Of a stretch of DNA of 64,000 nt, positions 1 through 64,000 are shown in pieces. The notes under the pieces were generated by a model, which ran no database searches, had not been told where the DNA came from, and saw nothing but the letters and a program-made list of their open reading frames with translations. Source of the stretch: Sulfurisoma sediminicola (lineage in GTDB: Bacteria > Pseudomonadota > Gammaproteobacteria > Burkholderiales > Rhodocyclaceae). How positions within the stretch are numbered: position 1 is the stretch's first letter; each line of letters opens with the position of its first letter. The translations under genes and the position numbers were made by a program. The DNA is taken from positions 248,001 to 312,000 of the forward strand of contig NZ_BHVV01000001.1 of the NCBI RefSeq assembly GCF_003865015.1, given 5' to 3'.

Positions 1-10
1 TCCGGCGCGA

Positions 11-685
11 TCAGAGCAGCAGGCTGCCGAACAGCTTGTCGGTGGCCTCGCGCGACTGCTCGAGCCTGATCTGGATCCTGCGCTTCTGTTCGACCGCGAA
101 GCAGAGCAGCGCGTAGATGATGCTGACGATCGCGATGAAATTCAGGGCGAAGAACACCAGGCTGACGCGCAGCGGCACAAGCGAGGTCTGCACCAGATGT
201 GGATCGGCGTAATGGTAGTCAGCGGCGCCCGAGACCGAGGTCAGCAGGATCCAGGCGACGAACCAGGCGAGCGACTGGCGCGCCCCGCTGCTCAGCATCG
301 CCCCGACGGGCGCCAGCACGCTCCAGAGGATGACGCCGCTCGAGGAGATGACATTGCCTGCGGCCCAATGCGCGACGAAGGGCAGGAACAGGAACAGGCC
401 GAGCTGGGTGACGCGGAAGAACCCGAAGTGGCGCGTCTGGAAATAGAGCAGCATGTTGCCCACCAGCAGCAGCTGGAAGGCGAACGGCAGGGTCGCGGAG
501 AACTTCAGGCCCAGCAGCTGGTAGATGGCGACCCAGAGCATGGTCGCCACCGTGACCAGGCCGGTGGCGAGCATCAGCAGCGACTTGCTGAGCTGCACCT
601 CGGCGCCGTCGCCCGGCTCGATGCCGGCCGAGCGCAGGCGCTGCATGTAGCTGCTGGGAAGCCGGACGGGGTCGGGAGCGTTCAT
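11..685 (-). CDS. Six-helix membrane protein, possibly the N-terminal part of a broken nucleotidyl cyclase
   Basis: The 224-residue product has about six hydrophobic segments (roughly residues 30-55, 64-82, 90-108, 113-131, 138-154 and 172-198). A charged, coiled-coil-like tail follows (EQKRRIQIRLEQSREATDK). This architecture resembles the membrane sensor part of bacterial adenylate/guanylate cyclases, where the tail leads into a cyclase domain. Here a stop codon comes right after LFGSLLL, where cyclases usually continue. The gene may therefore be truncated or frameshifted, but the window edge hides what follows. I chose the ATG at 685; the frame stays open upstream without a convincing start. 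It is tail-to-head with cbbR on the same strand, with no clear functional link. The cyclase relation is inferred from architecture only. Confidence 0.55.
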   Translation of the reverse strand: MNAPDPVRLPSSYMQRLRSAGIEPGDGAEVQLSKSLLMLATGLVTVATMLWVAIYQLLGLKFSATLPFAFQLLLVGNMLLYFQTRHFGFFRVTQLGLFLFLPFVAHWAAGNVISSSGVILWSVLAPVGAMLSSGARQSLAWFVAWILLTSVSGAADYHYADPHLVQTSLVPLRVSLVFFALNFIAIVSIIYALLCFAVEQKRRIQIRLEQSREATDKLFGSLLL

Positions 686-887
686 GACGGGGTAACGGTC
701 AGAGCCATGGTTTCCATTGTAAAGCCATGTCCGCCGACGTGCGTCCACTCCGCCGCGTCCCCCAAGGAGACTGCCTGCGGGGCGTCGCCGGCACCGAAGG
801 TCTTCGGTTTCAAGGGCAAGGTGGCGCTCCGAACCATTTATCACGTCTGGCGAAAGAGCGGCGGCAATGGCCGACCATCGGTCCGCG

Positions 888-1823
888 CTACTTCCGCTTG
901 ACCTTCCCCCGCCGTGCCGCAGGAACCGTCTTCGCCCCCTCGCGTACGAGAAACTCGAGGAAAGTCGCTGCGGTGAGTCCAAGGCGCTTGCCGCCAAGGT
1001 GCGCCGCATGCCACATCCTGCGCATGGGAAAGCCTTCCACGTCCAGAATCGCAATGCGCCCGGCGTCGAGTTCGAGCTCGAGGCTTCCCATCGGCACGAT
1101 GGAGATTCCCAGATCCGCCATGATGGCCTGCTTGATGGCTTCGCCGGAACCCAGTTCCATATAGGGTTTGAGTTGCAACCCATGTTCCGCGAACAGCCGC
1201 TCGGTGCTGCTGCGCGTGCCCGAGCCGGGTTCGCGCAGCAGGAAGCGCTCGTCGGCGAGGCGCGTGATCGGAATGTTCTTCTCCCTGGCCAGCGGATGGT
1301 CCGGGTGCGCCGCCAGGACCAGCGGGTTTTCCAGGAAAGGCAGCGCGACCAGATCCAGATTCCCGGGAATCTGGCCGAGGACGACGAAATCGTCGAGGTT
1401 GTTGGAAAGCCTTTCCAGCACCCGTGCCCGATTGGTCACCGTCAGCTGGGGCTGCACCTCGGGGTATTCGTGCACGAAGCGCCCCAGGTAATGGGGCATG
1501 AAGAACTTGGCCGAGGTGACCACCGCCACCTTCAGCGGCCCGGCCACCTTGCCCTTCATGTCCGTGAGTCTGCCGGCGAGCGTCTGAAGGCGCGCCGTCA
1601 CTTCGAGGGCCGCCGCGTAGACCTCGTCGCCGGCGCGAGTGAGCAGCAGTTTCTTCCCGACCAGTTCGATCAAGGGCAGGCCCATGCTCTCTTCCAGCCG
1701 CTTGACCTGGATGTGGACCGCCGGCTGGGTCAGGTGCAGCTCTTCCGCCGCGCGCGTGTAGCTGCGATGCCGTGCCACGGCCTCGAAGAGGCGGAACTGC
1801 TGCAATGTCCAGTGGCGAATCAT
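888..1823 (-). CDS. cbbR: CbbR-type LysR regulator of the form I Rubisco operon
   Basis: This 311-residue protein has the LysR layout. An N-terminal winged helix-turn-helix lies at about residues 5-65 (RAAEELHLTQPAVHIQVKRLEE), and a periplasmic-binding-protein-like effector domain follows from about residue 90. The REPGSGTRSSTERLF stretch is typical of CbbR. The gene is divergent from cbbL with about 155 bp between the start codons, the classic cbbR-cbbL arrangement, so it most likely activates cbbLSQO in response to a Calvin-cycle metabolite. A perfect 6-bp inverted repeat overlaps its own start codon, suggesting autoregulation. It is clearly different in sequence from the second cbbR at 7942-8904. 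Confidence 0.93.
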   Translation of the reverse strand: MIRHWTLQQFRLFEAVARHRSYTRAAEELHLTQPAVHIQVKRLEESMGLPLIELVGKKLLLTRAGDEVYAAALEVTARLQTLAGRLTDMKGKVAGPLKVAVVTSAKFFMPHYLGRFVHEYPEVQPQLTVTNRARVLERLSNNLDDFVVLGQIPGNLDLVALPFLENPLVLAAHPDHPLAREKNIPITRLADERFLLREPGSGTRSSTERLFAEHGLQLKPYMELGSGEAIKQAIMADLGISIVPMGSLELELDAGRIAILDVEGFPMRRMWHAAHLGGKRLGLTAATFLEFLVREGAKTVPAARRGKVKRK

Positions 1824-1880
1824 TTACCAGAGTAAATCATGGAAGTTAGAAACATTACGTTCTGTTTATTACTTCAAGTC
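1822..1880. promoter_or_regulatory. cbbR-cbbL divergent control region with putative CbbR site
   Basis: ATTTAC (1822-1827) and GTAAAT (1832-1837) form a perfect inverted repeat with a 4-bp gap, overlapping the cbbR start codon. Further TTA half-sites follow at 1846-1848, 1855-1857 and 1866-1871. CbbR proteins usually bind T-N11-A type sites between cbbR and cbbL, so this is the expected operator position. Assignment is by position and symmetry; no footprint is implied. Confidence 0.5.
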
Positions 1881-1978
1881 CTTAAAGTCACGCCCCATGC
1901 ACTGCACCGATGCGCTGCATCTGCATGCGGACAGGGTCCGACCTGCCCGCCAACCAACATCCTAGCAAGGAGCGAGAC

Positions 1979-3400
1979 ATGGCTGTTAAGACCTACAACG
2001 CTGGCGTGAAGGAATATCGCCAGACCTACTGGACCCCGGAATACACCCCCAAGGACACCGATATCCTCGCCTGCTTCAAGGTCACCCCGCAGCCGGGCGT
2101 CGCCCGCGAGGAAGTCGCCGCCGCCGTGGCCGCCGAGTCGTCCACCGGCACCTGGACCACGGTGTGGACCGACTTGCTGACCGACCTCGACTACTACAAG
2201 GGCCGCGCCTACCGGATCGAGGACGTGCCCGGCGACGACACCTGCTTCTACGCCTTCGTCGCCTACCCGATCGACCTGTTCGAGGAAGGCTCCGTCGTCA
2301 ACGTGCTGACCTCGCTGGTCGGCAACGTCTTCGGCTTCAAGGCCCTGCGCGCCCTGCGCCTCGAGGACGTGCGCTTCCCCATCGCCTACGTCAAGACCTG
2401 CGGCGGCCCGCCCCACGGCATCCAGGTCGAGCGCGACATCATGAACAAGTATGGCCGTCCGCTGCTGGGCTGCACCATCAAGCCCAAGCTCGGCCTCTCC
2501 GCCAAGAACTACGGCCGCGCCGTCTACGAGTGCCTGCGCGGCGGCCTCGACTTCACCAAGGACGACGAGAACGTCAACAGCCAGCCCTTCATGCGCTGGA
2601 AGCAGCGCTTCGACTTCGTGCAGGAAGCGACCGAGAAGGCGCAGCGCGAAACCGGCGAGCGCAAGGGCCACTACCTCAACGTCACCGCGCCGACCCCGGA
2701 AGAGATGTACAAGCGCGCCGAATACGCCAAGTCCATCGGCGCCCCGATCATCATGCACGACTACCTGACCGGCGGCTTCACCGCCAACACCGGCCTGGCC
2801 AACTGGTGCCGCGACAACGGCATGCTGCTGCACATCCACCGCGCCATGCACGCCGTGCTCGACCGCAACCCGCACCACGGCATCCACTTCCGCGTGCTGA
2901 CCAAGTGCCTGCGCCTGTCCGGCGGCGACCACCTGCACTCCGGCACCGTCGTCGGCAAGCTGGAAGGCGACCGCGAAGCGACGCTGGGCTGGATCGACAT
3001 CATGCGCGACGACTTCATCAAGGAAGACCGCAGCCGCGGCATCATGTTCGACCAGGACTTCGGCTCCATGCCCGGCGTGCTGCCCGTCGCCTCCGGCGGC
3101 ATCCACGTCTGGCACATGCCGGCGCTGGTCACCATCTTCGGTGACGACTCGGTGCTGCAGTTCGGCGGCGGCACCCTCGGCCACCCCTGGGGCAACGCCG
3201 CCGGCGCCGCCGCCAACCGCGTCGCGCTGGAAGCCTGCGTCGAGGCGCGCAACAAGGGCGTCGCCGTCGAGAAGGAAGGCAAGACCATCCTGACCGAGGC
3301 CGCCAAGCACTCGCCCGAGCTGAAGATCGCCATGGAGACCTGGAAGGAGATCAAGTTCGAGTTCGACACCGTCGACAAGCTGGACGTCGCCCACAAGTAA
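1979..3400 (+). CDS. cbbL: Form I (IA type) ribulose-1,5-bisphosphate carboxylase large subunit
   Basis: The 473-residue large subunit catalyses CO2 fixation onto ribulose-1,5-bisphosphate in the cytosol as part of an L8S8 enzyme. The catalytic TIKPKLGL motif has Lys168. The activation segment [10 protein letters not shown] carries the lysine that is carbamylated (Lys194). HIHRAMHAV (His287) and the loop 6 motif VGKLEGD are intact. The ATG at 1979 is preceded by AAGGAG at 1967-1972; the longer frame from 1910 lacks a ribosome site and extends beyond the family N terminus. cbbS follows after 37 bp, then cbbQ and cbbO. This is the IAq-type order, as opposed to the carboxysomal order. Expression is expected from the divergent cbbR promoter. 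Confidence 0.99.
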
Positions 3401-3437
3401 GCCGACCCACGCTCAACCCAATTCGAAAGGAAATCAA

Positions 3438-3794
3438 ATGTCTGAAGTGATGGATTACAACTCGCGCCTTTCCGACCCCTCCAGCCGGAAATTCGAGACC
3501 TTCTCCTACCTGCCCGCGATGGACGCGGCCAGCATCAAGAAGCAGGTCGAGTACCTGGTGAAGAAGGGCTGGAACCCGGCCATCGAACACATCGAGCCCG
3601 AGTACATGATGGATTCGTACTGGTACATGTGGAAGCTGCCGATGTTCGGCGAGACCGACGTGGATCGCGTGCTGGCCGAAGCCGAGGCCTGCCACAAGGC
3701 CAACCCCAACAACCACGTGCGCCTGGTCGGCTACGACAACTTCAAGCAATCGCAAGGCGCGGCCATGGTGATCTTCCGCGGCAAGACGGTCTGA
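3438..3794 (+). CDS. cbbS: Form I Rubisco small subunit
   Basis: The 118-residue protein has the small-subunit hallmarks: FETFSYLP near the N terminus, the [23 protein letters not shown] core and the C-terminal [14 protein letters not shown] strand. It caps the L8 core made by the upstream cbbL product. AAAGGA lies about 9 bp before the ATG. It lies 37 bp after cbbL in the same transcription unit. A terminator-like hairpin follows, so cbbLS is probably made in excess of the downstream cbbQO. Confidence 0.99.
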
Positions 3795-3819
3795 ATCGCG
3801 AAGCGCTTGGCGGTAATCG

Positions 3820-3857
3820 GCCCCCGCCGCGCGGCAAGCGCCGCGGGGGCTCTTTTT
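3820..3857 (+). terminator. Hairpin and T-run between cbbS and cbbQ
   Basis: GCCCCCGC (3820-3827) pairs with GCGGGGGC (3843-3850), with a GC-rich loop, and is followed by TCTTTTT. It looks like an intrinsic terminator inside the cbbLSQO cluster. Partial read-through would give high cbbLS and lower activase expression; this role is inferred. Confidence 0.7.
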
Positions 3858-3944
3858 CCGGGTCTTTCGACGAATGGCGCGCCGGCGCGTCGTGCCCCGC
3901 GCCCCATTCATGGACAAATCCGCGTTCTCTTCAAGGAGCCTCGC

Positions 3945-4748
3945 ATGAGCAACATCGTCGATCAATACCGCATCACCCAGCAACCCTACTATCGCGCCGT
4001 CGCCGACGAGGTGGAACTGTTCGAGGCCGCCTACTCCGTGCGCATGCCGATGATGCTCAAGGGGCCGACCGGCTGCGGCAAGACGCGCTTCGTCGAATAC
4101 ATGGCGCACAGGCTGGACAAGCCGCTGATCACCGTGGCCTGCAACGAGGACATGACCGCCTCCGACCTCGTCGGCCGCTTCCTGCTCTCCGCCCAGGGCA
4201 CCGAATGGCAGGACGGGCCGCTCGCCATCGCCGCGCGGCACGGCGCCATCTGCTACCTCGACGAAGTGGTGGAGGCGCGCCAGGACACCACCGTGGTGAT
4301 CCACCCGCTGACCGACAACCGCCGCGTGCTGCCGCTGGAGAAGAAGGGCGAGCTGGTGCATGCCCATCCCGATTTCCAGATCGTGATTTCCTACAACCCC
4401 GGCTACCAGTCGCTGATGAAGGACCTCAAGCAGTCGACCAAGCAGCGCTTCGGCGGCCTCGACTTCACCTATCCCGAACACGCCATCGAAACCGAGATCG
4501 TGGCGCACGAATCCGGGGCCAGCGCCGAGGCTGCCGGCAAGCTGGTATCGATCGCCGAGCGCTCGCGCAACCTCAAGGGCCACGGCCTCGACGAAGGCCT
4601 GTCCACCCGCATGCTGATCTACGCCGGCAGCCTGATCGCCAAGGGCGTCAATCCGCAGGCGGCCTGCCGCGTCGCGCTGGTGCGGCCGATCACCGACGAT
4701 CCCGACATGCGCGACGCGCTGGATGCCGCGGTAACCACCTTCTTCTGA
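3945..4748 (+). CDS. cbbQ: Rubisco activase ATPase subunit CbbQ (form I partner)
   Basis: This 267-residue MoxR-group AAA+ ATPase has Walker A GPTGCGKT at residues 40-47 and a Walker B region ICYLDE at about 102-107. CbbQ hexamers with CbbO remodel inhibited Rubisco and release bound sugar phosphates. AAGGAG at 3933-3938 sets the ATG at 3945; an in-frame extension to 3807 runs through the terminator hairpin and is rejected. cbbO follows after 47 bp. The protein is clearly paralogous to CbbQ2 at 11433-12239, with Walker motifs at identical positions. Known work on paired Q1O1 and Q2O2 systems suggests each pair serves its neighbouring Rubisco. Confidence 0.97.
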
Positions 4749-4795
4749 AGCCTCGGCAGGACTCCGCCGCCGCCGACTGCACATCGAGGTAAAAC

Positions 4796-7159
4796 ATGTC
4801 GATCACTCTCGCCGACTACGCCGAACTGCTCGAGAACCTGTCGCCGCACAGCCAGGAAGCGCTGCACGCCGCCTGGCACGAGGCGACCAAGGTGTTCTCG
4901 CCGCGCGGCCTCGACAACTACCTCAAGGGCACGGCCGCCATCCACGGCCTGGGCAAGGGCGACTCGCTGGTGGAGACATGGATCGAGGAAGCGCCGATGG
5001 TCGCCAAGGAGGTGGGCGAGGACGTCATCGGCGACCTCGCCGCCGCCTCGCTGATGCTGGCCTCGCGCACCTCGGGCGCGGTGATCGAACTGCTGCTGGC
5101 CACGTCGGCCACCGCCGCCAATCGTCTCGGCGACGCCCAGCTCTTCCTCAACTACCTGCAATTCATCAACACCCTGATCGCGCAGGCGCCGCGCGGCGTA
5201 CGGCCGATGCTGGACAAGCTGGAAGTCCTGTTCCAGCAGCTGACGCTGGGCGGCCTGCGCCGCTGGGCGCTGTGGGGCGCGCATGCCCACCGCACCAACT
5301 ACGAGGAGCAGATCCGCTATTTCAGCCTCGAGTCGAAAGAGTCGCTGGCGATGCTGCAGAAGGAGCGCAAGGGGACGCTGCTGGTGGACGTGCAGCGGCG
5401 CATCAACATGTATCTGCGTGCGCTATGGGCGCGCGATTTCTTCATGCGTCCCACCTCGGGCGACTTCGAATCGCGCGAGGGTTACAAGCCCTACATCGAG
5501 AACTACCTCATCCATCTGCCCGACGCCTTCGACGACTTCAAGACACCGGCCGGCGAAGTCATCGGCGGGCTCGAGGTCTACCGCGCCACCGCCGCCCACG
5601 CCGCGGCGCACATCGCCTACACGCGCGAGCCGATCTCGGCCGAGGCGCTCAACGCCTGGCAGATGGCCGTCATCTCGGTCATCGAGGATGCCCGCATCGA
5701 AGCGCTGGCGATCCGCAAGTTCCCCGGCCTCAGGCAGCTGTGGGCGAAGTTTCACGTCATCGGCGCCAACCAGGCCAACAACTGCGGCGATGCCATAAAC
5801 CGCCTCGCCCGCGCCCTGCTGGACGACGGCTATGCGGACGACGATCCCTGGATCGCGCAGGCGCGCGCCCTCTTCGCCCAGGCCGCCGGGCGGCTGGAGG
5901 ACAACCGGGTGTCGTGGGAAATCGGCGTGCAGCTGGCGCATTCATTTACCGAGCGGCGCATTCCCTTCCACCCGCGCGCCGACGTCCTCACCGCGGTCTA
6001 CCGCGACGACAACCGCTATTTCTGGGAGTTCGAGGAATTCGATTTCGACAAGGCCGCCAGTGCCGGCTACGAGTCCGTCAAGCAGGTGCGCAAGTACGTC
6101 AGCGTGATGGAAATGGCCAACGAGATCGACGTCGAGACGGCCGGCGACGACGCCGGGGAAATCTGGGTGCTGGGCACCGAGCTCTTCCCCTACGAGAACA
6201 TCGGCGACCAATACCCTGGCGGCGGCAAGAGCTTCAACGCGCTCGAAGGCAAGGAGCCGCTGTCCGACCCCTTCCACTATGCCGAATGGGACTACCAGAT
6301 CCAGCTCGAGCGCCCGGCCTGGGCCACGGTGCTGGAAAAGCGTGCCAGGGCCGGCGACCTGACGATCATCGAAGGCATCACCGCGCAGTACAAGCGCGAG
6401 ATCCATCGCATGAAGTTCCTCCTCGACGCCATGCAGCCGCAGGGCGTGCAGCGCATCCGCCGGCTCGAGGACGGCGACGAGATCGACATCAACGCCGCGA
6501 TCGCCAGCTTCACCGACATCCGCCTCGGCAACCAGCCCGATCCGCGCATCATGATGCGCAGCGTGCGCAAGACCCGCGACTTTTCGATCCTGGTGCTGCT
6601 CGACCTGTCGGAATCGACCAACGAAAAAGTGCAGGACCAGGAATATTCGGTGCGCGAACTCACCCAGCAGGCCTGCGTGCTGCTGGCCGACGCCATCGAC
6701 AAGGTCGGCGACCCCTTCGCGATTCACGGCTTCTGCTCGGACGGCCGCCACGACGTCGAGTACTACCGCTTCAAGGACTTCGACCAGCACTGGGACGAAG
6801 TGCCCAAGGCCAAACTCGCCGGCATGACCGGCCAGCTGTCCACCCGCATGGGCGCGGCCATCCGCCACGCCGGCCACCACCTGCAGCTGCAGCGCTCGGC
6901 GAAGAAGCTGCTGATTGTCATCACCGACGGCGAGCCGGCCGACGTCGACGTGCGCGACCCGCAATACCTGCGCTACGATACGAAAAAGGCGGTGGAGGAA
7001 GTCGCGAAGCTCGGCGTCACCACCTACTGCATGAGCCTGGACCCGCGCGCCGACAATTACGTCTCGCGCATCTTCGGCCAGAAGAACTACATGGTCGTCG
7101 ACCATGTGCAGCGCTTGCCTGAAAAGTTGCCGCTGCTGTACGCCGGCCTCACCCGATAG
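4796..7159 (+). CDS. cbbO: Rubisco activase adaptor CbbO with von Willebrand A domain (form I partner)
   Basis: The 787-residue protein has a long helical N-terminal region and a C-terminal von Willebrand factor A domain. A metal-binding MIDAS motif DLSES starts near residue 603 (ILVLLDLSEST), with a second conserved ITDGEPAD segment near residue 700. In this family CbbO binds the CbbQ hexamer and docks on Rubisco through the VWA domain. GAGGTAAAACATG gives a good ribosome site. It follows cbbQ directly and is followed after 9 bp by an unrecognised 98-residue gene. Confidence 0.96.
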   Translation: MSITLADYAELLENLSPHSQEALHAAWHEATKVFSPRGLDNYLKGTAAIHGLGKGDSLVETWIEEAPMVAKEVGEDVIGDLAAASLMLASRTSGAVIELLLATSATAANRLGDAQLFLNYLQFINTLIAQAPRGVRPMLDKLEVLFQQLTLGGLRRWALWGAHAHRTNYEEQIRYFSLESKESLAMLQKERKGTLLVDVQRRINMYLRALWARDFFMRPTSGDFESREGYKPYIENYLIHLPDAFDDFKTPAGEVIGGLEVYRATAAHAAAHIAYTREPISAEALNAWQMAVISVIEDARIEALAIRKFPGLRQLWAKFHVIGANQANNCGDAINRLARALLDDGYADDDPWIAQARALFAQAAGRLEDNRVSWEIGVQLAHSFTERRIPFHPRADVLTAVYRDDNRYFWEFEEFDFDKAASAGYESVKQVRKYVSVMEMANEIDVETAGDDAGEIWVLGTELFPYENIGDQYPGGGKSFNALEGKEPLSDPFHYAEWDYQIQLERPAWATVLEKRARAGDLTIIEGITAQYKREIHRMKFLLDAMQPQGVQRIRRLEDGDEIDINAAIASFTDIRLGNQPDPRIMMRSVRKTRDFSILVLLDLSESTNEKVQDQEYSVRELTQQACVLLADAIDKVGDPFAIHGFCSDGRHDVEYYRFKDFDQHWDEVPKAKLAGMTGQLSTRMGAAIRHAGHHLQLQRSAKKLLIVITDGEPADVDVRDPQYLRYDTKKAVEEVAKLGVTTYCMSLDPRADNYVSRIFGQKNYMVVDHVQRLPEKLPLLYAGLTR

Positions 7160-7168
7160 AAACGGACC

Positions 7169-7465
7169 ATGGAAAACACCTACCCCGGTTTGAACAACGA
7201 CAAGCACGGCCTCACCCAGCTCGGCCGCATCGTGCTCGACGGCTGGCTGTTCGGCCTGATCCCGGAAGCCGAGGATTGCGCCGGCTGGAGCGTCGGCCGC
7301 ATGCAGGATCTGATGGAGCGAGTCCAGAACGAATGGGACAAGTACGCCAACCTGCCCAGCCGACTGCCGCCGGACCTGCTCAAGCGCCATGGCGAATTCT
7401 ATGATCGCGCCATCCAGGCCGCCCGCGCCAAGGGCTGGGACCCGGAACTGGGCGAGGACGAATAG
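7169..7465 (+). CDS. Unrecognised small acidic protein following cbbO1
   Basis: I do not recognise a family for this 98-residue, soluble, acidic product (C terminus GWDPELGEDE). It has no signal peptide, membrane segment or metal motif. It starts only 9 bp after the cbbO stop, so it should be cotranslated with the form I activase operon, and no equivalent follows cbbO2. GAAACGGACC ahead of the ATG is a weak ribosome site. A role in form I Rubisco maintenance is plausible from context only. Confidence 0.75.
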   Translation: MENTYPGLNNDKHGLTQLGRIVLDGWLFGLIPEAEDCAGWSVGRMQDLMERVQNEWDKYANLPSRLPPDLLKRHGEFYDRAIQAARAKGWDPELGEDE

Positions 7466-7499
7466 CATCCCGATTGTTCGCGTCTTTGACCGGCTGACC

Positions 7500-7871
7500 A
7501 TGTACGAACGCCTGCGCGACGTCCCGGCCCTCGCCGAGTATCCCTCGCGCATACCGGCGCCGGTGTGGAATGCCTGGCGGCGCTATTGGAGGACGGGGCA
7601 TCGGCAGACCTGCTTCGGCCTGGAAGAGCTGCCGCCCATGTCGCTGTTGCTCGACGAGCGCGAATGGGTGCTGGTGGATTCGAGCCTGTACGACCTGCCG
7701 ATCCTGTGCTGGTCGGACTTCCGGGACGAAGGCCGGGCTGCCCTGCATGAACCCGTGCCCTGCACCGTGCGCCAATATCACCAAGGCGCCGCCAAGATCC
7801 GCGACAAGGCGCTGGTCCTCATGGCCGAGGAACTCGAGGCACGGCTGCGCAAGAAATCCGGAGCCCGATGA
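7500..7871 (+). CDS. Unrecognised 123-residue protein at the end of the form I operon
   Basis: The product is soluble with no recognised domain. Visible features are a Trp/Arg-rich N-terminal part (PAPVWNAWRRYWRTGHRQ) and a basic C terminus (LEARLRKKSGAR). The ATG at 7500 lies 34 bp after the 98-residue gene; the same frame is open upstream to 7389 but overlaps that gene. It is the last gene of the cbbLSQO transcription unit before the convergent cbbR2, so it is probably coexpressed with form I Rubisco. Function is unknown. Confidence 0.7.
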   Translation: MYERLRDVPALAEYPSRIPAPVWNAWRRYWRTGHRQTCFGLEELPPMSLLLDEREWVLVDSSLYDLPILCWSDFRDEGRAALHEPVPCTVRQYHQGAAKIRDKALVLMAEELEARLRKKSGAR

Positions 7872-7941
7872 ACGATCGGACGCCGCGGCAGCGTTGAATC
7901 TGAGGCGACGCCGCCCGCCGCGACGCGTGCGTCGGGCCCGA

Positions 7942-8904
7942 CTACCTGCGCTTTGCCTTCGCCTGTGATGTCAGGGGCACCGGACACCAGCCCGGCGGTT
8001 GCTCGGCGATCAGGCGCGGCGCTTCGGCCCGCATGAATTCGAGGAACGCCAGCGCCATCGGCAGCAGCTGCTTTTCCGGCCGATGCACGATGTGCCAGTG
8101 ACGGATCACCGGCGTGCCGACGACGTCGAGCTTGGCGATGCGACCAACCGACAGTTCCAGGCCGATGGAGTGCTCGGAGATGAAGGACAGTCCCATGCCG
8201 GCCATCACGGCCTGCTTGACCGCCTCGTTGCTCGCCAGTTCGACTGTCTGACGCAACTGCACGCCGCGCTCGCCGAAGAAGCGTTCCATCGCCGCACGCG
8301 TGCCCGAACCCGGTTCGCGGATCAGGAACAACTCTTCCGCCAGGGCCTCGGGGGCAAGGCGGCGGTGTGCCGCCAGCGGATGCGCCGGGGAGGCCACGAG
8401 GACATGGGGATGCTCGGCGAACACTTCGGCTACGGTCTCGAAGTCCTTGGGCGGCGAGCCCATGATCGCGAGGTCGATCTCGTTGTCGGACAGGTGGCGC
8501 ACGACCGACTCACGGTTCTCGACGCCAAGGCGCAGCTCGACCTCGGGATGGTTGACGCGAAAGGCCACCAGCAGGCGGGGCGCGATGTACTTGGCGGTCG
8601 ACACCACGCCGATGTTGAGGCGGCCGCCCTTGACGCCGCGAATCGCCGCCATCGCCTCCTCGGCTTCGCGCAACTGCTGGGCGATCCGTCGGGCGTGGCG
8701 CAGCAACTCGTCCCCGGCGGTCGTGAGAAAGATCTTCTTGCCCATCTGCTCGAACAGCGGAACGCCAACCTGCTCGACAAGGGCCTGTACCTGCATCGAC
8801 ACCGCCGGTTGCGTCAGGTGCAGCGCTTCCGCCGCCCGGGAAAAGGAGAGGTTATTGGCAACGGCCTCAAAAACCTTCAATTGGCGCAGGGTGACATTTT
8901 TCAT
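7942..8904 (-). CDS. cbbR: Second CbbR-type LysR regulator, divergent from cbbY-cbbM
   Basis: The 320-residue LysR protein has an N-terminal helix-turn-helix (RAAEALHLTQPAVSMQVQAL) and a CbbR-like effector domain with REPGSGTRAAMERFF. I chose the ATG at 8904 (MKNVTLRQLKVFEAVANN), where the family N terminus begins. The frame extends upstream to 8949 without homology. It is divergent from cbbY and cbbM with a strong palindrome between the genes, so it probably controls the form II unit. The same motif ahead of fbp suggests it also controls the fbp-prk unit. Confidence 0.93.
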   Translation of the reverse strand: MKNVTLRQLKVFEAVANNLSFSRAAEALHLTQPAVSMQVQALVEQVGVPLFEQMGKKIFLTTAGDELLRHARRIAQQLREAEEAMAAIRGVKGGRLNIGVVSTAKYIAPRLLVAFRVNHPEVELRLGVENRESVVRHLSDNEIDLAIMGSPPKDFETVAEVFAEHPHVLVASPAHPLAAHRRLAPEALAEELFLIREPGSGTRAAMERFFGERGVQLRQTVELASNEAVKQAVMAGMGLSFISEHSIGLELSVGRIAKLDVVGTPVIRHWHIVHRPEKQLLPMALAFLEFMRAEAPRLIAEQPPGWCPVPLTSQAKAKRR

Positions 8905-8990
8905 GGCATGGCAACGGAACGAACGTCGTGCAGAGTGTGGGACATCCATCAGCCTTTTTGGGGCCGGTTCTGGCGCCGGGAGGTGGCAAT

Positions 8991-9030
8991 CTTATCATTC
9001 CGATAAGAATATCTGACTTCATCTTATGGT
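8991..9030. promoter_or_regulatory. Putative CbbR2 operator, copy 1 (cbbR2-cbbY)
   Basis: The site reads CTTAT-N5-CGATAAGAA-N13-CTTATGGT. Its first half holds the perfect inverted repeat TCTTATC/GATAAGA (8990-9008). The same pattern with identical spacers lies at 17486-17525 before fbp. LysR proteins typically use a palindromic recognition site plus a promoter-proximal activation site about three helical turns away, which fits the second CTTAT 32 bp downstream. Binding by CbbR2 is inferred. Confidence 0.7.
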
Positions 9031-9054
9031 TTTCACCCACTATGCTGCGCGGCC

Positions 9055-9840
9055 ATGAAAACTCAATTGCCGCTTCAAGCGCTGATCTTCGACGTCGATG
9101 GCACGCTCGCCGACACCGAACGCGACGGTCACCGCATCGCCTTCAACGCCGCCTTCGAGGAAGCCGGCATGGCCTGGCACTGGGACGCGGCGCTCTACGG
9201 CGAGCTGCTCGCCGTCACCGGCGGCAAGGAGCGCATGCGCTTCTACGCCGAGAAACACGATCCCGCCTTCCTGCAACAGGCGGATGCCGACGACAGGATC
9301 AAGGCACTGCACGCGTCCAAGACCCGACACTACCTCGCGCTGGTCGGCCGCGGCGGCATCCCCTTGCAGCCGGGCGTGGCCCGCTTGATGCGCGAGGCGC
9401 GCGCGGCCGGCCTGCGCCTCGCGATCGCGACGACGACCACGCCGGAGAACGTCACCAGCCTGCTCAAAGCCAGCCTCGCGCCCGATGCCGAGTCGTGGTT
9501 CGAGGTGATCGGTGCCGGCGACGTGGTGCCGAAGAAGAAGCCCGCGCCCGACATCTACACCTGGGTGCTGGAAAAGATGAATTTGCCGGCCGGGGCCTGC
9601 CTTGCCTTCGAGGATTCGGCCAACGGCCTCAGGGCCAGCCTCGCCGCGGACCTGCCGACGCTGGTGACCGAGAGCGAATACACCCTGGACCACGATTTCA
9701 CCGGCGCCTTCGCCGTGCTGTCGGATCTCGGCGAGCCGGATCGCCCCTGCGCGGTGCGCCGCGGCGACATGCATGGCAGGCACTTCGTCGATATCGAACT
9801 GCTGCAGATCTGGCACCGGGAACTTATCAGCAATACTTGA
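9055..9840 (+). CDS. cbbY: CbbY-type HAD phosphatase
   Basis: The 261-residue haloacid-dehalogenase-family phosphatase has motif I FDVDGTLADTE near residue 12. It also has the Thr-rich motif II (ATTTTPENV), the conserved Lys in VPKKKPAPDIY and motif IV AFEDSANGL. CbbY removes xylulose-1,5-bisphosphate, an inhibitory misfire product of Rubisco, which makes it a metabolite-repair partner of the activases. The ATG follows the divergent cbbR2 promoter region by 25 bp, with only a weak ribosome site (GCGCGGCC). It precedes cbbM by 134 bp and is probably cotranscribed with it or serves as its leader gene. Confidence 0.93.
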   Translation: MKTQLPLQALIFDVDGTLADTERDGHRIAFNAAFEEAGMAWHWDAALYGELLAVTGGKERMRFYAEKHDPAFLQQADADDRIKALHASKTRHYLALVGRGGIPLQPGVARLMREARAAGLRLAIATTTTPENVTSLLKASLAPDAESWFEVIGAGDVVPKKKPAPDIYTWVLEKMNLPAGACLAFEDSANGLRASLAADLPTLVTESEYTLDHDFTGAFAVLSDLGEPDRPCAVRRGDMHGRHFVDIELLQIWHRELISNT

Positions 9841-9876
9841 TGATCATGATAAAAAATAGTGACTAGTCTTTATAGA
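9837..9876. promoter_or_regulatory. Degenerate CbbR2-like site before cbbM
   Basis: The sequence TTGAT-N5-TGATAAAAA is followed after about 12 bp by CTTTATAG. This repeats the layout of the sites at 8991 and 17486 with mismatches and a spacer shortened by about 1 bp. The inverted repeat GTCT-N4-AGAC (9866-9877) lies in the same place. It overlaps the 3' end of cbbY. It could be a weak internal promoter operator for cbbM. Confidence 0.35.
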
Positions 9877-9974
9877 CCATGCTCACTAAGATGCCTCCCC
9901 ACGCAATACCGAATACCGCAACAAACACAACCCGGCATTACGCCATTAGCCGTCAATAATCGAGGAGAAAACGC

Positions 9975-11354
9975 ATGGATCAATCCGCACGTTACGCCGA
10001 CCTGAGCCTCAAGGAAGAAGACCTGATCAAGGGCGAGAAGCACATTCTCGTCGCCTACAAGATGAAGCCCAAGGCCGGCTACGGCTACCTCGAGGCCGCC
10101 GCCCACTTCGCCGCCGAGTCCTCGACCGGCACCAACGTCGAAGTGTCGACCACCGACGAATTCACCAAGGGCGTGGATGCGCTGGTGTATTACATCGACG
10201 AAGCCACCGAGGATATGCGCATCGCCTATCCGATCGAACTCTTCGACCGCAACGTCATCGACGGCCGCTTCATGCTGGTCTCCTTCCTGACGCTGGCCAT
10301 CGGCAACAACCAGGGCATGGGCGACATCGAGCACGCCAAGATGATCGACTTCTACATGCCGCAGCGCTGCATCCAGATGTTCGACGGCCCGGCCACCGAC
10401 ATCTCCAACCTGTGGCGCATCCTCGGCCGCCCGGTCAAGGACGGCGGCTACATCGCCGGCACCATCATCAAGCCCAAGCTCGGCCTGCGTCCCGAGCCCT
10501 TCGCCAAGGCGGCCTACCAGTTCTGGCTCGGCGGCGACTTCATCAAGAACGACGAACCCCAGGGCAACCAGGTCTTCTGCCCGCTGAAGAAAGTGCTGCC
10601 GCTGGTCTATGACTCGCTCAAGCGCGCCCAGGACGAAACCGGCCAGGCCAAGCTGTTCTCCATGAACATCACCGCCGACGACCACTACGAGATGATCGCC
10701 CGCGCCGACTACGCGCTGGAAGTGTTCGGCCCCGACGCCGACAAGCTGGCCTTCCTGGTCGACGGCTACGTCGGCGGTCCCGGCATGGTCACCACCGCCC
10801 GTCGCCAGTATCCCGGTCAGTACCTGCACTACCACCGCGCCGGCCACGGCGCCGTGACCTCGCCGTCCGCCAAGCGCGGCTACACCGCCTTCGTCCTGGC
10901 CAAGATGTCCCGCCTGCAGGGTGCCTCCGGCATCCACGTCGGCACCATGGGCTATGGCAAGATGGAAGGCGAGGCCGACGACAAGATCATCGCCTACATG
11001 ATCGAGCGCGACGAGTGCCAGGGCCCGGTCTACTACCAGAAATGGTATGGCATGAAGCCGACCACCCCGATCATCTCCGGCGGCATGAACGCGCTGCGCC
11101 TGCCCGGCTTCTTCGAGAACCTCGGCCACGGCAACGTGATCAACACCTCCGGCGGCGGTTCCTACGGCCACATCGACAGCCCGGCGGCCGGCGCGATCTC
11201 CCTGCGCCAGTCCTACGAGTGCTGGAAGCAGGGCGCCGACCCGATCGAGTTCGCCAAGAGCCACAAGGAATTCGCCCGCGCCTTCGAGTCGTTCCCGAAG
11301 GATGCCGACAAGCTCTACCCGGGCTGGCGCGAGAAACTCGGCGTCCACAAGTAA
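9975..11354 (+). CDS. cbbM: Form II ribulose-1,5-bisphosphate carboxylase
   Basis: The 459-residue form II Rubisco has TIIKPKLGL with Lys166 and GGDFIKNDE with the carbamylated Lys191, the same numbering as the Rhodospirillum rubrum enzyme. [10 protein letters not shown] and the loop 6 [11 protein letters not shown] motif are present. It assembles as large-subunit dimers or multimers without small subunits. Form II enzymes generally suit high CO2 and low O2. GAGGAGAAAACGC precedes the ATG. A strong terminator follows before its own cbbQ-cbbO pair. Having this beside a complete form I operon implies switching by CO2 or O2 supply. Confidence 0.99.
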
Positions 11355-11374
11355 TCCGGACTCTGATAGAAAAG

Positions 11375-11398
11375 ACCCCGCTGCGGCGGGGTTTTTTC
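11375..11398 (+). terminator. Intrinsic terminator after cbbM
   Basis: ACCCCGC (11375-11381), loop TGCG and GCGGGGT (11386-11392) are followed by a run of T (11392-11397). It separates cbbM from cbbQ2, mirroring the hairpin between cbbS and cbbQ1. Confidence 0.9.
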
Positions 11399-11432
11399 TT
11401 CGCCAACCCTGAATTTTCGATCGGAAATCGCC

Positions 11433-12239
11433 ATGACGACGGACAAAGAGCAGTACAAGGTCCACAAGGAACCCTTCTATCAGGCCCAGGGCAAGGAAGT
11501 CGTGCTTTACGAGGCCGCCTACGCCGCACGCCTGCCGGTGATGGTGAAAGGCCCGACCGGCTGCGGCAAGTCGCGCTTCGTCGAATACATGGCGTGGAAG
11601 CTGGGCAAGCCGCTCATCACCGTGGCCTGCAACGAGGACATGACCGCCAGCGACCTCGTCGGCCGCTACCTGCTCGAAGCCAACGGCACGCGCTGGCTCG
11701 ACGGCCCGCTGACCACCGCCGCGCGCATCGGCGCCATCTGCTATCTCGACGAGATCGTCGAGGCGCGCCAGGACACCACGGTGGTGATTCACCCGCTGAC
11801 CGACCACCGCCGCACCCTGCCGCTGGACAAGAAGGGCGAGCTGATCGAGGCGCACCCGGACTTCCAGCTGGTGATCTCCTACAACCCGGGCTACCAGAGC
11901 CTGATGAAGGACCTGAAGCAATCCACGAAACAGCGCTTCACCGCCTTCGATTTCGACTATCCCGAAGCGACGCTGGAAACGCAGATCATCGCCAGGGAAA
12001 CCGGGCTGGACGAGGCGACCTCGGCCAAGCTGGTGAAGATCGGCCAGACCGCGCGCAACCTCAAGGGCCACGGCCTCGACGAGGGCATCTCGACGCGCCT
12101 GATCGTCTATGCCGCGACGCTGATCAAGAACGGCGTCGATCCGAAGGACGCCTGCCGCATGGCCATGGCGCGACCGATCACCGACGACAGCGACATCCGC
12201 GCGACGCTCGACCACGCCATCGACGCGACCTTCGCCTAA
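11433..12239 (+). CDS. cbbQ: Rubisco activase ATPase subunit CbbQ (form II partner)
   Basis: The 268-residue MoxR-group AAA+ ATPase has Walker A GPTGCGKS at residues 40-47 and Walker B ICYLDE near 102-107. It shares long identical stretches with CbbQ1 (such as [18 protein letters not shown]). The pair therefore arose by duplication, or both belong to one close clade. It follows the cbbM terminator and is 49 bp before cbbO2. The whole spacer is occupied by a dispersed repeat. By analogy with characterised Q2O2 systems it should activate the form II enzyme. Confidence 0.97.
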
Positions 12240-12288
12240 GAAAAGTTATGCGAAGCGGTATCCACAGGACGGCTCTGGCGACACGGCG
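12240..12288 (+). repeat. Dispersed repeat, long form (49 bp), copy between cbbQ2 and cbbO2
   Basis: The copy starts GAAAAGTTATGCG, continues AGCGGTATCC and ends GCGACACGGCG. It matches 41877-41925 over about 41 of 47 positions. Its last base touches the cbbO2 ATG, so it supplies the whole intercistronic spacer and translation-initiation context. The right 22 bp match the short-form copies elsewhere in the window. Confidence 0.75.
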
Positions 12289-14580
12289 ATGACCACCGGA
12301 ATCCGCCCCGTGACGGACGCCCGCAAGCGTCCCATGATGCACCCGCAGGTGCAGACCTACTGGCACGAAGTCGATTGCGGCTTCCCGCCGGTGGCCGACG
12401 TCTTCGAGGAATGCGTCTACGAGGCGCTGGCCGTCTTCTCGCGCGAGCAGATGAAGGCCTACCTCGAGGCGGCGCGCGTGCTGGGCAAGCTCGGCCGCGG
12501 ACCCGAGCCGATGCTGGCCTTCCTCGAGGAATGGCCGAGCGTCGTCACCGCCGTCGGCGCCGACGTGCTGACGCCGGTGATGGACTTCGTGCGGGCGATG
12601 CAGAAGTCGCCCAACGGCAAGGCCATCGCCCCCTTCCTGCAGACGCTGGCCGCCGTGGCCCGCCGCCTGCAGTCGGCCGAGCAGTTGCAGTTCTACATCG
12701 ACATCGCGCGCGACCTGATGGTGCGCACCACCGGCTCCATCCACGGCCACCACACCACCTTCCCGAGCCCGGGGCTGCCGGAGTTCTTCGCCCAGGCCCC
12801 GTTCCTCGCCAAGCTGCTGTCCATGGCGGGCGTGAAAAACTGGGTCGAATACGGCATCCGCAACTACGGCAACCACCCGGAACGGCAGGTCGAGTATTTC
12901 CAGCTCAAGTCGGCCGACAGCCGCGCCGTGCTGCAGCGCGAACGCCACGGCACGCTGTTCGCCGACGTCGAGCGCCAGCTCGACCTCTACCTGCGCGCGC
13001 TGTGGTGCGACAGCGACACGCTGGTGCCCTACTCGACGGCCTTCGACGAGATCCGCAAGCCGATTCCCTATTACGACAAGCTCGGCCTGCGCGTGCCCGA
13101 CGTCTTCGACGATGCGCAGGGCGTGGCGGGGCTGGACCGCTACCGCGCCGTCCTCGCCCATATGATCGGCCACCGCCGCTGGAGCAAGCCGCAGATCGCC
13201 GACAACTGGAGCCCCTTCCAGCGCATGGCGGTGGAGTTCTTCGAGGACTGCCGCATCGAGAACCTGCTGATGCGCGAATACCCGGGCCTGCGCCGCATTT
13301 TCCTCGCGCTGCACCCCAAGCCGGTCGAGGATGCCTGCGATCCCGAGACCACCTCCTGCCTGCGCCACCGCCTCGCCATGCTGTCGCGCGCGCTGATCGA
13401 TCCCGACCACGGCTATGCCGACACGGATCTGCTGACGTTCGCCGGCCGCTTCCATGAATTGATTGCCGCTGGCGAATCCAGCACGGACGAGATTGCCACC
13501 CTCGCGCTCTCCTACGTCGCCAAGACCCGCCGCCAGAGCGACCAGCTGGCCAAGGTGCATTTCGACGACACGGTGGTCGACTACCGCGACGACAATCGCC
13601 AGCTGTGGCGCTTCATCGAGGAGGGCGACGAGGAGGAGGCCTTCGACGAGGAGCGCAGGCTCGAGCAGAACAAGGAGCCGCAGGGCCTGCCGCCGCGCCA
13701 CTACCACGAGTGGGACTACCAGAGCCAGACCTACCGGCCGGACTGGGTCAGCCTCTACGAGGCGCTGCACCCGAGCGGCAACCCCGCGGTCATCGACCGG
13801 CTGCTGGCCAAGCACGCCGCGCTGGCCAAGCGCCTCAAGCGACTGCTCGACCTGCTGAAGCCACAGGACAAGGTGCGCATCCGCTACCAGGAAGACGGCA
13901 CCGAGCTCGACCTCGATGTGGCCATCCGCTCGCTGATCGACTTCAAGGGCGGCGCCACGCCCGATCCGCGCATCAACATGAGCCACCGCACCGACGGCCG
14001 CGACATCACGGTGATGCTGCTGCTCGACCTGTCGGAATCCCTCAACGAGAAGATTGCCGACGGCAGCCAGACGATCCTCGAGCTCAGCCAGGAGGCCGTC
14101 TCGCTGCTGGCCTGGTCGATCGAGGCGCTGGGCGACCCCTTCGCTATCGCCGGCTTCCATTCCGATACCCGCCACGAGGTGCGCTACCACCACATCAAGG
14201 GCTTTTCCGAAGGCTGGGACGACGCCGTGAAGGGGCGGCTGGCGGCGATGGAGGCCGGCTGGTCAACCCGCATGGGCGCGGCCCTGCGCCACGCCGGCCA
14301 CTACCTGTCGGCCCGCAAGGCCGACAAGAAGATCCTGCTGCTGCTGACCGACGGCGAACCGGCCGACATCGACGTCGCCGACCCGCAGCACCTGCGCGCC
14401 GATGCCAAGAAGGCGGTCGAGGAACTGGCGACCAAGGGCGTCACCACCTTCTGCCTCAGCCTCGACCCCAAGGCCGACGAATACGTGCGGGACATTTTCG
14501 GCAACCGCTACGAAGTGCTCGACCGCATCGAGCGGCTGCCCGAGAAGCTGCCGATGCTGTACATGGCGCTGACGAAATAA
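12289..14580 (+). CDS. cbbO: Rubisco activase adaptor CbbO with von Willebrand A domain (form II partner)
   Basis: The 763-residue CbbO paralogue has MIDAS motif DLSES starting near residue 580 and TDGEPADIDVADP further on. Its N-terminal helical part (YWHEVDCGFPPVADVFEEC) differs strongly from CbbO1, in line with a different Rubisco target. The ATG at 12289 follows directly on a dispersed repeat and has no good ribosome site. A later start at Met16 or Met17 (around 12334) cannot be excluded. It is the last CBB gene before the cassette array. Confidence 0.94.
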   Translation: MTTGIRPVTDARKRPMMHPQVQTYWHEVDCGFPPVADVFEECVYEALAVFSREQMKAYLEAARVLGKLGRGPEPMLAFLEEWPSVVTAVGADVLTPVMDFVRAMQKSPNGKAIAPFLQTLAAVARRLQSAEQLQFYIDIARDLMVRTTGSIHGHHTTFPSPGLPEFFAQAPFLAKLLSMAGVKNWVEYGIRNYGNHPERQVEYFQLKSADSRAVLQRERHGTLFADVERQLDLYLRALWCDSDTLVPYSTAFDEIRKPIPYYDKLGLRVPDVFDDAQGVAGLDRYRAVLAHMIGHRRWSKPQIADNWSPFQRMAVEFFEDCRIENLLMREYPGLRRIFLALHPKPVEDACDPETTSCLRHRLAMLSRALIDPDHGYADTDLLTFAGRFHELIAAGESSTDEIATLALSYVAKTRRQSDQLAKVHFDDTVVDYRDDNRQLWRFIEEGDEEEAFDEERRLEQNKEPQGLPPRHYHEWDYQSQTYRPDWVSLYEALHPSGNPAVIDRLLAKHAALAKRLKRLLDLLKPQDKVRIRYQEDGTELDLDVAIRSLIDFKGGATPDPRINMSHRTDGRDITVMLLLDLSESLNEKIADGSQTILELSQEAVSLLAWSIEALGDPFAIAGFHSDTRHEVRYHHIKGFSEGWDDAVKGRLAAMEAGWSTRMGAALRHAGHYLSARKADKKILLLLTDGEPADIDVADPQHLRADAKKAVEELATKGVTTFCLSLDPKADEYVRDIFGNRYEVLDRIERLPEKLPMLYMALTK

Positions 14581-14610
14581 TCGGCGGGGTGCCGGCGGGC
14601 GCTTGCACGC

Positions 14611-14752
14611 CGCCCCTTCCCCGCCGCCCCAGCCCTGCGGGCTTCCCTCGCTCCGGGCCAGCAGTCCGGCCGGCCGCTAAACTTGCTTCGCTCAGACAAC
14701 GCGTCCGGACCCCTCCGGCCCGCCACCCCTCCACTCGGCGCGGCAGAGGGGA
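14611..14752 (+). repeat. Left inverted copy of a repeat of about 140 bp flanking the cassette array
   Basis: The segment contains GCCCTGCGGGCTTCCCTCGC, CAGTCCGGCCGGCCGCTAAA and CTCAGACAACGCG. The reverse complement of 17202-17340 matches it closely along its whole length. It fills most of the 367-bp gap after cbbO2. The rest of that gap (14753-14947) shows only the small GACGCAA palindrome cluster. Confidence 0.8.
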
Positions 14753-14889
14753 AGGCGAAGCGCACAAGCACCCGCCACCGTCCGCCCATGCCCGCTCTTG
14801 TGAAAATGCCGGATACATCTTCTAATGCATCGAACATACTCGAGGGCCGTGTCCGCATGCTGCAATACCCGAGAAAATCGTTCCGTATT

Positions 14890-14916
14890 GACGCAATGTT
14901 TTGCGTCATGACGCAA
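14890..14916. promoter_or_regulatory. GACGCAA inverted and direct repeats upstream of the first cassette
   Basis: GACGCAA (14890-14896) and TTGCGTC (14901-14907) form a perfect 7-bp inverted repeat, and GACGCAA recurs at 14910-14916. It lies 32 bp before the first cassette junction, where an integron would carry its attI site or cassette promoter. TTGACG (14889-14894) could be a -35 element. The assignment is speculative. Confidence 0.35.
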
Positions 14917-14957
14917 TTTCTTCCGTCATTTAGGCGGTCCGCTTCTAGTTAGGCACT

Positions 14958-15584
14958 ATGTCCGTTGCCCCGCATTCCGACGTCGATCTTGTCTTCCTTG
15001 ACCTCCAGGACGCAGTGAAATCTCTGTCTGAGTCTCGTGCATCGCCAAAGGAGATTCGCCGAGCGCTTTCGCGTTACATCGAACTGAGTCAGCGGCTCAC
15101 TGCCACGATGAGAAAGGACTACAGTAAGCGATGCAAGGGCAAATGGGAGGCCTCCTCGTTCGTTGGCTGGAACCCTAGAACGGAGCTACTCAAGTACTTG
15201 CGGAATCAAGATCAGCATGGTGAGCAGGTCTTCATCACAGTTCACGATCGACACTTCTACGACGTTCCGGATGACGTTGAAATTGGCGGGATTCCGGGCA
15301 GGCAATTCGTGGTGGATGGCCACTGGCAGATGACTGACCAAACTCTTGACCGGCAACCGGAGGGTCTAGAGGTCGGACTTGGAGGCCCGGGCGTACCGTA
15401 TGAATCAACAGAGATACTCAAGCCCACTCGTACCGAGAGTTCCTATGTTCTGTTCCCGCGGAAACCCGAGGATCAAAGCAGATTTCAAGCCGCAGCTGTT
15501 AGCGATGTTCATGAGTTCGCACGCGACACGCTTGCGACCCTGACAGAGTACTTTGAATTTTACAAGGCAAAGGTTGGAGCCTAA
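14958..15584 (+). CDS. Cassette 1 hypothetical protein
   Basis: The 208-residue soluble protein is of a family I do not recognise. It has a helical N terminus (LDLQDAVKSLSESRASPKEI) and a central segment with HDRHFYDVPDDVEIGG. It has no signal peptide or membrane segment. The ATG lies only 9 bp into the cassette and its stop codon TAA falls inside the attC left core GCCTAAC, both typical of integron cassettes. Codon use has many A/T-ending codons, unlike the CBB genes around it, which indicates horizontal acquisition. Confidence 0.8.
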   Translation: MSVAPHSDVDLVFLDLQDAVKSLSESRASPKEIRRALSRYIELSQRLTATMRKDYSKRCKGKWEASSFVGWNPRTELLKYLRNQDQHGEQVFITVHDRHFYDVPDDVEIGGIPGRQFVVDGHWQMTDQTLDRQPEGLEVGLGGPGVPYESTEILKPTRTESSYVLFPRKPEDQSRFQAAAVSDVHEFARDTLATLTEYFEFYKAKVGA

Positions 15585-15669
15585 CAGTTAGTTCGCTCAA
15601 CCTCGCTCCCTTCGGTCGCTGGACGCTGCGCGGTAAAGCTGCGCAGCGCCGGGTAGTTCTACGTTGGGG
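15579..15669 (+). repeat. attC site of cassette 1
   Basis: The left core is GCCTAAC (15579-15585) and the right core GTTGGGG (15663-15669), with the crossover expected after G15663. The central stem is CGCTGCGC paired with GCGCAGCG around GGTAAAGCT. The left core is complementary to GTTAGGC at 14948-14954, the start of cassette 1. Confidence 0.85.
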
Positions 15670-15736
15670 GTTTCCATTTCCACACCAGCGGCCGTCTTGG
15701 TTTTTCTCATTGCTCAACTCCTACCGGTAGATAATC

Positions 15737-15949
15737 ATGGCCAATGAATTTGGTTCCACTGAAGGCGCCCATTTCATCACTTCCTTTCGAGCTTTCGCTC
15801 ACGACAACGGAATGCCAGGGGTTCGTCTGAAAAAAGATGACGGCTCTTTTGTTGATGTTGTGTTTTCGGTTCCCGGTATTCAGGAGCTACAAACACAACT
15901 CGTCCTGGCGCTACATCTGGTCGAGAAGACTTCCGGCGCACAGCATTAG
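15737..15949 (+). CDS. Cassette 2 small hypothetical protein
   Basis: The 70-residue protein (MANEFGSTEGAHFITSF...) has no recognised domain, signal peptide or membrane helix. It lies 73 bp into cassette 2 and ends 14 bp before the attC2 left core. Its lower GC matches the other cassettes. It is the only open frame that fills the cassette on the + strand. Function is unknown. Confidence 0.65.
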   Translation: MANEFGSTEGAHFITSFRAFAHDNGMPGVRLKKDDGSFVDVVFSVPGIQELQTQLVLALHLVEKTSGAQH

Positions 15950-15963
15950 TCATGGCTCCACAC

Positions 15964-16052
15964 CCCCAACCCGGCGCTCGACCCCGTTCGCTTCGCTCTC
16001 TGGACTCACGGGCGATGAACCCGCCCGTGAGCCGGCTGGCTCTACGTTAGGT
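15964..16052 (+). repeat. attC site of cassette 2
   Basis: The left core is CCCCAAC (15964-15970) and the right core GTTAGGT (16046-16052). A perfect 9-bp stem CTCACGGGC/GCCCGTGAG sits in the middle. The extended left core ACCCCCAAC is the exact reverse complement of GTTGGGGGT at 15663-15671, the beginning of cassette 2. Confidence 0.9.
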
Positions 16053-16060
16053 TGCACAAA

Positions 16061-17050
16061 ATGCCCTCGTCCCACCAGCTGTTTTGCTACGCGATTGCAG
16101 GTGCGATGCTGCTTGGAGCATGCCATCAAAGTGCAGCCGACCCACCGGCATCGACAAAAGCAAATATTTCAGACCACCGCGAGTCAGATGTAATAGCGCA
16201 GTCGCAGCCCTTGGTCTCGGGGGCTGCATCGCTGAGTTGCGACTACGACTATCAGGGTCGGACTGATCGCATTCTGAACTCGATCAACAGTGACGAGATT
16301 CGAAAACTCGTTCGTGATTGCGTCAACGCGGGTAGGAACATGGTGCATCTCTACTATAAGGGCGCGATTGGAAGTGACCTTAAGCCACTTTTGCTTGCAC
16401 TTCACCAAGTGTTGTCCGACGAAGGAATACGCACTCGGATCTTCGAGATTGACTCATCGGGAGGCGACGTAGATGCAACCATGGCTACTGGCGAAGAACT
16501 CTCCAACGGCAACTGGGCCGTGTGGGTCAATCGCGAAGCGCGCTGCTACAGCGCCTGCGTCTTGCTCCTCGCAGCAGGCACTCATCGCTCCATTAGCGGG
16601 CAAGTTGGAATCCACCGGATGTTGAATCCAAAGTCCCGGGCGAGAACACCGGCAGAGTTACAAGTCGAACTTGAGTCGCGCCTCAACGCCGTGAAGAACT
16701 ATCTGACTAGGTACGGCGCGAATCCAGCGCTCGCTGACCTGATGATGACGATACCCTCGAGAGAAATTCGCGTGCTGAGCCAAGCCGAACTCGATCATTT
16801 CGGCCTTAATGGCAAGAACTCAGTGAAGGCCGACCTCGCTCGTCTGGATGTGGCCAGACGTTGCGGCGATGACTTCGTACAAAGGTGGGACGAGTACGGC
16901 CAGGCTATCAAGAGTTGCTCGATGTCCGGAAAGCAGGGCCTAGAAGACAAACGAAACTTCGTTGCGTGTATGAACCGAATCCATGATCGATTGGGCTTTC
17001 CTGACTCGAAGTGTCCCAACGACGGGCCTCTCCGTTTGCCAGCACCGTAG
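16061..17050 (+). CDS. Cassette 3 lipoprotein with ClpP/crotonase-like periplasmic protease fold
   Basis: The 329-residue product begins with a lipoprotein signal peptide ending in the lipobox LLGAC (Cys near residue 20). A ClpP/SppA-like domain follows at about residues 80-240: EIDSSGGDVDATMATGEEL, then CYSACVLLLAAGTHR with the candidate serine nucleophile, then GQVGIHRML. This resembles predicted periplasmic proteins of the COG3904 type. It may be an outer-envelope protease or a catalytically altered relative. The ATG at 16061 lies 14 bp into the cassette; TTG at 16052 is an alternative start. It is the largest cassette gene. Confidence 0.8.
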   Translation: MPSSHQLFCYAIAGAMLLGACHQSAADPPASTKANISDHRESDVIAQSQPLVSGAASLSCDYDYQGRTDRILNSINSDEIRKLVRDCVNAGRNMVHLYYKGAIGSDLKPLLLALHQVLSDEGIRTRIFEIDSSGGDVDATMATGEELSNGNWAVWVNREARCYSACVLLLAAGTHRSISGQVGIHRMLNPKSRARTPAELQVELESRLNAVKNYLTRYGANPALADLMMTIPSREIRVLSQAELDHFGLNGKNSVKADLARLDVARRCGDDFVQRWDEYGQAIKSCSMSGKQGLEDKRNFVACMNRIHDRLGFPDSKCPNDGPLRLPAP

Positions 17051-17077
17051 AGCGGCTTTTTGTGGAAGGGCAGTGCA

Positions 17078-17148
17078 ACCTAACCCCCCAGGTTCGAGCC
17101 GACAGTTCCCGGCGTATCGTGGTCTGCGGCTCAACTCAAACGTTGAAC
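17078..17148 (+). repeat. attC site of cassette 3
   Basis: The left core is ACCTAAC (17078-17084) and the right core GTTGAAC (17142-17148). The inner pair GAGCCG (17096-17101) and CGGCTC (17127-17132) forms the stem, followed by the common AACTCAAACG spacing. Twelve bases GTGCAACCTAAC (17073-17084) are the exact reverse complement of the start of cassette 3. This is the most canonical of the three sites. Confidence 0.92.
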
Positions 17149-17201
17149 GTCTACTTTCACACCCAAGCTAGTTCCGCTGTGGGTCGATGACCGATGCTTG
17201 G

Positions 17202-17340
17202 TCCCCTCTGCCCCGCCGAGCGGAGGGCTGTCGGGCCGGGGATGTCCGGCCGCGTTGTCTGAGCCGAAGGCGAGTTTAGCGGCCGGCCGGACTGACGGCC
17301 CGGAGCGAGGGTAGCCCGCAGGGCCGGGGCAGCGGGGCGC
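17202..17340 (-). repeat. Right inverted copy of the flanking repeat of about 140 bp
   Basis: The segment holds CGCGTTGTCTGAGCCGAAGG, TTTAGCGGCCGGCCGGACTG and CGGAGCGAGGGTAGCCCGCA. Read in reverse complement it parallels 14611-14752. The two copies enclose the cassette array. It occupies part of the 663-bp non-coding stretch 17051-17713, which also holds attC3, a perfect palindrome, a short repeat, the fbp operator and a leader hairpin. Confidence 0.8.
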
Positions 17341-17350
17341 GTTTCTTTGG

Positions 17351-17398
17351 GTACTTTCTTGCCGCGCGGCAAGAAAGTACCTCGCCCGCCGGGGCGAG
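17351..17398. repeat. Perfect 30-bp palindrome followed by a second hairpin
   Basis: GTACTTTCTTGCCGC (17351-17365) is followed with no loop by its exact reverse complement (17366-17380). Directly after it lies CTCGCCC-GCCG-GGGCGAG (17381-17398). A degraded copy of the second hairpin with its right flank lies at 42619-42642 after the ubiH-like gene. This looks like the end of a dispersed repetitive element. Confidence 0.85.
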
Positions 17399-17421
17399 AC
17401 CCGGCAACCGCCAACGCCCAT

Positions 17422-17447
17422 GAAAAGTCGGCGCCGGCGGCACGCCG
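17422..17447 (+). repeat. Dispersed repeat, short form, copy 5' of fbp
   Basis: GAAAAGTCGGCGC is followed by CGGCGG and a variant ACGCCG end. It lies between the palindromic element and the fbp operator. The consensus is shared with copies at 30938, 40198, 55754 and 63730. Confidence 0.7.
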
Positions 17448-17485
17448 GATACCCGCCCGGCATGGTGCACAGCAATAATAGAAGG

Positions 17486-17525
17486 CTTATTCTCACGATA
17501 AGAAAAAGTGAATGGCGCTTATGGT
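17486..17525. promoter_or_regulatory. Putative CbbR2 operator, copy 2 (fbp unit)
   Basis: The site reads CTTAT-N5-CGATAAGAA-N13-CTTATGGT, identical in all fixed positions and both spacers to 8991-9030, although the spacer bases differ. It lies about 190 bp before the fbp start codon. It should place cbbF-cbbP under the same LysR regulator as cbbY-cbbM. This is inferred from sequence only. Confidence 0.7.
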
Positions 17526-17608
17526 CAAGCCCCGCTAAATTCCCTCCGTCGGATCGGGGTTTCCCGATCCACGCTTCTCCACTCCCTCTGGCGTAACAGC
17601 CAGTTTGA

Positions 17609-17646
17609 CCCCGCCCCCCGTGCAACCCCGGGGGCGGGGATTTTCT
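17609..17646 (+). terminator. GC-rich hairpin with T-run in the fbp leader
   Basis: CCCCGCCCCC (17609-17618) pairs with GGGGGCGGGG (17630-17639), followed by ATTTTCTT. It sits between the putative operator and fbp, so it could attenuate the fbp transcript or end a short transcript coming from the repeat region. Confidence 0.6.
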
Positions 17647-17713
17647 TCTGGGCGAGTGCGACGGCGTGGTCTACCGGCAAAAAAACAGAACACGAAAAGG
17701 AAGGACAGCATTC

Positions 17714-18736
<1,023 letters not shown>

Positions 18737-18773
18737 CCGCCGCCAGAATTCTTAAATAGAGGGGAGACAACCC

Positions 18774-19661
18774 ATGTCGATCAAGCATCCCATCATCGCC
18801 GTCACCGGTTCCTCGGGCGCCGGCACCAGCACGGTCAAGAACTCCTTCGACCACATCTTCCGCCGTGAGAAGATCACGCCGGCCGTGATCGAGGGCGACT
18901 CGATGCACAAGTACGACCGCACCGAGATGAAGAAGGTCATCACCGACGCGGAAGCGAAGAACGCCGAGCATCTGCCGACCCACTTCGGCCCCGAGAACAA
19001 CCTGCTGCCGGAACTGGCCGAGATCTTCCGCGCCTATGGCGAGACCGGTCGCGGCAAGCGCCGCTTCTACCTGCACAACGAGCAGGAAGCCGCGCCCTAC
19101 GGCCAGCAGCCCGGCACCTTCACGCCCTGGGAAGAGTTCCCCGAGCACACCGACCTCCTGTTCTACGAGGGCCTGCACGGCGCCTATGTTGGCGACGAGG
19201 CCGACGTGGTCCAGCATGCCGACCTGGCCATCGGCGTGGTGCCGGTGGTCAACCTCGAATGGATCCAGAAGATCCATCGCGACACCGAGGGTCGCGGCTA
19301 CTCGGTCGAGGCCGTGACCCACACCATCCTGCGCCGCATGCACGACTACGTGAATCACATCTGCCCGCAGTTTTCGCGCACCCACATCAACTTCCAGCGC
19401 GTGCCCATCGTCGACACCTCGAACCCGTTCATCTCGCGCGACATCCCGACGCTGGACGAATCGCTGGTGGTGATCCGCTTCCGCGACTACCACGGCATCG
19501 ATTTCCCCTACCTCCTCAACATGATCCACGACTCCTTCATGTCGCGCCCGAACTGCATCGTCGTCCCGGGCGGCAAGATGGGTCTCTCCATGGAGCTGGT
19601 GCTGTCGCCCATCATCCTGGACATGATGGAAAAAAAGTGGAAGCGCAGCTCTAGCAAGTAA
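18774..19661 (+). CDS. cbbP: Phosphoribulokinase
   Basis: The 295-residue enzyme phosphorylates ribulose-5-phosphate to the Rubisco substrate, the second reaction unique to the Calvin cycle. The P-loop GSSGAGTS is at residues 12-19. YEGLHGAYVGDEADVVQHAD and RDTEGRGYS carry family residues. The length matches the proteobacterial class I type. GAGGGGAGACAACCC precedes the ATG. A terminator after it makes fbp-cbbP a two-gene unit separated from tkt. Confidence 0.98.
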   Translation: MSIKHPIIAVTGSSGAGTSTVKNSFDHIFRREKITPAVIEGDSMHKYDRTEMKKVITDAEAKNAEHLPTHFGPENNLLPELAEIFRAYGETGRGKRRFYLHNEQEAAPYGQQPGTFTPWEEFPEHTDLLFYEGLHGAYVGDEADVVQHADLAIGVVPVVNLEWIQKIHRDTEGRGYSVEAVTHTILRRMHDYVNHICPQFSRTHINFQRVPIVDTSNPFISRDIPTLDESLVVIRFRDYHGIDFPYLLNMIHDSFMSRPNCIVVPGGKMGLSMELVLSPIILDMMEKKWKRSSSK

Positions 19662-19682
19662 CCAGGGGCTGCGCTTGACGAC

Positions 19683-19718
19683 CGCGCCCGGCTCGCGCCG
19701 GGCGCGGGCGGTTATTTT
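19683..19718 (+). terminator. Intrinsic terminator after cbbP
   Basis: CGCGCCCGGC (19683-19692), loop TCGC and GCCGGGCGCG (19697-19706) are followed by GGCGGTTATTTT. It separates cbbP from tkt. A second small hairpin, GTCGGGT-TCC-ACCCGAC (19745-19761), lies in the tkt leader. Confidence 0.8.
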
Positions 19719-19781
19719 CATACCACCGAAATTTCGAAGATAATGTCGGGTTCCACCCGACCCCAATTAACGAGGGAAGCA

Positions 19782-22815
<3,034 letters not shown>

Positions 22816-22829
22816 GCAATCGGCAATCC

Positions 22830-22867
22830 AAGCGCTGCCCCTCCGCAACATGGAGCGGGCAGCGCTT
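22830..22867 (+). promoter_or_regulatory. Intercistronic hairpin between gap and pgk
   Basis: AAGCGCTGCCC (22830-22840) pairs perfectly with GGGCAGCGCTT (22857-22867), with an inner CTCC/GGAG pair. No T-run follows, so it is more likely an mRNA processing or stability element than a terminator. Confidence 0.6.
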
Positions 22868-22902
22868 CAGTGGCCGATTTCAACAAATTCAGGAGACAAC
22901 AC

Positions 22903-24087
22903 ATGCCCAAGTTCATCCGCATGACCGACCTCGACCTCAAGGGCAAGCGCGTGTTCATCCGCGCCGACCTCAACGTGCCGGTCAAGGACGGCAAGGTCAC
23001 CTCCGACGCCCGCATCACCGCCTCGATGCCCACCATCGAGCACGCCATGAAGGCCGGCGCCAAGGTCATGGTGACATCCCACCTCGGCCGTCCGACCGAG
23101 GGCGAATGGAGTGCGGAGGTTTCGCTCAAACCTGTCGCCGACGTCATGGCCGCCAAACTGGGCAAGCCGGTGCGCCTGATCAAGGACTGGGTCGATGGCG
23201 GTTTCGATGTCGCCGAGGGCGAAGTCGTGCTGCTGGAAAACTGCCGCGTCAACAAGGGCGAGAAGAAGAACGTCGAGGAAACCGCGCGCAAATACGCCGC
23301 CCTCTGCGACGTCTTCGTCATGGATGCCTTCGGTACCGCGCACCGTGCCGAAGCCTCCACCTACGGCATCGCCCAGTACGCACCGGCCGCCTGCGCCGGC
23401 AAGCTGGTGTCGGAGGAACTGGAAGCGCTGGACAAGGCACTGGCCAACCCGGCACGGCCGATGGTCGCCATCGTCGGCGGCTCCAAGGTCTCCACCAAGC
23501 TGACCGTGCTGGAAGCGCTGTCCGAGAAATGCGAACAGCTGGTGGTCGGCGGCGGCATCGCCAACACCTTCCTCGCGGCATCCGGCAAGCCCATCGGCAA
23601 GTCGCTGTGCGAGGCCGACCTTATCCCGACCGCCCAGGCGCTGATGAAGAAGATGACGGCGCGCGGCGCCACCATCCCCATCGCCGTCGACGTGGTCTGC
23701 GGCAAGAAATTCGACGCCGCCGAGCCGGCCGTGAGCAAGGATGCCGGCGCCGTCAGTGATGACGACATGATCTTCGACATCGGCCCGAAATCGGCCCAGG
23801 AACTCGTCGACATCATCATGAAAGCCGGCACCGTGGTGTGGAACGGGCCGGTCGGCGTGTTCGAGTTCGACCAGTTCGGCGAGGGCACCAAGGCCATCGC
23901 CATGGCCATCGCCAACACCAAGGCCTTTACCCTGGCCGGCGGTGGCGACACCATCGCCGCCATCCAGAAGTACGACATCTTCGACAAGGTGTCCTACATC
24001 TCCACCGCCGGCGGCGCCTTCCTCGAGTATCTCGAAGGCAAGGTGCTGCCCGCTGTCGCCATGCTCGAACAGCGCGCCAAGGGCTGA
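22903..24087 (+). CDS. pgk: Phosphoglycerate kinase
   Basis: The 394-residue monomeric kinase makes 1,3-bisphosphoglycerate from 3-phosphoglycerate and ATP in the CO2-fixing direction. [16 protein letters not shown] at the N terminus, [12 protein letters not shown] and the C-terminal [12 protein letters not shown] signature are present. The start at 22903 follows AGGAGACAACAC; the same frame is open from 22870 without family residues. It lies in the tkt-gap-pgk-pyk-fba cluster. Confidence 0.98.
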
Positions 24088-24137
24088 ACTCTCTCTTCGG
24101 GCCGCTCTGCAAAGGGCGGCCCGATTCACTCGTGAAA

Positions 24138-25583
24138 ATGTCCACTCGAAAACGCACCACCAAGATTGTCGCAACGCTGGGGCCCGCATCGAGCAGCCCC
24201 GAAGTGCTGACGCGTCTCGTCGAAGCCGGCATCGACGTCGTCAGGTTGAATTTTTCCCACGGCACGGCCGCCGACCACAAGGGCCGCGTCGACACGCTGC
24301 GCAACCTCATCGAGCACAGCGGCCGCACCGTCGGCATCATGGCCGACCTGCAGGGCCCGAAAATCCGCATCGGCAAGTTCGCCGGCAGCAAGGTGCTGCT
24401 GAAGAACGGCCAGCCCTTCGTCCTCGACGCCGAATGCGAGCTGGGCACGACCGACTGCGTCGGCCTCGACTATCCGGAACTGGTCGATGACGTACACCCC
24501 GGCGACGTGCTGCTGCTCGACGACGGCCGCATCGTCATGGACGTCGATCAAATCGACGGCACGCAGATCCGCTGCATCGTGCGCCAGGGAGGAGAACTCT
24601 CCAACAACAAGGGCATCAACCGCCAGGGTGGTGGCCTCTCCGCGCCCGCGCTGACGCCAAAGGACATGGAGGACATCCATACCGCGGCCAGCCTCGGCAT
24701 CGACTACGTCGCGGTGTCGTTTCCCAAGTCCGGCGACGACATGCGCCTGGCGCGCGCGCTGCTGCTGGCGGCCGGCTCCAGCGCCCTGCTGGTGGCGAAG
24801 ATCGAGCGCGTCGAAGCCGTCGACAATCTCGAGCACATCCTCGACGCCACCGACGGCGTCATGGTGGCGCGCGGCGACCTCGCCGTCGAAGTCGGCGACG
24901 CCGCCGTGCCGGCGCTGCAGAAGAAGATCATCCGCATGGCGCGCGAACACAACAAGTTCGTCATCACCGCCACCCAGATGATGGAATCGATGATCCACAG
25001 CCCGGTGCCCACGCGCGCCGAGGTGTCCGACGTCGCCAACGCCGTGCTCGACGGCACCGATGCGGTGATGCTCTCGGCGGAGACCGCCGCCGGCGAATAC
25101 CCGGTCGAGACCGTCACGGCCATGGCGCGCATCTGCCGCGAGGCGGAGAAGTCGGCCGACACGGCGCTGGATACGCAGTTTCTCAACCGCGTGTTCACCC
25201 GCATCGACCAGTCGATCGCCATGGCCGCGCTGTTCGCCGCCCACCATCTCAAGGTCAAGGCCATTGCCGCGCTGACCGAGTCCGGCTCCACGGCCCTGTG
25301 GATGTCGCGCCTCAACGCCGGCGTGCCGATCTATGCCCTGACGCAGGATGTCGCCACGCGCTACAAGGTCAGCGTCTTCAAGGGCGTGTTCCCGGTGATG
25401 ATGACCCAGAGCGGACACGACCGCGACCAAGTGCTGCGCGACGCGGAAGACGCCATGATCGCCTCGGGCGCCGTCGAACCCGGCGACCTGATCGTCCTCA
25501 CCATCGGCGAGCCCATCGGCAAGCCCGGCGGCACCAACACCCTCAAGATCATCAAGGTCGGCGAGCACCGACCGGCTCACTAA
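24138..25583 (+). CDS. pyk: Pyruvate kinase
   Basis: The 481-residue enzyme converts phosphoenolpyruvate and ADP to pyruvate and ATP. TKIVATLGPASSSPEVL, the LVAKIERVEAVDNLE lysine segment and MVARGDLAVEVG are diagnostic. It is placed within the Calvin-cycle gene cluster between pgk and fba, so it links fixed carbon to pyruvate. The ATG at 24138 is preceded six bases earlier by an in-frame GTG. A small hairpin GGGCCGC/GCGGCCC (24099-24122) lies in the pgk-pyk gap. Confidence 0.97.
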   Translation: MSTRKRTTKIVATLGPASSSPEVLTRLVEAGIDVVRLNFSHGTAADHKGRVDTLRNLIEHSGRTVGIMADLQGPKIRIGKFAGSKVLLKNGQPFVLDAECELGTTDCVGLDYPELVDDVHPGDVLLLDDGRIVMDVDQIDGTQIRCIVRQGGELSNNKGINRQGGGLSAPALTPKDMEDIHTAASLGIDYVAVSFPKSGDDMRLARALLLAAGSSALLVAKIERVEAVDNLEHILDATDGVMVARGDLAVEVGDAAVPALQKKIIRMAREHNKFVITATQMMESMIHSPVPTRAEVSDVANAVLDGTDAVMLSAETAAGEYPVETVTAMARICREAEKSADTALDTQFLNRVFTRIDQSIAMAALFAAHHLKVKAIAALTESGSTALWMSRLNAGVPIYALTQDVATRYKVSVFKGVFPVMMTQSGHDRDQVLRDAEDAMIASGAVEPGDLIVLTIGEPIGKPGGTNTLKIIKVGEHRPAH

Positions 25584-25607
25584 ACCACACTACCCAAGGA
25601 GAACTCA

Positions 25608-26672
25608 ATGGCACTCGTATCCATGCGCCAACTGCTGGACCACGCCGCTGAACACGGCTATGGCCTGCCCGCCTTCAACGTGAACAACCTGGAGCAGATC
25701 CAGGCCATCATGGAAGCCGCCGAGGAAACCAACAGCCCGGTGATCATGCAGGGCTCCGCCGGCGCCCGCAAGTATGCCGGCGAGGCCTACCTGCGCCACC
25801 TCATCGAGGCCGCCATCGAGACCCATCCCGACGTGCCGATCGTCATGCACCAGGACCACGGCGCCAGCCCGGCCATCTGCATCCAGTCGATGCGTTCCGG
25901 CTTCTCCAGCGTGATGATGGACGGCTCGCTGATGGAAGACGCCAAGACGCCGTCGTCCTTCAAGTACAACGTCGATACCACCAAGCATGTCGTCGATATC
26001 GCCCACGCCATCGGCGTCTCCGTCGAGGGTGAACTGGGCTGCCTCGGCTCGCTCGAGTCCGGCATGGGCGAGAAAGAAGACGGCCACGGCGCCGAAGGCG
26101 TGCTGTCGCACGACCAGCTGCTGACCGACGCCAACGAGGCCGCCGAGTTCGTCAAGGCGACGCAGGTAGACGCGCTGGCCATCGCCATCGGCACCAGCCA
26201 CGGCGCCTACAAGTTCACACGCCCGCCCACGGGCGCGGTGCTGCGCATCGACCGCATCAAGGAAATCCACGCCCGCATCCCCAACACCCACCTGGTGATG
26301 CACGGCTCCTCCAGCGTGCCGCAGGAGTGGCTGAAGATCATCAACGAGAACGGCGGCGAGATGGGCTCGACCTACGGCGTGCCGGTCGAGGAAATCGTCG
26401 AGGGCATCAAGAACGGCGTGCGCAAGGTCAACATCGACACCGACCTGCGCATGGCCTCCACCGGCGCCATCCGTCAGTTCCTCAACAAGGATCGCAAGAA
26501 CTTCGATCCGCGCAAGTACCTGATCGAAGCCCGGAAGGCGATGAAGGAAATCTGCAAGGCCCGCTACGAAGCCTTCGGCTGCGCCGGCCAGGCCAGCAAG
26601 ATCAAGCCGATCAGCCTCGAGGCCATGTCCATCCGCTACAAGAAGGGCGAGCTCAACGCGATCGTCAAGTAA
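25608..26672 (+). CDS. fba: Class II fructose-bisphosphate aldolase
   Basis: The 354-residue zinc-dependent aldolase has zinc-ligand segments MHQDHGAS and [12 protein letters not shown] and the [13 protein letters not shown] strand. In the Calvin cycle it condenses triose phosphates to fructose- and sedoheptulose-bisphosphates. It is of the long class II (cbbA-like) type with [26 protein letters not shown] precedes the ATG. It ends the CBB cluster and is followed by a strong terminator. Confidence 0.98.
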
Positions 26673-26694
26673 GCGCCGTTTTGCGGTAAATTGA

Positions 26695-26726
26695 GGGGCT
26701 GCCGGGATTACCCGGCAGCCCCTTTT
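26695..26726 (+). terminator. Intrinsic terminator after fba
   Basis: GGGGCTGCCGGG (26695-26706), loop ATTA and CCCGGCAGCCCC (26711-26722) are followed by TTTT. It closes the CBB gene cluster. Confidence 0.93.
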
Positions 26727-26736
26727 CCTGTGCGCC

Positions 26737-27186
26737 ATGGACGTTCAATCCCATACCTTCGACCGCCTGCGCCGCTTCTTCAGCGGCGGCCTCGACATTG
26801 TCGAATACCTCGGCCTGCTGGTCATCGGCATCGCCACAACCATCGCGATGTACCACGAAGTCGTCGTCATGCTCGCGGCACAGCGCGTGCAACTCGCCGA
26901 CCTGCTGTTGATGTTCCTCTACCTCGAGGTGCTGGCGATGATCGGCCAGTACTTCAAATCGGGTCAGCTGCCGGTGCGCTTCCCCATGTACATCGCCATG
27001 GTGGCGCTGGCCCGCTACCTGATCCTCGACATCAAGGACATGAACGAATGGCGCATGCTCGCCGTGGCCGCCGCCATCTTCCTGCTGACGCTGGGCGTGC
27101 TCGTCATCCGATACGGTCATGTGCGCTTCCCCTATCGCGAAGACACCGACGCAAGCCCCACCGAAAAACCCTTTGTCCGCGAGTAG
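26737..27186 (+). CDS. psiE: PsiE-family membrane protein
   Basis: The 149-residue protein has four hydrophobic segments and the PsiE signature LLLMFLYLEVLAMI followed by LPVRFPMYIAMVALARYLI. PsiE proteins are inner-membrane proteins induced by phosphate starvation in Escherichia coli; the molecular role is unknown. It starts 10 bp after the fba terminator. purC follows after 6 bp, so the two may be cotranscribed. Confidence 0.9.
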   Translation: MDVQSHTFDRLRRFFSGGLDIVEYLGLLVIGIATTIAMYHEVVVMLAAQRVQLADLLLMFLYLEVLAMIGQYFKSGQLPVRFPMYIAMVALARYLILDIKDMNEWRMLAVAAAIFLLTLGVLVIRYGHVRFPYREDTDASPTEKPFVRE

Positions 27187-27192
27187 CCCCCA

Positions 27193-28074
27193 ATGACCTC
27201 ACCGCTCTTCGAATCCAGCATCACCAGCCTGCCGCTACTCAACCGCGGCAAGGTGCGCGACATCTACGGCATCGACAATGACAAGATGCTGATCATCACC
27301 AGCGACCGCCTGTCGGCCTTCGACGTGATCCTGCCCGATCCGATTCCCGGCAAGGGCGAGGTGCTGACGGCGATGGCGAACTTCTGGTTCGGCAAGCTCA
27401 GCCACATCATCCCCAACCAGCTCACCGGCGTCGATCCCGAGACGGTTGTCGCCGCGAACGAGCGCGAGCAGGTGCGCGGCCGCGCCATCGTCGTCAAGAA
27501 GCTCAAGCCGCTGCCGATCGAGGCGGTTGTACGCGGCTACCTGATCGGATCCGGCTGGAAGGACTACAAGGCCACGGGCAAGGTCTGCGGCATCCCGCTG
27601 CCCGCCGGTCTGCAAATGGCGCAGCAGCTGCCGCAGCCGCTGTTCACGCCCTCGACCAAGGCCGAACTCGGCGACCACGACGAGAACATCGACTACGCCA
27701 CCGTCGAGAAGACCGTCGGCGCCGCGCTGGCGGCCCAGGTGCGCGACGCGGCGCTGCGCCTCTACAGCGAAGCCGCCGCCTACGCCCTGACGCGCGGCAT
27801 CATCATCGCCGACACCAAGTTCGAATTCGGCCTCGATGCGGCCGGCACGCTGCACCTGATCGACGAGGTGCTGACGCCCGATTCCTCGCGCTTCTGGCCG
27901 GCCGACACCTACGCGGTCGGCACCAGCCCGCCGAGCTTCGACAAGCAGTTCGTGCGCGACTACCTCGAGACGCTGGACTGGAACAAGCAGGCGCCCGGGC
28001 CGAAGCTCCCTCAGGATATCCTTGAGAAGACGGCGGCAAAATACCGCGAGGCGCTGGCGCGCCTGGCCGGTTGA
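27193..28074 (+). CDS. purC: Phosphoribosylaminoimidazole-succinocarboxamide synthase
   Basis: The 293-residue SAICAR synthetase ligates aspartate to CAIR in purine biosynthesis. [39 protein letters not shown] and DTKFEFG with [13 protein letters not shown] are diagnostic. It is of the longer type seen in many proteobacteria. It overlaps no neighbour; the next gene starts 4 bp after its stop. Confidence 0.97.
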
Positions 28075-28078
28075 GGCG

Positions 28079-28828
28079 ATGGGCGAGGCGACACCGGGCA
28101 TCCGCTCCATCGGGCTGCTGCAGCCATTCGCCTGGCTCGCCCGCGGCCTGCGCGACATCGCCCACAATCCCGGCGCCAGCCTGTTCTACGGCGCCGCGAT
28201 GGCTGCAGCCGGCGCCGTGATCCTGCTCGCGGTGGCGCAAATGCCCTACCTGTTCACGGCGGCGATCAGCGGCTTCCTGCTTGTCGGGCCGATGCTTGCC
28301 ACCGGCCTCTACGATCTGTCGCGCCGCCGTGAAAAGGGGGAGCCGGCGCGTCTCGTCGACTCGATGCTGGCCTGGCGCGAGAACCCGTCGGGACTGGTCG
28401 GCTTCGGCCTGTTCTCGCTGCTGGCCGGCACGGCCTGGCAAGTCCTTTCGCTGGTGATCGTCGCCATGCTCTACAAGGGCAGCGCCATGCAGCCGCTCGC
28501 TCTGGTGGTGGAGATCCTGCGCGACCCCCAATACACCGGATTGTTCCTCGCCTACCTCGGCATCGGCGGCGTCCTCGCCGCCTTCGTCTTCGCCCTCAGC
28601 GTGGTCTCGGTACCGATGCTGCTCGACCGCAAGTGCGACCTGCTGCAGGCGATGCAAGCGAGCATCGCTGCCGTCGCCGAGAATCCCCTGCCGCTGGCGC
28701 TGTGGGCGACGCTGATCATGATTCTGACTGCCGCGGGCTTCGCCACCGGCTTGCTCGGATTCATCGTCGTGATGCCGCTGCTCGGACATGCCAGCTGGCA
28801 TGCCTACCGCGACCTGCTCGCGCCCTGA
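28079..28828 (+). CDS. DUF2189-family integral membrane protein
   Basis: The 249-residue membrane protein has about five to six hydrophobic segments and the family opening LARGLRDIAHNPGASLFYGA. Its conserved core is GPMLATGLYDLSRRREKGEP. It corresponds to predicted integral membrane proteins of the DUF2189 type with unknown function. The ATG at 28079 lies 4 bp after purC; a longer frame overlaps purC and is rejected. Confidence 0.85.
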   Translation: MGEATPGIRSIGLLQPFAWLARGLRDIAHNPGASLFYGAAMAAAGAVILLAVAQMPYLFTAAISGFLLVGPMLATGLYDLSRRREKGEPARLVDSMLAWRENPSGLVGFGLFSLLAGTAWQVLSLVIVAMLYKGSAMQPLALVVEILRDPQYTGLFLAYLGIGGVLAAFVFALSVVSVPMLLDRKCDLLQAMQASIAAVAENPLPLALWATLIMILTAAGFATGLLGFIVVMPLLGHASWHAYRDLLAP

Positions 28829-28906
28829 ACAACGCCACCGGTTCCGGCGCTTGACGGCGCCCGCATCGCCCCCAAGTAACTGCTGTCTCCTTCAGCTGGT
28901 CCCGTC

Positions 28907-30937
28907 ATGAACCCACTTCTCGACTTCAGCGGCCTGCCCCGCTTCGACGCCGTCACGCCCGACCACGTCGCCCCTGCCATCCGCGAGCTGCTCGAACAGA
29001 ACCGCGCGCTGATCCAGACCCTGACGCGGGAAGAAACGCCCGCGACCTGGACTGGCTTCGTGCAGCCGCTGACCGACGCCGGCGAACGGCTGTCGCGCGC
29101 CTGGGGCATCGTCGGCCACCTGCACTCGGTCAATGACGTCCCCGCGTGGCGCGAGGCCTACAACGCCATGCTGCCCGAAGTCAGCCGCTTCTACGCCGAG
29201 CTCGGCCAGAACCTCGCGCTGTTCGCCAAATTCAAGGCCCTTGCCGCCAGCCCCGAATACGCCATCCTGTCGCCGGCGCGCCGCCGCATCCTCGACAACG
29301 ACCTGCGCGACTTCCGCCTCTCCGGTGCCGAGCTGCCGGAAGCCGACAAGCCGCGCTTCCAGGCAATCCAGGAGGAACTCGCCGCGCTGGCCGCGAAGTT
29401 CTCGGAGAACCTGCTCGACGCCACCAACGCCCACGCCGAGTGGGTCGAAGATGAGAAGGGCGTCGCCGGCCTGCCGGCCGACGTGGTCGCCGCCGCCCGC
29501 GCCGCCGCCGAGAAGGACGGCAAGCCGGGCTGGAAATTCACCCTGCACGCACCCTCCTATATCCCGGTGATGCAATACGCCGACGATCGCGACCTGCGTG
29601 CGCGCATGTACCGCGCCTACGCCACGCGCGCTTCCGAGCAGGGCAGGCCCGAGTGGGACAACGGCCCGCTGATCGGGAAAATCCTCGCGCTGCGCGCCGA
29701 GGAAGCCGGGCTTCTCGGCTACGCCAATTACGCCGAGGTCTCGCTGGTGCCGAAGATGGCCAGCACCCCGGCCGAGGTCGCCGCCTTCCTGCGCGAACTC
29801 GCCGCCAAGGCGCGGCCCCATGCCGAACGCGACATGGCCGAGCTGCGCGAATTCGCGGCGAAGGAACTGAACCTCGCCGCGCTCGAAAGCTGGGACCTGT
29901 CCTGGGTTTCGGAAAAGCTCAAGCAGGCGCGCTACGCCTTCTCCGATGACGAGGTGAAGCAGTACTTCCCCGAGCCGCGCGTGCTCGACGGCCTGTTCCA
30001 CGTCATCCAGACGCTGTTCGGCGTCAGCCTCGAATCCGACAGCGCGCCGACCTGGCATCCCGATGTGCGCTTCTTCCGCATCCTGCGCGACGGCAAGCTG
30101 GTCGGCCAGTTCTACCTCGATCTCTACGCCCGCGAGACCAAGCGCGGCGGCGCCTGGATGGACGACGCGATCAGCCGGCGCCATACCGCGTCCGGCGTGC
30201 AGACGCCGGTCGCCTACCTCAACTGCAACTTCCCCGGCCCGGTCGACGGCAAGGTGGCGACGTTCAGCCACGACGACGTCATCACCCTGTTCCACGAATG
30301 CGGCCACGGCCTGCACCATCTGCTGACCCGGGTGGATGAGCTGTCGGTCTCCGGCATCCATGGCGTCGAGTGGGACGCGGTGGAACTGCCCAGCCAGTTC
30401 ATGGAGAACTTCTGCTGGGACTGGGCGGTGCTGCAGAAGATGACGGCGCACGTCGATTCCGCCAGGCCGCTGCCGCGCGACCTCTACGACAAGATGATCG
30501 CGGCCAAGAACTTCCAGAGCGGCATGCAGACGCAGCGGCAGATCGAGTTCAGCCTGTTCGACCTGCTGCTGCACGGCGAATTGCCGCCGGGCCAGGACTT
30601 CATGCAGCTGCTCGCCACCGTGCGCCGCGAAGTGGCCGTGGTCATCCCGCCGGCGTGGCAGCGCTTCCCGCAGAGCTTCTCGCACATCTTCGCCGGCGGC
30701 TACGCGGCCGGCTACTACAGCTACAAATGGGCGGAAGTGCTGTCGGCCGACGCCTTCGAGGCCTTCGAGGAAGCCGGGCGGCGCAGCGGCGCGGTACTCG
30801 ATGCCGCGACCGGATCGCGCTTCCTCGACGAGGTGCTCGCGGTCGGCGGCTCGCGCCCCGCGCTCGAATCGTTCAAGGCCTTCCGCGGCCGCGAGCCGCG
30901 CGTCGACGCCTTGCTGCGCCACAACGGCATGAACTGA
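28907..30937 (+). CDS. prlC: Oligopeptidase A (M3 metallopeptidase)
   Basis: The 676-residue cytosolic zinc peptidase has the metal-binding HECGH motif at about residues 463-467 (TLFHECGHGLHHLL). GIHGVEWDAVELPSQFMENF, downstream of it, supplies further family residues. Oligopeptidase A degrades short peptides, including cleaved signal peptides. The stop codon is directly followed by a dispersed repeat, whose reverse strand holds the end of the next gene. Confidence 0.97.
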   Translation: MNPLLDFSGLPRFDAVTPDHVAPAIRELLEQNRALIQTLTREETPATWTGFVQPLTDAGERLSRAWGIVGHLHSVNDVPAWREAYNAMLPEVSRFYAELGQNLALFAKFKALAASPEYAILSPARRRILDNDLRDFRLSGAELPEADKPRFQAIQEELAALAAKFSENLLDATNAHAEWVEDEKGVAGLPADVVAAARAAAEKDGKPGWKFTLHAPSYIPVMQYADDRDLRARMYRAYATRASEQGRPEWDNGPLIGKILALRAEEAGLLGYANYAEVSLVPKMASTPAEVAAFLRELAAKARPHAERDMAELREFAAKELNLAALESWDLSWVSEKLKQARYAFSDDEVKQYFPEPRVLDGLFHVIQTLFGVSLESDSAPTWHPDVRFFRILRDGKLVGQFYLDLYARETKRGGAWMDDAISRRHTASGVQTPVAYLNCNFPGPVDGKVATFSHDDVITLFHECGHGLHHLLTRVDELSVSGIHGVEWDAVELPSQFMENFCWDWAVLQKMTAHVDSARPLPRDLYDKMIAAKNFQSGMQTQRQIEFSLFDLLLHGELPPGQDFMQLLATVRREVAVVIPPAWQRFPQSFSHIFAGGYAAGYYSYKWAEVLSADAFEAFEEAGRRSGAVLDAATGSRFLDEVLAVGGSRPALESFKAFRGREPRVDALLRHNGMN

Positions 30938-30963
30938 GAAAAGTCGGCGCTAGCGGGACGGCG
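30938..30963 (+). repeat. Dispersed repeat, short form, copy after prlC
   Basis: GAAAAGTCGGCGC, then T-A-GCGGG and ACGGCG, starts on the base after the prlC stop. The opposite-strand zinc-ribbon gene ends inside it: its TAG stop comes from CTA within the repeat. Confidence 0.75.
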
Positions 30964-31171
30964 CCCGCCGCGACACCTTCGGCCGCGACGCCAGCGCCGC
31001 GCCACGGCCGCCAATCTCCCGCGCCGCACCGAAATCGGTGCCGATGAAACAATCGCCGAGGGGACAGACAACCTCCCCGCAAGCATGTTCGGCCGCACAC
31101 TCGCGCCGGGTCTGGTCCAGCAGCACCATCTCCCCGCATTTCGGGCAATAGGCAAAGGGCGAATCGAACAT
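30950..31171 (-). CDS. Small zinc-ribbon protein
   Basis: The 73-residue protein has four or more cysteines arranged as [33 protein letters not shown]. This suggests a zinc ribbon. The C-terminal third is basic. The ATG at 31171 has GGAGG 7 bases upstream; the frame extends further upstream, over the start of xth on the other strand, which is unlikely. It is divergent from xth and convergent with prlC. Function is unknown; the basic tail fits nucleic-acid or protein binding. Confidence 0.75.
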
Positions 31172-31226
31172 CGCGCGCCTCCATAAGCCAAATATAGGCG
31201 AAGGCGGCTCGCGTATCATCCCCGAC

Positions 31227-31991
31227 ATGAAAATTGCCACCTGGAACGTCAATTCGCTGAAGGTGCGCCTGCCGCAGGTCCTCGACTGGCTGGCGACGGT
31301 GCAGCCCGACGTGCTCTGCCTGCAGGAACTCAAGCTCGAGGACAAGGCCTTCCCCGTCGCCGAGATCGAGGCCGCGGGCTATCGCGTCGCATTCAGCGGG
31401 CAGAAGACCTACAACGGTGTCGCCATCCTCGCCCGCGGCGAGATCAGGGATGTCGGCCGCGACATTCCCGGCTTCGACGATCCGCAGAAGCGCGTGATCT
31501 GCGCCACCGTGGACGACGTGCGCGTGGTCTGCGGCTACGTTCCGAACGGCCAGGAAGTCGGCAGCGACAAGTACGAGTACAAGTTGCGCTGGCTCGCGGC
31601 GCTGACCGAATGGCTGCGCGGCGAACTCACCGTCCATCCGCGGCTCGCCCTGCTCGGCGACTACAACATCGCCCCCGAGGACCGCGACGTCTACGATCCT
31701 GCCGCCTGGGCCGGCCAGGTGCTCTGTTCGGAGCCGGAACGCGCCGCCTTCCGCGCACTGACGGCGCTGGGCCTGACCGACGCCTTCCGCCTGTTCGAAC
31801 AGGCCGACAAGAGCTTCTCCTGGTGGGACTACCGCATGATGGCCTTCCGCCGCAACATGGGCCTGCGCATCGACCACATCCTGCTCTCACCGCCGCTGGC
31901 CGCGCGCTGCACGGCCAGCGCCATCGACAAGGCGCCGCGCAAGCTGGAACGGCCCTCCGACCACGCCCCGGTGCTCGCAGAGCTCGCATGA
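31227..31991 (+). CDS. xth: Exodeoxyribonuclease III
   Basis: The 254-residue AP endonuclease and 3'-5' exonuclease acts in base excision repair. The N-terminal [45 protein letters not shown] and the C-terminal RIDHILLS with [11 protein letters not shown] carry the metal and catalytic residues of the EEP fold. Its stop overlaps the start of the downstream regulator gene (ATGA), so the two are translationally coupled. Confidence 0.97.
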
Positions 31992-32638
31992 CCGCCGCCG
32001 CGACCGTCGAGCAGCTCTATCCGGCGGTCGCCGCCCTGCCGCTCGCGCTGCGCGACCAGGTGCGCGCGCAACTGCGCACGACCGCCGTGCCGGCAGGCAC
32101 CGTGCTGTTCGACGAGCACCAGCCCTGCCTCGGTTTTCCCTTCGTGCTCGACGGCGCCATCCGCGTTTCCAAGCCCGCCGCCAACGGCCGCGAGCTGCCG
32201 CTCTACCGCGTGCTGCCCGGCGAAACCTGCATCATCAGCTCGAGCTGCCTCCTCGGCCACGCCGACTACAACGCGCGCGGCGTCGCCATCGCGGACACCA
32301 CGCTGGCGCTGCTGCCCCGCCCGCTGTTCGACACGCTGCTGGCCGACGCCGGCTTCCGCGGCTTCCTCTTCCACCTCTTCGCCGAGCGCATGGCCGAACT
32401 GATGCAGCTGGTCGAGGAGGTCGCCTTCCGCAAGCTCGACCAGCGGCTGGCCGGCCTGCTGCTCGGTCGCGGCCGCGTCGTGCGCGCCACCCACCAGCAG
32501 CTCGCCGACGAGCTCGGCAGCGTGCGCGAGATGATCAGCCGCCTGCTCAAGGGCTTCGCCGAGCAGGGTCTGGTGGCGCTGTCGCGCGAGCAGGTCGAAA
32601 TCCTCGACGCCGCGGGGCTGCGCCGGATCGCTGCGTGA
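31988..32638 (+). CDS. Crp/Fnr-family transcription regulator
   Basis: The 216-residue protein has an N-terminal cyclic-nucleotide-binding-like beta roll (about residues 25-130) and a C-terminal winged helix ([20 protein letters not shown]). It lacks the N-terminal cysteine cluster of Fnr, so it is not an obvious oxygen sensor of the 4Fe-4S type. Cysteines in [14 protein letters not shown] could be redox active. The start overlaps the xth stop. The downstream DUF2892 gene, 77 bp away, may be its target. Confidence 0.88.
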
Positions 32639-32715
32639 CTTTGGTTACAGACCGCGGCGGCCCCGCATGATGTAATCTGCCTCGTCGTCCCCTCAATCCT
32701 CACAGGAGAACATCC

Positions 32716-32913
32716 ATGAAACTGAACGTCGGCGGCATCGACCGCGTCTTGCGCATTCTGGTCGGCCTGGGCCTGGTGGCCTGGGCCGCCTTGCTCGGCG
32801 GCCCGGTCTGGGCCTGGATCGGCATCGTCCCCCTCGCCACGGGCGCCATCGGCTTCTGCCCGCTCTACCCGATGCTCGGCATGAACACCTGCCCGATGAA
32901 GAAGGAAGGCTGA
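32716..32913 (+). CDS. DUF2892 inner-membrane protein
   Basis: The 65-residue protein has two hydrophobic segments (ILVGLGLVAWAALLGG and WAWIGIVPLATGAIGF). It carries the DUF2892 signature MKLNVGGIDRVLRI with GFCPLYPMLGMNTCP. The family also occurs fused to rhodanese domains in YgaP. The two cysteines near the C terminus are conserved in such proteins. CAGGAGAACATCC precedes the ATG. Confidence 0.88.
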   Translation: MKLNVGGIDRVLRILVGLGLVAWAALLGGPVWAWIGIVPLATGAIGFCPLYPMLGMNTCPMKKEG

Positions 32914-32932
32914 GCCGGCACTGCCCGGCGAG

Positions 32933-32958
32933 GAACGGCGCGCTTCGGCGCGCCGTTC
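32933..32958. terminator. Bidirectional terminator between DUF2892 gene and ksgA
   Basis: GAACGGCGCGC (32933-32943), loop TTCG and GCGCGCCGTTC (32948-32958) form a strong stem followed by TTCGTTT. It lies between convergent genes and abuts the ksgA stop. Confidence 0.85.
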
Positions 32959-32963
32959 TTCGT

Positions 32964-33743
32964 TTACGTCAGCGCATCGGCGATGCGCACGTAGTCGGCG
33001 ACGCCAAGCTCCTCGGCACGTGCCGTCGGCACGATGCCGAGCGCGGCCAGCCTTTCCTCGGGAATCATTTCCCGCAGGGTGTTGCGCAACATCTTGCGCC
33101 GTTGCGAAAAGGCCGCCGTCACCACGCGGGCGAACAAGGCTTCGTCCTTCGCCTTCTCGCCCTCGCCGGCTTTCTTCGGCACGAGGCGCACGATCGCGGA
33201 ATCGACCTTGGGTGGCGGATTGAAGGCACCGGGCGGCACGACGAAAAGCCGCTCGATGTCGAAGCGGTATTGCAGCATCACCGACAGGCGGCCGTAGTCG
33301 CCGCTGCCCGGCGCGGCGGCCATGCGGTCGACGACCTCCTTCTGCAGCATGAAATGCATGTCGCGCACCCGCGTGACGTAGCCGGCCAGGTGGAACAGCA
33401 GCGGCGTCGAGATGTTGTAGGGCAGGTTGCCGACGATCCTCAGCCGCTCGCCGAGCGCGGCGAAGTCGAATTCCAGCGCGTCGCCCTCATGGATGGCCAG
33501 ACGCTCCGGCGGCCAAGCCTCCTTGAGCCGCGCGATCAGGTCGCGGTCGATCTCGACCACATGCAGGCGCTCGACGCGCTCGAGCAGCGGCACGGTCAGC
33601 GCGCCGAGACCGGGGCCGATCTCGACGACGAGGTCGCCGGGACGCGGGGCGATCGCCTCGACGATGCGCCGCACGATGCCGGGGGAAACCAGGAAGTTCT
33701 GCCCGAACCTCTTTCTGGCCTGGTGTCCCTGATGCTGGGTCAT
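32964..33743 (-). CDS. rsmA: 16S rRNA dimethyladenosine transferase
   Basis: The 259-residue KsgA/RsmA enzyme dimethylates two adjacent adenines near the 3' end of 16S rRNA during 30S maturation. [28 protein letters not shown] for SAM binding and the NLPYNIS catalytic motif are present. Its start overlaps the pdxA stop by 4 bp. The order surA-pdxA-ksgA downstream of lptD is a conserved proteobacterial operon. Confidence 0.98.
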
Positions 33744-34672
33744 GCCGAACGACGCGCCATATCTATCGCCGCCTCGACCGCGGCGAACAGGCTGCTCGGC
33801 GAGGCTCGGCCGCTCCCGGCGAGGTCGAGCGCGGTACCGTGGTCGACCGAGGTGCGAATGATCGGCAGCCCGAGGGTGACGTTGATGCCCTCGTCGAAGG
33901 CGGCGTACTTGAGCACGGCCAGCCCTTGGTCGTGGTACATCGCCAGCTGCGCGTGGGAGCCGGCCAGCACGTTCTTGGTGAACAGGGTATCGGCCGGCAG
34001 CGGTCCGACGAGCTCCATGTCTTCGCGCCGCAGTTTCTCCAGCACCGGCACGATCACGTCGATCTCCTCGCGGCCCATGTGGCCGCCCTCGCCGGCATGC
34101 GGGTTGAGCCCGGCGACGAGGATGCGCGGCCGGGCGAAGCCGAACTTCGCGCGCAGGTCGGCGTGGAGGATGCGGAGGGTCGTCTCCAGTTCCGCCGGCG
34201 TGATGGCCGCGGCGACGTCCTTGAGCGGCAGGTGGGTGGTGGCCAGTGCGACGCGCAGCCCGGCCCCCGCCAGCATCATCACTACGCGCCTCGTGTCGGT
34301 CTTCCCGGCGAGGTATTCGGTGTGGCCGGTGAAGGCGATGCCGGCGTCGTTGATCACGCCCTTGTGCAGCGGCGCAGTGACCATCGCGGCGAACTCGCCC
34401 GACTGGCAGCCGGCCAGCGCGACGTCAAGCAGTTCGAGCACGTAGCGCGCGTTGGCGACGTCCAGCCGCCCGGCGACGCAGGGCCCGCGCAGCGGCACGT
34501 GGCGGATGTCGAGGCCGTCGAGAGTCACGCCGAGCGCGGCGGCGCGCTCGGCCAGCAGGCCGCGGTCGCCGAGCACGACGAGCCGCGCAGGAAACGCCTT
34601 GGCGGCGAGCGCCAGACAGATGTCGGGGCCAATGCCGGCAGGCTCGCCGGACGTGACCGCGATGACCGTCAT
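33740..34672 (-). CDS. pdxA: 4-hydroxythreonine-4-phosphate dehydrogenase
   Basis: The 310-residue enzyme of pyridoxal-phosphate biosynthesis oxidises 4-phosphohydroxy-L-threonine. [49 protein letters not shown] and [12 protein letters not shown] with [17 protein letters not shown] carry the zinc and substrate residues. It overlaps surA and ksgA by 4 bp at either end, so the three genes are translationally coupled. Confidence 0.98.
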
Positions 34673-36024
34673 TTGTCTTCCAGGCGATACTCGACGTAGG
34701 CGCGGTCGCGCATCTGGCGGATCCAGTCCTGATAGGCCTCGTCGGACTTGCGTTCGCGCAGGGCGGCGCGGGCGACCATGCGGCGGCGCTCCGGCGAGGC
34801 CTCCTCGGTGCGGCGTTCCAGCACCTGGATCAGGTGAAAGCCGAAGGGTGACTGCACCGGCTGGCTGATTTCCCCGATCTTGAGCGCATCCATGGCCCTC
34901 TCGAAGTCGGGCACGGTGTCGCCCTGGTAGAGCCAGCCGAGGTCGCCGCCCTTGGCCGCCGACAGATCGTTGGAGTTCAGCCGCGCCAGCTCGGCGAAGT
35001 CGGCGCCGTTGTCGAGGCGCTCCTTGAGCCCGACCAGCTTGCGCCGGGCCTCCGCCTCCGAGACCAGTTCATTGACCTTGACGAGGATATGGCGGGCGCG
35101 GGTCTGCTTCAGCGCCGGCATCGCGGCGACGCTGCCCTGGCGGGCGAGCAGCTTGATGATGTGGAAGCCGGCCGGGCTGCGCAGCACGCCGCTGACTTCG
35201 CCCGGATTGAGATTCTTCGCCGCATCGGCGTAGAGGCCGGGCAGGCGATCAGCCGGCCGGGCGCCCATCGCGCCGCCCGACAGCGCGTCCGGCGCGTCGG
35301 AATAAGCGGCGGCGACCTTGGCGAAATCCTCGCCGGCGCGCAGCTGCTGCAGGGCCTGCTCGGCGCGGGCGCCGCTCTTGGCCAGCTGCTGCTGCGTCGC
35401 CTGTTCCGGCACGCGCACGATGATGTGGGCGAGGTGCAGCATTTGCGCACCGCCGCCGCCCTGCGCCTCGGCGCTGGCCAGATAGTTGTCTATCTCGCCC
35501 TCGGAAATCACCACGCGCGTGTCGACCTCGCGCTCGCGCAGCCGCGCAACGGTCATTTCGTCGCGAATGTCCTCGCGGAACTTGGCCCAGGCGATGCCGT
35601 CGCGCTCGATGGCGGACTTGAAGTCGGGCAGCGGCATGCGGTTGCCGTCGGCGATGCGCCGCAGCGCCGCGTCGACCTCGCCGTCGCCGATGCGCATGCC
35701 GGTTTCCTTGGCGAACTGGATCTGCACGCGATCGATGATCATGCGTTCGAGCAGTTGCTGCTCCAGCACCGCCTGCGGCGGCAACGGCGTGCCCTGCTTG
35801 CGCAGTTGCCGCTCCACCGTCGCCAGGCGCGCGCGCAGTTCGTGCAGGGTGATCACCTCGTCGTTGACGACGGCGGCGACGCGGTCGGCTTCGATGGGTT
35901 GCGCAGGCCGGGCCTGCTGGGCCTGCTGCCCCGCCTGGGGCAGCTGGGGCGACCCCGGCTGCGCCACCGCGGCGGGCAGGGCGACTGCAAAAAACATTCC
36001 GACAAGCCACGCTGGGACACGCAT
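34669..36024 (-). CDS. surA: Periplasmic chaperone and peptidyl-prolyl isomerase SurA
   Basis: The 451-residue protein has a signal peptide ([17 protein letters not shown]), a SurA N-terminal domain and two parvulin domains. The first starts near [14 protein letters not shown] and the second near [14 protein letters not shown]. It escorts outer-membrane proteins, including LptD, through the periplasm. I chose the ATG at 36024 because AGGAGG sits 9 bases upstream; the ATG at 36033 directly touches that site. It follows lptD by 19 bp. Confidence 0.96.
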
Positions 36025-36043
36025 CGCGTGCATCCTCCTAAAG

Positions 36044-38380
36044 TCAGTAAGTGCCGAAAATCGGGTCGGCAACCGGCTGGTTGACCCGGCCGTAGCCTGG
36101 AATGTTCCGCTTCAGCAGATCGAGCGGATTCGAGCCGATGCGCGAGAAACCGTTGAGTTCGAGCTGGAAGAAGAACGCCGTGTTGGAATTGTTGTCCGTG
36201 GTCGCGATGCGATGCGTGACGGCGCGCGCCACCCAGCAGCCGCCGTCGTACTCGACACCGGCGACGGCCTCGACGACGCGGCCGTCGCGCATGGAGTAAT
36301 TGTAGCGCCCGACGCCGTGCCAGCCGCCCCAGACGGGCCATTGCGCGGAGACGTCGAACTGGTCGACCTGGTCGCGGGTATAGCGGTAGGCGGCATTGAT
36401 CACCTTGCCCGCCTCGGGCCGGTAGCGTCCGGCGACGTTGAACGCCTCCATGCGCCGGTCGCGCGGGTTGTACTGGAGCAGGGCGTCGACGCCGGCGCGG
36501 TCGGCGACCTGTCCGCCGAGCAGCGCCAGCAGGTCGGCGGAGCGGCCGGTGCGGGGCACTTCCCCCGGCAGCGTGACGTACTGGTCGGTAAAGTAGTAAC
36601 GCTGGCCGATCCCGGCCGTCAGCATCTGGTGGCCGCTGGCGGAATCGATCAGGCGCGAACTCACCATGGCGGTGAGCTGGTTGGCATCGCCGATGCGGTC
36701 GTTGCCGGCATAGCGGTTCTCGCTGAATATCTGGGTGACGCCGTAGCCGGTAGCCGCGGTATCGAACACCGGGATCTGCGACTGGTCGCGCCGCGGGATA
36801 TAGACGTAATAGAGCCGCGGCTCGAGCGTCTGCACCGTATCCTTCCTGCCCAGCCATTCAATGTCCCGCTCCAGCGTCACCATCGAGTCCAGGCTGGCGA
36901 TTGGCACGTTGCGCGAGATGTAATCGGGCGTCCCGCTCGGCTGCCGGTCGAGCAGGTAGCGCGACACATGGACACCGACCTTGGGCGTGAAGCTGAAGGC
37001 CGTCGTCTGCAACGGCAGCGAGATCTGCGGATAGGCCATCCAGCGCTGGCCGATCACCGCGGTGGGATGCGTGAAGTCGACGTATTCGCCGCCGAACGCG
37101 AACGTCGTGCCGAGCGGCAGGTCGGGCCGGCTCGCCATCAGCGTCGCCTGGGGGTAGCGGCTGTATATCCCCGGCAGCACCGTCTGGCCATGATCCTGCG
37201 GCGCGTCGTAGCGCGTCGCCGTCACATTGGCGCTCCACCAGCCGGCGGAATAGTTGAGCCCGCCCTGCTGCAGCATGTAGGTCTGCGTCACCAGGGCCAG
37301 CCGTGTCGACAGATCGCCGAAGTAGCGCGAGTCCGACACGCCGCTGTAGTTCACGAAACCGGAGAAGCCGCCGCCGAGGTTGTGGTTGTGCTGCACCGTG
37401 TAGGCGTAACGGTCGTCGCGATAGATCTTGTCGTTGGGCAGGTACTGGTTGACGATCTGGCCGTTGTAGTTCGGCTGGAGGTAGCGGAACTCGGCACCGA
37501 GCTGAACGCCGCGGCGCTCGATCCAGCGCGGCGCGAATGTCGCGTCCATGTTGGGGGCGATGTTCCAGTAAACCGGCTGCGTGAAGTCGAGGCCGCCCTG
37601 GCTGGTGGAGCCGATCGACGGCGCCAGAATGCCCGACTTGCGTTCGTTGTTGAGCGAGAAGGACATCCACGGGGCGTAGAAGATCGGCACGCCGCCCAGC
37701 CTCACCAGCGCGTTCTTCGCTTCGCCGACTTCGCGGTTGAAGTCGAGCGAGAGCTCGTCCACCTCGGCGAACCAGTCGCGGCTCTCCGCGCTGCAGGTGC
37801 TGTAGGTCGCCTTGCGCATGCGATAGAGCCCCTCGCCCTCGAAGTTGAGGCGCTCCGCCTCGCCGGAGCCCGGCACCGGCGTCTTCCCCGGAATCGGCAC
37901 CTGGCCGATTCCCAGGCGCGAGATCGAATACTGCGGCTGTTCGAAATAGCCGACGTTGTCGTCCAGGCGCAGGCGCATCTTCGGTCCGCGCATCGTGTCC
38001 TCGTCGCGGCGCAGGACCACGTTGCCGGTACCCTCGACCTCGTCCTCGTTCGGCCGGTAGATCAGGTGATCGGCGTCGACCGAACGACCCGTGCCTCGCA
38101 ACTCGACCGCGCCCTCGGCGATGGTCTCGACACCCTGGGTACCGTGCAGCCGCTCGGCCGTGATGAAGTTGGGGTAGTTCTCGCGCGGATCGCGGCTGCG
38201 TGGCAGCATGCGGCCGGTTCCCCGCAACGAAGGCTCGGGCAGGGGCTCCAGCAGTGCCGGATCGACCACTAGCGGCTCCATCGCGTCCGCCGGCGACGGA
38301 GCCTCCCCGGCAGCGCACAGCGGTCCCGCCAGGGTGGTACCGGCCAGGCAGATGAGGATTGCACGCAATGAACGCCGCAT
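36044..38380 (-). CDS. lptD: LPS-assembly outer-membrane protein LptD
   Basis: The 778-residue protein has a signal peptide ending near LAGPLCAAG. A periplasmic OstA-like domain follows (ITAERLHGTQGVETIAEGAV, DHLIYRPNEDEVEGTGNVVL), then a long beta barrel. With LptE it inserts lipopolysaccharide into the outer leaflet of the outer membrane. It heads the lptD-surA-pdxA-rsmA operon and is divergent from amgK-murU, a conserved arrangement. Confidence 0.97.
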   Translation of the reverse strand: MRRSLRAILICLAGTTLAGPLCAAGEAPSPADAMEPLVVDPALLEPLPEPSLRGTGRMLPRSRDPRENYPNFITAERLHGTQGVETIAEGAVELRGTGRSVDADHLIYRPNEDEVEGTGNVVLRRDEDTMRGPKMRLRLDDNVGYFEQPQYSISRLGIGQVPIPGKTPVPGSGEAERLNFEGEGLYRMRKATYSTCSAESRDWFAEVDELSLDFNREVGEAKNALVRLGGVPIFYAPWMSFSLNNERKSGILAPSIGSTSQGGLDFTQPVYWNIAPNMDATFAPRWIERRGVQLGAEFRYLQPNYNGQIVNQYLPNDKIYRDDRYAYTVQHNHNLGGGFSGFVNYSGVSDSRYFGDLSTRLALVTQTYMLQQGGLNYSAGWWSANVTATRYDAPQDHGQTVLPGIYSRYPQATLMASRPDLPLGTTFAFGGEYVDFTHPTAVIGQRWMAYPQISLPLQTTAFSFTPKVGVHVSRYLLDRQPSGTPDYISRNVPIASLDSMVTLERDIEWLGRKDTVQTLEPRLYYVYIPRRDQSQIPVFDTAATGYGVTQIFSENRYAGNDRIGDANQLTAMVSSRLIDSASGHQMLTAGIGQRYYFTDQYVTLPGEVPRTGRSADLLALLGGQVADRAGVDALLQYNPRDRRMEAFNVAGRYRPEAGKVINAAYRYTRDQVDQFDVSAQWPVWGGWHGVGRYNYSMRDGRVVEAVAGVEYDGGCWVARAVTHRIATTDNNSNTAFFFQLELNGFSRIGSNPLDLLKRNIPGYGRVNQPVADPIFGTY

Positions 38381-38502
38381 TGACGAATGGCGATGGTCGG
38401 AGATGGGCGCCCCGCGTCCAACGGCTGCCGGGGGCCAATATTGCCGGTGATAGAATTCGCAATTCTAGCATCCGCCCTACCCCCTACCCGCCCCGCTCCA
38501 CC

Positions 38503-40178
<1,676 letters not shown>

Positions 40179-40187
40179 CATCAAACC

Positions 40188-41513
40188 ATGGATTACACGC
40201 CGTTCCGCCAGCGCCGACTTTCCCTGCTTGAGCACATCGCCAAGGCCGGGGGTGGCATCGCCATCATCCCGACCGCGCCCGAGCGCGTGCGCAATCGCGA
40301 CACCGCCTTCCCCTATCGCGCCGACAGCTATTTCCATTACCTGAGCGGTTTCCCCGAACCCGATGCGGTGCTGGTGCTGATTGCCGGCCGGGGTGACGAT
40401 GCGCCGCGCAGCATCGTCTTCTGCCGCGACAAGGACCTCGACAAGGAGATCTGGGACGGCTTCCGCTTCGGCCCCGATGGCGCACGCGAGACCTTCGGCT
40501 TCGACGCGGCGCATTCCTTCAAGGACTTCGAGGCCCAACTGCCGGATCTGCTCACCGACCAGCCGGCGCTGTGGTACTCGCTCGGCCACGACGCCGCCTG
40601 GGACGCGCGCATCACCGCCGCGCTCAACGCCGTGCGCGTCCAGACCCGCAACGGCAAGCGCCCGCCGGCCGCCATCCACGACGTGCGCGCGGTGCTCGAC
40701 CGCATGCGCCTGCTCAAGGATGACAGCGAAATCGCGCTGATGAAGCAGGCCGCCGCCATCGCCTGTGCCGCGCACCGCCGCGCCCTCGCCTTTGCCGCGC
40801 CGGGCAAGTACGAATACGAAGTCGAGGCGGAATTCCTGCATGAGTTCCGTCGCCGCGGCAGTCAGTTTCCGGCCTATCCGCCGATCGTCGCCTCCGGCGC
40901 CAACGCCTGCGTGCTGCATTACGTCGACAACAACCGCCAGATGCGCGACGGCGACCTGCTGCTGATCGACGCCGGCTGCGAGCTCGACGGCTACGCCAGC
41001 GACATCACCCGCACCTTCCCCGTCAATGGCCGCTTCTCCGGGCCGCAGGCCGACGTCTACGACCTCGTGCTCGACGCCCAGAGCGCCGCCATCGCCGCTC
41101 TCAAGCCCGGTGCCACCTTCCACGACCCGCACGACGCCGCCGTGCGCGTGCTGGCGCAGGGCATGATCGACATGAAGCTGCTCGAAGGCAGCGTCGACGG
41201 CGTGATCGAGTCCGAGAGCTACAAGCGCTACTACATGCACCGCACGAGTCACTGGCTCGGCCTCGACGTGCATGACGCCGGGGAGTACAAGACCGGCGAC
41301 GAGTGGGTCGCCCTGAAGCCGGGCATGGTGCTGACCATCGAGCCCGGCTGCTACATCCGCCCCGGCGACGACGTGCCGCAGGCCTTCTGGAACATCGGCG
41401 TGCGCATCGAGGACGACGCGCTCGTCACCGCCGGCGGCTGCGAGGTGCTGACCTCGAAGGCGCCCAAGACCATCGCCGGCATCGAGCAGCTGATGAAGCG
41501 CACGCATGGCTGA
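40188..41513 (+). CDS. pepP: Xaa-Pro aminopeptidase
   Basis: The 441-residue M24B metallopeptidase has metal-binding segments LLIDAGCELDGYASDITRTF, HRTSHWLGLDVHD and LKPGMVLTIEPGCYI. RVEDDAL-type residues appear as RIEDDALVTAGG. It removes N-terminal residues preceding proline. Codons 4-12 coincide with a copy of a dispersed repeat. The 3' end overlaps the next gene by 8 bp, so it probably forms an operon with the ubiH-like gene, a common pairing in proteobacteria. Confidence 0.97.
   Translation: MDYTPFRQRRLSLLEHIAKAGGGIAIIPTAPERVRNRDTAFPYRADSYFHYLSGFPEPDAVLVLIAGRGDDAPRSIVFCRDKDLDKEIWDGFRFGPDGARETFGFDAAHSFKDFEAQLPDLLTDQPALWYSLGHDAAWDARITAALNAVRVQTRNGKRPPAAIHDVRAVLDRMRLLKDDSEIALMKQAAAIACAAHRRALAFAAPGKYEYEVEAEFLHEFRRRGSQFPAYPPIVASGANACVLHYVDNNRQMRDGDLLLIDAGCELDGYASDITRTFPVNGRFSGPQADVYDLVLDAQSAAIAALKPGATFHDPHDAAVRVLAQGMIDMKLLEGSVDGVIESESYKRYYMHRTSHWLGLDVHDAGEYKTGDEWVALKPGMVLTIEPGCYIRPGDDVPQAFWNIGVRIEDDALVTAGGCEVLTSKAPKTIAGIEQLMKRTHG
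40198..40223 (-). repeat. Dispersed repeat, short form, copy inside the pepP 5' end
   Basis: On the minus strand this reads GGAAAGTCGGCGC, TGGCGGA and ACGGCG. Over 24 bp it differs at a single position from the copy at 55754-55779. It encodes part of the pepP N terminus (FRQRRLSL in the sense direction). Convergence under coding constraint cannot be fully excluded. Confidence 0.55.
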
Positions 41514-42612
41514 CAAGGTCGCCATCGTCGGCGGTGGGCCGGCGGGAATGGCCCTTGCCTTGGCGCTCCACCACCACGGCATCGCCGCCGAAATCTTCGA
41601 CGCCCGCGAGCGCGGCGCCGCCAGGAAGGACAAGCGCATCCTCGCCCTGTCCTACGGTGCACGGCAGATCCTCGAGCGCCTCGGCGCCTGGCACGGCATT
41701 CCCGCCACCGCCATCGCCACCATCCACGTCTCGCAGCGCGGGCGGCTCGGCCGCACCCACATCCGCGCCGAAGACGAGGGCGTGCCGGCGCTCGGCTACG
41801 TGCTCGCCGCGTCCGACCTCGCCGCGTCGCTCGACGCCGCCATAACCGCCGCCGGCATCGCCTATCGCGAGAACGAGAAAGTTATGCGTAGCGGTATCCC
41901 CGGGGACGGCGCTGCCGACACGGCGAACTTCGCGCTGACAGCCTGGGCCGAGGGCGCAGTCGCCGAAAGCGAGGCCACGGTGCGCGACTACGGCCAGCAC
42001 GCGGTGCTCTGCACCGTCGCCACCCGTGAGCCGCACCGCCACGTCGCCTGGGAGCGCTTCACGCCTGACGGTCCGCTGGCGCTTCTGCCCTTCGGCAACG
42101 AATACGCCGTCGTCTTCACCTGCGCGGCAGACGGGGCGCCGCAGCTCGCCGCGCTCGACGACGACGCCTTCCGCGCGCGCCTGCAGGCCCAGTTCGGCAC
42201 GCGTCTGACCTTCACCGCGGTCGGTCCGCGCGTCGGCTACGCCCTCGGCCTGCGCTATCGTCGGGACATCGTCGGCGAGCGCCAGGTCTGGGTCGGCAAC
42301 GCCGCGCAAACCCTGCACCCGGTGGCCGGCCAGGGCTTCAACCTCGCGCTGCGCGACATCTGGGAGCTGGGGCGCACGCTCGCCGACAGCCCCGATCCGG
42401 GCGATGCCGCCCTGCTCGCCCGCTACGCCGCCGCCCGCCGCCTCGACCGACGCGGCGCCATCGGCTTCACCGATACGCTGGTACGCACCTTCTCCAACGA
42501 TTTCGCGCCGCTCGCCCACGTCCGCGGCGCCGGTCTGCTCGCGCTGGACCTGCTGCCGCCGGCGCGCTCCTTTGTCGCGCGGCGCATGATGTTCGGCGCG
42601 CGGAGCTGGTAG
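41506..42612 (+). CDS. UbiH/UbiF-family FAD-dependent hydroxylase
   Basis: The 368-residue flavoprotein monooxygenase has VAIVGGGPAGMALALALHHHG for FAD/ADP binding and VWVGNAAQTLHPVAGQGFNL for the flavin-binding GD motif. These enzymes hydroxylate the aromatic ring during ubiquinone synthesis. Around residues 123-141 the sequence NEKVMRSGIPGDGAADTA is encoded by a dispersed repeat (41877-41925) that keeps the frame open. Which position of the ring it hydroxylates cannot be told. It overlaps pepP by 8 bp. Confidence 0.88.
   Translation: MADKVAIVGGGPAGMALALALHHHGIAAEIFDARERGAARKDKRILALSYGARQILERLGAWHGIPATAIATIHVSQRGRLGRTHIRAEDEGVPALGYVLAASDLAASLDAAITAAGIAYRENEKVMRSGIPGDGAADTANFALTAWAEGAVAESEATVRDYGQHAVLCTVATREPHRHVAWERFTPDGPLALLPFGNEYAVVFTCAADGAPQLAALDDDAFRARLQAQFGTRLTFTAVGPRVGYALGLRYRRDIVGERQVWVGNAAQTLHPVAGQGFNLALRDIWELGRTLADSPDPGDAALLARYAAARRLDRRGAIGFTDTLVRTFSNDFAPLAHVRGAGLLALDLLPPARSFVARRMMFGARSW
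41877..41925 (+). repeat. Dispersed repeat, long form (49 bp), inside the ubiH-like gene
   Basis: GAAAGTTATGCG, AGCGGTATCC and CCGACACGGCG match the copy at 12240-12288 over about 41 of 47 positions. The reading frame of the host gene runs through it. Confidence 0.75.
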
Positions 42613-42618
42613 CGATGC

Positions 42619-42642
42619 GCCCGCCGGGGCGAGTCCCGGCAA
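42619..42642 (+). repeat. Fragment of the palindromic element seen at 17381
   Basis: GCCCGCCGGGGCGAG and CCCGGCAA repeat 17384-17407 with about two differences. It fills the gap between the convergent ubiH-like and tldD genes. Confidence 0.55.
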
Positions 42643-42644
42643 AA

Positions 42645-44093
42645 CTACCCGGTGCCGCCGACGGTCAGCCCGTCGATGCGCAGCGTCGGCTGGCCCACCC
42701 CCACGGGCACGCTCTGCCCTTCCTTGCCGCAGGTGCCGACGCCGGGGTCGAGCGCAAGGTCGTTGCCTATCATCGAGACGCGCGTGAGCACGTCGGGACC
42801 GTTGCCGATCAGGGTCGCACCCTTGACCGGGTAGGTGATTTTGCCGTTCTCGATCATGTAGGCCTCGGCGGTCGAGAACACGAACTTGCCGCTGGTGATG
42901 TCGACCTGGCCACCGCCGAAGTTCACGGCATAGAGGCCCTTCTTCACCGAGGCGATGATCTCGGCCGGATCCTTGTCCCCGGCCAGCATCACGGTATTGG
43001 TCATGCGCGGCAGCGGCAGGTGGGCGAAGGATTCGCGGCGGCCGTTGCCGGTGGGCTCGACGCCCATGAGCCGGGCATTGAGGCTGTCCTGCAGATAGCC
43101 GACGAGGATGCCGTCCTCGATCAGCACCGTGCGCTGGGTCGGATTGCCCTCGTCGTCGACCGACAGCGAACCGCGGCGATTCGGCATGGTGCCGTCGTCG
43201 ACCACGGTCACGCCGGGTGCCGCGACGCGCTCGCCGATGCGGCCGGCGAAGGTCGAGCTGCCCTTGCGGTTGAAGTCGCCCTCCAGCCCGTGGCCGATGG
43301 CCTCGTGCAGCAGGATGCCGGGCCAGCCGGAGCCGAGCACCACGGTCATGGTGCCGGCCGGCGCGGGCTTCGCGGCGAGATTGACGCTGGCCTGGTGCAC
43401 GGCCTTGGCGGCGTAGTCCTTGAGCACCTCGTCGCTGAAGTAGGCGTAGTCGAAGCGGCCGCCGCCACCACTCGAACCCTGCTCGCGCTTGGCTCCATCC
43501 TTCATGATCACGGTGATCGACACGCGCACCAGCGGACGCACGTCGGCAGCGAGGTGGCCGTCGGAACGGGCGACGAGAACGACCTCCCACGAGCCGGCGA
43601 TGTGCGCCATGACCTCGGCCACGCGCGGGTCGAGCGCGCGCGCAAAGCCCTCGAGCCGCTCGAGCAGCCTGACCTTCTCGGTGTCGTCGAGCGAAGCGAT
43701 CGGATCGTGCGGCACGTAGAGCGCCGGCACCGTGCGCTTGCCGAGCATGGGCGTGAGCCGGTGCGAGCCGCTGGCGGCGATGGCGCGCACGGCCTTGGCG
43801 GCCGACTCCAGCGCCGGCAGGCTGATCTCGTCGGAGTAGGCGAAGGCGGTCTTTTCGCCGGAGATGGCGCGCACGCCGACGCCCTGGTCGATGCTGAAGC
43901 TGCCGGACTTGACGATGCCCTCCTCCAGGCTCCAGGCCTCGGAGCGGCCGTACTGGAAGTAGAGGTCGGCGTAGTCGACGCGGTGGCCGAAGACCTGGCC
44001 GAAGACGCTCTCTAGCCGGCGCGGGTTGAGGTCGTAGGGTGCGAGCAGGCACTGCTCGGCGGTGCGATAGAGATTGCTGGGATCGGTGTTCAT
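42645..44093 (-). CDS. tldD: Metalloprotease TldD
   Basis: The 482-residue protein is the TldD half of the TldD/TldE protease, which matures modified peptides and degrades unstructured ones. The zinc motif [11 protein letters not shown] and [20 protein letters not shown] are present. [25 protein letters not shown] near the C terminus is typical. It lies 1 bp after the nitrilase-family gene and is cotranscribed with it and the yhdP-like gene. Confidence 0.97.
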
Positions 44094-44094
44094 G

Positions 44095-44904
44095 TCAGGT
44101 CTTCAGTTTGCGGTGTTGCAGTGCGGGCAGGCTGCTGCGTACTTCGGCCAGCCGCGCCGCGGAAAGTTCGGCGACGGCCACGCCCTCGCCCTTGTCCAGT
44201 CGCGCCAGGATGTCGCCCCACGGGTCGATGACCATGCTGTTGCCGTGGGTGACGCGGCCGTTCGGGTGCCGTCCGCCCTGGGCCGAGGTCACAACATAGC
44301 ACTGATTCTCGACCGCACGGGCACGCAGCAGCAATTCCCAGTGGGCACGGCCGGTGGTCTCGGTAAAGGCGGCCGGCAGCACCAGCAGATCGAGCTGGCC
44401 CAGCGCGCGAAACAGCTCCGGGAAACGCAGGTCGTAGCAGATGCCGAGGCCGATGCGCCCCCACGGCGAGTCGAATGCCACCGGCTCGGCGCCGGCCTCG
44501 ATGGTGGCGGCCTCGTCGTAGCGTTCCGTGCCCGTGGCGAAGCCGAAGAGGTGGATCTTGTCGTAGCGCGCCACCTGCCGACCCGCGTCGTCGAAGACGA
44601 GGCAGGTGTTGCGCAGCTTGTGCGCATCGTCGGCATGCGTCGGGATCGAGCCGCCGACGAGCCAGATGCCGTACTTGCGCGCGGCGTCGGCGAGGAAATC
44701 CTGGATCGGTCCCGCGCCCACGCGCTCGCGCGCCGCCAGGCGATCGGCATCGGCTGCCCCGATCAGCGGGAAATATTCCGGCAGCGCCGCCAATTGCGCC
44801 CCCTGTGCCGCGGCATCAGCGATGAGCCGCCCGGCCGTCGCCAGGTTGGCCGCCACGTCGGGGCCGGAGATCATCTGCACGGCAGCGACGCGCAGGTCCT
44901 TCAC
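44095..44904 (-). CDS. Nitrilase-family amidohydrolase (deaminated-glutathione amidase type)
   Basis: The 269-residue carbon-nitrogen hydrolase has the Glu-Lys-Cys triad: [16 protein letters not shown] and [13 protein letters not shown]-like [13 protein letters not shown]. Close relatives hydrolyse deaminated glutathione or alpha-keto acid amides, a metabolite-repair activity. The start is GTG at 44904, overlapping the yhdP stop. A longer frame upstream is antisense-free but runs inside yhdP and is rejected. It sits between yhdP and tldD. Confidence 0.92.
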
Positions 44905-47900
44905 GGCTTGCCGCCCTCCTTCGGCGGTGCGGCAATCTTCTCGGCGCCGATCTTCTCCACCTTGGGATCGGCCCAGCTGCCGGTCACCGCATATTCGAAG
45001 GAGAAGGCCTGGCCCAGCGGATCCTTGAATATCTTCTGCGCCAGCCAGGCCACGGCACCGACCGTCGGATTGACCAGCGCCACCGTGCCGAGGGCGACGG
45101 TATCGCCCAGCGCCGGATTGACGCGCACCCTGAGATTCTGCGTCTCGTTGGGCAGGTTGACGCTGCCGTTGAGCATGACGCGTGCCGCAGGACCGACGAT
45201 CTGCAGGTCCTTGGTCTCGAGGATGCCGCGCGTCACCGTGGATTCGCCGGCGATGCTGTCGAAGGCGAAGCCCTCGCTGAAGACGTCGCGGAAGTCGAGG
45301 GTGATGCGCCGCGGCAGCGATTGCAGAGACAGCACCCCGAGCAGGCGACCGACGCCGGGCTCGAGCTTGCTGAACTGGCCATTGGCGGCATCGAGCTTGA
45401 GCTTGCCCGAAAGCGACGGATAGTCGATCGCCAGAGGCGAACCGGCCCAGCCCAACAGGCCTTCGAGCGTCGCCGTGCCGCGCTTGATCGCCTGCGGATA
45501 ACCGAAGCGCGTCAGCAGCTTCTCGACGCTCTTCGCGTTCAACTTGAACTCGAGCTGGGTCAGCGGCGAGCTGAAGTGCGGGCGCCAGCGGCCCTGGCCG
45601 GACAGCGTGCCGTCCTCGTTCTTCACGTCCATCCGGGCATGCCACTGTCCCTCGTGGTTCTCTGCCTGCAGCTTGATCTCGCCGAAATCCCGGCCACGCG
45701 CGTTGAAGCGGTCGATGACGAGATTGATCGCCGGCAGTTCCGTCGGCTCCTCGCCCTCGCCCGGCATGATCTGGCTCGTGCCGTCGGGAATGACGACGCG
45801 CGACAGGCGGCCGGCGAGGCGGCCCGCACCCTCCCCGCTCCATTCGACGTGGCCGGCGAGCAGGTCGCCATTGACATCGGCGCGCCAGGTGTCGCGATCG
45901 TGCGAGGCCTGGACGTTGAAGTTGCTGAAGCTGCGGCCGAGAATCAGGAACTTGTCGGCATGCAGAGCCACCTGGCTTACGGGCACGGCAGCACGCGCGC
46001 CCTCGCCGAAAACGCGCCGCCAGAAATCGACATCCAGGGTCTCCACCTCGGCCGCCACCAGCAGGCCGCGTTCCGGCAGGTGCGGCGGCAGGCCGATGGC
46101 CACGACTCCGCGCTCGATCGCCGTATCCTGGGCATCGAGACGCCGCTGGACCTGCGCCCTGACGTTGTCGCCGAGGCTCAGCAGCCACTGCTCACGCGCA
46201 GGCGGGACGGCGGCGGGCGACGCGGCAGCTGCGGCAAGCACCGGCTTGCGTTCGACCACCAGATTCCGCGCTTCGGTCGCGCTCTTGTTGAACGGTACGG
46301 GCAGGCTGGAGGCGATGCCCTTGAGCGAGGACTCGAGGCGCACCTCGACATGGCGCTTGCGGATCAGCGCCGTCCCGGTCCATGGCGTGCTGCCCGAGAG
46401 GTACTCGAAGACGGGATGGCCGAAATGCTGTCGCAGTTCGCGCACGCCCGCGCTGCCCGCCGCCTTGATGGTCACCAGGCCGTCGCCACCCGTCGCCACA
46501 TCCACGGTCAGCGGTGCGCCCAGCAGGATGGCGCGCACCTTGTTCGCCTCGAGGCGGTCGGCGGTGAAACGCAACTCGCCATTGACCTCCGTCAGCGGCG
46601 GCAGGCTGGGGTCGGCCATGAGGCGATTGCCGCTGAAGCGGTAACGGCCCTCGACCTGTGTCCTGTCGAGCTGGCGCAGCGGCATGCCCAGCTTCAGATC
46701 GAGTTCACCCTTGCCGACCGCCACCAGCGGCGCCGTGTAGTGGTCGATGCGCTCGCCCAGCGGGCTGGCCTCGATGAACTTGAGAAACTCGGCCGTCGGC
46801 CCGCTCACCTTGCCGGCGATGTTCAGCACTTCCGCCGTGGACTCGAGGTCGGGAATCTCGGCTGTGACCGACGCGATGGTGCCACCCAGCAGCGTACCCT
46901 TCGACGCCTTGATCAGCATGCGCACGCCGTCGAACAGCAGTTCGCCGTCGACGCCGCGGATCTCCGGCCAGCCGGCGGCGAAGCGCAGGACGGCACCGCG
47001 GAAGCGGCCTTTGACCTGGAAGATGCCATCCTTGCCGTCACGGAAGGGGAACTTGGCGAGGTCGCCCTTGAGCCTCAGCGTCGATTCCGAGGCGAGGCCG
47101 CCGACCAGCGCCTCGTTCAGCCAATCCCTTACGTTCTGGCCGACGGCCAGCGGAATGTAGCGGCTGACCGCGGAACCGGCGGCGCGCTTGAGTTCGGCCG
47201 AGACATCGATCTCGCCGGGACCGTCCGGCCGGGTGCGATAGCTGCCCGAGATCTCGCCGGCAGCGTCGGAATTCTGGAACTCGACCTTCGTCAAGTCGAC
47301 GACGATCTGCCCGGCGTTCACCCGCCACGACGTCCTGGCGCCCAAGGTGTCGAATTTCACGCGGGGCTCGGCGAATACCGATGGCATGTCGACGGTCACT
47401 TCGCGGCTGGCCAGTTCGAGCGAGCCGCCCTTCTCGTCGCCGGACACCGTGCCGCTGACGCCGGAAAAGCCCGGGGATTGGCCCACCGCGACGAGCCCCA
47501 GTCGCTCGAAGCGGCCCTTGACCTTCCACGATTGCAGGGCACCCGCCTCGCCAGTCCAACTGGCGGCGAGATCCAGCACGCGGCCGCGCGGAGCCCAGGT
47601 CGCGAGCTTCTGCCGCACCTTGGGATCGAGCGGCAGATGCGCCGCCAGGTCTCTGAGCGCCGCCAGGTCGAGGCCGGTGGCGGAAAACTCGCCGCGGGCA
47701 AGGCGGTTGGCCGCCGGCGCCTCCCAGCGCAGGCGGAAATCGGTGGGGTCGAGGCGCACCCCGTCGCGCGTTTGCAGCGTCAGCCGCTTCGCCTCGGCCT
47801 CGTAGCCCTCGGCGAAACGCTTGCCGACAAGGCGACCTTCGAAGCGCTGCAGATCGAGCAGCGGAGCATCCTTGGCCGCGCGCAGCTGCAAATCCGCGAG

Positions 47901-48797
47901 CTTGACGTCGGCGGTCACGCTGGTCAGGCGCTTGGCGGCAATGTCCAGCCACAGCCGCACGCTGCCGCTGCCGCGCGGCAGATCGACCGGATAGTCCACC
48001 CAGGTGCGCAGGGCGGCGAGATCCGCCTGATCGAGGGCGACGTAGGCTTCGCCCGTCCAGGAATCGAGCAGGTCGATGCCCTTGCCCTTGAAATCGCCGC
48101 GCAGGTCGATGCGTTTCGCCAGCGGGCGCGGCGGATCGATGGTGAGGCCGAAGCGGTGCCGGTTGCCGCTGCTGCGCAGGTCGAAGTTGAGCCGGGACAG
48201 CTGCAGCAACGGCGCCCCGCGCAGCTCATCGTGCCAGGTGACGGTGGCGTCGCGAATGATGACGCGCCGCTGGGCCAGCAGCCAGTCGCCGATGCCATCC
48301 TCGGCGCTCGACGCTTCGACCGCGAGCCCGGCCACGAACAGCTTGCCCGCAGCATCGCGGCGGACGGCGACCGCGGGCGCGACGATCTCCAGCCGATGCA
48401 GGCGCGGCGCGAGGTAGAGCAGCGACGACCAGCCGAGGTCGGCCTCGACATGCTCCAGCACCAGCACCGGCCGCTTGGCCGCGTCGCGCAGTTCCAGCCC
48501 CGAAAGCGTCAGGCTCGGCCGCAGGCCCTGCCAGCCCGCCTCGATGTGACGAATCGCCACCTGCTGGCCCAGCTTTGCCGTGAGCACGCGCTCGATGTCC
48601 GGGCGGTAATTCTCGATTTCCGGCAGGATGGCGTAGCGCAACGCCAGCACCAGCAGGGCAAAGGCGAAATAGAGAACGCCAAGGGTCCAGCCGAGCACGC
48701 GCAAGCCCGCCCGCACGCGCGGACGCGCGAGCCGGGCGCGCAGGGCGGCGATGGCATGGGTGAAGGCGCGGCGGTTGATCGAGGGGTTGGCGGGCAC
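44901..48797 (-). CDS. yhdP: YhdP-family AsmA-like envelope protein
   Basis: The protein of about 1,298 residues has one N-terminal membrane segment (VLGWTLGVLYFAFALLVLALRY) and a very long repetitive beta-rich region. The C-terminal AsmA-like part contains INLVIDRFNARGRDFGEIKL and NPTVGAVAWLAQKIF. YhdP-type proteins span the periplasm and move phospholipids between membranes. No ATG lies near the family start. I propose GTG at 48797; the open frame goes on to 48920 over the glnE start. The nit and tldD genes follow. Confidence 0.88.
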   Translation of the reverse strand: MPANPSINRRAFTHAIAALRARLARPRVRAGLRVLGWTLGVLYFAFALLVLALRYAILPEIENYRPDIERVLTAKLGQQVAIRHIEAGWQGLRPSLTLSGLELRDAAKRPVLVLEHVEADLGWSSLLYLAPRLHRLEIVAPAVAVRRDAAGKLFVAGLAVEASSAEDGIGDWLLAQRRVIIRDATVTWHDELRGAPLLQLSRLNFDLRSSGNRHRFGLTIDPPRPLAKRIDLRGDFKGKGIDLLDSWTGEAYVALDQADLAALRTWVDYPVDLPRGSGSVRLWLDIAAKRLTSVTADVKLADLQLRAAKDAPLLDLQRFEGRLVGKRFAEGYEAEAKRLTLQTRDGVRLDPTDFRLRWEAPAANRLARGEFSATGLDLAALRDLAAHLPLDPKVRQKLATWAPRGRVLDLAASWTGEAGALQSWKVKGRFERLGLVAVGQSPGFSGVSGTVSGDEKGGSLELASREVTVDMPSVFAEPRVKFDTLGARTSWRVNAGQIVVDLTKVEFQNSDAAGEISGSYRTRPDGPGEIDVSAELKRAAGSAVSRYIPLAVGQNVRDWLNEALVGGLASESTLRLKGDLAKFPFRDGKDGIFQVKGRFRGAVLRFAAGWPEIRGVDGELLFDGVRMLIKASKGTLLGGTIASVTAEIPDLESTAEVLNIAGKVSGPTAEFLKFIEASPLGERIDHYTAPLVAVGKGELDLKLGMPLRQLDRTQVEGRYRFSGNRLMADPSLPPLTEVNGELRFTADRLEANKVRAILLGAPLTVDVATGGDGLVTIKAAGSAGVRELRQHFGHPVFEYLSGSTPWTGTALIRKRHVEVRLESSLKGIASSLPVPFNKSATEARNLVVERKPVLAAAAASPAAVPPAREQWLLSLGDNVRAQVQRRLDAQDTAIERGVVAIGLPPHLPERGLLVAAEVETLDVDFWRRVFGEGARAAVPVSQVALHADKFLILGRSFSNFNVQASHDRDTWRADVNGDLLAGHVEWSGEGAGRLAGRLSRVVIPDGTSQIMPGEGEEPTELPAINLVIDRFNARGRDFGEIKLQAENHEGQWHARMDVKNEDGTLSGQGRWRPHFSSPLTQLEFKLNAKSVEKLLTRFGYPQAIKRGTATLEGLLGWAGSPLAIDYPSLSGKLKLDAANGQFSKLEPGVGRLLGVLSLQSLPRRITLDFRDVFSEGFAFDSIAGESTVTRGILETKDLQIVGPAARVMLNGSVNLPNETQNLRVRVNPALGDTVALGTVALVNPTVGAVAWLAQKIFKDPLGQAFSFEYAVTGSWADPKVEKIGAEKIAAPPKEGGKP

Positions 48798-48906
48798 GGG
48801 CAGATCGGTCGGAGGAGGCGCTCCGGCTGCCGCCCGCAGCCATCGTCGCGAGACGGCGACGGAAGGGGCGATACAATGGCAACCGCATCGAGTGAATTCT
48901 AATCCA

Positions 48907-51561
48907 ATGCCCTGTTCCACAGACGTCGCCGCCTGTTCGCGCTATCTTGGCCGACTGTTTGCCGCGCGCCCCGAAATCGCCGCCGAAATCGCGGCGAAAA
49001 TCGACGCGCCGGTCACCGCGACGGAGATGCGCGGCTGGCTCGCGACCGAAGCCCTGACCGACGACAGCATCAAGCCGGCCTTGCGCCGCCTCAAGCAGCG
49101 CGCCTACGCCCGCGTCGCCGCCCGCGACCTCGGCGGCCGCGCCCATCTGGCCGAAGTCACCGAGTGCATGAGCTCGATCGCCGAAATCGCCATCGAAACC
49201 GCGCTGGCGGTGCTGCGCGATGCCCTGACCGCCCGCTACGGGGTGCCGCGCAACGGCCAGGGAGAGGAACAGAAACTGATCGTTGTCGGCATGGGCAAGC
49301 TCGGCGGGCGCGAACTCAACGTCTCCTCCGACATCGACCTGATCTTCGTCTACCCCGAGGACGGCGATACGGATGGGGCGAAATCGATTTCCAATTTCGA
49401 GTTCTTCACGCGGCTGGGCAAGCAGCTGATCGCCGCCATCGGCGAAATCACCGGCGACGGCCAGGTCTTTCGCGTCGACATGCGGCTGCGGCCCAACGGC
49501 GACTCCGGGCCGCTGGTGTGCAGCTTCGACATGCTCGAGAACTACTTCATCACCCAGGGCCGCGAGTGGGAGCGCTACGCCTGGATCAAGGCACGGCCGC
49601 TGAGCGGCGGGCGCCTCGACGAACTGGAGAAGATCCGCCGGCCCTTCGTCTTCCGCAAGTATCTCGACTTCGGCACCATCAACGCCATGCGCGACCTGCA
49701 CGCGCAGATCCGCCGCGAGGTCGCGCGCAAGGACATGGCCACCAACATCAAGCTCGGTCCCGGCGGCATCCGCGAGATCGAGTTCATCGCCCAGGTGTTC
49801 CAGCTGATCCGCGGCGGCCGTGACCCCGCCTTGCAGATCAAGCCGACGCTGCAGGTGCTGAGCCTGCTGGCCGAACGCGGCCAGCTCGATATCGACACCG
49901 TGCTCGAACTCACCGCCGCCTACGACTTTTTGCGCCGGCTCGAACACCGCCTGCAGTACCTTGACGACGCCCAGACGCAGAACCTGCCGGACTCGGCGGA
50001 AGACCAGCAGACCATCGCCCGCGCCATGGGCTTCGCCAATTTCGAAGCGCTGGCGACCGAGCTCGACGACCATCGCCAGAACGTTTCGCGCCATTTCGAG
50101 GCCGTGTTCGCCGACCCCAACGAGGACAACCACGCCCTCGACGTCGTCTGGCACGGCGGCGAAGACGACCACCGTGCCGGCGAGTTCTCCCGGCTCGGCT
50201 ATCGTGATCCCGGCGCCGCCATCACGCGCCTCGACGCCATCCGCGGTGGCGTCCGCTACCAGCAGATGTCCGAGGCGACGCGCTCGAAGTTCGACGCGCT
50301 GGTGCCGCGCGTGATCGAGGCCGCCGCCGCCACGCCGGCGCCGGACGCGGCGCTGTCGCGCATCCTCGACCTGCTCGAGGCGGTCAGCCGCCGCGCCGCC
50401 TACCTCGCGCTGTTGCTGCAATACCCGCAGGCACTGCGGCAGGTCGCCAGCATCGCCGGCAGCTCGAGCTGGGCGGCCGAGTACCTGCGGCTGCACCCGG
50501 TGCTGCTCGACGAATTGCTCGACGCCCGCCTGCTCGAGGTCGCACCCGACTGGCCGGTGTTCCGCACCCAGCTCGATGCACAGCTCGACGCCGCCGAACC
50601 CGACACCGAGCGGCAGATGGACCTGATGCGCGAAGCCCACCACGCCCAGGTCTTCCGCCTGCTGGCGCAGGACATCGCCGGGCTGCTGACCGTCGAACGG
50701 CTTGCCGACCATCTGTCGGAGCTGGCCGACATCATGCTCGACCTGGCGATCCGCTACGCCTGGAAGAAGCTGCTGAAGAGGCACCGCGACGAGCCGCGCT
50801 TCGCCGTCGTCAGTTATGGCAAGCTCGGCGGCAAGGAACTCGGCTACGCCTCCGACCTGGACCTGATCTTCCTCTTCGACGACGACCACCCCGATGCCGC
50901 CGCCACCTACGCCAAGCTGGCCACCCGGCTCAACACCTGGCTATCGTCGCAGACCGCGGCCGGCCAGCTGTTCGAAACCGACCTGCGGCTGCGGCCCAAC
51001 GGCGACTCCGGCCTGATGGTGGTCTCGCTCGAGTCCTTCCGCCAGTACCAGCTCGAGTCGGCCTGGGTGTGGGAGCACCAGGCGCTGACCCGCGCCCGTT
51101 TCTCGGCCGGCGACGCGGCCATCGGCGCCCATTTCGAGAAGATCCGCTGCGAGATCCTGTGCAAGGGACGTGACCTCGCCAGCCTGCGCGAGGAAGTGCG
51201 GGGGATGCGGCAGAAGATGTATGAGGCCCATGCCGGCAAGTCCGAGCTGTTCGACCTCAAGCACGACCCCGGCGGCCTGATCGACGTCGAATTCATGGTG
51301 CAATATCTGGTCCTCGGCCACTCGGCCGGCCATTACGAACTGACCGCCAACAAGGGCAACATCGCGCTGCTGAAGCTTGCCGCCGAGGCCGGGTTGATTC
51401 CGGGCGGCCTCGCCGACCAGGTGCGCGACGCCTACCGCGACTACCGCCGCCTGCAGCATGGGCTGCGCCTCAACAACCTGCCCGCCCGCGTCGAAGCCGG
51501 CCCGATCGCCGATCGCATCGAGGCCGTGCGCGCGCTGTGGAACCATGTCTTTGGAGACTGA
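48907..51561 (+). CDS. glnE: Glutamine synthetase adenylyltransferase/deadenylase
   Basis: The 884-residue bifunctional enzyme adenylylates and deadenylylates glutamine synthetase in response to PII signalling. It has two nucleotidyltransferase domains, each with a GKLGG motif: GMGKLGGRELNVSSDIDLIFVY near residue 125 and YGKLGGKELGYASDLDLIFLFD near residue 640. The start ATG at 48907 is divergent from yhdP; the open frame further upstream (to 48751) is antisense to it. argJ follows after 6 bp. Confidence 0.97.
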   Translation: MPCSTDVAACSRYLGRLFAARPEIAAEIAAKIDAPVTATEMRGWLATEALTDDSIKPALRRLKQRAYARVAARDLGGRAHLAEVTECMSSIAEIAIETALAVLRDALTARYGVPRNGQGEEQKLIVVGMGKLGGRELNVSSDIDLIFVYPEDGDTDGAKSISNFEFFTRLGKQLIAAIGEITGDGQVFRVDMRLRPNGDSGPLVCSFDMLENYFITQGREWERYAWIKARPLSGGRLDELEKIRRPFVFRKYLDFGTINAMRDLHAQIRREVARKDMATNIKLGPGGIREIEFIAQVFQLIRGGRDPALQIKPTLQVLSLLAERGQLDIDTVLELTAAYDFLRRLEHRLQYLDDAQTQNLPDSAEDQQTIARAMGFANFEALATELDDHRQNVSRHFEAVFADPNEDNHALDVVWHGGEDDHRAGEFSRLGYRDPGAAITRLDAIRGGVRYQQMSEATRSKFDALVPRVIEAAAATPAPDAALSRILDLLEAVSRRAAYLALLLQYPQALRQVASIAGSSSWAAEYLRLHPVLLDELLDARLLEVAPDWPVFRTQLDAQLDAAEPDTERQMDLMREAHHAQVFRLLAQDIAGLLTVERLADHLSELADIMLDLAIRYAWKKLLKRHRDEPRFAVVSYGKLGGKELGYASDLDLIFLFDDDHPDAAATYAKLATRLNTWLSSQTAAGQLFETDLRLRPNGDSGLMVVSLESFRQYQLESAWVWEHQALTRARFSAGDAAIGAHFEKIRCEILCKGRDLASLREEVRGMRQKMYEAHAGKSELFDLKHDPGGLIDVEFMVQYLVLGHSAGHYELTANKGNIALLKLAAEAGLIPGGLADQVRDAYRDYRRLQHGLRLNNLPARVEAGPIADRIEAVRALWNHVFGD

Positions 51562-51567
51562 CCCGCC

Positions 51568-52809
51568 ATGCCCGTGAATCTTTCCGCCCCCACTCCCGAT
51601 TCGCTTCATCCCGTTCCCGGCGTGCGCTTGGGCTGTACGGAGGCCGGCATCCGCAAGGCCAACCGCCGCGACCTCACCCTCATCGAGCTCGCGCCGGGCA
51701 GCCGCGTCGCCGGCGTATTCACCCAGAACCGCTTCTGTGCAGCGCCGGTGCAGGTGTGCAAGAAGCATCTCGCCTCGGGCAGCATCCGCGCGCTCGTGAT
51801 CAACACCGGCGTCGCCAATGCCGGCACCGGCGAGCCGGGCCTGGCCGCATCCAATACCAGCTGCGCGGCCGTCGCCAAGCTGCTCGGCTGCGATGCGGCG
51901 CAGGTGCTGCCCTTCTCCACTGGCGTCATCATGGAACCGCTGCCGGTCGAGCGCATCGAGGCCGGCCTACCCGCCTGCCAGGCCGCGCTCAAGGCCGACG
52001 GCTGGTTCGAGGCCGCCCACGCCATCATGACCACCGACACGCTGGCCAAGGGCGCCTCGCGAAAAATCGGCGGCGGAGGCACGGCGATCACCGTCACCGG
52101 CATCAGCAAGGGCGCCGGCATGATCAAGCCCAACATGGCGACCATGCTCGGCTTCGTCGCCACCGACGCCGCGATCTCCCAGGCCCTGCTCGAGCGCCTC
52201 GTCGAGGAAGTCGCCGACGAATCGTTCAACTGCATCACCGTCGACGGCGACACCTCGACCAACGATTCCTTCGTGCTGATCGCCACCGGCCGGGCCGGCA
52301 ACGTCGAGATCGCCGACGCGGGCTCGCCCGCCTATGCCGAGTTGCGCGCGGCGGTCACCGCCGTGGCGCAGCGGCTCGCCCAGGCCATCGTCCGTGACGG
52401 CGAAGGCGCCACCAAATTCATCGAGATCGCCGTCGCCGGCGGCGCGACGAAGGCGGAGTGCAAGGCGGTCGGCTATGCCATCGCCCACTCGCCGTTGGTC
52501 AAGACCGCCTTCTTCGCCTCCGACCCCAACCTCGGCCGCATCCTCGGCGCCATCGGCAACGCCTGGGGCAACGACCCGGCGCTGCGCGACCTCGACGTGA
52601 CCGCGGTGAAACTCTGGCTCGGCGATGTCCTCGTCTCGGAAAACGGCGGCCGTGCCGCGAGCTACAAGGAGGAGGACGGCGCGCGCGTGATGGAGCCGGC
52701 GGAGATCACGATCCGCGTCGACCTCGGCCGCGGCCCGGCACAAGGCAAGGTGTGGACCTGCGACTTCTCCTACGACTACGTGAAGATCAACGCGGACTAT
52801 CGCTCCTAG
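51568..52809 (+). CDS. argJ: Bifunctional ornithine acetyltransferase/N-acetylglutamate synthase
   Basis: The 413-residue precursor self-cleaves before Thr in [10 protein letters not shown] into alpha and beta chains. It transfers the acetyl group from acetylornithine to glutamate in the cyclic arginine pathway. [26 protein letters not shown] and [14 protein letters not shown] are diagnostic. It ends in a family-like [13 protein letters not shown] 350-bp stretch with two hairpin elements follows. Confidence 0.97.
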
Positions 52810-52835
52810 GATGGAACTCGACCGTTGGTGCGTCA

Positions 52836-52937
52836 TCGGGCCGGTGGGGTGCCCTGCGCTGCTCATGTCACCCGGCGCCGGCCTGCGGCCGTCGCCTCCT
52901 TCTTTACTTCGCTGCGCAGGGCACCCCACCGGCCCGA
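52836..52937 (-). repeat. Hairpin element a: 54-nt core with 24-bp perfect arms
   Basis: The left arm 52836-52859 is the exact reverse complement of 52914-52937. The core between them (52860-52913) read in reverse starts AGCGAAGT and ends GACATGAGCA, like element b. It lies in the 350-bp non-coding gap between argJ and the methyltransferase-like gene. Confidence 0.9.
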
Positions 52938-52985
52938 TCCAGAAACATCGTGGGTGTTTGGCCGCCGCTATACACCGGCGCGTCC

Positions 52986-53089
52986 CGCCAAGGGTGGGGG
53001 ATGGTCGACGCAGCGAAGTCAAGGAGGAGGGTCAGGCGCAGCCTGGCCCGGGGGACATGAGCAGCGTCGACCATCCCCCACCCTTGGCG
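52986..53089 (+). repeat. Hairpin element b: 52-nt core with 26-bp perfect arms
   Basis: The left arm 52986-53011 is the exact reverse complement of 53064-53089. The core (53012-53063) is homologous to that of element a in opposite orientation, but the arms differ from those of element a. Remaining parts of the gap (52938-52985, 53090-53159) show nothing recognisable. Confidence 0.9.
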
Positions 53090-53159
53090 CGCCCCACCCC
53101 GCGACGGACAGGGCGTTTCATGCATCGCCGGTGGCGCGAAGCGCCATGGGGCAACTGAA

Positions 53160-53783
53160 ATGGAACCGGTGTGGCTCGCGCTGGGCTGGCTGGCCTACGC
53201 TTTGCTCCATTCGATCTTGGCGAGTTTCTCCGTCAAGGCCTGGTTCGCGCGTCGCTGGCCTGCGGCCGCGCCCTGGTATCGACTCGGCTTCAACGTCGTC
53301 GCGACGGTCACCGCGCTGCCGCTGGCCTGGCTGATCTACGCGACGCCCGGCGAATGGCTATGGCGCTGGAGCGGCGGCTGGTGGTGGCTCGCCAACGGCC
53401 TCGCCCTCGCGGCGATCGCCGGCTTCCTCGTCTCGACCCGTGCCTACGACATGGACGAGTTCCTCGGCCTGCGGCAGATCCGCGAGCACGATCGCGCGAC
53501 CGCCGACCGCGAGGGCTTCACCCTGTCCTTCTTCCACCGCTTCGTCCGCCACCCCTGGTACTGCTTCGGTCTGGTGATCGTATGGACGCGCGACATGAAC
53601 GCCGCCTGGCTCGTCTCGGCCGTCGCCGTCACGCTCTATTTCGCGATCGGCTCCTGGTTCGAGGAACGCAAGCTGATCGCGATCCACGGCGATGCCTATC
53701 GTCGCTATCGCGAAAAAGTGCCGGCGCTGCTGCCGCTGCCGTGGAAATTCCTGACGGCCGAGGCAGCGAGAAACTGGCGCTAG
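53160..53783 (+). CDS. Isoprenylcysteine carboxyl methyltransferase-like membrane protein
   Basis: The 207-residue protein has about five hydrophobic segments. Its C-terminal signature is FVRHPWYCFGLVIVW ... TLYFAIGSWFEERKLIAIHG, followed by YRRYREKVPALLP. This is typical of the ICMT/phospholipid methyltransferase superfamily, which binds SAM at the membrane surface. The substrate is unknown. Its 3' end overlaps the convergent apaG stop by 4 bp. Confidence 0.82.
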   Translation: MEPVWLALGWLAYALLHSILASFSVKAWFARRWPAAAPWYRLGFNVVATVTALPLAWLIYATPGEWLWRWSGGWWWLANGLALAAIAGFLVSTRAYDMDEFLGLRQIREHDRATADREGFTLSFFHRFVRHPWYCFGLVIVWTRDMNAAWLVSAVAVTLYFAIGSWFEERKLIAIHGDAYRRYREKVPALLPLPWKFLTAEAARNWR

Positions 53784-54160
53784 TGCAGCGTGCGGGGCAT
53801 GGACAGCACGAATTCGGGAATCGGCGCCTCGAACTGGGTGCCGTCCTCGGCCACCATCTGGTAGCTGCCCTTCATCGTCCCCACCGGCGTCGCCAGCGCG
53901 CTGCCGCTGGTGTACTCGAAGTGCTCGCCCGGCTTCAGTAGCGGCTGGTGGCCGACGACGCCGAGGCCGCGCACTTCCTGCACCTTGCCGTCGGCATCGG
54001 TGATGATCCAGTGGCGCGAAATCAGCTGCGCCGGAACGCCGCCGGTATTGGTGATGGTGATGGTGTAGGCGAAGACGTAACGCGCGGCCGCCGGCTCGGA
54101 CTGGTCGGGGAGGTACTCGGTCGCGACCTCGACATGAATTTCGTGTAGTTTCTCTGCCAT
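53780..54160 (-). CDS. apaG: ApaG protein
   Basis: The 126-residue single-domain protein has an immunoglobulin-like fold. [53 protein letters not shown] and [14 protein letters not shown] are characteristic. ApaG binds divalent metals and nucleotides in some species; its role is unclear. The start at 54160 follows the family N terminus; a frame extension to 54214 is rejected. Confidence 0.95.
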
Positions 54161-54296
54161 GGCATCGGCTCTCGCTGGGGCTGTCATTTCACACGAAAAG
54201 CCCGGCAGCCGCAACCGCGCCGATAGGCTAAAATCGTCTGCTCAAAATTTCCGCAATCCATCCAAGCATCCCACCAAGAATACCCAGGAGACAGCC

Positions 54297-54989
54297 ATGG
54301 CCAAACCCGCCTTCCGCATCGCCCCGAGCATCCTCTCGGCCAACTTCGCCAAACTCGGCGAGGAAGTCGACAACGTCCTCGCCTCCGGCGCCGACATCGT
54401 CCACTTCGACGTCATGGACAACCACTACGTGCCCAACCTCACCATCGGCCCGCTGGTGTGCGAGGCGCTGAAGAAGCACGGCGTCACCGCGCCCATCGAC
54501 GTGCACCTGATGGTCAAGCCGGTCGATCGCATCATCCCCGATTTCGCCAAGGCTGGCGCCAGCTACATCACCTTCCACCCGGAAGCCTCCGAGCACGTCG
54601 ACCGCACCATCGGCCTGATCAAGGAAAACGGCTGCAAGGCCGGCCTGGTGTTCAATCCCGCCACGCCGCTCGACGTCCTCGAGTACACCCTCGACAAGCT
54701 CGACATGGTGCTGCTGATGTCGGTGAACCCCGGCTTCGGCGGGCAGAAATTCATTCCCTACGTGCTCGACAAGGCCAGGAAGGTGCGCAAGATGATCGAC
54801 GAGCGCGGCCTCAACGTCAGCCTCGAGATCGACGGCGGCGTCGGCCCGGCCAACATCCTCGAAGTGGCCAGGGCCGGCGTCGACACCTTCGTCGCCGGTT
54901 CTGCCGTCTTCGGCGCCGGCAAGGACAGCGACCCGCAGCGCTACAACAGCATCATCGCCGCCATGCGCGCCGAACTGGCGAAGGCGTAA
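54297..54989 (+). CDS. rpe: Ribulose-phosphate 3-epimerase
   Basis: The 230-residue TIM-barrel enzyme interconverts ribulose-5-phosphate and xylulose-5-phosphate, needed for the Calvin and pentose phosphate pathways. [44 protein letters not shown] and [14 protein letters not shown] carry metal and catalytic residues. CCAGGAGACAGCC precedes the ATG. Its stop overlaps the gph start (TAATG). It could supply the Calvin-cycle epimerase, since no other copy is in the main cluster. Confidence 0.98.
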
Positions 54990-55663
54990 TGGTTGCCGTC
55001 AAAGCCGTCCTTCTCGACCTAGACGGCACGCTGCTCGACACCGTCCTCGACCTCCACGCGGCGGCCAACGGCATGCAGCGCGACCTCGGCAATGCCGAGG
55101 TCGCCATCGAGGATATCCGCGCCTATGTTGGCCGCGGCATTCCCAACCTGGTCAAGCGCGTGCTCGCCGGCGTGCTCGAGGCCGCCGACGATCCGACGCC
55201 GCCGCCGGCCGACGCACTCGCGAGCTTCAAGAAGCACTACGAGCATTTCAACGGCCGCGCAGCCAAACCCTTCCCCGGCGTGATGGAGGGCGTCAGGGCG
55301 CTCAAGGCGATGGGCCTGCCGCTCGGCGTCATCACCAACAAGGCGCAGGCCTTCACGCTGCCGCTGCTGGAGCGCACCGGGCTCGCACCGTTCATGGACG
55401 TCGTCGTCAGCGGCGACATCCTGCCCAAACCGAAGCCCGATCCGATGCCGGTGATCTGGGCCTGCGGCCGCCTCGGCGTCTCGCCCGCCGACACGCTGCT
55501 GATCGGCGACTCGGTGCATGACTTCAAGGCCGGGCGCAGCGGCGGTTGCAAGGTGTTCCTCGTGCCCTACGGCTACAACGAGGGCCAGGACGTGCGCGGC
55601 CTCGACGCCGATGCTATAGTCGAAACTCTCTTCGACGCCGCACAGCTTGTCACCCGCGCATGA
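54989..55663 (+). CDS. gph: Phosphoglycolate phosphatase
   Basis: The 224-residue HAD hydrolase has LLDLDGTLLDTVLDL (motif I), GVITNKAQAF (motif II), LPKPKPDPMPV (motif III) and LIGDSVHDFKAGR (motif IV). It dephosphorylates 2-phosphoglycolate, the product of Rubisco oxygenation, and is known as cbbZ in autotrophs. Its stop overlaps the start of the trp leader peptide. The rpe-gph-trpE order is conserved in betaproteobacteria. Confidence 0.95.
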   Translation: MVAVKAVLLDLDGTLLDTVLDLHAAANGMQRDLGNAEVAIEDIRAYVGRGIPNLVKRVLAGVLEAADDPTPPPADALASFKKHYEHFNGRAAKPFPGVMEGVRALKAMGLPLGVITNKAQAFTLPLLERTGLAPFMDVVVSGDILPKPKPDPMPVIWACGRLGVSPADTLLIGDSVHDFKAGRSGGCKVFLVPYGYNEGQDVRGLDADAIVETLFDAAQLVTRA

Positions 55664-55728
55664 ACGTACTCCACACGACGAAAAAAGCCCATTGGGCGGA
55701 GGCTTGGCCCTGGCGCCCCTGGCGCTGA
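55660..55728 (+). CDS. trpL: trp operon leader peptide
   Basis: A 22-residue peptide begins MNVLHTTKKAHWAEAWPW and ends RPWR, with four tryptophans in its last twelve residues. This is the classic composition of an attenuation leader peptide. The start overlaps the gph stop (ATGA) and trpE begins 77 bp after its stop. The hairpin GCGCC-CCT-GGCGC at its end is followed by TGA and six T. Ribosome stalling at the Trp codons would control trpEGDC; the mechanism is inferred. Confidence 0.75.
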   Translation: MNVLHTTKKAHWAEAWPWRPWR

Positions 55729-55743
55729 TTTTTTGCCGCTCCC

Positions 55744-55778
55744 GCGCTGACATCGCCGTACCGCCAGCGCCGACTTTT
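55744..55778 (+). terminator. Putative trp attenuator hairpin
   Basis: GCGCTG (55744-55749) can pair with CAGCGC (55765-55770), followed by CGACTTTT. The competing segment GGCGCTG at the end of trpL (55721-55727) is complementary to CAGCGCC at 55765-55771, so mutually exclusive structures are possible. The 3' arm and T-run come from a dispersed repeat copy. Confidence 0.5.
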
Positions 55779-55779
55779 C
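55754..55779 (-). repeat. Dispersed repeat, short form, in the trp leader
   Basis: On the minus strand it reads GAAAAGTCGGCGC, TGGCGGT and ACGGCG. It lies between trpL and trpE and provides the T-run and the 3' arm of the putative attenuator. Confidence 0.75.
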
Positions 55780-55805
55780 GTTAGTGTTCCTGTAGTGGAG
55801 TCATC

Positions 55806-57293
55806 ATGACCGAGTCCGAATTCAACCGGTTGGCCGCCGAAGGCTACAACCGCATCCCCGTCACCCTCGATACCTTCGCCGACCTCGACACGCCGCTGTC
55901 GATCTATCTCAAGCTGGCCGGCGGACCCTATTCCTACCTGCTCGAATCGGTGCAGGGCGGCGAACGCTTCGGCCGCTATTCCTTCATCGGCCTCGCCAGC
56001 GGCACCCGCATCTCCGTCAGCGGCTCGACCATCCTGCTGCTCACCGGCAACCGCGTCGCCGAACGCCGCGAGCACACCAACCCGATGTCCTACATCTCGG
56101 AGTTCATGGCGCGCTTCAAGGTGCCGGACCTGAAGGGCCTGCCGCGCTTCTGCGGCGGCCTGGTCGGCGCCTTCGGCTACGACACGGTGCGCTTCATCGA
56201 GCCGAAACTCGACGGCGTGAGCAAGCCCGATCCGCTGGGCGTGCCGGACATCCTGCTGATGCTCTCCGAAGAGATCGCCATCGTCGACAATCTCTCGGGC
56301 AAACTTTCGCTGGTAGTCTTCGCCGAGCCCGGTTTCCCCGGCGCCTGGAAGCAGGCGCAGGTGCGGCTGAAGGAACTGCTGGCCAAGCTGCGCGAGCCGG
56401 TGACGATTCCACAGGACACGGTGGTCCCGAGCGAGCCGGCCGAGTCCGAGTTCGGCGAAGAAGCCTTCAAGGCCGCCGTGCTCAAGGCCAAGCAGTACAT
56501 CACCGACGGCGACGTGATGCAGGTGGTGCTCTCGCAGCGCATGAGCAAGCCCTACAAGGCCAGCCCGCTGGCGCTCTACCGGGCATTGCGCACGCTCAAC
56601 CCCTCACCCTACATGTTCTATTTCGACTTCGAGGACTTCCACGTCGTCGGCGCCTCGCCGGAGATCCTGGTGCGCCTCGACGACGAGGGGAAGGAACGCC
56701 GCATCACCCTGCGCCCGATCGCGGGAACGAGGAAGCGCGGCGCCACGCCCGAGGAAGACGCCGCGCTCGCCGCCGAGCTGCTCGCCGACGAAAAGGAGCG
56801 CGCCGAGCACCTGCAGCTGCTCGACCTCGGCCGCAACGACGTCGGCCGCGTCGCCAAGACCGGCAGCGTGAAAGTCACCGAGCAGTACGCCATCGAGCGC
56901 TATTCCCACGTCATGCACATCGTCTCCAATGTCGAGGGCACGCTGAAGGACGACGAGGGCCCGCTGTCGGTGCTCAAGGCCACCTTCCCCGCCGGCACAG
57001 TTTCCGGCGCGCCCAAGGTGCGGGCGATGGAGATCATCGACGAACTCGAGCCCACCAAGCGCGGCATCTACGCCGGCGCCGTTGGCTATCTCGGCTTCAA
57101 CGGCGACATGGACCTGGCGATCGCCATCCGCACCGCCGTCATCAAGGACGGCCGCATCTACGTCCAGGCCGGCGCCGGCATCGTCGCCGATTCCAACCCG
57201 GACGCCGAGTGGGAAGAGACGCGCAACAAGGCCCGCGCCCAGCTGCGTGCCGCCGAGATGGCCGAATCCGGCCTCGACACTCGCCTGGACTAA
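55806..57293 (+). CDS. trpE: Anthranilate synthase component I
   Basis: The 495-residue subunit converts chorismate to anthranilate with ammonia supplied by Trp[20 protein letters not shown] contains the LLES tryptophan-feedback motif. [43 protein letters not shown] and [18 protein letters not shown] are catalytic-core signatures. It is controlled by the upstream leader region. trpG follows after 10 bp. Confidence 0.98.
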
Positions 57294-57303
57294 GGAGGCC
57301 GCC

Positions 57304-57870
57304 ATGTTGCTGATGATCGACAACTACGACTCCTTCACCTACAACCTGGTGCAGTATTTCGGCGAGCTTGGCGAGGACGTGCGCGTGTTTCGCAACGACG
57401 CCATCAGCCTCAAGGAAATCGCCGCGATGAATCCGGCGCGGCTGGTGATCTCGCCCGGCCCCTGCTCGCCGAAGGAGGCCGGTATCTCGGTCGCGGCGAT
57501 CCAGGAATTCGCCGGCAAGATCCCCATCCTCGGCGTCTGCCTCGGCCACCAGAGCATCGGCTATGCCTTCGGCGGCGAAATCGTCCATGCCAGGCAGATG
57601 ATGCACGGCAAGACCTCGCCGATCCACCACGCCGACAAGGGCGTGTTCCGCGGCCTGCCCAACCCGCTTACCGCCACGCGCTACCACTCGCTGGCGATCC
57701 GCCGCGACAGGCTGCCCGACTGTCTCGAGATCACCGCCTGGACCGACGACGGCGAAATCATGGGCGTGCGCCACAAGACGCTGGCGGTGGAAGGCGTGCA
57801 GTTCCATCCCGAATCGATCATGACCGAGCACGGCCACGACCTGCTGGCCAATTTCCTGAAAGGCGCCTGA
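57304..57870 (+). CDS. trpG: Anthranilate synthase component II, glutamine amidotransferase
   Basis: The 188-residue class I amidotransferase opens with [20 protein letters not shown] and has [12 protein letters not shown]. The nucleophile segment is [15 protein letters not shown], and the His/Glu of the triad lies in [13 protein letters not shown]. It may also serve p-aminobenzoate synthesis. It lies between trpE and trpD, 1 bp before the trpD start. AAGGAGGCCGCC precedes the ATG. Confidence 0.98.
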
Positions 57871-57871
57871 G

Positions 57872-58897
57872 ATGATTACTCCGCAGGAAGCGCTCCAGCG
57901 CACCATCGAGCACCGCGAGATCTTCCACGACGAGATGCTGCACCTGATGCGGCTGATCATGAAGGGCGAGGTCTCGCCGGTGATGACCGCGGCCATACTC
58001 GCCGGCCTGCGCACCAAGAAGGAAACCATAGGCGAGATCGCCGCCGCCGCGACGGTGATGCGCGAGCTGTGCACCAAGGTCGTGGTGCCGAACAACAGGA
58101 ACTTCGTCGACATCGTCGGCACCGGCGGCGATGCCGCCCACACCTTCAACATCTCCACCGCCGCCGCCTTCGTCGCCGCGGCGGCCGGCGCCACCGTGGC
58201 CAAGCACGGCGGCCGCAGCGTCTCGTCGAAGTCCGGCAGCGCCGACGTGTTCGAGGCGCTCGGCGCGAAGATCGACCTCGGCGCGGCGCAGGTGGCGGAG
58301 TGCATCGAGGCGGTCGGCATGGGCTTCATGTTCGCGCCCAACCACCACCCGGCGATGAAGAACGTCGCGCCGGTGAGGAAGGAAATGGGCGTGCGCACCA
58401 TCTTCAACATCCTGGGGCCCCTGACCAACCCGGCCGGCGCGCCCAACACGCTGATGGGCGTGTTCCACCCCGACCTCGTCGGCATCCAGGTGCGCGTGAT
58501 GCAGCGCCTCGGCGCCGACCACGTGCTGGTGGTCTATGGCAAGGACGGCCTGGATGAAATCTCGCTCGGCGCCGCCACCATGGTCGGCGAGCTCAAGGAC
58601 GGCGAGATCCGCGAATACGAGATCCATCCCGAGGACTTCGGGATGCAGATGGTCTCCAACCGCGGCCTCAAGGTGGCCGACGCGGCCGAATCGAAGGCCA
58701 TGCTGCTCGGGGCCCTCGAAAACAAGCCCGGCCCCGCGCTGGAGATCGTCGCCTTCAATGCCGGCGCCGCGCTATACGCCGCCAACAAGGCCGCATCGAT
58801 CGGCGACGGCATCGCGCTGGCGCGCGAGACCATCGCCAGCGGCGCCGCGCGCCGCAAGGTCGACGCGTTCGTCCAGTTCACCAGGAAATTTTCGTGA
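57872..58897 (+). CDS. trpD: Anthranilate phosphoribosyltransferase
   Basis: The 341-residue enzyme transfers phosphoribose from PRPP to anthranilate. The PRPP-binding [21 protein letters not shown] and [21 protein letters not shown], plus [14 protein letters not shown], are diagnostic. Its stop overlaps the GTG start of trpC (GTGA), so the two are translationally coupled. Confidence 0.98.
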
Positions 58898-59682
58898 GCG
58901 ACATCCTGCAGAAAATCATTGCCGTCAAACGCGAGGAAGTCGCGGCGGCACGGGCCGCGCGGCCGCTCGCCGCGGTCCGCGCCGAAGCCGAAGCCCTGCC
59001 CCCCGCCCGCGACTTCGTCGGTGCCATCCGCGCCAGGATCGCTGCAGGCCGTTCCGCCGTCATCGCCGAAATCAAGAAGGCCAGCCCGTCCAAGGGTGTG
59101 CTGCGCGAGAATTTCCGCCCGGCGGAGATCGCCGCCGACTACGAAAGGCACGGTGCCGCCTGCCTTTCGGTGCTCACCGACCGCCAGTTCTTCCAGGGCG
59201 CGCCCGAATACCTGCAGGCCGCCCGCGCCGCCTGCGCCCTGCCGGTGCTGCGCAAGGATTTCATGATCGACCCCTACCAGGTATACGAAGCACGCGCCAT
59301 GGGAGCCGATGCCATCCTGCTCATCGTCGCCGCGCTGTCGGTGGCTCAGATGCAGGAACTCGAGGCCGTCGCCAAGAGCTTGGGCATGGCCGTGCTGGTC
59401 GAGGCCCACGACGGCGCCGAGGTCGACGCCGCCCTGCAGCTCGAGACCCCGCTGCTCGGCATCAACAACCGCAACCTCCGGACTTTCGAGGTTTCCCTGC
59501 GAACCACCCTCGACCAGCTCGCCCGCATCCCGGCCGACCGGACCGTGGTGACCGAGTCCGGCATCCTCGGGCCGATCGACGTCGCCCTGATGCGCCAAAA
59601 CAACGTTAGCGCCTTTCTCGTCGGCGAGGCCTTCATGCGCGCCCCCTCCCCGGGCGCTGAGCTGGCAAGGCTTTTCGCCTGA
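58894..59682 (+). CDS. trpC: Indole-3-glycerol-phosphate synthase
   Basis: The 262-residue TIM-barrel enzyme closes the indole ring. [53 protein letters not shown] and [14 protein letters not shown] match the family. It starts with GTG overlapping the trpD stop. trpF, trpB and trpA are not in the window, so the pathway is split as in many betaproteobacteria. Confidence 0.98.
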
Positions 59683-59894
59683 TGCCGCCGCTGGGCGGGG
59701 GGCTGTTGCAAAAATCCCACAACACCGCCCCGCCCCTCGCCCCAAACCCCTTTTCCCCTTGCCCGACCCCGGCCCCGCCGGCAAAATTGCACCAACTTCC
59801 CGATTGGGAGGGATGTGGCAGCCAGTGACCAACCACGTGGAGTCATTGATTGCCGCAAGTCTCGAGTAGTCTCAACACTTTTGGAGATACACAT

Positions 59895-61274
59895 ATGCAG
59901 AAGAAGATCATCGCCCTGGCTGTGGCCGCTGTCGCCTCTGGCGCCGCTTTCGCCCAGTCCAACGTCACCATTTCCGGCAACCTGAACTATCAGTGGGAGA
60001 ACATCTCCGGTTCGAACCCCACGATGGCCAACCTGGCCGGCTTCGCCAACCAGGCTGCCCGCGAAGGCCGCAACCGCGTCAATGAGAACGCTTCCGAGCT
60101 CAAGTTCTCCGTGACCGAAGATCTGGGCAACGGCCTCAAGGCCATGGCCGTGATCGCCTCCGGCGTTCAGCCGACCGAGACCATCAGCACCGCCGGCACC
60201 GCCGTCGGTGGTGGCACGGGTTCGCGCGGCGGCCTCGGCGGTCGTGACACCTACCTCGGCCTCTCCGGCAACTTCGGTACCGTCGTCGCCGGCCGCCTGT
60301 CGGTGCATTACAACTCCGCTGGCAAGGTTGACAACTTCCACGAAGGCACTGGCGTTGCCGCTTCCACCATGGGCATCCTCGGTGGTGTCGGTGGCGCTAC
60401 CGGCACCAACACCCAGGGTTACGGCATCGGCGCCGGCGGCCGCTTGGGCAGCACCGTTGCCTACGTGACCCCGACCTTCAGCGGCTTCAACGCCACCGTC
60501 GGCTACGCCCGCCCGAACGTCTCCGGCGCTACTCCCGACGGCGTCACCGAGCAGCCCACCGCCGCCGGCAGCACCACCGCTCGCAAGGAATCCGGCTGGA
60601 CCGTCAAGGCCAACTTCGACAACGGCCCGATCACCGCCTTCGCTTCCTACCTGGCCCACAGCGACGTGACGGCCGCCGCGAACGTCGTTTGGCAGAACAC
60701 CGCCAACACCGCGCTGACCAGCATGACCGCTGCCGCCATCGTCGGCGCCGGCGGCTCGACCGCCTACTCGCGCGAAGTCCGCGGCTTCCGCACCGGTGCT
60801 GCCTACACCTTCGGCAACGGCTTCAAGGTCGGCCTGATCTATGACAACACCAAGACCCTGTGGCGCGATGATTCGGGCAACGCCAACTCGCAAGACGACG
60901 ACCTGAACCTGAAGCGCACCGTCTGGGCCGTTCCCGTCAGCTTCGTGAGCGGTCCCCACACCGTCGGCGGCACCTACGCCCGTGCCGGCAACCTCGATGC
61001 GGGTGGCACGCTGTCGACCGCTGCGATGAACGCCGGCCTGGCCGACGTCAGCCAGACCGGCGCGACCTACTGGATGCTCGGTTACCAGTACGCCTTCTCC
61101 AAGCGTACCAACGTCTCCGCCACCTACGCCCGTATGGACAACGACAGCCGCGCCAACTACGACTTCTGGACCAACGGCCAGATGAACGTTGCCAACACGG
61201 CGCCGACGACCCTGGCCAACACCCGTGGCTCGGATCCGACGACCGTTCAGATCGGTATCAAGCACTCCTTCTAA
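59895..61274 (+). CDS. Outer-membrane general porin
   Basis: The 459-residue precursor has a signal peptide (KKIIALAVAAVASGAAFAQ) and starts SNVTISGNLNYQW. It continues with amphipathic beta strands and ends in a C-terminal Phe (VQIGIKHSF) as required for barrel assembly. It belongs to the Gram-negative porin family common in betaproteobacteria and should allow diffusion of small solutes. The start at 59895 follows TTTTGGAGATACACAT; the frame upstream to 59850 is rejected. A strong terminator follows. Confidence 0.95.
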   Translation: MQKKIIALAVAAVASGAAFAQSNVTISGNLNYQWENISGSNPTMANLAGFANQAAREGRNRVNENASELKFSVTEDLGNGLKAMAVIASGVQPTETISTAGTAVGGGTGSRGGLGGRDTYLGLSGNFGTVVAGRLSVHYNSAGKVDNFHEGTGVAASTMGILGGVGGATGTNTQGYGIGAGGRLGSTVAYVTPTFSGFNATVGYARPNVSGATPDGVTEQPTAAGSTTARKESGWTVKANFDNGPITAFASYLAHSDVTAAANVVWQNTANTALTSMTAAAIVGAGGSTAYSREVRGFRTGAAYTFGNGFKVGLIYDNTKTLWRDDSGNANSQDDDLNLKRTVWAVPVSFVSGPHTVGGTYARAGNLDAGGTLSTAAMNAGLADVSQTGATYWMLGYQYAFSKRTNVSATYARMDNDSRANYDFWTNGQMNVANTAPTTLANTRGSDPTTVQIGIKHSF

Positions 61275-61300
61275 TCGACTCACCTCGATCTGAAGTTGAA

Positions 61301-61328
61301 ACGGCCACCTTCGGGTGGCCGTTTTTCT
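61301..61328 (+). terminator. Intrinsic terminator after the porin gene
   Basis: AACGGCCACC (61301-61310), loop TTCG and GGTGGCCGTT (61315-61324) are followed by TTTCTT. Confidence 0.93.
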
Positions 61329-61372
61329 TTGGTGCGACGAAAATCATTTTGTCAATGTGAGATGCTTCTGCG

Positions 61373-61693
61373 ATGCAAGCGCGCCCCGCCGCCCCCATGC
61401 TGCCGGTCACGGACCAAAGGTCGATTGCTTCGCTACTCAGACCGCTTTTGCGGCAGGCGTCGGCCGAACTCATCCTCTTCGGCTCCGGGGCCGGCGGCGA
61501 TGCCCGCCTTGCCTCGGATGTCGACATCGCCGTACGTGCGGCACAACCGCTCCCGCCAGATCTGCTGGCAGCTGCCCGCCAGTCTCTGGAAGATTCCAAT
61601 GTGCCGTTCAATGTCGATCTTCTCGACTACGCAACGCTTTCCGACGAGTTGAAACAGGCAATTGACCGCGAAGGCATCGCATGGCCCGTTTAA
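61373..61693 (+). CDS. mntA: MNT-domain nucleotidyltransferase (MntA-like antitoxin)
   Basis: The 106-residue minimal nucleotidyltransferase has the motif LFGSGAGGDARLASDVDIAV, with the paired acidic residues, and a third acidic position in NVDLLDY. In MNT/HEPN modules this protein AMPylates and silences the HEPN RNase. Its 3' end overlaps the start of a HEPN gene by 13 bp, the typical arrangement. The start could instead be ATG 61397. The partner gene is broken. Confidence 0.85.
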   Translation: MQARPAAPMLPVTDQRSIASLLRPLLRQASAELILFGSGAGGDARLASDVDIAVRAAQPLPPDLLAAARQSLEDSNVPFNVDLLDYATLSDELKQAIDREGIAWPV

Positions 61694-61942
61694 CGCAGAG
61701 AATCGAAATCGCAAGCCGTGCGCTTTCGACCCGTGACGAACTCGCCCAAGCCGGCAATCCGGGCGTGCTTTGAAAATGGCCTGCTGACCGAGGCCGAAAC
61801 GCGTTTTGCCTTGGCCATGGTCGATCATCGCAATCTGACCTCGCATACCTACAACGAAGCGCTGGCGGACGAAATCTTCGCGGACTTGCCGGGCTACCGC
61901 CAATTGATGCATGCCTGGCTCGACGCGCTGGCGCGCAGCTGA
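61681..61942 (+). pseudogene. hepT: Broken HEPN toxin gene (HepT-like)
   Basis: Frame one reads MARLTQRIEIASRALSTRDE and stops at 61771. From about 61740 the +1 frame continues with SPKPAIRACFENGLLTEAET and RNLTSHTYNEALADEIF to 61942. Together these are the two ends of a HEPN protein of the HI0074 type, but the middle helix pair is missing and the frame shifts at the junction. The Rx4H RNase motif (RNLTSH) is still present. The product is probably inactive unless a short form from GTG 61718 is made. Confidence 0.75.
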
Positions 61943-61948
61943 ACCAGG

Positions 61949-62596
61949 TCAGTCCTGCCTGCCGTAGTCCCCGAATTTCCCGATCACCCGCTGCATTTCG
62001 TCGTCCAGAAGCGTTCTCGCCTGGCCGAGCGCCAGCACGCGCCAGTACTGCTCGCACAGCGCTTCGAACTCGACGGCCAGCGCCAGAGACTGCTTCAAGT
62101 CCCTGCCGAACACCACCATGCCGTGATGCGCCATCAGGCAGGCCGAGCGGCCTTCGAGCGCCTTCACCACCGCATCGGACAGCTCCTGCGTACCGAATGT
62201 GGCGTAATCGGCGCAGCGGATGTCCGCGCCGCCGAAGCGCGCGATCATGTAGTGGAAGGGTGGAATCGCCTCGCCCCTGCAGGCCAGCGCGGTGGCAAAC
62301 GGCGCATGGGTGTGGATGATCGCGCCGGCCTCGGGTCGCGCGGCGTAGATGTCGCGGTGGAAGCGCCATTCGCTGGAGGGCTTGCGCCGGCCCTCGGCGC
62401 GGCCGCCATCGTAATCCGGGCCGACGAAGGCGATGTCCTCGGGCACGGATTCATCGTAGTCCATGCCGGTGGGCGTGACGAGGAACCCCTGACCGTGGCG
62501 CACGCTGACATTGCCGGCCGTGCCGCGGTTGAGGCCCGCCCCGTTCATGGCGCGGGCCGTGGCGAGGACTGCCGCGCGCGGATCGGGGTCAGCCAT
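61949..62596 (-). CDS. Class II aldolase/adducin-family protein
   Basis: The 215-residue protein has GNVSVRHGQGFLVTPTGMDY, the zinc ligands IIHTHAPFATALA and a further His in LMAHHGMVVFG. Lyase members include fuculose- and methylthioribulose-phosphate aldolases. Because mtnA lies just upstream on the same strand, it is a candidate for cleavage or dehydration of 5-methylthioribulose-1-phosphate (aldolase of the DHAP shunt, or MtnB-type dehydratase). Substrate cannot be fixed from sequence alone. Confidence 0.85.
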   Translation of the reverse strand: MADPDPRAAVLATARAMNGAGLNRGTAGNVSVRHGQGFLVTPTGMDYDESVPEDIAFVGPDYDGGRAEGRRKPSSEWRFHRDIYAARPEAGAIIHTHAPFATALACRGEAIPPFHYMIARFGGADIRCADYATFGTQELSDAVVKALEGRSACLMAHHGMVVFGRDLKQSLALAVEFEALCEQYWRVLALGQARTLLDDEMQRVIGKFGDYGRQD

Positions 62597-62828
62597 GCGA
62601 GTTTTGGCGCTTCATTTCGGCCAGGGCGCGTTCGAGCGCAAACCTGTCGCCGACGTCTTTGCCGGGCACCGTGCGTTTGGTCTTGAGCAAGCCCTCGAGA
62701 TCGACGGTCTTCACCGGCGTGCCATCGTCCGGAACGACGGTCTGTGCATGTCGCAACAAACTTTCGTAGCGTTCGCCGCAGGCATTGAACATCACATCGA
62801 CGACGAACCGGCGCGGGAGGTTATGGCT
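62589..62828 (-). pseudogene. C-terminal remnant of a nucleotidyltransferase-type protein
   Basis: The open frame from about 62795 encodes GERYESLLRHAQ, VKTVDLEGLLKTKR and DRFALERALAEMKRQ, which resembles the C-terminal end of small nucleotidyltransferase-family proteins. No N-terminal catalytic domain (GS...DxD) lies upstream: within 36 bp the frame meets the stop of the next small ORF. It is best read as a truncated remnant, with a short GTG or ATG start possible. It overlaps the class II aldolase start by 8 bp. Confidence 0.45.
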
Positions 62829-62981
62829 TCAGGCATGTCGCCGCGCCAGGGCGATCTTCGCCATGCGCTTGGCCAGGGCATCGAGCAGAGCCTCATCGGC
62901 TTCCTCGTGGAAACGGTAGAAGAAGACGCCCTTCGGGAATATGCCGGGCCGGCCCGCGCCAAAGGCTTGCTGCATGGGCAT
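62829..62981 (-). CDS. Small hypothetical protein upstream of the nucleotidyltransferase remnant
   Basis: A 50-residue ORF reads MPMQQAFGAGRPGIFPKGVF ... EADEALLDALAKRMAKIALARR. It has no known domain. Such short basic ORFs occur beside nucleotidyltransferase genes, but I cannot confirm this one is expressed. It lies between mtnA and the remnant. Confidence 0.35.
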   Translation of the reverse strand: MPMQQAFGAGRPGIFPKGVFFYRFHEEADEALLDALAKRMAKIALARRHA

Positions 62982-63062
62982 CGTTCCAGCGTGCGCCGCT
63001 TATCAGCTTCTCGGCCGATGCATCGAAGCTGATGTCATCCTGCACACGACTGCCGACGGTTC

Positions 63063-64000
63063 TCATGGCTTGATCGATCCAAGATTCGACGGGGCAATGA
63101 TACCGTGCTCGGTGATTATTCCGGAAACGAGGCTTGCCGGCGTGATGTCGAAGGCAGGATTGGCCACCACGGTGTCGCCGGCGCCGAGTTCCGCGGCAGC
63201 GCGCTCCTCGATCGGGATATGCGCGCCATCGAGGCAGGCGAAATCGATGGTCGAGACTGGCGCGGCGACGTAGAAGGGGACGCCATGCGCCCTTGCCGCC
63301 AGCGCCTTGAGGTAGGTGCCGACCTTGTTGGCCACGTCGCCGTCGGCGGCGATGCGGTCGGCGCCGACGATGACGCAATCGACCTTGCCCTGCATCAGCA
63401 GCAGGCCGGCGGCGTTGTCGGCGACGAGCGTGTGGGGCACGCCGGCCTGGAACAGTTCCCAGGCGGTGAGCAGGCCCTGGTTGCGCGGGCGGGTCTCGGA
63501 GACCCAGACATGCACGTCGAGGCCGGCATCCTGCGCGGCATAGATCGGCGCCAGCGCCGTGCCATGGGCCACGGTCGCGAGCCAGCCGGCGTTGCAGTGG
63601 GTCATCACATTGACTTGTCCCTTGCGCGCGGCAATCGCCTGCAGCAGCGGCAGGCCGTGGCGACCGATGGCGGCATTGGCCGCCTCGTCCTCGCGGGCTA
63701 TGGTGCGGGCTTCGTTCCAGGCGGCATCGCGCCGTGTCGCTGGCGCCGACTTTTGCAGAACGCGCCGCATGCGCGAGAGCGCCCAGTGCAGGTTGATGGC
63801 GGTGGGGCGCGTGGCGGCGAGCACGGACAGGGCCTGGTCCAGATCGGCGTCGGAAAAACCTGGCCTGCCCCCGATTGCGAGGGCGACGCCGTAGGCGGCC
63901 GTGGCGCCGATCAACGGCGCGCCGCGGACCTGCATGGAACGGATGGCGTGGGCGGCGTCGGCGAGGCCGCGCAGGACGACGAAGGCCGTCTCGCGCGGCA
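63063..64000 (-). CDS. mtnA: S-methyl-5-thioribose-1-phosphate isomerase (5' end outside window)
   Basis: The gene runs off the right edge; the visible part reads from RGLADAAHAIRSMQVRGAPL to the C terminus. THCNAGWLATVAHGTALAPI carries the catalytic cysteine, and VDCVIVGADRIAADGDVANKVG the catalytic aspartate. The enzyme isomerises methylthioribose-1-phosphate in methionine salvage or the DHAP shunt. Residues QKSAPATRRDA are encoded by a copy of a dispersed repeat, in frame. The class II aldolase gene lies downstream on the same strand. Confidence 0.95.
   Translation of the reverse strand, partial: PRETAFVVLRGLADAAHAIRSMQVRGAPLIGATAAYGVALAIGGRPGFSDADLDQALSVLAATRPTAINLHWALSRMRRVLQKSAPATRRDAAWNEARTIAREDEAANAAIGRHGLPLLQAIAARKGQVNVMTHCNAGWLATVAHGTALAPIYAAQDAGLDVHVWVSETRPRNQGLLTAWELFQAGVPHTLVADNAAGLLLMQGKVDCVIVGADRIAADGDVANKVGTYLKALAARAHGVPFYVAAPVSTIDFACLDGAHIPIEERAAAELGAGDTVVANPAFDITPASLVSGIITEHGIIAPSNLGSIKP
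63730..63755 (-). repeat. Dispersed repeat, short form, inside mtnA
   Basis: On the minus strand it reads CAAAAGTCGGCGC, CAGCGAC and ACGGCG and is read in frame as part of mtnA. Its right end GCGACACGGCG equals that of the long form at 12240-12288, tying the two forms together. Confidence 0.7.

Follow-up and report, generated by a model that had tools for sequence, protein, structure and literature searches.

The 64,000-nucleotide stretch of DNA analysed here, hereafter the window, carries in its Calvin-cycle (CBB) locus what is probably a decapitated chromosomal integron, made up of an intI remnant, an attI site, three cassettes and a terminal segment, and enclosed as cargo by a pair of inverted repeat arms. 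Direct support comes from the attI and attC sites, the arms, an empty gap at the same place in a genome of the same genus (G001), an intact IntI at another locus of the genome studied here, and additional attI-bearing arrays without intI.

The genome comprises 2.995 Mb in 8 contigs and is 99.99% complete. The array lies between cbbO (12289-14580) upstream and fbp (17714-18736) downstream, where a preliminary description of this DNA had placed it. NCBIfam matches identified fbp, form II RuBisCO, prk and tkt in the window; it gave no match for cbbQ and cbbO, which were named from their position and their homology to the loci of relatives. The closest cbbO among relatives was on a Sulfurisoma sp. 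contig (86%), and the named relatives are Rhodocyclaceae. The GC content of 0.54-0.56 in the array, compared with ~0.65 in the surroundings, bears out the foreign composition that had been claimed. In G001, only ~34 bp separate the cbbO stop from the match of window position 17462, and the 2.9-kb module is absent. In another Sulfurisoma (L041, 4312-4593), a type A arm directly follows the cbbO stop, and its inner edge adjoins the 3' end of a group II intron (Rfam E 1e-8). Taken together, these two genomes indicate either repeated targeting of the cbbO-fbp site or an arm pair there with changing cargo.

Table 1. Features of the integrase-less array and its flanks (window coordinates)
Feature	Position	Strand	Description
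Left repeat arm, type A	14619-14752	-	134 bp, outer ~70 bp missing; profile E 7e-30
intI 5' coding-region remnant (probable)	14795-14869	-	nhmmer 11.4 bits; equalled by 0 of 2000 shuffles
attI	14908-14953	+	Crossover G|TT at 14948/14949; profile E 5.5e-8
Cassette 1	14949-15663	+	ORF 14958-15584, 208-aa protein of no recognised family
attC 1	15579-15669	+	18-nt insert in L'' arm; CM E 3.6e-7
Cassette 2	15664-16046	+	ORF 15737-15949, 70-aa protein of no recognised family
attC 2	15962-16052	+	Same 18-nt insert type; CM E 0.31
Cassette 3	16047-17142	+	ORF from 16052 or 16061 to 17050
attC 3	17073-17148	+	12-bp R'' extension GTGCAACCTAAC; CM E 7.7e-6
Terminal segment	17142-17187	+	After last attC; 94% over 46-48 bp to L231, L230
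Right repeat arm, type A	17202-17407	+	206 bp, full length; profile E 8e-63

Reading of the sequence agreed with the preliminary description in finding three cassettes, each with one plus-strand ORF and an attC site at its end. An attC covariance model (CM) was built from 13 intI-linked attC sites of related genomes with the window held out, and 7 of the 10 pairs in its helix 2 had both-sided changes. It matched all three sites, at 15595-15669, 17078-17148 and 15964-16052 (E-values in Table 1), with no further match up to E=10 in the 64-kb window. An 18-nt insert in the L'' arm makes the match at 15595-15669 overshoot the true R'' (15579-15585). This insert, placed between ACC and GGAC in both attC 1 and attC 2, accounts for the imperfect fit of the two sites to the model. 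That of attC 2 was found nearly letter for letter in attC sites of another genus (L149) and of another array in the same genome (L233), indicating a recurrent attC subtype. For attC 1, the R'' sequence GCCTAAC is the reverse complement of the start of cassette 1, and direct reading gave cassette-start/R'' identities of 7, 9, and 12 bp, whose joint chance is ~7e-9 given the GTT/AAC and purine/pyrimidine consensus. The match on which the preliminary description had leaned is therefore real, but it is a normal property of any integron cassette and nothing special here. Folding of the bottom strands gave z values from -0.25 (attC 1) to -1.9, which are weak evidence on their own, and no Rfam family was above threshold for the attC sites or the arms.

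The cassette 1 protein matched nothing in Pfam, NCBIfam or PADLOC, and no homologue was present among 200 genomes of the family or in plasmids. By eye, the cassette 3 product is likely an exported, ClpP/crotonase-like protein. Three genomes, all of one other family, have homologues at 36-39%, and a Xanthomonas plasmid has one at 42%; a search around the genome homologues found no attC. In the arrays L230 and L231 of the same genome, the counterparts of the terminal segment stand directly behind the terminal attC, and two genomes of another genus have related segments behind their last attC. In the latter (L295 and L296, near 1501, of G014 and G100), the segment reads GTTGAACGTCTGCTTTC directly behind the attC; G014 had no intI above the cut-off.

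An attI profile made from seven intI-linked attI sites, again without the window, gave the site in Table 1 as its sole strong match in 64 kb, and in nucleotide comparison with loci of the family, 14889-14963 resembled the attI regions of family integrons. Thus, of the parts of a complete integron, attI is present in the window and intI is not. To the left of attI, the minus strand probably holds a remnant from close to the 5' end of the intI coding region, where by eye LQHADTALEYVRCIRRCIRHFHKSGHG can be set against IntI LKHYS.RTE.AYVDWI.RFIR..GKRHP. The profile scores of this short piece were low at the DNA level and at the protein level (5 to 6.6 bits), with a protein-level E-value of only 0.6 over the whole window; none of 2000 dinucleotide shuffles reached the real score at either level. 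The similarity stops at the left repeat arm. A simple consensus scan for a Pc promoter gave no sigma-70-like site. Its own attI and the probable intI remnant suggest that an integron, whole or in part, came in and that its integrase was lost. This runs against the earlier view of the CBB locus as a landing site for cassettes.

The left arm is an inverted copy of the right one (88% identity to 17202-17337), and the outer terminus of the arm is GGGGCGAGACCCGGCAA. The unit is thus bounded, as in MITE- or TIME-bounded integron units, by two short non-coding repeat copies, here inverted; since the left arm is truncated, the window unit may be dead. Type A copies occurred in 18 of the 61 genomes searched, often as inverted pairs. 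In relatives, such pairs were 0.2-6 kb apart at many unrelated loci and enclosed unrelated cargo, including a BrnT toxin-antitoxin, a TIR-domain protein and an Mrr-type nuclease. Two more arm families bracket arrays, type B around L231 and type C around L246.

We then asked how often arms and integron sites coincide. Across five genomes, 8 of 28 repeat units were within 2.5 kb of an attC, compared with 0.34 expected (P 3e-9); attC was absent from the neighbourhood of the other 20, which shows that these repeats are not specific to integrons. An arm of one of the three families stood in the retrieved flanks of 12 of 21 integrase-less clusters (three genomes) versus 0 of 30 intI loci (Fisher P 2e-6), in a comparison where flank lengths differed (up to 1.5 kb for intI loci) and some intI contigs were short. 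Six of these 12 clusters had arms on both sides, and nine of the 21, L230 and L233 included, had no arm. In three attI arrays from two genera, an arm was located ~0.25 kb or nearer to attI on the intI side, namely in L241 (type C), L245 (type B) and the window (type A). There was no direct repeat at the outer arm ends of the units read and no transposase inside the repeat units examined, so movement by transposition is put forward as a hypothesis. A search for arms on plasmids gave two partial matches only.

Inverted repeat pairs at six loci (L180, L181, L182, L184, L185, and L194) enclose small accessory gene sets with GC below the surroundings. Their cargo includes TIR, Mrr-type nuclease and BrnT by Pfam, and DnaJ-like and cyclase-like proteins by eye, and these pairs are possibly a general small-island system. 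In another genome (G030, L187-L191), six compact units of ~700 bp have arms and an inner GTCATTCCCGCGAAAGCGGGAATCCAG repeat, which resembles the neisserial dRS3. These units were considered as a clean MITE, a reading that we rejected, as the arms are unlike each other and other repeats are enclosed.

The statement that no integrase is visible holds for the window; in the genome, however, a single IntI was above the cut-off (485.7 bits), on contig C6, and the window sits on C1 (248001-312000). It is intact, with a 355-aa open frame and integrase and SAM-like domains, and its locus has its own attI and one cassette that ends in an attC and encodes, by eye, a RelBE-like pair. The preliminary description had proposed to look for an intI elsewhere with matching attC sites. 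A whole-genome search with the attC model gave further clusters on C8, C2 and C6. Three more arrays (L230, L231, and L233) have attI without intI, so that a family-specific attI model found attI in 4 of the 6 integrase-less arrays of this genome. L230 and L231 hold different cassettes but agree at both ends, in a 238-bp 5' segment (95%) and a terminal segment of 47 bp (96%), which looks like a platform duplication inside one genome. Among 200 genomes of the family, the full 238-bp segment was present in this genome only. Identity to the resident attI is 90% for the attI of L230/L231 and only 60% for that of the window. When L230 6080-6315 was compared with L231 4329-4566, the attI sites were identical (42 bp compared) and the 5' segments 95% alike. 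We also considered the 5' and 3' segments of the two arrays as terminal inverted repeats and rejected this, as 16 and 28 of 300 shuffles were as good.

How the array arose can be read in several ways. It is hardly credible that hairpins arising by chance in foreign DNA account for its attC and attI signals: the fold energy of attC 1 is indeed unremarkable, but independent CM and profile matches, the R''/start identities and the recurrent attC subtype speak against it, as do the genome-wide clusters of CM matches. It is also improbable that the resident IntI inserted the cassettes singly at an attG-like GTT site of the CBB locus that belonged to no integron. A resident IntI exists, the attC sites look usable, and insertion at attG sites is on record (PMC12444791). 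However, a family-type attI adjoins cassette 1 with the intI remnant upstream, the terminal segment is common to two other arrays, and the G001 gap holds nothing of the 2.9 kb; the attI in particular largely refutes this reading.

A stronger rival, although still rather unlikely, is that an integron arrived by general recombination and decayed in situ with deletion of intI, the repeats being unrelated intergenic ones that gather around foreign DNA. It is in line with the proposal that CALINs are degraded integrons (PMC9024848), and it accommodates the arms that flank non-cassette cargo and the lack of a target-site duplication. Against it, unrelated cargo is enclosed by arms in inverted pairs, the arms accompany integrase-less arrays and not intI loci in the counts above, and the three arrays with an arm close to attI on the intI side each involve a different arm family. 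We therefore favor an arm-bounded integron. Under it, an integron would have been captured between arms and its intI severed at the left arm, and the arm-bounded unit, not single cassettes, would have entered or been exchanged at the CBB locus. Homologous recombination between arms might have driven this movement, or else a transposase provided in trans. The resident IntI could still excise, and perhaps insert, cassettes in trans, which is more plausible at L230/L231 than at the window, given the similarity of their attI sites to the resident one. A wider proposal, in which paired inverted repeats from several families act as a mobile-unit system, pick up segments of attI and cassettes that lack intI and distribute them over the chromosome, with one resident IntI serving several platforms in trans, is tentative, and we regard it as doubtful at present.

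In the terms of IntegronFinder, a CALIN is an attC cluster without an integron integrase, and surveys find arrays without integrase about as often as complete integrons (PMC9024848). The window array is like a CALIN in having at least two CM-recognised attC sites (two at E <1e-5 and one weak), no intI nearby and few cassettes, but it differs in retaining attI and a probable 5' remnant of intI. IntegronFinder does not detect attI outside class 1 (PMC9024848), and arrays like this one would therefore be listed as CALIN only. About half of Xanthomonas genomes have CALINs away from the intI locus, and a functional IntI can mobilise CALINs in trans (PMC12444791). The genome studied here is similar in that several integrase-less arrays lie away from one intI locus, whereas attI or flanking inverted repeats are not described for the Xanthomonas CALINs in the passages of that report consulted. 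Class 1 integrons of Acinetobacter are bounded by a 439-bp MITE and truncated at it (PMC3934969), and integron mobilization unit (IMU)/TIME-COMP structures occur in Enterobacteriaceae (PMC13367494). The window shares with these the short non-coding repeats at both ends and the truncation at a repeat. However, the known cases are mostly on plasmids, with resistance cassettes, identical or near-identical repeats and 5-bp direct repeats, whereas the window unit is chromosomal and environmental, with arms 88% alike, no direct repeats and no transposon relationship found in the units examined. Thus, neither the CALIN as a degraded integron nor the MITE-bounded integron on a plasmid is new, but attI-bearing arrays in a chromosome, with arms of several repeat families at their sides, appear to be a new variant. 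The origin of integrase-less arrays is mostly guesswork; the arms suggest a concrete scattering route that can be tested. Surveys that ignore attI outside class 1 overlook integrase-less arrays in which the docking site is retained.

Two minor observations concern the CBB locus itself. The region before fbp (window 17462-17669) is conserved in Rhodocyclaceae, at 82% to G001 and about 70-74% to L096 and L059. It contains a GC-rich hairpin with a T-rich stretch behind it and has a sub-threshold anti-hemB match in Rfam, and is a possible candidate for a cbb regulatory leader. A Hydrogenophilales genome has, ~80 bp past cbbO and on the opposite strand, a diverged version of the terminal segment (L108, 4818-4860), which adjoins an ORF that is GIY-YIG-like by eye.
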